A stretch of 41,688 nt of DNA from Bacteroidota bacterium (GTDB lineage Bacteria; Bacteroidota; Bacteroidia; Bacteroidales; UBA7332), in assembly GCA_030706585.1 (NCBI GenBank), contig JAUZOF010000005.1, forward strand, positions 1-41,688, read 5' to 3'. The notes under the pieces are model-generated. The model saw only the letters and a program-made list of their open reading frames with translations. It searched no databases and had not been told where the DNA came from. The translations under genes and the position numbers were made by a program. Position 1 is the stretch's first letter, and each line of letters begins with the position of its first letter. Below, piece after piece: positions 1-41,688 of this stretch.

Positions 1-253
1 CGTCCTCTTTGATGAAAACCTTGTGGCTGATACGCCCGCTTTCCAGCCGTTTATAGTAAATAACATAACCGCCGCGTTCCCAATGCAACAACTTCATAGA
101 TGTGCGGCTTTTATTCAAAAAAACATATACATCTCCATTGGTAGGACTCAGCGACAGATAACGGATTAATCCACACAGTCCATCTAATCCCTTGCGCAAA
201 TCAACGCCTTGCAAGTATACCACATAGCGGGTTCTTTTATTTAAACTGGACAT
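1..253 (-). CDS. tnpB: IS66 family accessory protein TnpB (Orf2), 3' end outside window
   Basis: The minus strand from the ATG at 251-253 encodes a protein beginning MSSLNKRTRYVVYLQGVDLR and running off the left edge of the window after about 84 codons. It contains a KGLDGLCGLIR segment and later LLHWERGGYVIYYKRLESG, which are the hallmark conserved stretches of IS66 Orf2 proteins (the ~115-120 aa accessory protein found beside the DDE transposase TnpC). TnpB is required for transposition of IS66 elements in the systems studied, but its biochemical role is unclear. The gene is intact as far as it can be read. The transposase would lie to the left, outside the window. No tnpA is present between this gene and the proposed element end at 320. 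Confidence 0.9.
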   Translation of the reverse strand, partial: MSSLNKRTRYVVYLQGVDLRKGLDGLCGLIRYLSLSPTNGDVYVFLNKSRTSMKLLHWERGGYVIYYKRLESGRISHKVFIKED

Positions 254-320
254 AAATTTATTTTAACAAATGTCGATGTTTAGGATATTATCGAAAAGAC
301 GGCCTATTGGGAATGCTTAC
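1..320 (-). mobile_element. End of an IS66-type insertion element
   Basis: This stretch holds tnpB and a 67-bp leader that ends, read on the minus strand, in GTAAGCATTCC at 320. IS66 family ends typically begin GTAAGC, so 320 is the proposed terminus. A second, diverged copy of the same leader with the same 67-bp distance from a tnpB-like start codon ends at 420, which supports the boundary. The other end lies outside the window, so inverted repeats and the 8-bp target duplication expected for this family cannot be checked here. Confidence 0.65.
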
Positions 321-420
321 CACATAACGATTTCCTTCATTCAAACTAAACATAAGCTTTTTTCAACAAAGGTTGGATTTTATGATATTGCAGTAAAGAC
401 GGTCGATTTGGGATGTTTAC
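321..420 (-). mobile_element. Remnant of a second IS66-type element end with the first codons of its tnpB
   Basis: Read on the minus strand, 420 to 354 is a leader starting GTAAACATCCC, followed at 353 by an ATG and the codons MFSLNEGNRYV. These resemble the first eleven residues of the intact tnpB (MSSLNKRTRYV). The reading frame is cut at 321, exactly where the GTAAGC end of the other element begins. The block 341-420 aligns with 241-320 at a constant 100-bp offset but with many substitutions, so it looks like a related older copy rather than a fresh duplication. An alternative is an old 100-bp tandem duplication of the element end. Confidence 0.6.
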
Positions 421-434
421 GCTTGCAAAGCGTC

Positions 435-471
435 TGTGCAAGCATGTATAGCCAGAGTTCATGCTTGCACA
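435..471. repeat. 12-bp perfect inverted repeat (stem-loop)
   Basis: TGTGCAAGCATG at 435-446 is the exact reverse complement of 460-471, with a 13-base loop. It lies between the IS66 remnant and the ahpF stop codon. No T-run follows on either strand, so it is not a clear intrinsic terminator. Confidence 0.6.
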
Positions 472-485
472 CTGACTACTCCTGT

Positions 486-525
486 AAGAACAGTGAGTTT
501 TACAGCATGAGCACTCACTGTTCTT
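486..525. repeat. 13-bp perfect inverted repeat (stem-loop) downstream of ahpF
   Basis: AAGAACAGTGAGT at 486-498 pairs perfectly with 513-525, with a 14-base loop. A competing stem is possible between TTACAGCA at 500-507 and TGCTGTAA at 526-533. It sits 24 bases beyond the ahpF stop codon and could end or stabilise the ahpCF transcript, but it lacks a good U-tract. Confidence 0.55.
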
Positions 526-548
526 GCTGTAATACCCTCTATTTCCCC

Positions 549-2102
549 TTACACCCGCTTATCCTTGATCTTATCTTCGAATGCAGAAAGAGCTGCTTTG
601 GCTCCTTCACCCATCGCGATGACGATTTGTTTGTAAGGAACGACTGATACATCTCCCGCAGCATAAATGCCGGGAATGGTAGTGCGGCAATGTGCATCTA
701 TCGCAATTTCTCCCGCATGATTCACCTCTACCCAATGGCTGAACAGGTCGCTGTTGGCTTTCAGTCCGATTTGGACAAACACGCCGTCCAGCTCCAGTTT
801 TTGAGCAGTGCCGGATGCCCGGTTCTGGTAATGGATGGCAGTGACTTTGTTACCGTTGCCTTCTATGCGTTGTGTTTGTACACTAGTATGCACGGTGATG
901 TTGGGAATCGTGGCAATTTTATCCTGAAGAATTTGGTCTCCTTTCAGTTCATCGAGGTATTCAAGGACGGTAACTTCTGTCGCGAGGGCCGAAAGGTCGA
1001 TGGCTGCTTCCAGACCGGAGTTTCCGCCACCAACCACCGCTACTTTTTTACCTTTGTAAAAAGGTCCGTCGCAATGCGCACAGAAGGCTACTCCTGAGCC
1101 AATGTACCGGCTTTCTCCCTCCACGTTCAGTCGTCTCCAGCTTGCCCCGGTGGCGATAATCAAAACCGGAGCGGAGATGATCTCCCCGAGTGAAGTGGTC
1201 AGTCGCTTCTGTCCCTCCACGAGGGCGACCTCTTTGATCTTACGGTTATCGAGAATGTCAATCGGATAATCGTTGAGGTGCAGTTTCAGGTTGGCGACGA
1301 GTTGGCTTCCTGTGGTTTGGGGAACTGAAATCAGGTTTTCAATCCCGACAGTTTCCGCCACCTGTCCGCCTACTTTCTCTGCCACGATGGCGACCTTCAA
1401 ACCTTTGCGTGCCGAATAGATGGCCGCCGATACTCCGGCAGGTCCGCCACCTGCTATCAAAACATCGTATTTTCTAATTTCCGCAGATGAAGGATCGTAT
1501 TGAGTACCAAACTTTTCCTCCAGTTTACTCAATAATTCACCTAAAGTAGATCGCCCCACATGGAGCAACTCCCCGTTGGCATAGACCGATGGCACCGCTT
1601 GGATGTTGAGTTTTTCCACCTCTTCCTGATTAATCGACCCGTCGATGATCTCGTGGCTGATATTCGGGTTGAGGATAGAGAGCACATTAAGCGCTTGCAC
1701 CACATCGGGGCAATTGGTACAGGTAAGGGAGATGTAGCTCTTCAGGTGAATGCCTGCGGGCAATGCCTTGATACGGGCGGCAAGCTTTTCATCGGGCAGG
1801 TTTTTGCCAATGCCCTCCATATTCAACACAGCAAGTAGCAGGGAGGTGAATTCGTGTCCGTTGGGCACGGCGCGGAAGAGAAAGGAGGAGGGCGTTCCGT
1901 CTTTGTCAATGCTCAGGCTCAATCCTTCTCCTGCTGCGATTTTTACTTCCGTCTGGTCGGAGCAAGCAGCCACTTCTTCAATCAGGGTAACCATCTCTGC
2001 CCGTGCAGGGTGGGACGGTGCAGCTGTAATCTGAAAGGTGTATTTGGATTTTAACCCTGCGAACAACCCTTTGATCTGTTCTTTTAAAGCCTGGTCTAAC
2101 AT
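549..2102 (-). CDS. ahpF: Alkyl hydroperoxide reductase subunit F (NADH-dependent flavoprotein)
   Basis: AhpF passes electrons from NADH through FAD and two disulfides to AhpC, which reduces peroxides in the cytoplasm. From the ATG at 2102 the protein has 517 residues, the usual AhpF length; an upstream in-frame start at 2150 would add 16 residues that do not fit the family. The N-terminal double thioredoxin fold carries CTNC at residues 128-131. The FAD-binding GGGPAG is near 218-223. The thioredoxin-reductase-type CAHC is at 341-344, and the NADH-binding GGGNSG follows. All four redox cysteines are present. It lies 64 bp downstream of ahpC on the same strand, separated by a terminator-like hairpin. 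Confidence 0.96.
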   Translation of the reverse strand: MLDQALKEQIKGLFAGLKSKYTFQITAAPSHPARAEMVTLIEEVAACSDQTEVKIAAGEGLSLSIDKDGTPSSFLFRAVPNGHEFTSLLLAVLNMEGIGKNLPDEKLAARIKALPAGIHLKSYISLTCTNCPDVVQALNVLSILNPNISHEIIDGSINQEEVEKLNIQAVPSVYANGELLHVGRSTLGELLSKLEEKFGTQYDPSSAEIRKYDVLIAGGGPAGVSAAIYSARKGLKVAIVAEKVGGQVAETVGIENLISVPQTTGSQLVANLKLHLNDYPIDILDNRKIKEVALVEGQKRLTTSLGEIISAPVLIIATGASWRRLNVEGESRYIGSGVAFCAHCDGPFYKGKKVAVVGGGNSGLEAAIDLSALATEVTVLEYLDELKGDQILQDKIATIPNITVHTSVQTQRIEGNGNKVTAIHYQNRASGTAQKLELDGVFVQIGLKANSDLFSHWVEVNHAGEIAIDAHCRTTIPGIYAAGDVSVVPYKQIVIAMGEGAKAALSAFEDKIKDKRV

Positions 2103-2116
2103 AATTTCCGGTTTGT

Positions 2117-2145
2117 AAAAAGGGAGATACCGTGAAGCATCTCCC
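2117..2145 (-). terminator. Terminator-like hairpin between ahpC and ahpF (possible attenuator)
   Basis: Read in the direction of transcription, GGGAGAT (2128-2122 end) pairs with ATCTCCC (2145-2139 end) around a 10-base loop and is followed directly by five T residues, the layout of an intrinsic terminator. It sits in the 64-bp gap between the ahpC stop and the ahpF start. Partial termination here would yield more ahpC than ahpF mRNA. Confidence 0.6.
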
Positions 2146-2166
2146 TGCAATTTACACTGTTACTAA

Positions 2167-2730
2167 TTAAAGCTTACCGACAAGGTCGATGCTTGGTTTC
2201 AAGGTTTTGTCGCCCTGATGCCATTTAGCCGGACAAACTTCATCTTTGTGGTCAGCCACAAACTGAAGGGCTTGCAGGCGGCGCAAGAGTTCTTCGGCGT
2301 TACGGCCGATATTTCCGGCTACTACTTCGTAAGCGACAATTTCACCGTAAGGGTTTACGATAAATGTTCCGCGCTCTGACAGACCTACCGATTCGATCAT
2401 TACGTCAAATCCTCGCGCCAATACTCCGGTTGGGTCAGCAAGCATCGGATATTCAATTTTCTGGATAGTCGCTGAAGCATCGTGCCATGCTTTGTGTACG
2501 AAGTGTGTGTCGCAGGATACCGCGTAAATTTCAGCTCCGGTAGCTTTGAATTCGCTGTATTTGTTTGCCAGGTCTTCCAACTCAGTTGGACATACGAAAG
2601 TAAAGTCGGCAGGGTAAAAGAAGAATACGGACCATTTGCCCAATACATCTTCTTTGCTTACTTCCTTGAATCCGTTATTTACGAATGCCTGAACTTTGAA
2701 ATCTACAATTTGTTTTCCAATCTGTGACAT
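2167..2730 (-). CDS. ahpC: Alkyl hydroperoxide reductase subunit C (2-Cys peroxiredoxin)
   Basis: AhpC is a typical 2-Cys peroxiredoxin that reduces hydrogen peroxide and organic hydroperoxides and is recycled by AhpF. The 187-residue length matches the AhpC family. The peroxidatic cysteine lies in FTFVCPTEL at Cys47, and the resolving cysteine lies in DEVCPAKW at Cys166. The YF-type C-terminus is present in altered form (DLVGKL). It is the promoter-proximal gene of the ahpCF pair, with a well-formed Bacteroidota promoter upstream at 2792-2823. The oxyR gene 550 bp away on the other strand suggests peroxide-responsive control, as known in Bacteroides. Confidence 0.97.
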   Translation of the reverse strand: MSQIGKQIVDFKVQAFVNNGFKEVSKEDVLGKWSVFFFYPADFTFVCPTELEDLANKYSEFKATGAEIYAVSCDTHFVHKAWHDASATIQKIEYPMLADPTGVLARGFDVMIESVGLSERGTFIVNPYGEIVAYEVVAGNIGRNAEELLRRLQALQFVADHKDEVCPAKWHQGDKTLKPSIDLVGKL

Positions 2731-2791
2731 AATCTTTTCTATTTAAGTTGTTTGATAATTTGATTCGATACGTTTCCGTTGTTTGATAATG

Positions 2792-2823
2792 CAAAGTTAA
2801 AGCTGGAAAAGTGATAAGTCAAA
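2792..2823 (-). promoter_or_regulatory. Bacteroidota-type promoter of ahpCF
   Basis: On the minus strand TTTG (2820-2823) is followed after 20 bases by TAACTTTG (2792-2799), matching the -33 TTTG and -7 TAnnTTTG consensus with the expected 19-21 base spacing. The ahpC start codon is about 60 bases downstream. Confidence 0.8.
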
Positions 2824-2911
2824 CAGATAACATCTATGAGATTATAGGCAAAATCTATATGGTTTATGTTTGCTTATATCGGTGTATTTTCTTATTCAAG
2901 TAACTTTGATT

Positions 2912-3223
2912 ATGAATAAGGGCGGAAAGTCTGAGCGATATTATTTACTTTTACGCAAGGAAAAAGAATTACATATTCTTATAAATAAGGATTATATGAC
3001 TTTTATTGAAAGGCTTACAGACTTTATAATAGTTCTGGAAAAAGAGAACTTGAATCAAAAAGATACAGCATTGAACAAAATCATTGAGATTTTGAAAACA
3101 ATAGATAATGATAAGGCTTTAATGAGTGAAAAAGGACTTATAAACAGAATAGCAATAGATTGTGTCAGAGATTGGAAAGTTATTGAGCAAATACTTCAAT
3201 TTACTGATAATTATACGAAATGA
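2912..3223 (+). CDS. Small AT-rich hypothetical protein between ahpC and oxyR
   Basis: I do not recognise this protein. The frame is open for 117 codons from 2870; the ATG at 2912 gives 103 residues (MNKGGKSERYYLLLRKEKEL...) and drops a hydrophobic leader that looks like translated promoter DNA. The product is mostly charged, predicted helical by composition, without cysteine clusters, signal peptide or membrane segment. Base composition is clearly more AT-rich than in the flanking ahpC and oxyR. A TAACTTTG box at 2901-2908 ends three bases before the ATG, so either that box is coincidental, the transcript is leaderless, or translation starts at the ATG at 2996. It may be a recently acquired gene or a remnant. 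Confidence 0.45.
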   Translation: MNKGGKSERYYLLLRKEKELHILINKDYMTFIERLTDFIIVLEKENLNQKDTALNKIIEILKTIDNDKALMSEKGLINRIAIDCVRDWKVIEQILQFTDNYTK

Positions 3224-3280
3224 TTTTCTTTTCAATGGTTATTTCCCTCATTCCCTCACCCCCTCAATCCCTATAAAGAT

Positions 3281-4204
3281 ATGAACCTCCAACAACTCGA
3301 ATACATCACTGCCCTCGACAAAACCCGTCACTTCGTGCGAGCCGCCGAACTGTGTGGCGTGACGCAACCCACCCTCAGCTCGATGATTCAGAAGCTCGAA
3401 GACGAACTGGGTTGCCGTATCTTCGACCGTTCGGTACATCCTATCGAGCCTACCGTAGCGGGAAAGCTGATCCTCCAACATGCGCAGGTCATCCTGTTTC
3501 ATGTAAAGCAGTTGAATGAAAACGTATTGGCGCAGAAAGGTGAATTATCGGGCTCACTTTCGCTGGCGATTATCCCGACTGTTGTGCCTTACCTGTTGCC
3601 AAAGTTTATCTCCCATTTCCGAAAGGATTATCCGGATGTTTCGCTCAAAGTCTCGGAGATGCAGACTGAGACCATCATCCGCAAGCTCCATTCGGCAGAG
3701 ATTGACATGGCGATACTGGCCACTCCGCTCGAAGACCCGAAAATACTCGAAGTGCCGCTCTATTACGAACGGTTTATCGCTTACATTTCTCCGAAAGAAC
3801 CGATTTACGAAAAGCAAGAATTGTGTCCGCACGAGCTTCCGCTGGAGCACCTCTGGATACTTGAGGAGGGGCACTGCCTGCGCAACCAGGTACTGAACTT
3901 TTGCGAAAGCAAGAGCTTCACCTCAGCAGTTGAGGCCGGCAGTATTGATACGTTGGTGAAGATTGTGGATGAGAATAACGGCTACACGGTCATTCCGGAG
4001 TTGCACATCGAACTGCTGAGCGAAGAGCAAAAGCAAAACCTTCGGGAAATTGTACGTCCCGAGGCGACCCGGGAGATTTCGCTGGTAATCCGCCACGACT
4101 ATGTGCGCGAGGGACTGATGAATGCCGTCGCCAAATGTGTAAAGGAGATTATCCCCGCTCACATGCTGGATACGCGATTGAAGAAATTTGCAATAAAACT
4201 ATAG
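3281..4204 (+). CDS. oxyR: Peroxide-sensing LysR-type regulator OxyR
   Basis: OxyR is a DNA-binding regulator activated by hydrogen peroxide through an intramolecular disulfide. The 307-residue protein starts with a LysR-type winged helix (MNLQQLEYITALDKTRHFVR, residues 1-20, with the helix-turn-helix to about 60) and continues with a periplasmic-binding-like sensor domain. The redox pair is visible as HCLRNQVLNFC, placing cysteines at 199 and 208, the same numbers as the sensor cysteines of E. coli OxyR. It is adjacent to ahpCF, a classic OxyR target. No strong promoter box was identified in the 57-bp gap upstream, so it may be read with the small gene before it. Confidence 0.95.
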   Translation: MNLQQLEYITALDKTRHFVRAAELCGVTQPTLSSMIQKLEDELGCRIFDRSVHPIEPTVAGKLILQHAQVILFHVKQLNENVLAQKGELSGSLSLAIIPTVVPYLLPKFISHFRKDYPDVSLKVSEMQTETIIRKLHSAEIDMAILATPLEDPKILEVPLYYERFIAYISPKEPIYEKQELCPHELPLEHLWILEEGHCLRNQVLNFCESKSFTSAVEAGSIDTLVKIVDENNGYTVIPELHIELLSEEQKQNLREIVRPEATREISLVIRHDYVREGLMNAVAKCVKEIIPAHMLDTRLKKFAIKL

Positions 4205-4302
4205 GCAGATGTTTTAAGTCTGCTCCTATTCATAGCCGTCAGCTGAAGCAGACGGCAATGTGGAAATTCGAACAAAGACTTTAGCCAAAAGATATTTACA
4301 TC

Positions 4303-4542
4303 ATGGAACAAAAACAATTCACCAAAGCGGAACTCGCCCGCTTCAATGGGCAAAACGGAATGCCTTGCTATATTGCATTCGATGGAAAAGTGTACGATGT
4401 GTCGGATAGTACCATGTGGGAAGATGGAAACCATCAGGGCGTGCATGATGCCGGAATGGACCTGACCCGCGATATGGATGATGCACCGCACAGTGCGAAG
4501 GTGTTGTATGCTTTTCCAATTGTAGGGGAATTGGTCGGCTAA
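4303..4542 (+). CDS. Small cytochrome b5-like heme/steroid-binding domain protein
   Basis: The 79-residue protein is a single cytochrome b5-like domain. It starts KQFTKAELARFNGQNG, has the YIAFDGKVYDVSDS strand region, then MWEDGNHQGVHDAGMDLT, in which His residues sit where the family's first heme ligand region lies, and ends in an APHSAKVL helix and FPIVGELVG. There is no signal peptide or membrane anchor, so it should be cytoplasmic. Such stand-alone domains occur in anaerobic bacteria; the ligand and partner are generally unknown. It lies 98 bp after oxyR on the same strand, so a link to peroxide stress is possible but is inference. Confidence 0.8.
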   Translation: MEQKQFTKAELARFNGQNGMPCYIAFDGKVYDVSDSTMWEDGNHQGVHDAGMDLTRDMDDAPHSAKVLYAFPIVGELVG

Positions 4543-4602
4543 TTGCTACAAAACATTGCGTTCCATTGTTTTAATAATGAGAGGTTGATAAAACACAAAG
4601 CA

Positions 4603-5361
4603 ATGGAAGCGAAGTCCGGTTTGCCGGGATTGTTTATCGGGACATCCGGCTGGAGTTATAAGCATTGGCAGGGAGTCTTCTATCCCGAGGGAGTGACTCA
4701 GGACAGATACCTGGAGCATTACCTGACACAGTTTGACTGTGTGGAGTTGAATGCCAGTTTCTACCATTTGCCTTTGAAAACAACGGTTGCCGGTTGGATA
4801 AGAAGAACTCCGGCAAACTTCCGATTCTGCACCAAACTGAGCCGTTACATCACCCATCAGAAATACCTCGTGGATGTAGAGGAGGCGCTGAAGAATTACT
4901 TCACGCTCTTTGGCAGGATGAAGGCCAGGCTTGGCCCCGTATTGGTACAATTACCTCCCGGTTTGGCTTACGATGAAGAGCTGTTTAGTCGTTTTGTGGA
5001 AATGCTCAGGTTGTATCCTGAATTTCGTTATGCTGTTGAGGTGCGGCATCCTTCCTGGCTAAGGGATGAATTTTTTCAACTCCTCTCGAAAGAGGATATT
5101 GCCTTTGTAATTGCCGACTCCGGAGGTCAGTTCCCTTTTTCAGAGATGGTTACAGCCGATTTTGTTTATCTGCGGTTTCATGGTCGCGAATTATTGTACG
5201 CTTCCAATTACAGCGAGGAGGAACTGAATCAATATGCTGGTAAAATTGTGAGTTGGCTGAAAGAAGGAAAAGAGGTCTGGGCGTTTTTCAATAATGATTA
5301 CGCCGGTTTTGCACCTTTCAACGCGATGCAATTGAGAGAAATGGTCTGCGCTAAAGTATGA
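4603..5361 (+). CDS. DUF72 family protein (YecE-like)
   Basis: From the ATG at 4603 the protein has 252 residues. An in-frame TTG at 4543 directly abuts the previous stop codon but would add an atypical leader. The sequence starts FIGTSGWSYKHWQGVFYP, the DUF72 signature, and includes the ELNASFYHLP and AVEVRHPSWL segments typical of this TIM-barrel-like family. The biochemical function of DUF72 is not established. It is followed after only 3 bp by the small gene at 5365, so the two are almost certainly cotranscribed. Confidence 0.9.
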   Translation: MEAKSGLPGLFIGTSGWSYKHWQGVFYPEGVTQDRYLEHYLTQFDCVELNASFYHLPLKTTVAGWIRRTPANFRFCTKLSRYITHQKYLVDVEEALKNYFTLFGRMKARLGPVLVQLPPGLAYDEELFSRFVEMLRLYPEFRYAVEVRHPSWLRDEFFQLLSKEDIAFVIADSGGQFPFSEMVTADFVYLRFHGRELLYASNYSEEELNQYAGKIVSWLKEGKEVWAFFNNDYAGFAPFNAMQLREMVCAKV

Positions 5362-5364
5362 ATC

Positions 5365-5631
5365 ATGGATTTAATTCCTATCAGAGTCGAAAGTTACGCC
5401 GGGTATAAGGCAGATGAATCTCCCCGCTTTTTTTACTGGGATAATATCCGCTTTGAAATTAAAGAAATTGCAGATCGGTGGTATCAGGGATATATTGATT
5501 CGGAAGAGTTGGCTGCGAACTATTTCAAAGTCATCACAACCGATGATAAGTTTTATTTACTTAAGCATGAGCTGGAATCGGACCAATGGTATCTCCTTAT
5601 TAAAGGTGAGATGATGAATGTATTGCCATGA
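5365..5631 (+). CDS. Small DUF6504-like protein
   Basis: The 88-residue protein begins MDLIPIRVESYAGYKADESP and contains an FYWDNIRFEIKEIADRW segment followed by YFKVITTDDKFYLLKHELES and a WYLLIKG end. This pattern of a short beta-rich domain (a rewritten Trp/Tyr strand, a basic or aromatic middle and a KFYLL strand) resembles DUF6504 proteins as I remember them; this is similarity by eye, not a search. There is no signal peptide. It starts 3 bp after the DUF72 gene and probably shares its transcript. Function is unknown. Confidence 0.7.
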   Translation: MDLIPIRVESYAGYKADESPRFFYWDNIRFEIKEIADRWYQGYIDSEELAANYFKVITTDDKFYLLKHELESDQWYLLIKGEMMNVLP

Positions 5632-5679
5632 AGTGTCAGGTGTACCCTACTGTTCGGATAAATGGCTTGGAGAGATGCC

Positions 5680-5847
5680 GAAATGCTCCGTCGGCAGGCA
5701 GAAATGCGATAGAGGCACCCGGAAATGCTCCGTCGGCAGGCAGAAATGCGAGAGAGTCATACAGAAATGCTTCGTCGGCACGCAGAAATGCGAGGGAGTC
5801 ATGCAGAAATGCATCAGCGGCACGCAGAAATGCGAGGGAGGCAGACT
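5680..5847. repeat. Eight 21-bp tandem repeats in alternating A/B form
   Basis: Units start exactly every 21 bases at 5680, 5701, 5722, 5743, 5764, 5785, 5806 and 5827. Every unit begins GAAATGC. Odd units continue like TCCGTCGGCAGGCA and even units like GAGAGAGTCATACA, so the higher-order period is 42 bp. The array fills the gap between the convergent genes at 5631 and 5885. Because 21 is a multiple of three, spurious open frames run through it. Confidence 0.9.
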
Positions 5848-5871
5848 CTCTCGCATTTCTGTCTGCCTCCC
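5825..5871. terminator. Repeat-derived hairpin between convergent genes
   Basis: The last array unit is followed by inverted copies. CAGAAATGCGAGGGAG (5825-5840) pairs with 5846-5861 with one mismatch. Alternatively GGGAGGCAGAC (5836-5846) pairs perfectly with 5861-5871. The two stems exclude each other. The position just outside both stop codons suggests a bidirectional terminator, though there is no T-run. Confidence 0.5.
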
Positions 5872-5884
5872 CGACGGTTTCGCA

Positions 5885-6202
5885 TCATCTGAGTTTATTA
5901 TTCAGGCTCATCCAGCTTCCGCCGTTATATACTTCCTGATACCCGCGGGATTTCAGAAGGCTCTTAGCCGAAGCGCTGCGCATACCCGATGCGCAACAGG
6001 TGATAATAGGCTTGTTTTTATCTTTCAGTTTACCGAGATTAGCGCTCAGTGCATCGACCGAAATGTTGACCGAACCTTTGATGTGTCCTCCTGCATATTC
6101 ACCTTTAGTGCGTACGTCGAGGATGATGGCACCTTGTTTTACCAGTTCGGCATAATCTACTTTCGGGCCGAAACCCAGCAATTGTTTGATTGTATTCAGC
6201 AT
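5885..6202 (-). CDS. Single-domain rhodanese-like sulfurtransferase
   Basis: The 105-residue protein is one rhodanese domain with a short N-terminal helix. The substrate cysteine loop is CCASGMRS around residues 69-76, and LDVRTKGEYAGGHIKGSVNI is the conserved early rhodanese segment. Such proteins carry a persulfide on the active-site cysteine and pass sulfur to acceptors. No signal peptide is seen, so it is likely cytoplasmic. It lies 52 bp downstream of the multi-rhodanese flavoprotein on the same strand and probably shares its transcript, which points to a common role in persulfide, polysulfide or thiol redox handling. Confidence 0.9.
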   Translation of the reverse strand: MLNTIKQLLGFGPKVDYAELVKQGAIILDVRTKGEYAGGHIKGSVNISVDALSANLGKLKDKNKPIITCCASGMRSASAKSLLKSRGYQEVYNGGSWMSLNNKLR

Positions 6203-6254
6203 AATGTATTGGAATAATTTTATGTTTAATATTTTAGGTCAATCGTTGAAGCTT

Positions 6255-8531
6255 TTATCTTCTCATCATCATCTGCATAATGCCCCCGCCGTTTTTTACT
6301 TTGGTAAATCCCATTTGCATCAGCGCCTGCATGGCGTAAGAGGAACGAGCTCCTGAAGCACAGTATAACGTGATGTCGCGGGATTTGTCTCCCAGTTCAT
6401 GGATGCGTCTTGGCAATTCATCGAGCGGAATATTTACCGCACCCGGATAAGCTCCTCCGGCAAACTCTTGCGGAGAACGTACATCTACGATTAGCGGTGT
6501 ATTTACCGGAGCTGCTTTTTGCTGGCTCTGATTTCTTTTGGCCATCATGGCTGCGATACCACCACCATTCTTTACGTTGGTATAACCGATTTGCAGCAAA
6601 ATATTCTGAGCGTATGATGAGCGTGCGCCCGAAGCGCAATAGAGCGTAATATCACGGTCGGCGCGGTTGCCCAGTTCCTGATAGCGGCTGGGCAGTTCAT
6701 CCAGCGGAATGTTGATGGCTCCGGGATAAGCTCCGGTACGGAATTCCTCTACCGTGCGAACATCCACGATGATTGGGGAATTATCGTTTGCGGATTGAGT
6801 CGTTGCTTCCGCCTTTTGCTCACCAGCTTCCTCTTCGATAGATTTGGTGACAATTGGTAATAATTCGATATTGATGTTTTTGAATCCGATAGCACGGGCG
6901 TGGCGCTGCAATGACGTATGTCCACCAGAGATGTTGGTGACATCCTGAATGCCTGCACCCACAATCGTTCGCAGAGCCTGGTGTCCTTTCTTGCCGCTTT
7001 CATCGTACACAATGACCGGACGACCGACAGGGATAGAGCCGATTTGCTGTGATAACATTTCCAGCGGAATATGAATCGCACCTTCGATGTGGCTTTTTTC
7101 ATAAGCGAAAATATCGCGCACATCCACATAAACCGGATTTATTCCTTCTACAAATGCGTCCAGTTCAGCTACCGTGACGGATGGACTGTAACCCGATTGG
7201 CGGTTTTCAGCCGCGTATGCCGCCATATTCATCGCATCGTTGGCTGTTCCGATAGGAGGTGAGTAGGCGAAGTCCACATCGGCAATGTCCTGAATGGTCA
7301 GTTTGGCTGCCGCCGCAGTCGCAATCACGTCAAGGCGTTTATCTGCTCCTTTGTAACCAGCGGTTTGTCCGCCGAGTATTACCCCGGTCTTTTTATCGTA
7401 AACCACCATCACAGTCACGGTCTCAGCGCCCGGATAGTATGAGGTGTGATGTTCTTTGTGAACCACAATGGCTTCCGCATTGATGCCGGCCGCTTTGGCC
7501 TGTTTCAGGGAAAGGCCGGTCGTTCCGACAACCGCTTCGAATGCGCGTACGATGGATGTTCCCAACGCTCCTTTGTAGCTGTGATTTCCACCCAGGGCAT
7601 TCTCGGCTGCGATACGTCCCTGGCGATTGGCAGGACCAGCCAATGGAATGCGTACTTTTTTGCCATTCACACGATGTTCGATTTCCACCATATCACCGGC
7701 GGCAAAGATGTCCGGATCGTTAGTTTGTAATTTATCATTGACCAACAGACCGCCGGCTTCACCGATTTCCAGTTCGGCTTCTTTGGCTAATTGCAGGGTA
7801 GGGCGAACACCGATCGAAAGGAGTACCATGTCGGCATCGAGTGATTTGCCGTTGCTCAGTTTTACGCTTTTAGGCAGAATTTCCGTTACACCGGTATTGG
7901 TGTGTATTCCGACACCATAAGATAACATTTCGTTTTCGATGAATCCTGCCGTTTCGGCTTCCATGATGGCCATTACGTGTGGCATCATTTCCACTATATG
8001 CACATTCAGACCGCGTTTTACCAATGCTTCCACCATTTCCAGTCCGATAAATCCACCGCCGACGACGACTGCATTTTTCGGTTTCGTTTCATCGATATGG
8101 CGGGCGATTTTATCCATGTCTTCCAGCGTCCACAAGGAGAAAACGTGCTCGTGATCCGCGCCGGGAAGATCCGGATGGATGGGGCGGCCTCCCTGAGCCA
8201 GTATCAGTTTTGTGTACGCAAATTCTTTTTGCTCTCCGCTGCGGGTATCCACCGTTTTCACCAAATGAGCTGCACGGTCGATAGACGAAACCTTGGTGTG
8301 CGTATGCACATTTACATTATACTGGTCGTTGAAACTTTCAGGGCTTTGCAGGATGAGCTTGGAACGGCTTTTGATGTCGCCGCCGATGTAATAAGGCAAA
8401 CCGCAGTTTGCGAATGAAATATCCGGTCCGGCTTCCAGTAAGGTGATTTCTGCATCCGGTGACAGACGACGGACTTTGGCTGCCGCGGTTGCTCCTGCGG
8501 CGACTCCGCCTACGATTACGATCTTTTCCAT
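6255..8531 (-). CDS. CoA-disulfide reductase-like flavoprotein with three C-terminal rhodanese domains
   Basis: Residues 1-450 form a pyridine nucleotide-disulfide oxidoreductase: FAD site VGGVAAGATAAA, the single redox cysteine in SFANCGLPYYIGG (Cys43), NAD(P)H site VVVGGGFIGLE near 155-165, and the FAYSPPIGTANDAMN dimer segment typical of CoA-disulfide reductases. Three rhodanese domains follow at about 455-545, 583-660 and 676-756. Domains 2 and 3 are near copies, each with active loop YCASGARSS (Cys632 and Cys724). Domain 1 has YDESGKKG in that place and so lacks the catalytic cysteine. CoADR-rhodanese fusions usually have one rhodanese domain and reduce CoA persulfides or polysulfides. 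At 758 residues this is longer. It is divergent from a Crp-type regulator. Confidence 0.92.
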   Translation of the reverse strand: MEKIVIVGGVAAGATAAAKVRRLSPDAEITLLEAGPDISFANCGLPYYIGGDIKSRSKLILQSPESFNDQYNVNVHTHTKVSSIDRAAHLVKTVDTRSGEQKEFAYTKLILAQGGRPIHPDLPGADHEHVFSLWTLEDMDKIARHIDETKPKNAVVVGGGFIGLEMVEALVKRGLNVHIVEMMPHVMAIMEAETAGFIENEMLSYGVGIHTNTGVTEILPKSVKLSNGKSLDADMVLLSIGVRPTLQLAKEAELEIGEAGGLLVNDKLQTNDPDIFAAGDMVEIEHRVNGKKVRIPLAGPANRQGRIAAENALGGNHSYKGALGTSIVRAFEAVVGTTGLSLKQAKAAGINAEAIVVHKEHHTSYYPGAETVTVMVVYDKKTGVILGGQTAGYKGADKRLDVIATAAAAKLTIQDIADVDFAYSPPIGTANDAMNMAAYAAENRQSGYSPSVTVAELDAFVEGINPVYVDVRDIFAYEKSHIEGAIHIPLEMLSQQIGSIPVGRPVIVYDESGKKGHQALRTIVGAGIQDVTNISGGHTSLQRHARAIGFKNINIELLPIVTKSIEEEAGEQKAEATTQSANDNSPIIVDVRTVEEFRTGAYPGAINIPLDELPSRYQELGNRADRDITLYCASGARSSYAQNILLQIGYTNVKNGGGIAAMMAKRNQSQQKAAPVNTPLIVDVRSPQEFAGGAYPGAVNIPLDELPRRIHELGDKSRDITLYCASGARSSYAMQALMQMGFTKVKNGGGIMQMMMRR

Positions 8532-8566
8532 ATGATTGATTTTTTATTTGTTTCAATTTGATAATG

Positions 8567-8574
8567 CAAAGTTA
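8567..8574 (-). promoter_or_regulatory. -7 box of the CoADR-rhodanese operon
   Basis: TAACTTTG on the minus strand matches the TAnnTTTG consensus, about 36 bases before the start codon. A clear TTTG at the -33 position is lacking; TTCTTCG lies there and overlaps the inverted repeat at 8579-8610, which may mean activator-dependent expression. Confidence 0.65.
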
Positions 8575-8578
8575 CTTT

Positions 8579-8610
8579 GAAGGCAAATTCAGACGAAGAA
8601 ATTTGCCTTC
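8579..8610. promoter_or_regulatory. 11-bp perfect inverted repeat, candidate operator between divergent promoters
   Basis: GAAGGCAAATT at 8579-8589 is the exact reverse complement of 8600-8610, with a 10-base spacer. The site overlaps the -33 region of the minus-strand CoADR promoter and lies about 50 bases upstream of the -7 box of the divergent Crp/Fnr-type gene, the natural place for that regulator to bind. Confidence 0.6.
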
Positions 8611-8662
8611 TGCCTAAACAACCTTTCGATTGATTTAGCTCAGGTTTTTTCTTGATTTAAAC

Positions 8663-8670
8663 TAACTTTG
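8663..8670 (+). promoter_or_regulatory. -7 box of the Crp/Fnr-type regulator gene
   Basis: TAACTTTG fits TAnnTTTG and ends 20 bases before the ATG at 8691. No TTTG is found 19-21 bases upstream, so the -33 element is weak. Confidence 0.6.
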
Positions 8671-8690
8671 CGAATAAACAGTCATTGGGT

Positions 8691-9386
8691 ATGCAACAAA
8701 TCACCGAAACCGACCAGAATTTTATTTGCGATATACAGGCGCCCTGTTTCCAGATGCTCACCGAAGAAGAGGTAATGCTGGTGCGTTCCAGCCGGACGCA
8801 ACTCCTTTTCCGCAAAGGAGATACGCTGACAAAGCAAGGAGCGTTTGCCTCTTACGTATTGTTTATTATCAAAGGGATTGCCCGTCAATATCTGGAAGGG
8901 GAGGGGAATAAGAGCTACAACCTGCGCATTATCCGTCCGGGTGAGTTTGTGGGGCTTTCTTCTGCCTTTTCATCGCCTACCTACAACTATTCATCGTTGG
9001 CGTTGACGGATTGCCAGGCATTTCTGGTGGAGAAAAGTGCTATCGAAAAGGTGGCGAAGCAAAACGGCGCATTCAGTTTCAGTATCATCAAACGCTATTG
9101 CGAGCAAAATAATAACGTTTTCGAATCCCTCAGTTCCGTATTATACAAGCAGATGAATGGCCGACTGGCCGACGTGCTGCTTTACCTCGAAGGCATCAAG
9201 GCGGAATATCCCGAGATTTTCCAGTTACTCTCCCGCAAAGAGATTGCAGACTTTGCCGGCATCTCCACCGAAAGTGCGGTGAAGCTACTCAAGACATTCG
9301 AAAAGGAAAATATTATTGCCCTGAAAGAAAAGGATATTTTCATCAATCAGCCGGAGAAGCTGGAGATGATTAGTCGAAACGGGTAA
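8691..9386 (+). CDS. Crp/Fnr family transcriptional regulator
   Basis: The 231-residue protein starts at the ATG at 8691; a TTG six bases upstream is possible but less likely. Residues about 20-115 form a cyclic-nucleotide-binding-type beta barrel (LLFRKGDTLTKQG, then IIRPGEFVGLSS). The C-terminal winged helix includes LLSRKEIADFAGISTESAVK, the family's HTH. The Fnr-type N-terminal cluster of four cysteines is absent; only scattered cysteines occur, so it is not an Fnr-type Fe-S sensor. The effector is unknown. Its divergent orientation to the multi-rhodanese reductase, across an inverted repeat, suggests it controls that operon. Confidence 0.9.
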   Translation: MQQITETDQNFICDIQAPCFQMLTEEEVMLVRSSRTQLLFRKGDTLTKQGAFASYVLFIIKGIARQYLEGEGNKSYNLRIIRPGEFVGLSSAFSSPTYNYSSLALTDCQAFLVEKSAIEKVAKQNGAFSFSIIKRYCEQNNNVFESLSSVLYKQMNGRLADVLLYLEGIKAEYPEIFQLLSRKEIADFAGISTESAVKLLKTFEKENIIALKEKDIFINQPEKLEMISRNG

Positions 9387-9400
9387 GTCTGTCTTATTGA

Positions 9401-9625
9401 CGTAACCTGAAGACCGGTTGGCGAAACCTCGAGGACAGTTAGCGAAACCTAGAGGTTGACCTTCGTAAGCTAGAGACTGTTCGGCGAAAGCTAGAGAACG
9501 CATTCCGAAACCTAGAGACTGTTCGGCGTAACATAGAGAACACATTCCGTAACCTAGAGGATGGTTGGCGAAACCTATAGAATGATCTTTGAAAGCACGA
9601 GGACGGCTTCCGAAAGCTCACTTCG
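9401..9625. repeat. Ten 21-bp tandem repeats plus a partial unit
   Basis: Units start every 21 bases from 9401 (9401, 9422, 9443 ... 9590), with a partial unit at 9611. The first half is conserved as CGAAACCTAGAG with small changes; the second half varies, and GACTGTTCGG and GAACGCATTC alternate in units 4-7. The array fills the gap between the convergent regulator gene (stop 9386) and TPR gene (stop 9627). It shares the 21-bp period of the array at 5680 but not its sequence. Confidence 0.9.
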
Positions 9626-9626
9626 T

Positions 9627-10745
9627 TTACTTACAATATTTCTTTACCGCTTCTATCGCTTCTATATACCCCATGTTTGCTGCCTCCCTGAAGTCCAGAC
9701 AAGCATTTTCCAATTGTCCCAATGCTAATTTTACTAACCCTCTGCGGTAATAGGCCGGAGCGAAACGGGAAAATAAGGAGATCGCCATCGAGAAGTCATC
9801 AATTGCTTCCGGATAGTTTTGCAATTCATGTCTGGCCATTCCCCGGTAAAAATAGCCATTAGGGTCATCCGGTTTTAATGTGATTATATGGGAAAAATCA
9901 TCCATAGCGCCTCTGAAATCATTGATTTTGGCTTTGGTTATACCTCTGGCGAGGAAAACCTCCTGACTCAGGGGATTAATCTCGATCGCTTTTGTAAAAT
10001 CAGCTAATGCGCCGGTGTTGTCATTCAAGGCTTCCTTGGCAATGCCTCTGTTATAGTAGGCAACGTCATATTCCGGGTCAATCGCTATAGCTTTGGTTAA
10101 ATTGGAGATGGCGCTTTGGTTATCCTGGAGAAGGGAGTTCACGACCCCAATGTTGTAATAGACCCGGGCATTGCGGGGATTGAGCTCAATCACCTTCGTT
10201 AAATCGGATATGGCTCCCGCTGAATCACGCAGATAGCTTCTGGCTATGCCCCTTAGTGAAAGGGCTTCAGCATGTGTCGAGTCAAGGCTGATTGCTCCGG
10301 TGCAGGCTATAACGGCCCCGACTGGATCGTCTTTGATTAAAAATATACTCCCGAGGGTAAAGTAGGCTGTCGTATCACCAGGATTAATCTCTAAGGCTTT
10401 TTGGTAGTCTGCTATTGCTCCATTGTATTCCTTGATTTTTAATTTACAAAATCCTCTTTGCTTGAAATAAACCGGATTGTTGGGATTTATAAGAATGGCT
10501 TGGGTCATATCTGTGATTGCAGGTACGAAATCATTTAGTTTTCCCTCGGCCAATCCTCTATGGCTATAGGCATCGGCGTACTCCGGATTGATTTTTATGG
10601 CATTGGTAAAGTAATGAATTGCCTTGAAATATTTCTGGCTTTTCAGACATTCTACTCCTTTGTTGAATTCCTCTTTAGCCGTTTGGTTGTATCCGGTCAG
10701 GCAAACAGACAATAAGAATAATATACAGAAAGCCTTTCTCATCAT
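9627..10745 (-). CDS. Secreted tetratricopeptide-repeat protein
   Basis: The 372-residue protein has an N-terminal signal sequence (MMRKAFCILFLLSVCLTG) followed by about ten TPR units of 34 residues covering nearly the whole mature chain. The repeats show the usual pattern, for example YNRGIAKEALNDNTGALADF then TKAIEINP. It is likely periplasmic or surface exposed. The LSVC sequence in the signal region is a poor lipobox because valine is at -1. TPR arrays mediate protein contacts; the partner is not evident. It starts 9 bp after pncA on the same strand, so it is probably the last gene of the pncB-pncA operon, although no functional link to NAD salvage is obvious. Confidence 0.9.
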   Translation of the reverse strand: MMRKAFCILFLLSVCLTGYNQTAKEEFNKGVECLKSQKYFKAIHYFTNAIKINPEYADAYSHRGLAEGKLNDFVPAITDMTQAILINPNNPVYFKQRGFCKLKIKEYNGAIADYQKALEINPGDTTAYFTLGSIFLIKDDPVGAVIACTGAISLDSTHAEALSLRGIARSYLRDSAGAISDLTKVIELNPRNARVYYNIGVVNSLLQDNQSAISNLTKAIAIDPEYDVAYYNRGIAKEALNDNTGALADFTKAIEINPLSQEVFLARGITKAKINDFRGAMDDFSHIITLKPDDPNGYFYRGMARHELQNYPEAIDDFSMAISLFSRFAPAYYRRGLVKLALGQLENACLDFREAANMGYIEAIEAVKKYCK

Positions 10746-10754
10746 TTATCAATA

Positions 10755-11354
10755 TCAGAAGTTGGGAACAATCTTAACCCCATTTTTATTCAGTTCACGC
10801 TTAATCTCTTCAAACGAGAGCCGGTTAATCGGGCGGACAGCATTTTCAATCAATGAGACGGAAAAGCCTTCTTTCAGAGCATCTTTAATAGAATAATAGA
10901 CACAGAAATCACCTGCAAGTCCGCAGAAATAAAGTTCATCCGCCTTTTTTTCGCGAAGGTAGCCAGCCAGACCGGTCGTTTTTATATGTCCGTTATCATA
11001 GAAGCAGCTGTAGCTGTCTATTTCCGGAACCATTCCTTTACGGAAAATAGCCTCAACAGGGCGAATGTCAAGCCGGGGGTGAAAATCAGCACCAATTGTT
11101 CCCTGCACGCAATGGTCAGGCCAGAGTGTCTGCTCCATACCATTCAGGATGATTTGGTCAAACGGCTTTTTACCCTGATGATTTGACGCGAAACTCTTAT
11201 GAATGGCCGGGTGCCAATCCTGAGTGGCGATGACCAGGTCAAATTGCTCCAACAAGCCATTGATCATGTCAATAATCAAATCACCTTCCGGTACGGGCAG
11301 TGCACCGCCGGGGATAAAGTCATTTTGAATATCTGTGATGATGAGTGCTTTCAT
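10755..11354 (-). CDS. pncA: Nicotinamidase
   Basis: PncA hydrolyses nicotinamide to nicotinate and ammonia for NAD salvage. The 199-residue protein has the cysteine-hydrolase catalytic triad as Asp8 (in ITDIQNDF), Lys106 (in FRKGM) and Cys151 (in GLAGDFCVYYS). Metal ligands are Asp46 and His48 (TQDWHP) and His81 (WPDHCVQGT). Its ATG overlaps the pncB stop codon by 4 bp (ATGA), which implies translational coupling. The upstream enzyme PncB consumes its product. Confidence 0.95.
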   Translation of the reverse strand: MKALIITDIQNDFIPGGALPVPEGDLIIDMINGLLEQFDLVIATQDWHPAIHKSFASNHQGKKPFDQIILNGMEQTLWPDHCVQGTIGADFHPRLDIRPVEAIFRKGMVPEIDSYSCFYDNGHIKTTGLAGYLREKKADELYFCGLAGDFCVYYSIKDALKEGFSVSLIENAVRPINRLSFEEIKRELNKNGVKIVPNF

Positions 11355-12793
11355 TTCTTCTGATGCATTAAGATTAGCTTGTCCCGTTTCTCCTTTAGTT
11401 CCTGACTCAGCCCGATCTTATAAATATGCGGATTTTCAAATCGCTTGTATTCGTCGGGGAGTTTGTCAAAGCGGCTTTGGCAAAATGCAGCAAGGTTGTT
11501 CAGGTGTTGAGGTTCAGCGATGCGCTTGCCCTCCTTCATAACCGGGAAGAGTAGAGGTTCTTTAGTTGCCTGGCCAATGTGCATTGATTTCAATGCTTCG
11601 AAGGGATGGCACATGATTTTAATATACTCACTCTTTTCCTCGATGGTGGCAACGACGTCAGCTCCGGCGAAATTGCCGGATTCATCCAGTACTCTGTACA
11701 CCTGTTTTTTATAAGGAATGGTCACTTTGGTCAGCGACTCGGAAAGTTTCAGTCTGGGCTGTTCATCGTAATAGGCCAGCTTGTAAACCCCATCCAGCGC
11801 AGCATCAGGATGACCGATCACCAGCTTGGTCCCCACTCCGAATACGTCGATCGGAGCACCCTGTTCCAGAAGGCTTTTAATCACATGCTCATCCAGCACA
11901 TCGGATACGACGATTTTGACGTAATGCAGGCCGGCATCATCCAGCATCTTGCGGGTTTGTTTGGCAAGATATGCCAGATCACCGCTATCCAGCCGGATAC
12001 CTTTCAGCCGGTGTCCCGATTTTTCCATTTCTTTGCCCACTATAATCGCGTTGGGCACGCCACTCTCTAAGGTATTGTAGGTATCGACGAGCATTACACT
12101 GTTTTCGGGAAATGTTTGGGCAAAATCACGGAATGCGCTGATCTCTTCGTCATAACTTTCCACGAATGAGTGGGCCATGGTACCGGAAATGGGAACGTCG
12201 AAATCCCGTCCTGCCAGCACATTGCTGGTTCCGTTGAATCCACCCACAATGGCAGCCCGGGCGGCGTAATATCCTCCCGGTCCGTGTGCGCGGCGCAATC
12301 CGAAATCAATCAGAACACGGTTGCTTGCCACGGATCTCATCCGTCGTGCCTTGGTGGCAATAAGGGTCTGGAAGTTCAGGATATTCAGCAAAAGAGTTTC
12401 TACGATTTGGGCCTCGATAATATTGGCTTCGATGTTCAGTATAGGTCTTACCGGAAAGATCAGATCCCCCTCTAAGCTGCTAAACACATTTCCCCTGAAA
12501 CGAAACAGATCCAGATAGTGAAGAAAACCGGAATCAAATCCCTGCGCTTTCAGGTACTCCAGATCATACCGGTCGAATTGCAGATTTTCCAACGCCTCCA
12601 GGAGTGATTCCAGTCCTGCAAAGACAGCATATCCCCCGTTGAATGGCAGCTTACGAAAGAAATAATCGAAAACCGCCCGGTGATTTTTATTTCTTCCCTG
12701 CATGAAATAGGCTTGTGCCATGGTCAGTTGGTAGAGGTCGGTATATGTGCCGGTGAAATGGAGAAATTCACGGTTTTCAGAAGAGGTTGACAT
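11351..12793 (-). CDS. pncB: Nicotinate phosphoribosyltransferase
   Basis: PncB converts nicotinate and PRPP to nicotinate mononucleotide with ATP hydrolysis. The 480-residue protein begins with the family's YTDLYQLTMAQAYF segment, has FGLRRAHGPGG in the phosphoribosyl-binding region, and the phosphorylatable histidine in SGTMAHSF (His208). IRLDSGDLAYLAK is another family hallmark. The length fits the bacterial class. It is the first gene of an operon with pncA (4-bp overlap) and the TPR gene. No convincing TAnnTTTG box was found in the 310 bp upstream on this strand. Confidence 0.95.
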   Translation of the reverse strand: MSTSSENREFLHFTGTYTDLYQLTMAQAYFMQGRNKNHRAVFDYFFRKLPFNGGYAVFAGLESLLEALENLQFDRYDLEYLKAQGFDSGFLHYLDLFRFRGNVFSSLEGDLIFPVRPILNIEANIIEAQIVETLLLNILNFQTLIATKARRMRSVASNRVLIDFGLRRAHGPGGYYAARAAIVGGFNGTSNVLAGRDFDVPISGTMAHSFVESYDEEISAFRDFAQTFPENSVMLVDTYNTLESGVPNAIIVGKEMEKSGHRLKGIRLDSGDLAYLAKQTRKMLDDAGLHYVKIVVSDVLDEHVIKSLLEQGAPIDVFGVGTKLVIGHPDAALDGVYKLAYYDEQPRLKLSESLTKVTIPYKKQVYRVLDESGNFAGADVVATIEEKSEYIKIMCHPFEALKSMHIGQATKEPLLFPVMKEGKRIAEPQHLNNLAAFCQSRFDKLPDEYKRFENPHIYKIGLSQELKEKRDKLILMHQKK

Positions 12794-13103
12794 CGTTTTG
12801 GGGGTTTAGGTTGGTTGCGTAAACGGTTGTTTGAGGGCCGTATGATTCTGATAAATAGTTTTTTCTTACGGGAGTGTCCGGAAGAGTTGGGTAGATATCT
12901 TTCTGTATTAAAACATATAGGTAAAGTGGAAAGTTTTGGCCGGGGAATTACAAATCATCTCCGGATATTACAGACTTTAAGCAATTTGTCATTTTAAAAA
13001 CTCTTTAGCCGACCTTAATCCCACTTCGATTTTATTACTTTTGCAGGTAAATAATCCTTAGCGATGCAAATGGCAGGATGTGTCTTTGCTCTATTTTGTA
13101 AAA
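12794..13103. other. 310-bp divergent intergenic region (pncB / recR)
   Basis: This gap holds the 5' regions of pncB (minus) and recR (plus). A 60-codon open frame at 12815-12997 shows no recognisable protein. The only clear signal is the recR -7 box at 13036-13043. Confidence 0.6.
13036..13043 (+). promoter_or_regulatory. Candidate -7 box of recR
   Basis: TACTTTTG fits TAnnTTTG, 60 bases before the recR ATG. No TTTG is seen at the expected -33 position. Confidence 0.5.
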
Positions 13104-13718
13104 ATGGAATACCCTTCTACGATATTAGAAAATGCCGTCAATGAATTTGCCAAACTACCCGGTGTAGGAAAGAAGACAGCCCTGAGGCTGGTGCTTTACC
13201 TGCTTCGCCAAAAGCCGGAAGTGCCGGTGGGTATTGGGTCTGCTTTGATTGATCTTCAAAACATCAATTACTGCAAAGTTTGCCACAATATTTCCGATAC
13301 GGATGTCTGCGCCCTGTGTGCCGACCCACGCCGCGATGCCTCTACCGTATGTGTCGTGGAGAATATCCGGGAACTGATGGCGGTGGAGAATACCATGCAG
13401 TACCGGGGTGTTTATCACGTGCTGGGCGGCATTATATCTCCGATGGAGGGTGTCGGTCCTGCCGATTTAAAAATAGAGAGCTTGGTGGAACGTGTGTCAA
13501 AAGGGGATGTGAAGGAAATAATCCTTGCCCTCAGTACAACAATGGAAGGGGACACTACCAACTTCTATATTTTCAGAAAACTGGCCGGCATTGATGTGAA
13601 AATCACTGTGCTGGCCCGAGGCGTGGCTATCGGAGACGAACTGGAGTATGCCGATGAAGTGACGCTGGGACGTTCTATTATCAACCGAACCTTATTTAAC
13701 GAAGCATTCAAAATATGA
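13104..13718 (+). CDS. recR: Recombination mediator protein RecR
   Basis: RecR acts with RecO and RecF in loading RecA at gaps. From the ATG at 13104 the protein has 204 residues, the normal size; a GTG at 13080 would add eight residues not expected. The N-terminal helix-hairpin-helix includes [12 protein letters not shown] (18-29). The zinc finger uses Cys57, Cys60, Cys69 and Cys72 (CKVC ... CALC). The Toprim domain starts at about 82 with [16 protein letters not shown]. The stop overlaps the ATG of the next gene by 4 bp, so the two are coupled. Confidence 0.96.
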
Positions 13719-14176
13719 TTATAGCTGTAGATTTCGATGGTACAATCGTCGAGCACGAATATCCTCGCATTGGGGCGCCGATTCCCTTTGCGACCGATAC
13801 TTTGCTGCAATTGCAGCGCGATGGGCATCAACTCATCCTTTGGACTGTACGTGAAGGAGAATTACTACAGGAAGCGGTGGATTACTGCCGGGGATTTGGT
13901 GTTGATTTTTACGCCATTAATCAATCTTTTCCGGGAGAAAGACCTGAGGAAAAGCCTTCCCGCAAACTGACAGCCGATCTTTTTATCGATGATCGTAATC
14001 TCGGAGGATTACCCGATTGGGGGCAGATATATCACATGATTAAGCACGACCGGATGTTTGAACCATTCGACTCATCGGTCATGTTGATGAGCCGAAATAA
14101 TAATCGTAGTAAAAATATTTTCTTGATTATCGGTGAGGCCATTGATCGCATTAAAAATGGCGAAGCCGCCCGATAA
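13715..14176 (+). CDS. Small HAD-superfamily-like hydrolase (BT0820-type)
   Basis: The 153-residue protein starts [17 protein letters not shown], the HAD motif I with nucleophile Asp6 and acid Asp8. LILWTVREG supplies the motif II strand with a threonine, and FIDDRNLGG resembles motif IV with paired aspartates. There is no large cap domain. Similar small proteins are common in Bacteroidales next to housekeeping genes; the substrate is unknown. It overlaps recR by 4 bp and is followed after 12 bp by the glycosyltransferase, so the three genes probably form one operon. Confidence 0.85.
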
Positions 14177-14188
14177 AACCCAATTAGC

Positions 14189-15136
14189 ATGAAGTTATCC
14201 ATTGTCATTGTCAACTATAATGTCCGCCTGCTGCTGGAGCAGTGCCTGCTTTCGGTGCGTAAAGCCACGGAAGGTATTGAGGTGGAGGTCTTTGTAGTGG
14301 ATAATGTCTCTACCGACGGTTCGCTGGAGTATCTGATTCCGCTTTTCCCCGAAGTCCGTTTTATTGCAAATACTGAAAATGTCGGATTTTCCCGGGCCAA
14401 TAACCAGGCAATCCGGCAGGCAAAAGGAGAATATGTGCTGTTGCTCAATCCCGATACGGTAGTGGGGGAGGAGTCGTTGGCGAATGCTCTTCATTTTATG
14501 GATGAGCATCCCGATGCAGGAGCTGTCGGGGTCAAGATGATTGACGGCAACGGGCGTTTCTTGCCCGAGTCAAAACGCAGTTTGCCCACTCCTTGGAATT
14601 CATTCTGTAAAATGTTTGGGCTGACTTTCTTTTTTCCAAAGTCTACGTTTTTTGGCAAATACCGCCTGCTCTATCTGGATAAAAATGAAGTTCATCAGGT
14701 GGAGGTGCTTTGCGGTGCTTTCATGATGATGCGTTCGGCGGCATTGGCCAAAAGTGGGCTGCTCGATGAGACCTTCTTCATGTACGGCGAGGACATCGAC
14801 CTTTCGTATCGCATTCTGCAGGCGGGTTATCACATCTATTATTTGCCCGAAACCATTATTCATTATAAAGGGGAAAGCACGAAGAAAGACAGTCTCCGCT
14901 ATGTGAAGATATTTTACGGAGCGATGGTCATCTTTTTTAAGAAGCATTATCCCAATTACAGCGCACTGTTTGCCATTTTCATCAAAATGGCGATTGGGCT
15001 TCATGCCTCGCTTTTTGTCCTCAAATTTCCTTTGTTGAAATTGAAAAAAGGTCAGCGCAAAGATTCATCAATGCAGCTCCCCCGTCCCGGTGAGAGCTTT
15101 GCAGAGATGATTGCCCGGATAGAACAATCCGCTTGA
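14189..15136 (+). CDS. Family 2 glycosyltransferase (rhamnosyltransferase-like)
   Basis: The 315-residue protein begins KLSIVIVNYNVRLLLEQCL, the start of a GT2 GT-A fold, with VDNVSTDGS at the nucleotide-binding loop and LLNPDTVVG at the DxD-like position. GAFMMMRSAAL and FMYGEDIDLSYRILQAGY are typical of the rhamnosyltransferase-like GT2 group. The C-terminus has a hydrophobic stretch around 250-275 that may touch the membrane. It probably adds a sugar to lipopolysaccharide, capsule or another surface glycan; donor and acceptor cannot be told. It follows recR and the HAD gene closely. Confidence 0.9.
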   Translation: MKLSIVIVNYNVRLLLEQCLLSVRKATEGIEVEVFVVDNVSTDGSLEYLIPLFPEVRFIANTENVGFSRANNQAIRQAKGEYVLLLNPDTVVGEESLANALHFMDEHPDAGAVGVKMIDGNGRFLPESKRSLPTPWNSFCKMFGLTFFFPKSTFFGKYRLLYLDKNEVHQVEVLCGAFMMMRSAALAKSGLLDETFFMYGEDIDLSYRILQAGYHIYYLPETIIHYKGESTKKDSLRYVKIFYGAMVIFFKKHYPNYSALFAIFIKMAIGLHASLFVLKFPLLKLKKGQRKDSSMQLPRPGESFAEMIARIEQSA

Positions 15137-15252
15137 TTGAAGGACAAGTCCACTTGCTTGCGGAACATTTCCGCAGGAATATCCGAATTCCACCCCGAAG
15201 GAACATACACAAATTCCAGACTGCCCAAAAGCTGTTTGAGCGAGTAGACCAT
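15137..15252 (-). other. Short minus-strand open frame, possible gene remnant
   Basis: From an ATG at 15252 the minus strand reads MVYSLKQLLGSLEFVYVPSG and continues open into the 3' end of the glycosyltransferase gene. The codons outside that gene look plausible for coding, but I recognise no family and the frame soon overlaps a well-supported gene on the other strand. It could be a truncated gene or chance. Confidence 0.2.
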
Positions 15253-15255
15253 ATT

Positions 15256-15381
15256 ATTTACAATTGAAAAATTTACTATTTACAATTCATAATACACCGA
15301 ATTCTCAATTGTAAATCCAGTTGTTCTTGGCTTTCTTCGGATTCGCGTAAATTGTAAATCGTCAATAACTAAATTGTAAAT
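15256..15381. repeat. Five copies of a 10-bp motif upstream of the MFS gene
   Basis: ATTTACAATT or its complement AATTGTAAAT occurs exactly at 15256-15265, 15278-15287, 15307-15316, 15350-15359 and 15372-15381. The first two copies point one way and the last three the other, ending 9 bases before the MFS start codon. Start-to-start spacings are 22, 29, 43 and 22 bases. Repeated operators or a decayed repeat are both possible. Confidence 0.75.
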
Positions 15382-15390
15382 TCCCCATAC

Positions 15391-16650
15391 ATGTTAGCAA
15401 CTCTCTTCTCCAACGACGCATTTGCCGTCATACACAATAAAAACTTCCGTTATTTTCTCGGTTACCGTTTCTTTATGACGATGGCCACGCTGATGCAGTC
15501 GGTCATTGTCGGCTGGCACATCTACTTCCTGACGCACAACGTCCTCTGGCTCGGCTTTATCGGGCTGGTGGAAGTCATTCCGCAGATCAGCATTTCACTC
15601 TTTGCCGGTCATTACATTGATCTGTGGGACCGCAAGAAGATTATTCGCAATACGACCTTTTTGTTATTGCTCGGGTCGTTGATTTTGTCACTTTATAGTA
15701 TTGAAAGCTTCCATGCCTATGACCGGTTAGGCATTTGGCCCATTTTCGTAACCATATTTCTTACTGGACTTTCGCGCGGAATTCTGATGCCTGCCCACAC
15801 GGCGTTGCTGGGGAATCTGGTGGACAAGTCGCTCTATGCCAATGCTGCTACCTGGAGCAGTGCCAATTGGCAGGTGGGAGCCGTAATGGGGCCGGCGATT
15901 GGTGGTTTGATTTATGGCTTTGTCGGGATACAGGCGGCCTATATTTCCGTATTTGTTATCTATTTTATCTCGCTTTTGATGATTTCCAACATTCAGGCGC
16001 CAAAACTGGTCGTTGAGGTAAAATCAGGCGGGGAAAATATTTTCGACCGCATCCGTGAAGGGGTAAACTTTGTGATGAAAAGCCCGGAATTGGTGGGCGC
16101 TTTCTCGCTCGATATGTTTGCCGTACTGTTTGGTGGTGCGGTGGCGATGTTGCCGGTGTTTGCTTCCGAAGTGTTGCATGTCGGTCCGCAGGGATTGGGC
16201 TTCCTGCGCTCATGTCCGGCTATCGGGGCCATCGTGATGTCGTTTTACCTGATGTTTAATCCGCCTATGAAGCATAGCGGCCGATTGTTGCTCGGTGCCG
16301 TACTGGGCTTTGGATTGTGCATGATCGGATTTGCCCTGTCGAAAGATTTCTGGTTATCGTCCTTGGTGCTAATTTTCAGTGGCGTATTTGATAATGTCAG
16401 TGTGGTCATTCGCGGGACCATCACCCAACTCTATACCCCTGACCACATGCGCGGGCGGGTGGCTTCGGTCAACAGTATCTTTATCGGTTCCTCCAATGAA
16501 CTGGGTTCGTTTGAATCAGGTGTTGCGGCCAAGTTGATGGGTCTGATTCCGTCTGTTGTGTTTGGAGGAGCAATGACGTTGCTGGTCGTTGGTGTAACCG
16601 CTAAAGTCAACCCTCCGTTGAGACGGTTATGGCTGAAGCATAAAGAGTAA
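15391..16650 (+). CDS. Major facilitator superfamily transporter (MFS_3 / EntS-like)
   Basis: The 419-residue protein is an integral inner-membrane carrier with ten to twelve hydrophobic segments. It opens with FAVIHNKNFRYFLGYRFFMT, the common start of the EntS-like MFS_3 group, contains a loop GHYIDLWDRKKII (equivalent to the GxLaDrxGrkxx loop between helices 2 and 3), and near the end YTPDHMRGRVASVNS, another conserved segment of this group. Such proteins export small molecules, including siderophores, but the substrate here is unknown. It stands alone, preceded by five AATTGTAAAT motifs and followed by a strong hairpin. Confidence 0.88.
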   Translation: MLATLFSNDAFAVIHNKNFRYFLGYRFFMTMATLMQSVIVGWHIYFLTHNVLWLGFIGLVEVIPQISISLFAGHYIDLWDRKKIIRNTTFLLLLGSLILSLYSIESFHAYDRLGIWPIFVTIFLTGLSRGILMPAHTALLGNLVDKSLYANAATWSSANWQVGAVMGPAIGGLIYGFVGIQAAYISVFVIYFISLLMISNIQAPKLVVEVKSGGENIFDRIREGVNFVMKSPELVGAFSLDMFAVLFGGAVAMLPVFASEVLHVGPQGLGFLRSCPAIGAIVMSFYLMFNPPMKHSGRLLLGAVLGFGLCMIGFALSKDFWLSSLVLIFSGVFDNVSVVIRGTITQLYTPDHMRGRVASVNSIFIGSSNELGSFESGVAAKLMGLIPSVVFGGAMTLLVVGVTAKVNPPLRRLWLKHKE

Positions 16651-16679
16651 GATGTCACAAAGGACAATAGAGATTATGC

Positions 16680-16720
16680 ACAGAGAGCCACAGAGTTTTT
16701 ACTTCTCTGTGGCTCTCTGT
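16680..16720. terminator. Bidirectional terminator hairpin between MFS and cpsB-like genes
   Basis: A 16-bp perfect stem (16680-16695 with 16705-16720) with a 9-base loop lies between convergent genes. Weaker outer pairing of CACAAAGGAC (16655-16664) with GTCCTCTGTG (16733-16742) could extend the structure to nearly 90 bases. Confidence 0.8.
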
Positions 16721-16751
16721 TTGTTCTTAAAAGTCCTCTGTGATATAAAAA

Positions 16752-17486
16752 TCACAACGTATCGTTCAGCAGATTCAGTTTAGCAGATATTTTTGCAAAC
16801 TCCGAAGTTTGCAGGAACTCTTCCATTGCTTTGATATGCCGCATGTGATGCACATCAGTTGCGAGGAAGTTGATATAGCCTTTGTTGAGCAAATGCAGGG
16901 CGGTTGTCTTCACCTCTTTCCCGTAAACACCCGCCAGCGAAAGAATATTCACCTGAAATTTGCAATTCAAAGCGTGCAATTTATCAAAGACGGCGAAATC
17001 GTTGAGGTAATAGGTATAGCGTTCCGGATGGGCCAGTATTGGCTTATATCCGGCCAGATGTAGCTCAAATATAGTCTCTTCCAGTCTCCAGTAGGGTTGC
17101 AGGTAGGAGTTCTCAATCAACAGATAGTTTTTTGGAAAGGGAATCAGGTCGTTTCTTTCCCAATGCGACAGGAAATTACCGTCCAAACGGTACTCAGCCG
17201 AATACTTTACATCAAACTGAATCCCCTCGGCATCAAGAGCTGTACACAATTGCTGGTAGGCTTCACCAATTGTCTTCTTATCGTTGGGAAAAACCTCCTC
17301 GGTGATGTGCGGAGTGGCAATGACGCGTTCTATGCCCAGCGCCTTCAGGCTGCGGATGAGCTCCAGAGATTCTTCCAGATTATCCGCTCCATCGTCAATA
17401 CCGGGCAGGATATGGGCATGCACATCGGTTTTGAATCCAATATGTTGTAATGCGGTTTTCTTTTTACTTTTGAAAATTCCAAACAT
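16752..17486 (-). CDS. CpsB/CapC-type tyrosine phosphatase (PHP domain)
   Basis: The 244-residue protein has the PHP-type metal site start TDVHAHILPGIDDGADNLEE (His23, His25), followed by VIATPHITEEVFP and later ILAHPERY and FLATDVHHMRH, all expected metal-ligand segments of the CpsB/YwqE family. These manganese-dependent phosphatases remove phosphate from tyrosine kinases that control capsule and exopolysaccharide synthesis. No membrane segment is present. The cognate kinase is not in the window. It lies 32 bp downstream of a sugar N-acetyltransferase gene on the same strand, which supports a surface-polysaccharide role. Confidence 0.9.
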   Translation of the reverse strand: MFGIFKSKKKTALQHIGFKTDVHAHILPGIDDGADNLEESLELIRSLKALGIERVIATPHITEEVFPNDKKTIGEAYQQLCTALDAEGIQFDVKYSAEYRLDGNFLSHWERNDLIPFPKNYLLIENSYLQPYWRLEETIFELHLAGYKPILAHPERYTYYLNDFAVFDKLHALNCKFQVNILSLAGVYGKEVKTTALHLLNKGYINFLATDVHHMRHIKAMEEFLQTSEFAKISAKLNLLNDTL

Positions 17487-17518
17487 AATCAGTCAAAATT
17501 GATAGGGTGAAATTGAGG

Positions 17519-18094
17519 CTACTCTGCCAGACTCACCTGATGGTTCTTCAATAAATATTTTTCCTGCGTTTCCGGGCAAATGGCTATCCCTTCCGCATTG
17601 AATTCGAGTTTGTATCCGTTTTTGCTTACCCAGCCGCATTGTCGGGCCGGATTGCCTGTCCAGAGCGAGAAACGCGGAATATCCTTCGTGACCACGCTTC
17701 CGGCTCCGATTAATGCATAGGCTCCGATGCGGTTACCGCAAACGATGGTTGCATTGGCGCCGATGGTAGCGCCTTTTTCAATATACGTGGTGCGAAATTC
17801 TTCTTTCCGGTTGATGAAACTCCTCGGATTTGTTACGTTGGTAAAGACGCACGAAGGCCCCAGAAACACGTCATCTTCGCAAATCACTCCGGAATAGAGC
17901 GACACGTTATTCTGAATCTTTACCCCATTCCCGATTTTCACCCCGGACGCGATAAAGACATTTTGGCCGATGTTGCACCTTTCTCCGATGTCAGCGTCAC
18001 TCATGATATGGGAAAAATGCCAGATACGGCTCTCGGGGCCGATTTGACAACCGGCATCAATGATTGCAGTTTCATGAGCAAAGTAATTCGCCAT
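17519..18094 (-). CDS. Left-handed beta-helix N-acetyltransferase (WbpD/WlbB-like)
   Basis: The 191-residue protein is built of hexapeptide repeats, for example IGPESRIWHFSHIMSDADIG and later IGANATIVCGNRIGAYALIG, that form a left-handed parallel beta-helix and assemble as trimers. The starting segment ETAIIDAGCQIG and the FTNVTNPRS loop resemble the WbpD/WlbB enzymes that acetylate UDP-2-acetamido-3-amino-2,3-dideoxy-glucuronate for O-antigen sugars. The exact substrate is not provable here. It lies directly upstream of the CpsB-like gene and has a TACATTTG box about 60 bases before its start. Confidence 0.87.
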   Translation of the reverse strand: MANYFAHETAIIDAGCQIGPESRIWHFSHIMSDADIGERCNIGQNVFIASGVKIGNGVKIQNNVSLYSGVICEDDVFLGPSCVFTNVTNPRSFINRKEEFRTTYIEKGATIGANATIVCGNRIGAYALIGAGSVVTKDIPRFSLWTGNPARQCGWVSKNGYKLEFNAEGIAICPETQEKYLLKNHQVSLAE

Positions 18095-18445
18095 TGTTTT
18101 AATGATATAGGTTGAATAAGACGATTTCGTCTTAAACCGGTTTATTGAGGAAGCAAATGTACGAAAATGTTTTCGGAAAGCTTTTTAAAGCCGCCTCTGC
18201 AATTTTGTCAGAAAATAGCCGGTAAGTACATTTTGTCAGAAATAAGTTCTATAGCATGTCATTTTTACTCAATAGGGAGTCAAAAACAGCCTTTTATCTG
18301 TTAAATCCATTTGCAGAATAAATGGTACTGGTTAAATGTGCTTAAAATGAGTCGAAAACGCAATTTTCTGAATGGAGTTTGCAACAAAACTAACAGTTAA
18401 ACCGTTAAATTAACGTTTGAGATTAACAATTAAATGACTTAGAAA
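18095..18445. other. 351-bp divergent intergenic region (acetyltransferase / htrA)
   Basis: This gap contains the minus-strand -7 box at 18154-18161 (TACATTTG), two TTTTGTCAGAAA elements, and a near-palindrome CGTTAAATTAACG at 18403-18415 about 30 bases before the htrA ATG. No convincing small ORF is seen. Confidence 0.6.
18203..18247 (+). repeat. Two TTTTGTCAGAAA elements upstream of htrA
   Basis: TTTTGTCAGAAA occurs at 18203-18214 and 18231-18242, 28 bases apart. The second extends to TTTTGTCAGAAATAAGT (18231-18247), which is identical to 31244-31260 upstream of dnaA. Confidence 0.75.
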
Positions 18446-19921
18446 ATGAGACAGAATGCAAAACACTGGTTGGGCATAGTTTCAGTGGCCCTCCTCAGTT
18501 CGGGAGTAACATTGGGTGCATACTCTTACATGATGAAAAAGGAACGAGCTTTCAACAGCGAAGGGTACTCCATGCCGGTAAGCTTAGCTTCCATGAACGC
18601 TGCTCCGGCTGTACCTACCGATTTTACGGTAGCAGCCGAAAATTCCGTACATGCCGTTGTTCACATCAAGGCAACAGCGATGAAGAAGGGATATACGATG
18701 CCTTCAGATCCTTTCTTTGATTTCTTTTTTGGCGAAAGAGGACAGCAGCAGGTGCAACCACAACCACAGGTCGGATTTGGCTCCGGCGTGATTATTTCAT
18801 CTGATGGTTATATTGTGACCAACAATCACGTGGTAGAGGGTTCCGATGAACTTGATGTCACGTTGAACAACAACCGTTCGTATAAAGCGAAGCTGATCGG
18901 AACAGATCCGGCTACAGATATTGCCCTGATAAAGATTGATGAAAAAGATTTGCCAACGATTCCGTTTGGCGATTCAGAGAATCTGAAAGTCGGAGAATGG
19001 GTGCTTGCTGTAGGTAATCCCTTTAATCTGACTTCCACGGTGACGGCAGGTATTGTCAGCGCAAAAGCCAGACAAGGAATCATGCCTTCCAATGGTAGTA
19101 TGAAGATTGAATCCTTTATCCAGACCGATGCTGCGGTAAATCCTGGAAACAGTGGTGGCGCTCTTGTAAATACGAAGGGTGAGCTAGTGGGTATCAACAC
19201 TGCAATTGCGTCACAAACCGGTAATTATGCTGGCTACTCTTTTGCTGTCCCTGTGACTATTGTAAGTAAGGTCGTTGCTGATATTAAACAGTATGGAACC
19301 GTACAGCGTGCTTTACTGGGTGTGGAAATGGGAACCGTAACCGATGAAGTCGTAAAAAAATACGACCTACATGTCAACGAAGGCGCTTTTGTTTCTAAAG
19401 TTACAGAACGAAGCGCAGCTATGGAGGCCGGAATCAAAGAGAAAGACGTAATTGTTGCGGTAAATAACACTAAGATTAAGAGCGGGTCTGAACTGCAGGA
19501 ACAAATCAGCCGTTATCGTCCGGGTGATAAAGTGAAGATTACCGTAATGCGGGGTAAGGACGAAAAAGATTTCTCCGTGACACTACGTAATAAACAGGGA
19601 AATACGGCTGTTGTAAAAGAAGCCGGAACAGAAGTCTTGGGTGCTGCATTTAAACCGCTTTCTGCTGAATTGAAAAAGCAACTGGGCATAAATTCCGGAG
19701 TTCAGGTATCTGATTTGTCGAAAGGTAAATTTCAGGAGGCTGGAATCAGAAAAGGATTCGTGATTCTCAAAATTAATGATACCAAAATTGAGAGTAAGGA
19801 AGATGTGGATAAAGTTGCTTCGCGTGTAATGAGCGGAAACAGCGGTGAACAGGCTCTTTTCATCGTAGGTATTTATCCGAATGGAAAAACGACCTATTAT
19901 GCCATTGATTTGTCCGAATAA
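18446..19921 (+). CDS. htrA: Periplasmic serine protease/chaperone of the Do (HtrA/DegP) family
   Basis: HtrA degrades or refolds misfolded envelope proteins. The 491-residue protein has an N-terminal signal anchor (about 8-28). The trypsin-like domain shows the catalytic triad as His128 (VTNNHVVEG), Asp158 (DPATDIALIKI) and Ser236 (NPGNSGGAL). Two PDZ domains follow at roughly 275-375 and 395-490. A Pro/Gln-rich loop at 100-108 fits the LA loop region. Length and layout are those of DegP-type proteins. It is followed by a terminator and then rpoD on the same strand. Confidence 0.96.
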   Translation: MRQNAKHWLGIVSVALLSSGVTLGAYSYMMKKERAFNSEGYSMPVSLASMNAAPAVPTDFTVAAENSVHAVVHIKATAMKKGYTMPSDPFFDFFFGERGQQQVQPQPQVGFGSGVIISSDGYIVTNNHVVEGSDELDVTLNNNRSYKAKLIGTDPATDIALIKIDEKDLPTIPFGDSENLKVGEWVLAVGNPFNLTSTVTAGIVSAKARQGIMPSNGSMKIESFIQTDAAVNPGNSGGALVNTKGELVGINTAIASQTGNYAGYSFAVPVTIVSKVVADIKQYGTVQRALLGVEMGTVTDEVVKKYDLHVNEGAFVSKVTERSAAMEAGIKEKDVIVAVNNTKIKSGSELQEQISRYRPGDKVKITVMRGKDEKDFSVTLRNKQGNTAVVKEAGTEVLGAAFKPLSAELKKQLGINSGVQVSDLSKGKFQEAGIRKGFVILKINDTKIESKEDVDKVASRVMSGNSGEQALFIVGIYPNGKTTYYAIDLSE

Positions 19922-20062
19922 ACCGTCTGAGCCATGCAGTGAAAACAATTAATCGTCGTCTGATTTATAGCAGTTTGTAATTTCAGACAGACAGGTATTA
20001 AATTTAGTTTTAAAGGTAAACAAAAGGTTGTTTATACTGTTTAGTAGTAAGGTTATTGATTG

Positions 20063-20098
20063 AAAGGAAGCTAACGGAAACGTGATGCTTCCTTTTTT
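20063..20098 (+). terminator. Intrinsic terminator after htrA
   Basis: AAAGGAAGC (20063-20071) pairs with GCTTCCTTT (20087-20095) around a 15-base loop, with the stem running into a T-run at 20093-20098. Confidence 0.75.
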
Positions 20099-20132
20099 AA
20101 AACTTATATGCGCGTAATTAGTCGAAAATGAC

Positions 20133-20140
20133 TATCTTTG
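20133..20140 (+). promoter_or_regulatory. -7 box of rpoD
   Basis: TATCTTTG fits TAnnTTTG and lies 22 bases before the rpoD ATG. No TTTG is seen at the -33 position. Confidence 0.65.
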
Positions 20141-20162
20141 CACGCTAAAAATTTTTAGGATA

Positions 20163-21023
20163 ATGAGACAGCTTAAGATCACAAAGTCAATTACGAACAG
20201 GGAAAGTGCCTCTTTGGATAAATATCTCCAGGAGATTGGACGCGAAGACCTGATTACTGTAGAAGAAGAGGTAGAACTTGCTCAACGCATCAAAAAAGGC
20301 GACCGCGTCGCTTTGGAAAAGTTGACACGGGCAAACCTTCGCTTTGTGGTATCTGTAGCAAAACAGTATCAAAATCAGGGATTAAGCTTGCCAGACTTGA
20401 TTAATGAAGGTAACTTAGGCTTGATTAAAGCTGCTGAAAAATTTGATGAAACCAGAGGTTTTAAATTTATCTCATATGCTGTATGGTGGATTCGTCAGTC
20501 TATCCTTCAGGCATTGGCTGAGCAGTCACGTATTGTTCGTCTGCCATTGAACCAAGTAGGTTCTTTGAATAAAATCAGCAAGGCATTTTCTAAATTCGAG
20601 CAGGAAAACGAGCGTAAACCATCACCGGAAGAGCTTGCTGATGAATTGGATATCCCTGTAGATAAAATTTCGGATACCATGAAGGTTTCCGGTCGTCATA
20701 TTTCGGTAGATGCTCCTTTCGTTGAAGGTGAAGATAACAGTCTGCTTGATGTATTGGTAAATGATGATTCTCCTATCGCTGACCGTTCTCTGATTAACGA
20801 ATCGTTAGCAAAAGAGATTGACCGTGCCCTTTCTACTCTGACCGAACGTGAAAGTGATATAATCAAGATGTTCTTCGGTATCGGTATGCAGGAGATGACA
20901 TTGGAAGAGATTGGTGATAAATTTGGTTTGACCCGAGAGCGTGTGCGTCAGATTAAAGAAAAAGCGATTCGTCGTTTGCGCCAAAGCTCACGCAGTAAAT
21001 TGCTGAAAGGCTATTTAGGATAA
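20163..21023 (+). CDS. rpoD: Primary RNA polymerase sigma factor (sigma-70, Bacteroidota type)
   Basis: The 286-residue protein is the short primary sigma factor typical of Bacteroidota, lacking the long region 1.1 found in E. coli. Region 1.2 begins [20 protein letters not shown]. Region 2 contains [20 protein letters not shown] and [19 protein letters not shown], which bind the -7 element and core polymerase. Region 4 ends in [20 protein letters not shown], the usual -33 recognition helix. This protein reads the TTTG/TAnnTTTG promoters seen across the window. It is monocistronic by position, with a terminator on each side. Confidence 0.97.
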
Positions 21024-21050
21024 AAAATTATTTGGTGAAATATTTATAGG

Positions 21051-21085
21051 AGCCGCTTTCGAATTCTTTTCGGAGGCGGTTTTCT
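21051..21085 (+). terminator. Intrinsic terminator after rpoD
   Basis: AGCCGCTTTCG (21051-21061) pairs with CGGAGGCGGTT (21071-21081), including a few G-U pairs, and is followed by a T-rich tract. Confidence 0.6.
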
Positions 21086-21202
21086 TATAATCGGATTTTA
21101 CCTAGAATTCCTGTATGCTTTTTTGATTATGATTTTAGGAGCTAAGCAAATATGTTTGAAAAAGGAGCTGCTGATTGTGAGAGTTAATCGGTTACATTTC
21201 AG

Positions 21203-21210
21203 TATCTTTG
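21203..21210 (+). promoter_or_regulatory. -7 box of the Rrf2 regulator gene
   Basis: TATCTTTG fits TAnnTTTG and ends 24 bases before the ATG at 21235; a -33 TTTG at the expected distance is not apparent. Confidence 0.6.
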
Positions 21211-21234
21211 CAAGAGATATTAAAAATAGAATTG

Positions 21235-21675
21235 ATGAAGTTTAATACACGTATCCGTTACGGTATCCGGACAATGTTGGAGATAGCGATGGGTGATTCA
21301 GGGCAAGGAGTATTACAAAAGGATATTGCCAGAAACCAGCTTATTTCTGTGAAATATCTGGATGCTATTATCCATGCTTTGAAAAAGGCTAATCTGATTT
21401 GCAATGTTAAAGGAAAGAAGAGTGGGTATATCCTAACCCGGCCTCCGCAGGAGATTACGATGATGGATGTTTATCAAGCCTTTGATGACGAAATTTGCGT
21501 TGTGGATTGTTGTGCAAAGGATTTTGACTGCAAGAATGACGCGATCTGTGATGTGAAGCTCTTCTGGGGAAATCTGAATGAAATGATTGCCGATTATTTT
21601 CACTCATTTACCCTTCAGGATTTTCTCGATAAGAGAGAGGCAAGGGCTTTAATCATAGATGAGCCGACGGATTAA
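21235..21675 (+). CDS. Rrf2 family regulator with IscR-like cysteine spacing
   Basis: From the ATG at 21235 the protein has 146 residues; a TTG at 21208 overlaps the promoter and is unlikely. The N-terminus (NTRIRYGIRTMLEIAMGD, then QKDIARNQLISVKYLDAI) is the Rrf2 winged helix. The cysteine region shows Cys93-x5-Cys99-x5-Cys105, the same spacing as the [2Fe-2S] ligands Cys92, Cys98 and Cys104 of E. coli IscR, with extra cysteines at 88 and 92. It probably senses Fe-S status, oxygen or nitric oxide; no isc or suf genes are nearby to support a specific role. Its 3' end overlaps the convergent prmC by 23 bp. Confidence 0.88.
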   Translation: MKFNTRIRYGIRTMLEIAMGDSGQGVLQKDIARNQLISVKYLDAIIHALKKANLICNVKGKKSGYILTRPPQEITMMDVYQAFDDEICVVDCCAKDFDCKNDAICDVKLFWGNLNEMIADYFHSFTLQDFLDKREARALIIDEPTD

Positions 21676-22513
21676 TCTGAGCCTTTACGATCCGGTCTTT
21701 CCCGAAGATATCTTTGATGATTTCTGCATCTGAATAACCCAGTTCTGCTAACATATTGGCCGTCATTGGTCCGAAACGTTCATTTATTTCAAAGTATATT
21801 TTTCCTCCCGGATTCAACAGGGAAAGACCTGATTCTGCAATTTCCCTGTAAAATAAAAGCGGATTTTTATCGGGTACAAAAAGTGCTAAATGGGGTTCAA
21901 ACTCCATCACATTGACGTGCATGGCTTCGGCTTCTTCTTCGCAAACATAAGGAGGATTACTGACAATGATGTCGAATTTTGCAGACATCTGCTCAACGGT
22001 CAGATTGAGTACATCTACCTGGCGGAATGTAACGTTGGTTCTGTTTAATTGGTTATTCCCTGATGCAATGGCCAAAGCATCTTCGGAAATATCCCAGGCT
22101 TCTACACTTGCCTGGTTCATATTCTTTGCCAGGGAAATCGCAATGCAGCCGCTACCGGTGCCAATATCCAGAACAGCAAGCCCTGCGGCCTTATTTTCCC
22201 GGATAATAAGCTCGACAAGTTCTTCTGTTTCAGGACGAGGAATCAATACTCCGGGGGCTACTTTAAACACAGAACCATAAAACTCCGTTTCTCCCAGAAT
22301 GTATTGGATGGGTTCTCCGGTTTTGAGGCGGCTTAGCATTTGCATTACATCCTCTCTATTTACCAACAATAAATCCCTATTTTTGTATATCAGAATATTG
22401 GTAAGGCTTTGGTTGCATACCTTTTGCAGAAGTTGTTTGACCAATGCTTCAATCTCTTTTTCAGGATAAATATCGTGTAGTAAAATGCGGGCTTGTTCGA
22501 AAATCTGTTTCAT
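21653..22513 (-). CDS. prmC: Peptide chain release factor N5-glutamine methyltransferase
   Basis: PrmC methylates the GGQ glutamine of release factors. From the ATG at 22513 the protein has 286 residues, the family size; the frame is open further upstream, but that part is intergenic DNA containing the promoter. The N-terminal helical domain contains RLKTGEPIQYILGETEFYG. The S-adenosylmethionine site is VLDIGTGSGCIAISLA (about 114-129), and the substrate-glutamine motif NPPY is at 186-189. It is divergent from ribD, and its last 23 bp overlap the convergent Rrf2 gene. Confidence 0.95.
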   Translation of the reverse strand: MKQIFEQARILLHDIYPEKEIEALVKQLLQKVCNQSLTNILIYKNRDLLLVNREDVMQMLSRLKTGEPIQYILGETEFYGSVFKVAPGVLIPRPETEELVELIIRENKAAGLAVLDIGTGSGCIAISLAKNMNQASVEAWDISEDALAIASGNNQLNRTNVTFRQVDVLNLTVEQMSAKFDIIVSNPPYVCEEEAEAMHVNVMEFEPHLALFVPDKNPLLFYREIAESGLSLLNPGGKIYFEINERFGPMTANMLAELGYSDAEIIKDIFGKDRIVKAQINPSAHL

Positions 22514-22536
22514 CGAAATAATTGTTGTAAGCTTGG

Positions 22537-22544
22537 CAAAGATA
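22537..22544 (-). promoter_or_regulatory. -7 box of prmC
   Basis: TATCTTTG on the minus strand lies 23 bases before the prmC ATG. A -33 TTTG is not evident. Confidence 0.6.
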
Positions 22545-22599
22545 CAAAATAAAGCGCGTGAATATTTTTGATAACGGAAAAGACTAAACAGGAAACGAA

Positions 22600-23646
22600 A
22601 TGCAAATCGAAGAAAAATATATGAAACGTTGCCTTCAACTGGCTGCAAATGCCGTGGCAACGGCCGCACCAAATCCTATGGTGGGGGCAGTTATTGTACA
22701 TAATGGAGAAATCATCGGTGAGGGCTATCATACTCTTTGTGGTTGTGCCCATGCCGAAGTGGAAGCCGTTCGCAGTGTGAAAAATGAAGAGCTGCTGAAG
22801 GAGTCGACTATGTATGTGAGTCTGGAGCCCTGCTCGCATTTTGGGAAAACTCCACCTTGTGCTAAGTTGATTATTGAGAAAAAAATCCCCCGGGTTATTA
22901 TAGGTACCTATGACCCGTTTCCGGCTGTTTCGGGACGTGGTGTGAAGATGCTTCAGGATTCAGGCGTCGTAGTGCATGTCGGTGTGTTAGAAGACGAATG
23001 CCGGGAATTGAATAAAGCTTTCTTCTGCTTTCTTGAGAAAAAACGCCCTTACATTGTTTTGAAATGGGCGCAAACCCGCGATGCTTTTATTGATAAAAAA
23101 AGATGCGAGCAGGATGCCGTATGTCCGACTCCGATATCGAACGAGTTGACGCGGATGCACGTACATAAATTACGTTCTGAGGTGCAGTCAATCCTTGTCG
23201 GGACCAATACCGCGATTAATGATAATCCATCGCTTACAGTCCGTTTCTGGACCGGGAATCATCCCGTGAGACTGGTCCTTGATCGTCAACTCCGGATTCC
23301 ATCTGATTATCATTTATTTGATGGAAAGATTTCGACCGTTGTATTTACGGAAAAAGAGCATCCATCGAATACCGGTTGTGAATATGTAAAGATCGACTTT
23401 GAAAAAGAGATGTTACAGCAGGTTATTCAGTCGCTTTATGACCGCAAGATACAATCGGTATTGGTGGAAGGCGGCCGGCAATTGCTACAGGCATTTATCA
23501 ATGCCGATCTGTGGGATGAGGCCCAGGTGGAAGTGGCGGATATTTGCTTTGGAGAAGGGATTTATGCACCCTCTATCTGCGGGGCAGCAGATTATACAGA
23601 GAAAGTCCTGACTTCGGAGATGATGTATTTCAGGAATAAATGGTAA
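22600..23646 (+). CDS. ribD: Bifunctional riboflavin biosynthesis protein RibD
   Basis: RibD carries out the deamination and reduction steps of riboflavin synthesis after GTP cyclohydrolase II. The 348-residue protein has an N-terminal deaminase with the zinc motif CAHAEVEAV (His51, Glu53) and PCSHFGKTPPC (Cys78, Cys87). The C-terminal reductase starts around 150, with VLKWAQTRDAFID before it and VLVEGGRQLLQAF as the conserved NADPH-domain segment. Length is normal. It is divergent from prmC (86-bp gap) and convergent with tsaE. No FMN-riboswitch-like leader fits in the short upstream gap. Confidence 0.95.
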   Translation: MQIEEKYMKRCLQLAANAVATAAPNPMVGAVIVHNGEIIGEGYHTLCGCAHAEVEAVRSVKNEELLKESTMYVSLEPCSHFGKTPPCAKLIIEKKIPRVIIGTYDPFPAVSGRGVKMLQDSGVVVHVGVLEDECRELNKAFFCFLEKKRPYIVLKWAQTRDAFIDKKRCEQDAVCPTPISNELTRMHVHKLRSEVQSILVGTNTAINDNPSLTVRFWTGNHPVRLVLDRQLRIPSDYHLFDGKISTVVFTEKEHPSNTGCEYVKIDFEKEMLQQVIQSLYDRKIQSVLVEGGRQLLQAFINADLWDEAQVEVADICFGEGIYAPSICGAADYTEKVLTSEMMYFRNKW

Positions 23647-23742
23647 TGAAACGAGCAAGCACTTACGTTCACAAAAGAGAATGACAATATATGCGAGTTC
23701 CATATGTAACCAAAACAAAAATTATTATTGACATATGAAAAG

Positions 23743-23785
23743 AAAAGTGCCAATGTCGTTTGAATCGATCATTGGCACTTTTTTT
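23743..23785. terminator. Bidirectional terminator between ribD and tsaE
   Basis: AAAAGTGCCAATG (23743-23755) pairs perfectly with 23770-23782 around a 14-base loop, with a T-run on the plus side and an A-run on the other, placed between convergent genes. Confidence 0.85.
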
Positions 23786-24203
23786 ATTCTTCGCCGACCT
23801 GAACGGTACGGCTTCCGTCTTCATTGACCTTTATAGTCACCGGTATGTAATCTCCGGGTAACAGTTCTTCCACCTTTTCGGGCCATTCGATAAAACAGAG
23901 TGCTCCGCTGTAGAAATAATCATCGTACCCCAAATCGTATGCCTCCTCAATCTTGTTTATGCGGTAGAAATCGAAATGGTAAATCAGTTCTCCTGTTCCC
24001 GAGCGGTATTCGTTGATAATCGCAAAAGTAGGGGAGTTGATTACATCATCCACATCCAGCTCTTCGCAGATGGCTTTGATGAAGGTTGTTTTTCCTGCCC
24101 CCATATCGCCATAAAAGGCAAAGACAGTATCATCGCCCATATTTTCGATGAAGGTGCGCGCCGCTTCGTGTATCTGGCCGAGGTCTGAAATTTTAATTTG
24201 CAT
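23784..24203 (-). CDS. tsaE: tRNA threonylcarbamoyladenosine biosynthesis ATPase TsaE
   Basis: TsaE is the P-loop ATPase that works with TsaB and TsaD in making the t6A modification of tRNAs. The 139-residue protein has the Walker A motif GDMGAGKTT at residues 32-40, the PTFAIINEY segment and YHFDFYRI typical of the family, and [14 protein letters not shown] near the Walker B region. It begins 3 bp after the porX stop codon, so it must be cotranscribed with porX. There is no obvious functional tie between t6A synthesis and type IX secretion. Confidence 0.95.
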
Positions 24204-24206
24204 CGT

Positions 24207-25754
24207 CTATTTTTTAGGTTCTAATGTGATAAATGGAATCAACATCTCTTCCATTGAGATTCCTCCGTGCTGGAACGTGTTTTTGTAATATCCTGCGTAA
24301 TAGTTGTAATTGTTGGGGTAGGCAAAGAAATCGTCGTTCATCGCATAGATGTAGGTCGAACTTACATTTGGAGCCGGTAGCCCCAGTTTTTCCGGATTCT
24401 TGATTTCATATACCTGCTTGTAGTTATAGTTCAAGTTCTTACCTACTTTATAACGCAGGTTGGTATTTGTGTTTCTGTCACCTACAACTTTGATCGGGTT
24501 TTCTACCCGGATGGTTCCGTGGTCGGTAGTAATAATCACCTTATATCCTTTTTCAGCCAGAATGCGGAACATATCAGACGCAAAAGAATGTTTGAACCAG
24601 GACTCAGTAAGAGAACGATATGCTGCTTCAGAGGATGCCAGCTCTCGGATCATTTTTGACTCGGTACGGGCATGCGAAAGCATATCAATGAAGTTGAGAA
24701 CCACGACATTTAACTGACTTTTCTCCAGTTCGGAGAAGTTCTGTAACATCCGTTCTCCAAACTGAGAGTCATTGACTTTGTGGTAAGAGAAAGTATATTT
24801 TTTACGAAAACGTTCAATTTGAGTCTGAATTAACGGTGATTCATTCAGGTTCTTACCCTCTTCCTCCTCCTCATCCACCCAAAGTTCAGGGAACATCTTT
24901 TGAATTTGCAAAGGCATCAATCCCGAAAAAATTGCGTTACGGGCATATTGGGTTGCAGTTGGTAAAATGCTATAATACAGCTCTTCTTCAAAGTTGAAGT
25001 ATTCAGCCAGGTGACCTTTAATTACATTCCACTGGTCTAGACGAAAGTTATCAATCAGGATGAAAAATAGTTTTTCACCTTCGTCGAGGATTGGGAAAAC
25101 TCGGCGTTTGAAGAGGTCAGGACTCATCATCGGACGGGTATCCGGATTGAGAACCCACGATTCGTAGTTGTTTTTGATAAACTTGGCAAAAGCCGAATTG
25201 GCCTCTTTTTTCTGCATTTTGAGCAGGTCATCCATGTTGTTTTGCGCCTGTTCAAGCTCCAGTTCCCAATAAACCAGTTTTTTGTACACCATCATCCAGT
25301 CAAAATAGGTGAATGAGTCGTTGATTTGCATCCCTATTTTGTTGAATTCCTGTTGGTAGCTGTGGGTGGTGGTTTCCGAAATAATCTCCTTTTTGTGTAC
25401 GTATTTTTTGATACTCATCAGGATTTGATTCGGATTGACCGGTTTGATCAGGTAATCGGCTATTTTACTACCGATAGCCTGATTCATGATGTTTTCCTCT
25501 TCGCTTTTGGTAATCATCACGATGGGTACCGAGGGATTGATCTCTTTGATACGGGCCAGTGTTTCCAGACCGCTCAGGCCGGGCATGTTTTCATCGAGGA
25601 AAATCATATCAAAGTTCTCCTCCCGGCAAAGGTCTATGGCATCGCGACCGTTAGAAGCCGTTACTACTTCATACCCTTTTTCTTCCAGAAAAAAAACGTA
25701 GGGTTTGAGCAAATCTATTTCGTCATCAGCCCAGAGTAGGCGGTCTTTCTTCAT
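24207..25754 (-). CDS. porX: PorX-type response regulator with PglZ domain (type IX secretion)
   Basis: Residues 1-125 form a CheY-like receiver with acidic pair Asp10/Asp11, phospho-acceptor Asp54 (IFLDENMPG) and Lys in LIKPVNP. After a helical linker, residues from about 200 form a PglZ/alkaline-phosphatase-superfamily domain with FFILIDNFRLDQW and ITTDHGTIRVENP metal-site segments and the GGISMEEMLIPFI end. This is the layout and size of PorX, the response regulator that controls type IX secretion in Porphyromonas; structural work shows a zinc-dependent phosphodiesterase fold. No PorY-type kinase is in the window. It lies 56 bp after the porW/sprE homologue and 3 bp before tsaE. Confidence 0.95.
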   Translation of the reverse strand: MKKDRLLWADDEIDLLKPYVFFLEEKGYEVVTASNGRDAIDLCREENFDMIFLDENMPGLSGLETLARIKEINPSVPIVMITKSEEENIMNQAIGSKIADYLIKPVNPNQILMSIKKYVHKKEIISETTTHSYQQEFNKIGMQINDSFTYFDWMMVYKKLVYWELELEQAQNNMDDLLKMQKKEANSAFAKFIKNNYESWVLNPDTRPMMSPDLFKRRVFPILDEGEKLFFILIDNFRLDQWNVIKGHLAEYFNFEEELYYSILPTATQYARNAIFSGLMPLQIQKMFPELWVDEEEEEGKNLNESPLIQTQIERFRKKYTFSYHKVNDSQFGERMLQNFSELEKSQLNVVVLNFIDMLSHARTESKMIRELASSEAAYRSLTESWFKHSFASDMFRILAEKGYKVIITTDHGTIRVENPIKVVGDRNTNTNLRYKVGKNLNYNYKQVYEIKNPEKLGLPAPNVSSTYIYAMNDDFFAYPNNYNYYAGYYKNTFQHGGISMEEMLIPFITLEPKK

Positions 25755-25810
25755 ATTTTATATTTGATAATTCTGATTATGGTTTAGTAGAATCTGATAG
25801 AGCGGAATCG

Positions 25811-28576
25811 CTACTTCTTCCCACCGAAATTCTTTTCATAGAACTTGAAATATTCGTCAAATGTTCGTCCCATCAATAAACTGTCGAAGTTCTTCTCTGA
25901 GATTAACACCGTTTTGAGTTGTGACGGTAAGCGATTGGCAATTCCTTTTGGCCCGAATAATCTTTGGCGGTAAATAAACGCTTCATCAAATGTGTTGAAG
26001 CCTTTTACCCTGAGTAGTCCGATTCCCTGTAAGGGAAGCATGTCCATGTCGAAATCACGTACCGCAAAGTTAGCAAAGTTGAACCCTGCTACTTCATAAA
26101 TCAACTTGTTATTATAAGTCGAATCTGCCGGGAATACAAAAAGCATAAGGTGTGGGCTGATTGGGTCAATCGTAAATTGGGTATTCTTATCAGTAGAAAC
26201 CATTGCTTCAGATTCGCTGGCCTTGATCTGTTTGCTCCAGATATCGGTTGATATCTTTTCCCCTGTAACCATGCGGCCCTGCACTGCATTTGCCATCATG
26301 GCTCCGGCCAGCGGGCTTACATCAGCGTTGGGGTATCTGTCGAGCAGCTCTTTAAGCTGCTTTTTGAATTCATCATTTTTCTTTTCCGAAATGAAGGTCA
26401 AAGCATTCAGCATCATGAATTTCGGCATCAATACCGACATCGGAGCCTCTTTCTGGACCTTTTCGTATGCGGAGCGAACAAATGACAGGTCATTCTTCAG
26501 GTAAGCGTTGTAGGACTGAGCGTACAAACTATCAATTACGTGACTTTTCTGATTTAAAGCAGCCAGATAATTTGGGTTTGAGAGAATGGCCGCATATCTA
26601 CTTTGAGGAAATTCTGATATGATTTTATCTTTGTAATAGTCGGCCTGTTTTATATCGTTTTGAGTGCGGGCAATTTGGTATAAATTGAAATAGGCTTCAA
26701 TCTTATTTTTGGTATCCGGATAGCGTTTCAATAGTGTGTTGTAAGTAGAAACACTTAACGGATAGTCTTCGAGTCTGGTTTGGTAAACGTAAGCCATGTT
26801 GAATAGTCCTTCACTGACAATATCGTTTGCGTTTTTAATCTCTTCCGGAGTAGAAGGGATTTGGCTTAAATAGTATTTGGGGTTTTTAGGGTCATTCGAT
26901 TTTTCTTTCGGATTAGCCGTTATGGAATCCGATTTTATTGCTTCTCCAGTCACTTCGGTTGATTTGGATTCTCCTTTTTCCAGATCAGCAAACACATAAT
27001 CGCTTTTGTTTCGACGGCGCCAGTTGTCTTCAAGTTTGCGGCTTCCCCAGCGGCTTTGAAACTCAGTTTTACCTTTTGTTACACTTTGAGTATTGTAAAA
27101 ATACCATGAGTTGTCAGTGTTGGCTGTTGGTGTGAAAGTGTTGGTCTTAATCGCATTAGGTACTCCGAATTCAGCTTCCATCTGGGCTTTACGTTGCAGT
27201 GCGATGTCTTCCTGTTTTTCTTTTTCCAGCCTCTCTTTTTCTTCTTTTTCTTTGCGGTTAATTTCTGCGATTACTCTTCCGATCGCTATTAAACGATCAG
27301 TTTCATTCATTGAGGCTAAAGTCAACAGGCTGTCCTGTAAGTGGACATTCTGGTAATGTACAATCAGTTCATCCAGTGCGTCAGAGCGTCTTTTAACCAA
27401 ATCAATACCGTCAAAATCTTTGGGAAGGGATGCGAGTGCACCCGCATAGCAGGGTTGAGCCGGGGCATACATTCTTTTCGCAAAATAAATATCCCCGAGT
27501 TTTAGTTGTGCCAAAGCTTTCTGACTTACATTTTTCTTATTTTTTTCAACAGACAAAACATAATTCAGAACGGCATTTGAAGTGTCTTTTTTGCCCAGGT
27601 AGATATTACCAATAGCATAATAAAGCTGATCCAGGTACTCTCTGTTTTTTACTCTTTTAGTCATGGATGTAAGAGTTCGGAGGATACCGGTGGTATTCTC
27701 TGAAACAGCACATTCGGTAAGACGGATGCGTGCTGCAAACTGTGCGTCGTAGGGTGGTGAAAGCCTGATTACTTTGTTGTAAGCATAATATGCCGCCAGA
27801 CTATTTCCGGTACTTTGGAAGATTTGGCCCAGCAGGAAGTTGAGTCTCCATTTCTGTGTTTTATCTTTTTCTGCTTTTAATACTTCCTGAATAGCATCTG
27901 CTGCATGCGGGTAAAGTTTCTGCTTTAGCAGCAAATCAGCCTGAGCTACATTATATTCGTATTTTAATCCTGGTGTTAGTGCGTCTTTTTTTATCTTGCC
28001 TAAAATGTCCTCGGCCTCATACAGATCTTTTTGTTCTGCACTGCAGCGGGCATTCCATATTTGTGCCTCCATGACCACGTTGGGTAAATTGCGGAAATGG
28101 CGGATAATGTAGTTGAATGTTGAAGAAGAGGCTTCGAAATCCCCTTTAAAGAATTGAGCTCTTGCCATCAAAAGCCAGGCGTTGTGCAGGAACGGGTTGT
28201 ATTCTTCTGTCAACTGCCACTGTTTGTACTTTTCAGTATTTCTATAACCATTGAAATCAGGCTTTGTCTTGATAGAGTGCGTTTTAATCGCTTTTTGACA
28301 CTTCTCGATGGTCCGGTCGTATTCGTTGTTTAGTCTTCCGTTTAATAAGCTTACCGGGTGTAAAGGTAAAAACAGGGTATAGTCATCTGCTGAATTTTGC
28401 AGCTGATTCTGAGATGCTTTGATAAAGTTCTGATTACCGTTATAATAGACATTGTAACGGGTAGTCAGTCCCTGGTAAAACCGGGAAATAGCTGTGTTTT
28501 TTTCTGTAGAGCAGCTTCCTGAGATAAGTAGTAACGAACATAAAGCTGCATATATGGTGTAGTTGACCTTTTTCAA
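25811..28576 (-). CDS. PorW/SprE-like TPR lipoprotein of the type IX secretion system
   Basis: The 921-residue protein has a lipoprotein signal peptide ending in the lipobox LISGSC (cysteine about 22), followed by STEKNTAISRFYQGLTTRYN, a start characteristic of the PorW/SprE group. Many TPR-like helical repeats fill about 120-410 and 590-760, with a low-complexity Lys/Glu stretch around 440-460 and a C-terminal region ending KFYEKNFGGKK. It is anchored to the outer or inner membrane and needed for T9SS function in known systems. The start codon appears to be TTG (28574-28576): an in-frame stop lies 12 bases upstream and the KK of the signal peptide follows directly. It heads an operon with porX and tsaE. 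Confidence 0.9.
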   Translation of the reverse strand: MKKVNYTIYAALCSLLLISGSCSTEKNTAISRFYQGLTTRYNVYYNGNQNFIKASQNQLQNSADDYTLFLPLHPVSLLNGRLNNEYDRTIEKCQKAIKTHSIKTKPDFNGYRNTEKYKQWQLTEEYNPFLHNAWLLMARAQFFKGDFEASSSTFNYIIRHFRNLPNVVMEAQIWNARCSAEQKDLYEAEDILGKIKKDALTPGLKYEYNVAQADLLLKQKLYPHAADAIQEVLKAEKDKTQKWRLNFLLGQIFQSTGNSLAAYYAYNKVIRLSPPYDAQFAARIRLTECAVSENTTGILRTLTSMTKRVKNREYLDQLYYAIGNIYLGKKDTSNAVLNYVLSVEKNKKNVSQKALAQLKLGDIYFAKRMYAPAQPCYAGALASLPKDFDGIDLVKRRSDALDELIVHYQNVHLQDSLLTLASMNETDRLIAIGRVIAEINRKEKEEKERLEKEKQEDIALQRKAQMEAEFGVPNAIKTNTFTPTANTDNSWYFYNTQSVTKGKTEFQSRWGSRKLEDNWRRRNKSDYVFADLEKGESKSTEVTGEAIKSDSITANPKEKSNDPKNPKYYLSQIPSTPEEIKNANDIVSEGLFNMAYVYQTRLEDYPLSVSTYNTLLKRYPDTKNKIEAYFNLYQIARTQNDIKQADYYKDKIISEFPQSRYAAILSNPNYLAALNQKSHVIDSLYAQSYNAYLKNDLSFVRSAYEKVQKEAPMSVLMPKFMMLNALTFISEKKNDEFKKQLKELLDRYPNADVSPLAGAMMANAVQGRMVTGEKISTDIWSKQIKASESEAMVSTDKNTQFTIDPISPHLMLFVFPADSTYNNKLIYEVAGFNFANFAVRDFDMDMLPLQGIGLLRVKGFNTFDEAFIYRQRLFGPKGIANRLPSQLKTVLISEKNFDSLLMGRTFDEYFKFYEKNFGGKK

Positions 28577-28635
28577 TTTGATCTGATTTTATTAGTAAAA
28601 CAGAGTTCGCCAGTAAATATTGTGGGACTGTAATG

Positions 28636-28643
28636 CAAACATA
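28636..28643 (-). promoter_or_regulatory. Candidate -7 box of the porW-porX-tsaE operon
   Basis: TATGTTTG on the minus strand fits TAnnTTTG, about 60 bases before the TTG start of porW. A TTTG at -33 is lacking. Confidence 0.5.
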
Positions 28644-28812
28644 CATATTTTTAAGGAATATTCCGCCTGTTTTTGATGCAACTTCGATGATGTCTGATAC
28701 TGAGGATATAGTTGGGGATCCTTAAGAGCGTATGCTGTAAATAACAATCAGATAGAGTCTTGAGCGTTATTAGAATTGTAGGTGACGATAGTTGAATTTG
28801 GCCGGAAAAAAT

Positions 28813-28820
28813 TAACTTTG
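28813..28820 (+). promoter_or_regulatory. -7 box of the amidase gene
   Basis: TAACTTTG fits TAnnTTTG and ends 14 bases before the ATG. GTTG at 28791-28794, 18 bases upstream, is a weak -33 candidate. Confidence 0.65.
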
Positions 28821-28834
28821 CGCAAAACTTTGCT

Positions 28835-29947
28835 ATGTATATCAAGAATCAATCATATCATTTGGTCAGGATATTCCTGCTTTTTACGCTGGTTTTTATT
28901 TCTGTAAATGCGAATGCCGGTGATTTTAAGGTAATTATTGATGCAGGGCACGGTGGTAAGGACCCCGGGGCGATAGGTAGCTTTTCAAAGGAGAAGGACA
29001 TAAACCTTGCTATAGCATTGCAAGTGGGAGAGATGATTAAAACAAGAAATCCCAACGTGAAGGTTATTTATACCCGTGATGGTGATTATTTTGTGGAACT
29101 TCAGGAACGGGCAAATATAGCGAACCGATCTAAAGCACAATTGTTTATTTCAGTTCATACGAATTCATCTACCAGCAGTGCATCGTATGGTGCCGAAACA
29201 TACACAATGGGATTGCGCCGTTCGAATGAAAACCTCGCGGTTGCAAGACGGGAAAATGCCGTAATTCTACTGGAAGATAATTATAAGGTTAAATACGAAG
29301 GATTTGATCCCAACTCTTCTGAATCTTACATCATGTTTGAAACCCTGCATGATCGGTTTATGGATCAGAGTATCTCTATGGCTACCAACATCCAAAAAGA
29401 GTTCAGGGGAAATGATATTACAGATCGGGGTGTACGTCAGGATGTTTTTCTGGTTTTGCGAAATACCGGAATGCCCAGTGTCCTGGTTGAGGTGGGCTAT
29501 ATTTCCAACCGCAACGATGAAAACTTTCTGAATTCAAAATCAGGACAGCAGAAGGTGGCTAATGCGATCTATAATGCATTTGTCCAGTTTAAACGTAACT
29601 ACGATAAACGTCAGGGGACACTTTCAATTGAACAACGCCCTCAGATAACCGAAAAGAAAGATACAGCAGAGCGGGAATCGACCCGTGTAGTGACCTCCAA
29701 AAATCAGGAAGAGGTTATTTATAAAGTTCAGATTCTTGCATCTCCATTTCAACTTAAAGCCAATTCATCCGAATTTAAAGGCGAAAAGAATATTGATTTT
29801 TATAAGGAAAAGGGACTCTACAAATATACTATCGGTAATACATCCGATCTTAAGGAAATCAATCGACTGAGAAGTGAATTATCACGTAAATTCAAGGATT
29901 GTTTTGTAATCGGTTACCGCAACGGAGAGAAATTCATCGTAAAATAA
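28835..29947 (+). CDS. N-acetylmuramoyl-L-alanine amidase with C-terminal SPOR-like domain
   Basis: The enzyme cuts the amide between MurNAc and the peptide stem. A signal peptide (about 1-28) leads to an Amidase_3 domain: VIIDAGHGGKDPGAIG with the first zinc histidine, a glutamate in the NLAIALQVGE-like helix, SVHTNSS with a second histidine, and the catalytic glutamate in VLVEVGYISN. Residues about 295-370 (VIYKVQILASPFQL onwards) look like a SPOR-type domain that would bind denuded glycan strands. At 370 residues the layout is common in Bacteroidota. It is followed by an MCE gene and is divergent from the porW operon. Confidence 0.93.
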   Translation: MYIKNQSYHLVRIFLLFTLVFISVNANAGDFKVIIDAGHGGKDPGAIGSFSKEKDINLAIALQVGEMIKTRNPNVKVIYTRDGDYFVELQERANIANRSKAQLFISVHTNSSTSSASYGAETYTMGLRRSNENLAVARRENAVILLEDNYKVKYEGFDPNSSESYIMFETLHDRFMDQSISMATNIQKEFRGNDITDRGVRQDVFLVLRNTGMPSVLVEVGYISNRNDENFLNSKSGQQKVANAIYNAFVQFKRNYDKRQGTLSIEQRPQITEKKDTAERESTRVVTSKNQEEVIYKVQILASPFQLKANSSEFKGEKNIDFYKEKGLYKYTIGNTSDLKEINRLRSELSRKFKDCFVIGYRNGEKFIVK

Positions 29948-30084
29948 AGATGATCTTACCAAATAAATGAGATCTTTATGATCGTTGACTTTGTTGGATT
30001 TATCAATATACAACTCAGAATATATGATACGGGGCTAACTTGGTTTCTGTATCACAACCACGAAATGATTAATAAGAACAGACA

Positions 30085-30975
30085 ATGAAAAAACTTACCA
30101 AAGAGGTTAAAATCGGTTTTGCCGCCATAATTAGCTTGTTGTTGCTTTATTACGGGATAAATTACCTGAAGGGAATTAATTTAATGAAACCTGCAAATTA
30201 TTATTATGTTGTATTTCAGGATGTCAGTGGGTTGACCGTTTCCAGTCCTGTTTACATCAATGGATATAAGGCTGGTTTGGTCAGATCTTTCGAATATGAT
30301 TATGAACATCCCGGACACATCATTGTCGAACTTGCAATGGATAAAGAACTACGTGTGTCAAAAGGAACACTTGCCGAATATAAATCGGAGCTGTTAGGTA
30401 CAGCAGCCGTTACTCTTTCCCTTAATCTTGAGAGTCATCAGTATCTTGTTCCCGGAGATACTATTCCGGCCCAGGAAGCTTCCGGTTTAATGAAAAAGGT
30501 TGAAAAAGATATGCTGCCTAAACTTTCCCAGATATTATCTCGAATGGATACCGTGCTGTCAGGTCTTCAGAAAGTAGTTAATAATCCGGCATTGAATAAG
30601 TCTCTGACAAATATCGAAACAACTACAGCCGAGCTTAGCAAGACCTCTGCTTCTTTAAACAAAATCATGTCAAACGAAGTTCCTGTTGTTGTCAGTAATC
30701 TTAAAACCATGAGCAATGACTTCTCAACTGTAAGCGGAAATCTTAAACGCATTGATTTTGCACACACTATGAGTACTATGGATACGACTTTGACGAACTT
30801 GAAATCTTTAAGTACACAGTTAAACCGTAAGGATAATTCATTGGGCTTATTGGTTAATGATCGCACTTTTTATGACAATCTGTCAGCAACAACAGCCAAT
30901 GCTAATCGTTTAATGGTGGATTTAAAGGAAAATCCCAAACGTTATGTTCACTTCTCTGTGTTTGGTCGGAAATAA
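30085..30975 (+). CDS. MCE domain (MlaD-like) lipid-transport protein
   Basis: The 296-residue protein has one N-terminal transmembrane helix (GFAAIISLLLLYYGINYL, about 10-27) and an MCE domain at about 38-120, including FQDVSGLTVSSPVYINGYKA and the conserved LLGTAAVTLSL. The rest is a long helical region rich in Thr, Ser, Asn and Leu with heptad-like spacing, suitable for an MCE multimer needle or coiled coil. MCE proteins carry lipids between the inner and outer membranes with an MlaE/MlaF ABC pair, which is not in this window. It lies 137 bp after the amidase gene and is likely in the same transcript. Confidence 0.92.
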   Translation: MKKLTKEVKIGFAAIISLLLLYYGINYLKGINLMKPANYYYVVFQDVSGLTVSSPVYINGYKAGLVRSFEYDYEHPGHIIVELAMDKELRVSKGTLAEYKSELLGTAAVTLSLNLESHQYLVPGDTIPAQEASGLMKKVEKDMLPKLSQILSRMDTVLSGLQKVVNNPALNKSLTNIETTTAELSKTSASLNKIMSNEVPVVVSNLKTMSNDFSTVSGNLKRIDFAHTMSTMDTTLTNLKSLSTQLNRKDNSLGLLVNDRTFYDNLSATTANANRLMVDLKENPKRYVHFSVFGRK

Positions 30976-31306
30976 ATTGCTTATTTAGATTGGTTCTATA
31001 TTGTTCGTTTTTTTGTCTGAGGCCTGATTCAGGTAAATAATAGTCCTGAAAATAAGGGATTGAGCTTCCTGTGTCAGACTATGTTTTAGGACATTCTAAA
31101 ATGTAAAATAATGTAAGTGTCTGAAATACAGTGGGGTGATAGATTGTTATTTGATGGGGTGAAATCTTAAATTTTATTTCGTAACTACCTGAGAATAAAT
31201 TGGATATTCTATAAGGGGAAAAATCAAATAATAATCCGGTTTTTTTTGTCAGAAATAAGTCTGAAATTTGTATCTCGAAATTGGAAAAGAAAAATTGAAA
31301 TTGAAT
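30976..31306. other. 331-bp gap upstream of dnaA
   Basis: The gap is AT-rich and holds several GTCTGAAAT/GTCAGAAAT motifs (31119-31127, 31248-31256, 31259-31267). I found no match to the DnaA box TTATNCACA on either strand, so there is no sign of an origin here. No TAnnTTTG box with good spacing was found before dnaA. Confidence 0.55.
31244..31260 (+). repeat. 17-bp element shared with the htrA upstream region
   Basis: TTTTGTCAGAAATAAGT lies 46 bases before the dnaA ATG and is identical to 18231-18247 upstream of htrA. It is followed by TCTG, making a small CAGA-N6-TCTG inverted repeat at this site. Confidence 0.75.
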
Positions 31307-32707
31307 ATGAAGTTAACTCACAATGAAATCTGGGACAAGTGTCTCCGGATCATTAGCGATAATGTGAGTGAAGCGGCCTATAATACATGGTTTGTACCTA
31401 TTGTGCCTCTTCAATATCACAATCACGAGCTGTTGATCCAGGTGCCAAGTCCCTTTTTCTATGAATATCTGGAGGAGAAATTCATTGATCTGCTCCAAAA
31501 TACCATACATAGGGTGGCTGGTCGTCAGACTAAGCTTATGTATCGTGTTTTGGTGGAAAATGAGACAAAATCTACCTCTGATTGGGAGGGGGCGCCTTCA
31601 TTTTCCGAAAAAAAGAAACAGCCACCGGTCAATGAGCTTAAACGTGTGCCAGATCCCTTTGCTCAACGTGTTTATCAGGATCTGGATCCACAGTTGAACT
31701 TCAACTATACTTTTGAAAACTTCTTTGCCGGTATGAGTAACAAGCTTACCCGTACTGCCGGAGAAACTATTGCACGTAATCCGGGTAAAACAGCATTTAA
31801 CCCGTTATTTATACACGGAGAATCAGGTGTCGGCAAAACGCACTTGCTGAATGCAATCGGTTCGATGACTAAACACTTGCATCAGAGTAAGCGTGTCTTG
31901 TATGTTTCGACACACCTGTTTCAGATTCAATACACTGATGCTGTTCGCAATAATTCGGTTAATGACTTTATCAACTTTTACCAAAGCATTGACTTGTTAT
32001 TGATTGATGACATCCAGGAGTTGGGCGGGAAAATAGCAACGCAAAATACCTTCTTCCATATCTTCAACCATTTGCATCAAAATAATAAGCAATTGGTGAT
32101 GACCTCTGACCGTCCTCCCGTTTCATTACATGGATTGGAACAACGTCTGTTGACCCGTTTTAAATGGGGTTTGACTGCCGAACTGGAAAAACCCGATTAC
32201 CTGTTGCGTAAAACCATTCTTCGTAATAAGGTTCGTCATGACGGATTGAGCATTAACGACGATGTGCTTGAGTACATTGCCAATAATGTTACTGAGAATG
32301 TTCGTGACATGGAAGGTGTTATCGTTTCGTTGATGGCACACTCAATGGTGTATAACCGTGATGTGGATATTGATCTGGCAGAACGGGTATTGAGCAAGTG
32401 TGTGAAATTTGAGAAGAAAGAGATTTCAACAGAACAGATTCTGGATAAAGTATGTGAATACTTTAGCCTTGACCAGAAGATGGTTAATTCTAAATCACGC
32501 AAACGTGAATATGCACAGGCTCGTCAGATTTCCATGTATCTGGCTAAAAAGCATACTGACCAGTCGTTCTCCCGCATTGGAGAGTTGATCGGTAAAAAAG
32601 ATCACGCTACTGTATTACATGCTTGTAAAACGATTAAAAACCTGATAGAGATAGATAAAAATTTACGCTCGCAGATTGATGAAATCGAGAAAGAGCTGAA
32701 AATGTAA
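31307..32707 (+). CDS. dnaA: Chromosomal replication initiator protein DnaA
   Basis: DnaA binds origin boxes and opens oriC. From the ATG at 31307 the protein has 466 residues; a TTG at 31268 would add 13 residues without family support. Domain I is seen in IWDKCLRIISDNVSEAAYNTWF. The AAA+ domain has Walker A GESGVGKTH (171-179) and Walker B LLLIDDIQ (230-236). The C-terminal domain IV carries the DnaA signature GKKDHATVLHACKTIKNL, which reads the DnaA box. The linker domain II is short. dnaN and other usual replication neighbours are absent, so origin genes are dispersed here. Confidence 0.97.
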   Translation: MKLTHNEIWDKCLRIISDNVSEAAYNTWFVPIVPLQYHNHELLIQVPSPFFYEYLEEKFIDLLQNTIHRVAGRQTKLMYRVLVENETKSTSDWEGAPSFSEKKKQPPVNELKRVPDPFAQRVYQDLDPQLNFNYTFENFFAGMSNKLTRTAGETIARNPGKTAFNPLFIHGESGVGKTHLLNAIGSMTKHLHQSKRVLYVSTHLFQIQYTDAVRNNSVNDFINFYQSIDLLLIDDIQELGGKIATQNTFFHIFNHLHQNNKQLVMTSDRPPVSLHGLEQRLLTRFKWGLTAELEKPDYLLRKTILRNKVRHDGLSINDDVLEYIANNVTENVRDMEGVIVSLMAHSMVYNRDVDIDLAERVLSKCVKFEKKEISTEQILDKVCEYFSLDQKMVNSKSRKREYAQARQISMYLAKKHTDQSFSRIGELIGKKDHATVLHACKTIKNLIEIDKNLRSQIDEIEKELKM

Positions 32708-32732
32708 ATTCTCAGGACGAATTGAAATAAAT

Positions 32733-32767
32733 ATCCCCGGTTGTGTTTTGCAACCGGGGATTTTTTT
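32733..32767. terminator. Bidirectional terminator between dnaA and malQ
   Basis: ATCCCCGGTTG (32733-32743) pairs perfectly with CAACCGGGGAT (32751-32761) around a 7-base loop, followed by seven T residues that run into the malQ stop codon. Confidence 0.9.
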
Positions 32768-35459
32768 ATCTGCCACTTTGGAGGATTAGGCGTGAAATAT
32801 GTTGATTCAAATGATGGCTATTGATCAATTCCTCCAGTGTCAAGTGCATTCGGTATCGCCAATAATGCCTTGGATTGGCCGGTATGTTAATGCGTTCTTC
32901 ATTTGCGTCTGCACGTCGTAATTTTTCATCTATTGATAACCAGTCCTGAAATGGGAGGATAACAAGCATAGCCGGTGACCATAAGTGGTTTTCGATGATA
33001 TTTTCACAGATATATGGATCGGCATGATGTGGTGCTTGTCCGTGTTTACCTAATATAGCGTTGTAGTACTGTTGCGTTTTGGCATAATCTTCTTCCCACC
33101 AGCCCCGGATTGTCGTCATATCGTGCGTGGAGGTTGTCGCTACCGAACGATAAGGGTACTGGTTGGTGATACCAAATTCAAAACGATGATCTTTGGGCAT
33201 ACGTTGTATCTCCAGACTCAGAATCTGAAGCTCCTCCAGTACCTGTGGTACACACGAAGGTATCATACCAAGATCTTCCGCGCAAACCAACATGGAAGTT
33301 GAGGAGATTAATGCCGGCAGTTTCTTCATCGCCTGGTTGTGCCAGAACTCATTGTGCCGGTGATAGTAGAAATCATCATATAAGCGGTTAAAACACCATT
33401 TTTCGTGATCATTCAGCGCCTGATACGCATAGGTGAATTGAGCGGATATGCGGGGATGCACTTTGTCAGGCTCTTTCGGATCGTAAACAAACAGGATTTC
33501 ACTGATCAAAGCGTATAATCCGTCTCGTATAAAGAGGCTTTTTTCGTCTTTGAGACCTTTAAAACGGTTTTCAACCTTCTTCTGGGTGATAAATTCCGGT
33601 TTTAACGCCCATTTGTCATGGCTTTTATGATCGAGATAGAGTGACATTACCTCATTCGCGTATTCACCGAAGATCCCGCGGATGACATGATCGTGGATGT
33701 ATGGTCTGGTCATCCACTCATGAAAGTGGAGCCCGTAGTGTTTGATTTCATCAGCGCTCAATGGCAGGGCAGGGCTGAAATGGCCGAGTAGTCCATGAAC
33801 GGCTTCGGCGGGAACTTCCCAGATGCGGAAGAATCCCAGTACATGGTCGATCCTGTACGCATCAAAATAGTCTGCCATTTTTCCAAACCGGCGGCGCCAC
33901 CATTGAAAGTTGTCTTTTTCCATTGCTTCCCAGTTGTATGTTGGAAAGCCCCAGTTTTGGCCATTTACTGCAAAATCATCGGGAGGCGCGCCTGTCTGAC
34001 CATTCATATTAAAGTAATGCGATTCTTTCCAGGCTTCTACGCTGTTGCGGCTGATTCCAATGGGAATATCACCTTTCAGCACCAATCCTTTGTCATGCAC
34101 ATATTGTACAGCTTCAGTCAGTTGTAGGTGCAAATGATATTGCAGGAAATAGTGCAATGCAATTGCGGGATATGCCACTGATTGGCAGCAGGTCAGATTG
34201 GTGATGTTACGAGGATTGAAGTAGGCATAGTTGTGCCATTGGGTAAAGTCTGGCGTGCCGTTCTTGTCCCTCAGATAGCAAAATGCTCCGTAAGGTATCA
34301 GCCACTCTTTGTTGTCGTTGAAGAAATTCAGGAAGTTTTCCGATTTAAGCGTTTTGTCTCCCTCTTGTTTAAATATTTCCCTGAAATATTCCCATTTCGT
34401 CTTGCTGACAGCTTCGTAGTCAATTTCTTTCAGTTGGTTTAGGCTACTACGCTTTTGACTGAAATAGGCCATTCTCTTTTTATTCTTAAGGATACCGATT
34501 TTCTCCGGATTGAGGTAAATCGGATGCAGGGCAAAGATTGAATTGGCATTGTAGGGATAGGAGTCTTCCCAGGTATGCAGCATCGTAGTATCATTGATCG
34601 GTAGGATCTGAATGATTTTCTGTCCGGTGAGTGCTGTCCAGTCAGCAAGTTTTCTGAGATCATCGAATTCACCGATTCCGAAGCTATCATTGGTGCGCAA
34701 TGAAAATACAGGAATCGCCACACCGGCTCCTTTCCAGCCGGCTAGCGGATTTTCAAACTGGAGTCCACTGACTATAATAGCTTCACGCAAGTAAATAATT
34801 TCTGTGTTGAAATGGCGATTCGCTCCGGATTCCCAGGCAACAAGTTGTTGGTTTTCTGAATCTATCAGTACAAATTTATATTCGAGATAAGTAGTTTTGC
34901 AATTGGCCATATCAATGCAGATATCCCATTCCGGAAATGAATTATTATTAAGCAAGATGGCTTTGTCGGGTTGCCAGTTACCCAATACAGGGTCATTACC
35001 CAAAATGGCCAGCTGATATTGAGGCTGAACCGTGGGTGCATAAACTTTTAAGGTAAGGCTTTTTCTATAGATTTTAGGTTCACCTGAAGCGTTATTGTTT
35101 TTTCCTCTGGCAAACAAATGTTGGGTAAATGCGGATGAGAAAAAAGGATTGTTGGGAGGAATAGCCTGCCAATGGTCGCATAGCCGGTAATATTCGTTGG
35201 TTTCATTGACCAGAAAGTGGCGTTGTTTACCCCATTCTTCCCTGATGATCTTCTGGTCAGCCTTGATAATATATCCGTAGGTGAAGGATAGGTCGGCTTT
35301 GCGGGTTTCAATATCATAGGACCAGTTTCCGTTTCCACTGTAGTGCATAAGCACTGCGTGCTGTTTATCTCCGTTCCCCAATTCTGGGATAGAGCCGGTC
35401 AGATAAACTTTTTCATCTCCTTTTGTCCGGTAATTAACCTGAAATTCAATCTGTATCAT
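32766..35459 (-). CDS. malQ: 4-alpha-glucanotransferase with N-terminal starch-binding domains
   Basis: MalQ (amylomaltase, GH77) transfers alpha-1,4-glucan segments among maltodextrins. From the ATG at 35459 the protein has 897 residues; an upstream start at 35486 lies within the promoter region and is unlikely. Two CBM20-like domains occupy about 1-105 and 120-230 (VYLTGSIPELGNG and LAILGNDPVLGNWQPDKAI). The GH77 domain includes FDAYRIDHVLGFFRIWEVP with the nucleophile aspartate, LVCAEDLGMIP with the acid/base glutamate, and TSTHDMTTIRGWW. The layout is that of the DPE2-like group found in Bacteroidota and plants. It is convergent with dnaA. The product is cytoplasmic as no signal peptide is present. 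Confidence 0.95.
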   Translation of the reverse strand: MIQIEFQVNYRTKGDEKVYLTGSIPELGNGDKQHAVLMHYSGNGNWSYDIETRKADLSFTYGYIIKADQKIIREEWGKQRHFLVNETNEYYRLCDHWQAIPPNNPFFSSAFTQHLFARGKNNNASGEPKIYRKSLTLKVYAPTVQPQYQLAILGNDPVLGNWQPDKAILLNNNSFPEWDICIDMANCKTTYLEYKFVLIDSENQQLVAWESGANRHFNTEIIYLREAIIVSGLQFENPLAGWKGAGVAIPVFSLRTNDSFGIGEFDDLRKLADWTALTGQKIIQILPINDTTMLHTWEDSYPYNANSIFALHPIYLNPEKIGILKNKKRMAYFSQKRSSLNQLKEIDYEAVSKTKWEYFREIFKQEGDKTLKSENFLNFFNDNKEWLIPYGAFCYLRDKNGTPDFTQWHNYAYFNPRNITNLTCCQSVAYPAIALHYFLQYHLHLQLTEAVQYVHDKGLVLKGDIPIGISRNSVEAWKESHYFNMNGQTGAPPDDFAVNGQNWGFPTYNWEAMEKDNFQWWRRRFGKMADYFDAYRIDHVLGFFRIWEVPAEAVHGLLGHFSPALPLSADEIKHYGLHFHEWMTRPYIHDHVIRGIFGEYANEVMSLYLDHKSHDKWALKPEFITQKKVENRFKGLKDEKSLFIRDGLYALISEILFVYDPKEPDKVHPRISAQFTYAYQALNDHEKWCFNRLYDDFYYHRHNEFWHNQAMKKLPALISSTSMLVCAEDLGMIPSCVPQVLEELQILSLEIQRMPKDHRFEFGITNQYPYRSVATTSTHDMTTIRGWWEEDYAKTQQYYNAILGKHGQAPHHADPYICENIIENHLWSPAMLVILPFQDWLSIDEKLRRADANEERINIPANPRHYWRYRMHLTLEELINSHHLNQHISRLILQSGR

Positions 35460-35483
35460 GGTCAGTCTTCTTAGGTTCTTTCC

Positions 35484-35513
35484 CAAATGTATTGAAAATC
35501 TTTCTGATTCAAA
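35484..35513 (-). promoter_or_regulatory. Promoter of malQ
   Basis: On the minus strand TTTG (35510-35513) precedes TACATTTG (35484-35491) by 18 bases, one short of the usual 19-21. The -7 box ends 24 bases before the ATG at 35459. Confidence 0.6.
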
Positions 35514-35886
35514 AGAGAATGCGGATGAAATTGAGTGTTAAAGGGATGAGTTGCTGGAAAATGGGGCGTATTTGCAACGGGCAGTGGGGGAAAGTCGTTG
35601 GTTGAATAAGCGGATGATGGATTGACCGGATGGGATAAATGAAAGGATTTAGTTGGGAGGAATGGGGTAGAGAGTGAAAGGGCGATCATGAATATCTCGA
35701 ATTTCATGATTGCTTTAGAGTAGAAAAGTTTATCGTGAATGACTCCTGATTTTTACTCCTATAGCTTTTGTCCGTTCCGGGTGCGCTTCTTGTCCCGGGT
35801 CCTACTATACCATTAGCGCAGTTTCTTATAGGTTTAAGCTTATTACTAGCGTATTTATTAAATTCAAGTTACAGTAGTAACACAGA

Positions 35887-35962
35887 GATATCACAGTCAT
35901 TTAAAAAACTGTAATAACACTGTGTTACCACTGTGACAATACTGTGATATCACTGTGAAATC
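35887..35962. repeat. Five 11-bp direct repeats with an 11-bp inverted partner
   Basis: Units of the form ACTGTGnnnnn begin at 35908, 35919, 35930, 35941 and 35952, exactly 11 bases apart. The unit at 35941-35951 (ACTGTGATATC) also has a perfect inverted copy at 35887-35897. The 11-bp step is close to one helical turn, so the TGTG cores face the same side of the DNA. Function unknown. Confidence 0.8.
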
Positions 35963-36247
35963 TTACTTTAAAAGGCGTTTATAGTATGGTTTTGGTGTGG
36001 TTTTGGTAGGGTAGGAAGACTGTATTCTGAGATTTACCTCTATTCGTTGTCGAATCTGCTAGATCCGTAAAAAAATGAGAAATAAGCCTCGGGTTTGATA
36101 TGGGAAAGTATCACAATGAAAATAAAACAACCGCTTAATTTAATCTACAATTCGGAGCACCCCAAAAGTCGTATTCTGAATGTAAACCACTCCGGAATTT
36201 ATTCCCATTTTAAATTTCTCCTGAAAGATTTCCCTGTAATTATTTCT

Positions 36248-36278
36248 TTTGCACCTAAATATAAAAGCTCTATCTTTG
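36248..36278 (+). promoter_or_regulatory. Promoter of the NfnA/NfnB-type pair
   Basis: TTTG (36248-36251) is followed after exactly 19 bases by TATCTTTG (36271-36278), a full match to the Bacteroidota consensus, 46 bases before the ATG at 36325. Confidence 0.8.
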
Positions 36279-36324
36279 CGCGTTCTTTTTTAGAAACTAT
36301 TTTTCCGTAAAATCACTACACATA

Positions 36325-37116
36325 ATGAACAAAATTGTCAGTAAAGAGTACTTCTCGGAGAAGGTGGTAAAGCTGGAGATTGAAGCTCCTTTGATTGCCC
36401 GTTCCCGCAAAGCAGGACACTTTGTGATTGTAAGAGTGGGGGAGCTGGGAGAGCGTATCCCCCTGACCATCGCGGCTGCCGATAAAGAAAAAGGCACCAT
36501 TACGCTTGTTATCCAAAACGTAGGACGTTCATCAGCCAAGATTTGCGCGCTGAATGAAGGTGAATATATTACCAATGTGGTAGGTCCGCTGGGTAAGGCG
36601 ACACACATCGAAAAGGTAGGTACCGTAGTTTGTGCCGGTGGTGGTGTGGGCGTTGCACCGCTGTTGCCTATTGTTGAGGCATTTAAGGCGGCAGGTAATC
36701 GCGTGATTACCGTGTTGGCTGCCCGTACCAAAGATCTGGTGATCCTCGAAGAGCAGATGAAGCAAAACTCTGACGAGGTAATCGTGATGACTGACGATGG
36801 TTCGTATGGAAATAAGGGGTTGATTACGCAGGGAGTCGAAAGCGTGATTCAACGTGAAAAAGTGGATCTTTGTGTAACCATCGGTCCTGCGGTGATGATG
36901 AAGTTTGTCTCGTTGCTGACTAAGAAATATGAATTGCCAACAGTGGCATCACTCAACACTATCATGGTGGACGGAACCGGAATGTGCGGCGCTTGTCGTA
37001 TTTCTGTGGGAGGAAAAACAAAATTCGTATGTGTGGATGGTCCCGAATTTGACGCTCATCAGGTAGATTTCGATGAAATGCTGATGCGTCTGGGCTCATA
37101 CAAAGATGTGGAGTAA
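36325..37116 (+). CDS. NfnA-type FAD/NAD-binding subunit (ferredoxin-NADP reductase alpha-like)
   Basis: The 263-residue protein belongs to the PyrK/NfnA group: an FAD-binding barrel with RIPLTIAAAD, an NAD-binding part starting VVCAGGGVGVAPLLPI (about 101-116), and a C-terminal [2Fe-2S] site. Ligands appear as Asp216 with Cys221, Cys224 and Cys236 (VDGTGMCGACRISVGG), the Asp-plus-three-Cys pattern described for NfnA. With the next gene it forms a two-subunit enzyme of the NfnAB type (NADH-dependent reduced ferredoxin:NADP oxidoreductase). Annotation as a sulfide dehydrogenase or glutamate synthase partner is also common. A consensus promoter lies upstream. Confidence 0.9.
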   Translation: MNKIVSKEYFSEKVVKLEIEAPLIARSRKAGHFVIVRVGELGERIPLTIAAADKEKGTITLVIQNVGRSSAKICALNEGEYITNVVGPLGKATHIEKVGTVVCAGGGVGVAPLLPIVEAFKAAGNRVITVLAARTKDLVILEEQMKQNSDEVIVMTDDGSYGNKGLITQGVESVIQREKVDLCVTIGPAVMMKFVSLLTKKYELPTVASLNTIMVDGTGMCGACRISVGGKTKFVCVDGPEFDAHQVDFDEMLMRLGSYKDVE

Positions 37117-37153
37117 TTCACGGAAAGTACATTTAACAAAACGAATAACAGAA

Positions 37154-38629
37154 ATGTCAGAACAATCAATCATAGCAGAGAGAAGAAACGAGGCGTGGAG
37201 AGATGAGTTGCGCAAAGGCATGAAAGCCAAAGATCGTGCTGCTCTTTCACGTGTTCACATGAACGAACTGGATGCAGAATACCGCAGCCGCAATAACGAA
37301 GAGGTAAACCTGGGCCTGACACCCGAGCAGGCGATGTGTGAAGCAAAACGCTGCCTCGACTGTGCCGATCCTACCTGTATGCAGGGGTGTCCGGTAAGCA
37401 TCAATATCCCTACGTTTGTAAAATATATTGAGAAAGGCGACTTTCTCAGCGCAGCCCGCACATTGAAAGAGACCAGCGCTCTTCCTGCTGTGTGTGGTCG
37501 TGTTTGTCCGCAGGAAAAACAGTGTGAGGCAAATTGCGTGTACACTAAGAAAATGAATAAAGAGGCAGTAGCCATCGGTTACCTGGAGCGTTTTGCTGCT
37601 GACTATGAACGCGAAAGCGGTCAGATGTCTGTGCCGGAAACCGCACCGAAAAACGGCATTAAAATTGCCGTAGTAGGTTCCGGTCCTGCCGGACTGGCAT
37701 TTGCCGGTGATATGGCCAAGCTGGGTTACTCGATCACCGTATTCGAAGCGCTTCACGAAGTGGGCGGCGTTTTGAAATACGGTATTCCGGAGTTCCGTCT
37801 GCCAAATAAAATCGTAGATGTAGAGGTAAATATCCTGCGCGAAATGGGCGTAGAGTTCATCACCGACTGCATCATCGGAAAGACTTTGAGCTACGACGAT
37901 ATTCACGATATGGGCTTCAAGGGAATCTTTGTGGGAAGTGGTGCCGGATTGCCCCGCTTCATGGGTATTCCTGGTGAAAACCTGAACGGAGTGATGTCTT
38001 CGAATGAATACCTGACCCGCGTGAACCTGATGAATGCTGCCAATCCGAATTCGGATACCCCTGTTTTCTTCGGAAAAAAAGTGGCTATCATTGGAGGTGG
38101 AAATACCGCGATGGACTCGGTTCGTACTGCAAGACGACTGGGTGCTGAGCGTGCGATGATTGTTTACCGTCGTTCGGAAGAGGAGATGCCGGCTCGTTTG
38201 GAAGAAGTAAAACACGCCAAAGAAGAGGGCGTTGAATTCCTGACGTTGAATAACCCTGTTGCTTATCTGGGTGACGAGAAAAGTCGTGTAAAAACGATGA
38301 TTCTTCAGAAAATGGAGCTGGGTGAACCGGATGCCTCTGGTCGCAGAAGTCCTGTAGAGATTCCGGGGGCACAGGAAGAGATAGAAGTGGATTTGGTGAT
38401 TGTGAGTGTAGGGGTATCTCCGAACCCGTTGATTCCAAGTTCCATCGAAGGCTTGCAGGTCAGCAAATGGGGAACGGTTATTGTGAACCAGGAAACCATG
38501 CAGTCGGATGTGAAAGACCTGTTTGCCGGAGGTGACATCGTGCGTGGAGGTGCTACTGTAATTCTCGCAATGGGTGACGGGCGTAAGGCTGCTGCCAGTA
38601 TGCATGAATATCTGACCAGGACGTTGTAA
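37154..38629 (+). CDS. NfnB / GltA-type NADPH-binding flavoprotein (glutamate synthase small-subunit family)
   Basis: From the ATG at 37154 the protein has 491 residues; an ATG at 37106 overlaps the previous gene and would add 16 residues, and the 38-bp gap argues against it. The N-terminal domain has two 4Fe-4S clusters (CLDCADPTCMQGCPVSINIP and CGRVCPQEKQCEANC). FAD binding is in VVGSGPAGLAFAGDMAK and NADPH binding in VAIIGGGNTAMDSVRTARR. The end AGGDIVRGGATVILAMGDGR is typical. Paired with the NfnA-type gene it more likely is NfnB (electron bifurcation) than true glutamate synthase, since no large GltB subunit is present. A hairpin terminator follows. Confidence 0.9.
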   Translation: MSEQSIIAERRNEAWRDELRKGMKAKDRAALSRVHMNELDAEYRSRNNEEVNLGLTPEQAMCEAKRCLDCADPTCMQGCPVSINIPTFVKYIEKGDFLSAARTLKETSALPAVCGRVCPQEKQCEANCVYTKKMNKEAVAIGYLERFAADYERESGQMSVPETAPKNGIKIAVVGSGPAGLAFAGDMAKLGYSITVFEALHEVGGVLKYGIPEFRLPNKIVDVEVNILREMGVEFITDCIIGKTLSYDDIHDMGFKGIFVGSGAGLPRFMGIPGENLNGVMSSNEYLTRVNLMNAANPNSDTPVFFGKKVAIIGGGNTAMDSVRTARRLGAERAMIVYRRSEEEMPARLEEVKHAKEEGVEFLTLNNPVAYLGDEKSRVKTMILQKMELGEPDASGRRSPVEIPGAQEEIEVDLVIVSVGVSPNPLIPSSIEGLQVSKWGTVIVNQETMQSDVKDLFAGGDIVRGGATVILAMGDGRKAAASMHEYLTRTL

Positions 38630-38651
38630 TTTACATATCATACAAGACAAT

Positions 38652-38691
38652 AAAACGGGGATGTTCTTGAAAACAAGACATTCCCGTTTTT
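38652..38691 (+). terminator. Intrinsic terminator after the NfnB-type gene
   Basis: AAAACGGGGATGTTCTTG (38652-38669) pairs with CAAGACATTCCCGTTTT (38674-38690) with minor bulges around a 4-base loop, ending in a T-run. Confidence 0.8.
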
Positions 38692-38794
38692 CTGTCTTTT
38701 AACCAATCCAACCTGCAAAATACAACCGATTTCTATACTCCGATTTTTAACAGATAAATCGGGTGTGTGATAGCTGGTATTTCGTTGTTTTTTT

Positions 38795-38802
38795 TACCTT
38801 TG
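38795..38802 (+). promoter_or_regulatory. -7 box of ftsK
   Basis: TACCTTTG fits TAnnTTTG and ends 21 bases before the ftsK ATG. No clear TTTG at -33. Confidence 0.55.
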
Positions 38803-38823
38803 TGAGGTTAATTAAGGATTATT

Positions 38824-41274
38824 ATGGCCAAAAAGAAACCCGAAAAGAAAGCGGTTGCAGCTCAGACACCACCGCTTATCGATAAGATTAAACAGTTATA
38901 CAACAGCGAGATTACACATTTTGTGATTGGCTTGTTGTTGTTTGTGTTTGATGTGCTGTTGATTGTGTCATTCATCTCCTTCTTTTATACCGGTGCTGCC
39001 GACCAAAGCAAACTGGAAAATAAGACGTTGTTTGAATTGATTAAAGTGAAAAACGGGATTGAAAACTGGGCGGGTTCCAGTGGCGCATTCCTGTCTAATT
39101 TTTTCCTGAACCGGACTTTTGGTGTCTCATCTTTCTTTTTAGTTTATTTTCTTGCGCTCACATCGCTGAATCTGATGAAAGCCCAGCAGTTCCGACTCTT
39201 TAAACACTTTGCGTTTAGTGCGGTCGGATTGATTTGGGGCTCTCTGTTTTTCGGGTTCTTTTTTGTGGATACCATGGACAGTTCGTTCCTGTATCTTGGC
39301 GGTTCGCATGGATTTTATATGAGCGAATTGCTTCAGGCCAATGTCGGGTGGATTGGAACCTGTCTTATCATTGTCTTTACTTTTCTTTTGGCGTTAATCG
39401 TGGTGAATGCCGATACCATTCCTTTCCTCCGTAAGATTTTTGGTCTCTCCTTTATACCCAAAAGAGAGAAAAAAGAGGCTCCACAGGAAGCTGCTGCTTC
39501 AGAATCGGTGTTTTCACAACCGGTTGCAGAGGAAAAGGTGGCTCCGGTTTCTGTTGTTCAGCCTCCTGCCTTTATTCCAAAACCTGATTTGCAGGATGAG
39601 GACGAAGTGGCAGAACCCTGGATTTCTCAGGGACAGGTGGATGACTTTGTGGTGGAAGCTCCTTTTCAGGAAGAGACAATTTTACCGCAGGCAGGTGAGG
39701 AAGATCCTGATTTTATCGTTGAGCGAAATGCGACCGATGATGAAGTGTGGGATGGCGATTCATTAGGAACCTATGATCCGACTCTGGATTTATCCAACTA
39801 TAAATACCCGTCAGTTGAGTTGCTGAGACGTTACGATAACGCCGATCTGCCCATCAATATGGAAGAGCAGTCGGCCAATAAAAACCGCATTATCGAAACG
39901 CTGGAAAACTACGGCATTAAAATCAGCTCCATCAAAGCGACAGTTGGCCCTACCATCACGCTTTATGAGATTGTACCTGAACCGGGTGTCCGTATTTCCA
40001 AAATCCGAAACCTGGAGGATGATATTGCTTTGAGCCTTGCTGCATTGGGAATCCGTATTATTGCTCCGATTCCGGGCAAAGGTACCATTGGCATCGAGGT
40101 GCCAAATAAGGATCCGCAAATGGTTTCGATGCAGTCCATCATTGCATCCCGCAAATTCCAGGAGACGAAGTTTGATTTGCCTATAGCATTGGGTAAAACC
40201 ATTACCAACGAAATATTTATGGTTGACCTTTGCAAAATGCCTCACGTGCTGGTGGCAGGGGCAACCGGTCAGGGTAAATCGGTAGGTCTGAATGCGATTA
40301 TTACCTCATTACTTTATAAGAAACACCCGTCACAACTGAAGTTTGTACTGGTTGACCCGAAAAAGGTAGAGTTTAATATTTACTCTAATATCGAGCGTCA
40401 CTTTCTGGCTAAACTACCCGACGGGGAAGATGCCATTATTACCGATGTGACCAAAGTGGTGAATACCCTTAAGTCGATTACGATTGAGATGGATAGCCGT
40501 TATGACCTGTTGCAAAAGGCTCATGTGCGGAACATCAAGGAATACAACGATAAATTCATCAACCGCAAGCTGAATCCGGAAAAAGGGCACCGCTATATGC
40601 CGTATATCGTGGTGATTATCGACGAGTTTGGTGACCTGATTATGACCGCCGGTAAAGAGGTGGAATTGCCGATTGCCCGTATTGCCCAGTTGGCACGTGC
40701 GGTAGGTATTCACATGATTATCGCGACACAGCGCCCATCTACCAACATCATTACCGGTACTATCAAAGCGAACTTCCCGGCGCGTGTTGCCTTCCGTGTA
40801 TCGTCCATGATTGACTCGCGTACGATTCTGGATTGTCCGGGTGCTAACCAGTTAATCGGCCGGGGTGACTTGCTTTTCTCTCAGGGTAGCGATTTGATTC
40901 GTGTGCAATGTGCTTTTGTCGATACGCCGGAAGTGGAAGGTATTGCCGATTATATTGGAAATCAACGCGGTTATCCGAATGCGTATTACCTGCCGGAATA
41001 TGTGGGCGAAGAGAGCAGTAGCAATGCAGCAGGTATTGATTTGAATGACCGGGATCCGATGTTTGAAGAGGCAGCCCGTTTGATCGTCATTCATCAGCAG
41101 GGGTCAACCTCTCTCATTCAGCGTAAAATGTCATTGGGTTATAACCGTGCAGGCCGTATCATGGACCAATTGGAAGCTGCCGGAGTGGTTGGCCCGTTTG
41201 AGGGAAGCAAAGCCCGTCAGGTGTTATTGGCGGATGAAGTTCAGCTGGAGAACCATTTAAAGAATATGCTTTAA
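38824..41274 (+). CDS. ftsK: DNA translocase FtsK
   Basis: FtsK anchors in the septum and pumps DNA during chromosome segregation. The 816-residue protein has four transmembrane segments (about 33-55, 95-115, 128-149 and 172-195), then an acidic Pro/Glu-rich linker (about 215-335). The motor has Walker A GATGQGKSVG (from 479), a Walker B strand IVVIIDEFGDLI, and the IATQRPSTNIITG segment. The C-terminal gamma winged helix (FEEAARLIVIHQQGSTSLIQ to SKARQVLL) is the part that reads KOPS-like polarity signals. All parts are intact. lolA follows, an order I recall as common in Bacteroidota. Confidence 0.97.
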   Translation: MAKKKPEKKAVAAQTPPLIDKIKQLYNSEITHFVIGLLLFVFDVLLIVSFISFFYTGAADQSKLENKTLFELIKVKNGIENWAGSSGAFLSNFFLNRTFGVSSFFLVYFLALTSLNLMKAQQFRLFKHFAFSAVGLIWGSLFFGFFFVDTMDSSFLYLGGSHGFYMSELLQANVGWIGTCLIIVFTFLLALIVVNADTIPFLRKIFGLSFIPKREKKEAPQEAAASESVFSQPVAEEKVAPVSVVQPPAFIPKPDLQDEDEVAEPWISQGQVDDFVVEAPFQEETILPQAGEEDPDFIVERNATDDEVWDGDSLGTYDPTLDLSNYKYPSVELLRRYDNADLPINMEEQSANKNRIIETLENYGIKISSIKATVGPTITLYEIVPEPGVRISKIRNLEDDIALSLAALGIRIIAPIPGKGTIGIEVPNKDPQMVSMQSIIASRKFQETKFDLPIALGKTITNEIFMVDLCKMPHVLVAGATGQGKSVGLNAIITSLLYKKHPSQLKFVLVDPKKVEFNIYSNIERHFLAKLPDGEDAIITDVTKVVNTLKSITIEMDSRYDLLQKAHVRNIKEYNDKFINRKLNPEKGHRYMPYIVVIIDEFGDLIMTAGKEVELPIARIAQLARAVGIHMIIATQRPSTNIITGTIKANFPARVAFRVSSMIDSRTILDCPGANQLIGRGDLLFSQGSDLIRVQCAFVDTPEVEGIADYIGNQRGYPNAYYLPEYVGEESSSNAAGIDLNDRDPMFEEAARLIVIHQQGSTSLIQRKMSLGYNRAGRIMDQLEAAGVVGPFEGSKARQVLLADEVQLENHLKNML

Positions 41275-41280
41275 TACGAT

Positions 41281-41320
41281 AAATGGCATTCCCTGAAAAA
41301 GTGTCAGGAAATGCCATTTT
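41281..41320 (+). terminator. Hairpin terminator between ftsK and lolA
   Basis: AAATGGCATTCCCTGA (41281-41296) pairs with 41304-41319 with a single mismatch around a 7-base loop, followed by a short T-run at 41317-41320. lolA continues beyond it, so read-through or a separate promoter is needed. Confidence 0.75.
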
Positions 41321-41412
41321 AACTGAAAAGATTTACCTCAGACAAACATCCCCGATAGGATGATTGTTTGTCCGATAATCTGAATTTTTAATTTGAAATC
41401 ACACAGTCAATT

Positions 41413-41688
41413 ATGAAAAAACAGGTAGTTTTTGTATTGGGATTTATCATCTCTATTTTTTCGTTATCAGCTCAGCAAAATCCGAAAGCAGTGGCCGTAT
41501 TGGATGAAGCTCATGCAGCGTATGAAAAGGCCGGAGGGATCTCGGCTGATTTTACGGTAAAAGTAGCCAACAAAAAGGCGAAACAAAACGAGACTTACAG
41601 TGGTAAGGTGATTATGAAAGGTAATAAATTCAAATATACCTCCGAGGATGTGGAGATGTGGTTTGACGGAAAGAACCAGTGGGTGCTC
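41413..41688 (+). CDS. lolA: LolA-like outer-membrane lipoprotein carrier (3' end outside window)
   Basis: The first 92 codons are present. A signal peptide (MKKQVVFVLGFIISIFSLSA) is cut before QQNPKAV. The mature start follows the LolA pattern: AVLDEAHAAYEKAGGISADF, then SGKVIMKGNKFKYTSEDVEM and WFDGKNQWVL, forming the early strands of the half-barrel that shields lipoprotein acyl chains in the periplasm. The rest lies beyond 41688. It is preceded by ftsK and a hairpin at 41281-41320; another imperfect inverted repeat occurs at 41341-41372. Confidence 0.85.
   Translation, partial: MKKQVVFVLGFIISIFSLSAQQNPKAVAVLDEAHAAYEKAGGISADFTVKVANKKAKQNETYSGKVIMKGNKFKYTSEDVEMWFDGKNQWVL

Follow-up and report, generated by a model that had tools for sequence, protein, structure and literature searches.

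The helically phased 11-bp repeats between malQ and an NfnA-type gene in the window (the whole 41.7-kb stretch of DNA analysed here) belong to a dispersed, two-armed element, several copies of which adjoin a gene of one family encoding proteins of ~270 residues. Beside these genes the element can be read, by its position, as a promoter. We consider it fairly likely that the array in the window represents an orphaned example, relic or mobilised, of such a helically phased promoter/operator element, of a kind that would be read head-to-tail by a cooperative binder. The interest of the window copy lies in its family, and the observation from which this analysis set out is sound with small corrections.

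Architecture of the window element

The 865-bp gap reported in an earlier note on this DNA covers positions 35460-36324, from malQ (minus strand, start codon at 35459) to the NfnA-type gene (plus strand, start at 36325). That note described five ACTGTG units spaced by exactly 11 bp. The spacing is correct, the count less so: the hexamer is exact at 35919, 35930, 35941 and 35952 and takes the variant form ACTGTA at 35908. The perfect inverted copy placed 44 bp upstream is genuine, GATATCACAGT (35887-35897) being the exact reverse complement of ACTGTGATATC (35941-35951) at that distance. Two further inverted units, AGTAACACAGA (35876-35886) and CAAGTTACAGT (35865-35875), had been missed, and outer 11-bp units, TATGGTTTTGG and TGTGGTTTTGG, occur at 35985-36006, the period also being detected by TRF. 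Outward from an AT-rich centre, both arms consist of rows of 11-mers whose outer units differ in sequence and hold the same phase. Given the inverted units, the centre and the outer units, the feature is a two-armed dyad element of ~200 bp and not a row of five units.

The whole element was placed at 35803-36009 from the 11-mer register in 10 copies and a profile match at 35845-35972, its boundaries being approximate. The centre is CATTTAAAAA (35898-35907), for which the sister species has CCTATATAAA. The right inner arm (35908-35962, plus strand) comprises the five units ACTGTAATAAC, ACTGTGTTACC, ACTGTGACAAT, ACTGTGATATC and ACTGTGAAATC, and is followed by a transition unit, TTACTTTAAAA, and the outer units (35963-36009, plus strand). 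The left inner arm (35865-35897, minus strand) contains the three inverted units and continues into gene-side outer units (35799-35864, minus strand) which resemble, by eye, those of the gene-linked copy L012/L126; across the 168 bp of 35806-35973, identity to L012 is 76%. Within the gap, the period-11 score peaks at 63 of 99, a value reached in none of 2000 first-order shuffles (maximum 50), and the runner-up within the window scored 42. Elsewhere in the window, TRF reported tandem repeats with a period of 21/42 bp at 5680-5843 and 9416-9584.

The consensus of the Bacteroidota -7 box is TAnnTTTG, and matches to it were located for both neighbours: TACATTTG for malQ (35484-35491, minus strand) and TATCTTTG for the NfnA-type gene (36271-36278, plus strand). 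The array had been described as lying between the two promoters, and it does; however, its edges are ~310 bp from the malQ -7 box and ~260 bp from that of the NfnA-type gene (~410 and ~370 bp, respectively, from its centre), distances that provide no tie of the element to either gene. Long-range action of a live regulatory site on one of them would accord with the retention of the array in the sister species, at the same place and with an equal number of units. Yet comparison with the sister species reveals an array no better conserved at this locus than its flanks (213 of 225 positions identical as against 546 of 574). Moreover, among 30 NfnA loci, some with short flanks, malQ occurs in the upstream flank only in the window's genome and its sister. 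With the distance to both -7 boxes also against it, regulation of this kind is quite improbable. The copy in the window is probably an orphan that at present has no effect on the genes beside it.

The TGTGA cores of the units had been likened to Crp half sites. The Crp-site consensus is TGTGAN6TCACA, and the gap contains a single match to it (up to two mismatches being allowed), at 35923 and not in register with the units; what related arrays preserve is an ATA core, not TGTGA. The Crp reading was rejected.

Dispersal of the element

Searches with blastn and a sequence-only profile (R1, built from 10 copies, nine of them orphans) located the element at 12 places in the window's own genome, G000 (25 matches, many representing the two strands of one place), and at 22 places in its sister of the same genus, G001 (39 matches; two of the 22 in identical stretches). 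Across 60 genomes, the window's own included, clear copies were found in these two and weak matches in G049 and G006; the remaining 56, including G002 (same genus) and G003 (same family), yielded no copy under filters stricter than those used for the own genome. By our own reading there are three sequence types, represented by ACTGTGATATC, ACTATTTTATC and CCTGTTATATC. Seven copies have a counterpart at the equivalent place in the sister species, and the pair L003 and L015 differs by exactly three units, or 33 bp. No ORF of at least 70 residues extends across the centre in 33 of 34 copies. Searches of the gap against plasmid DNA and phage DNA returned no match, and none of five pattern matches in viral contigs was a relative.

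Other repeats were encountered alongside. At L112 (1900-2110), CTCTGTG repeats lie between genes at irregular steps of ~9-12 bp; this is a repeat of another kind and was excluded from all counts, that of ORFs among them. Similar CACAGAG repeats occur downstream of the L124 and L130 genes. Another Bacteroidales genome, G049, carries long rows of 11-bp TGACTACTGTA units without a dyad at several places (L113 on contig C308, L086, L088), which were taken as unrelated. Within G001, two separate contigs share a 4.1-kb stretch at 100% identity, at L103 (C1, near 722600) and L104 (C7, near 67800), possibly through a large recent duplication or as an assembly duplicate; because of the latter possibility, they were not counted as evidence of mobility.

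The linked gene family

Profile searches returned 12 family matches in each of the two genomes, among them two distant ones in G000 and, in G001, a remnant and one that is distant or partial, leaving about ten copies per genome. The family is present in six of the 60 genomes, own included, and 24 further loci were found in metagenome-derived genomes bearing the labels Paludibacter, uncultured Bacteroidales, Bacteroidia and Bacteroidota, and one Porphyromonas cangingivalis. Judged by this distribution, the source of the window is probably a Paludibacter-like organism. No significant match was obtained in Pfam (8 members), NCBIfam (5) or PHROGs (2).

An 11-bp array, scored as at least 50 with a top period of 11 or 22, lies within 450 bp upstream of 30 of the 41 family genes that have at least 200 bp of upstream DNA. 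Orthologous pairs are counted separately in this figure, which becomes 28 of 39 when L123, a duplicate of L120, and L140, which shares one array with L139, are removed. The 11 genes below threshold comprise three near misses (L137, L138 and L163), two with arrays farther upstream (L159 and L171) and six with no passing array (L133, L135, L161, L168, L174 and L176), and they count against the orphan-promoter explanation. Of 119 other ORFs scored, 11 passed: four that flank these very arrays divergently (identical place and score), two distant homologues (L147 and L148), three family genes, the window gap and a new orphan array of the same bipartite build. Only the 270-residue genes recur widely as neighbours at the 41 loci. 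A gene of ~350-400 residues lies opposite the 270-residue gene across the array at four of them, as at L155 (1258-2313), L156 (1094-2323) and L157 (1355-2446).

Position of the -7 box

Of 45 family loci, the 33 with a readable array were kept; L121, L123, L127, L133, L135, L140, L161, L162, L168, L170, L174 and L176 were left out for little upstream DNA, duplication or an unclear array. In 23 of the 33, TAnnTTTG occurs on the gene side at 38-61 bp from the dyad centre, and in none on the far side; its density in the same upstream regions would predict ~0.04 per such interval. With centres placed by eye, the box lies at exactly 49.5 bp in ten arrays, and 11 of the other 13 are off by ~5.5 or 11 bp; with automatic centres, it lies at 48-52 bp in 11 of the 33. 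The inner 48 bp are palindromic at 13-19 of 24 pairs across the 33 arrays, a range given with no shuffle control. From this position of the box, the gene-linked element appears to be a promoter whose -33 region, together with the DNA upstream of it, is covered by the array. The ten arrays with no exact box in the 38-61 bp range speak against the orphan-promoter explanation. The earlier suggestion of a regulatory array, whose one-turn phasing would favour cooperative binding along one face, fits these related copies, in which the same architecture forms the putative promoter region and the -7 box stands at a near-fixed distance; the binding is predicted.

The palindromic centre of the gene-linked copies, together with long hairpins in single-strand folds, might point to a structured RNA or to a DNA hairpin or cruciform, and a small RNA had been proposed for the gap. 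However, a known RNA is unsupported, no Rfam model matching the window at gathering thresholds, and the dyad centre of the gene-linked copies lies upstream of the -7 box. Furthermore, the units that pair in the fold are displaced along the arm, at least in L005 (by eye). An element acting through such a structure is very improbable.

A unit code private to each array

A common register was fitted to 34 arrays, that of the window included, and the 31 with enough agreement were analysed. Conservation at positions 1-3 of the 11-mer (ATA) is the same inside an array as from one array to another, whereas agreement at positions 4 and 6-9 is 0.74-0.84 within arrays and 0.33-0.54 between them. The units combine a common ATA core with a code private to each array. 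The stretch was chosen for internal agreement and the register for between-array similarity; neither choice accounts for only some positions differing between arrays. Across 28 genes, protein identity correlates weakly with code similarity (Mantel r 0.255, a value reached in 19 of 5000 permutations), and proteins sharing 40-44% identity can have similar codes (0.83-0.96). As a test of whether each protein is the reader of its own array, these figures point neither way.

Orphan arrays

By our own tally, 15 of the 22 places in G001 have no gene, five lie beside an intact gene and two beside a remnant. Among 20 orphan arrays, namely the solo copies of the first two sequence types including seven orthologous pairs, an exact box is present in one (L099) and missing from 19. 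In the window array, the site equivalent to the -7 box of the gene-linked copies, positioned by hand, reads TACGCTAG (35846-35853, minus strand; two mismatches), and no better box occurs in the range examined. Gene remnants were found at L102 and L108 among 27 arrays taken as solo (two cut by contig ends); none lies alongside the window array, which counts against the orphan-promoter explanation. At the locus of the G000 gene L136, array and box are kept in G001, but homology stops ~77 bp short of the start codon and a search of 5.5 kb there found no gene of the family (best E 0.042), the gene having been either lost in G001 or gained in G000. Together, the two remnants and this locus make gene loss the probable origin of some orphans. 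With nine of the ten first-aligned copies being orphans, promoter function need not be ancestral.

The prevalence of gene-less copies in G001, the rarity of ORFs over the centre and the dyad of two arms would suit a MITE-like mobile element. Its two arms would be the substrate of a transposase, the arrays would spread as DNA, and some would be recruited as promoters. Searches for an empty site at three loci found none, and neither a target duplication nor a precise boundary was seen: no region orthologous to the L012 flanks occurs in G000 or G002, the contig with the G000 counterpart of L106 breaks off on the gene side, and L136 yielded the gene-absent locus described above. The confinement of the box to the gene side and the wide recurrence of 270-residue genes alone as neighbours also argue against such an element, which we consider unlikely.

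In the seven orthologous orphan pairs of G000 and G001, the arrays are identical at 1436 of 1498 positions (95.9%) and the flanks at 3657 of 3921 (93.3%), the flanks being partly coding and the 33-bp deletion of L003 uncounted. With arrays hardly above their flanks, this is no strong sign of selection and lends no support to a present function of the orphans. In a further reading, paralogous promoters, each a phased dyad array in its own code on the ATA core, would be read by diversified, cooperative filament-forming regulators, and the orphans would be live chromosomal binding platforms (for silencing or anchoring) and not relics. We regard this as possible, if rather doubtful.

The 270-residue protein and candidate binders

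The predicted structure of the 270-residue protein (mean pLDDT 86.6, pTM 0.78) combines a hairpin and a helical middle part with a beta domain at the C terminus. Fold searches gave a best E of 6e-4 in the PDB, with a TM of 0.23, and a best E of 0.012 among viral structures; on re-alignment, the matches were mostly C2/arrestin-like sandwiches, with Z up to 7.2 over residues 124-267 and the N-terminal half barely covered. No DNA-binding fold was recognised in this predicted structure, for which coverage lies mainly in the C-terminal half; this and the weakly sandwich-like character of that half are points against the orphan-promoter explanation. PADLOC gave one weak match (SspC, E 0.031). Neither the protein nor a distant homologue matched the phage collection, and the homologue had one match among plasmids (Marivirga, 36% identity). 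Kinship with DUF6266 found no support, there being no Pfam match in 8 members and an hhalign probability of 0.1 for 17 members against one DUF6266 protein. Separately, a DUF6266 gene lies directly upstream of one orphan array (L107, 1298-1921); no paper naming DUF6266 was found in the literature searched.

Eight distant homologues were found in G000, G002, G022, G031 and G039, all eight with a divergent 64-residue protein of HTH-like appearance nearby, for which the Pfam match to HTH_36 (E 0.11) is not significant. In G001, with its many arrays, no such protein was detected at E 1e-4. Two of the eight loci pass the array threshold. Several Bacteroidales genomes carry a compact module of this type (L146, 6564-8152; similar at L144, L145, L147, L148 and L149) comprising the divergent 64-residue HTH-like gene, a distant homologue of ~250 residues and two small membrane proteins (holin-like by eye), in some cases between housekeeping genes.

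Discussion

In Paludibacter-like genomes, the element stands immediately upstream of the family genes: two arms of 11-bp units face each other across an AT-rich centre, and the downstream arm ends at a -7 box ~50 bp from that centre. Under the preferred explanation, a small DNA-binding protein would line one face of the DNA, cooperatively and head-to-tail, with one unit filled at each helical turn; by nucleating on both arms it could govern whether RNA polymerase reaches the -7 box. Between genes, the units differ at a few bases, much as though every promoter had its private version of the site. The window copy would have lost its gene and -7 box, or would have spread without them. The build of the element, its scatter, its linkage to the genes, the box position, the ATA core and the private codes are observed; the binder, its cooperativity, the direction of regulation and the past of the window copy are proposals.

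A family with no significant match in the three databases scanned appears to be run by promoters of one geometry and of a sequence that changes from gene to gene. Fixed spacing combined with diverging units offers a natural experiment on the divergence of binding specificity, and further family members, as well as their regulators, can be sought simply by way of the array. Orphaned promoters may also account, at least partly, for an odd class of intergenic repeats.

In the literature searched, which excluded subscription papers and preprints, no description of a two-armed 11-bp element was found, nor was one met in the consulted passages of a REP survey (PMC3733652). The closest dispersed repeat met in the order is, by description, the BrickBuilt MITE of Porphyromonas gingivalis (Bacteroidales), with 19 intergenic copies in one strain and tandem units (PMC4596501). 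The BrickBuilt unit is, however, 23 nt long as against 11 bp here, its leader and tail have IS5-like ends, and a two-armed dyad or promoter linkage is absent from those parts of its description drawn on here (PMC4596501). The TAACTGA repeats of some Bacteroidetes, including Paludibacter, are likewise intergenic direct repeats, but have 7-nt units and are read as translational signals (PMC4679880).

In its proposed working, the element resembles two known systems. The recombination directionality factors Apl of phage 186, Xis of lambda and Cox of P2 are described as binding tandem sites about one helical turn (10-11 bp) apart, Apl having five or seven sites between repressed promoters (PMC7498355). 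The direct repeats are similarly spaced here, in exact 11-bp steps, whereas the two inverted arms with their centre, and units that differ per promoter, set the present element apart. BldC, a MerR-like protein, is reported to bind direct repeats head-to-tail as cooperative multimers, recognising an AT-rich core and a specific base (PMC5859096); it contacts 9-bp repeats, in contrast to the 11-bp units of the two-armed dyad. By analogy with these systems, the element may be bound in the manner of the directionality factors and BldC on two facing arms, a likeness in working that we put forward with no claim to membership of either group.
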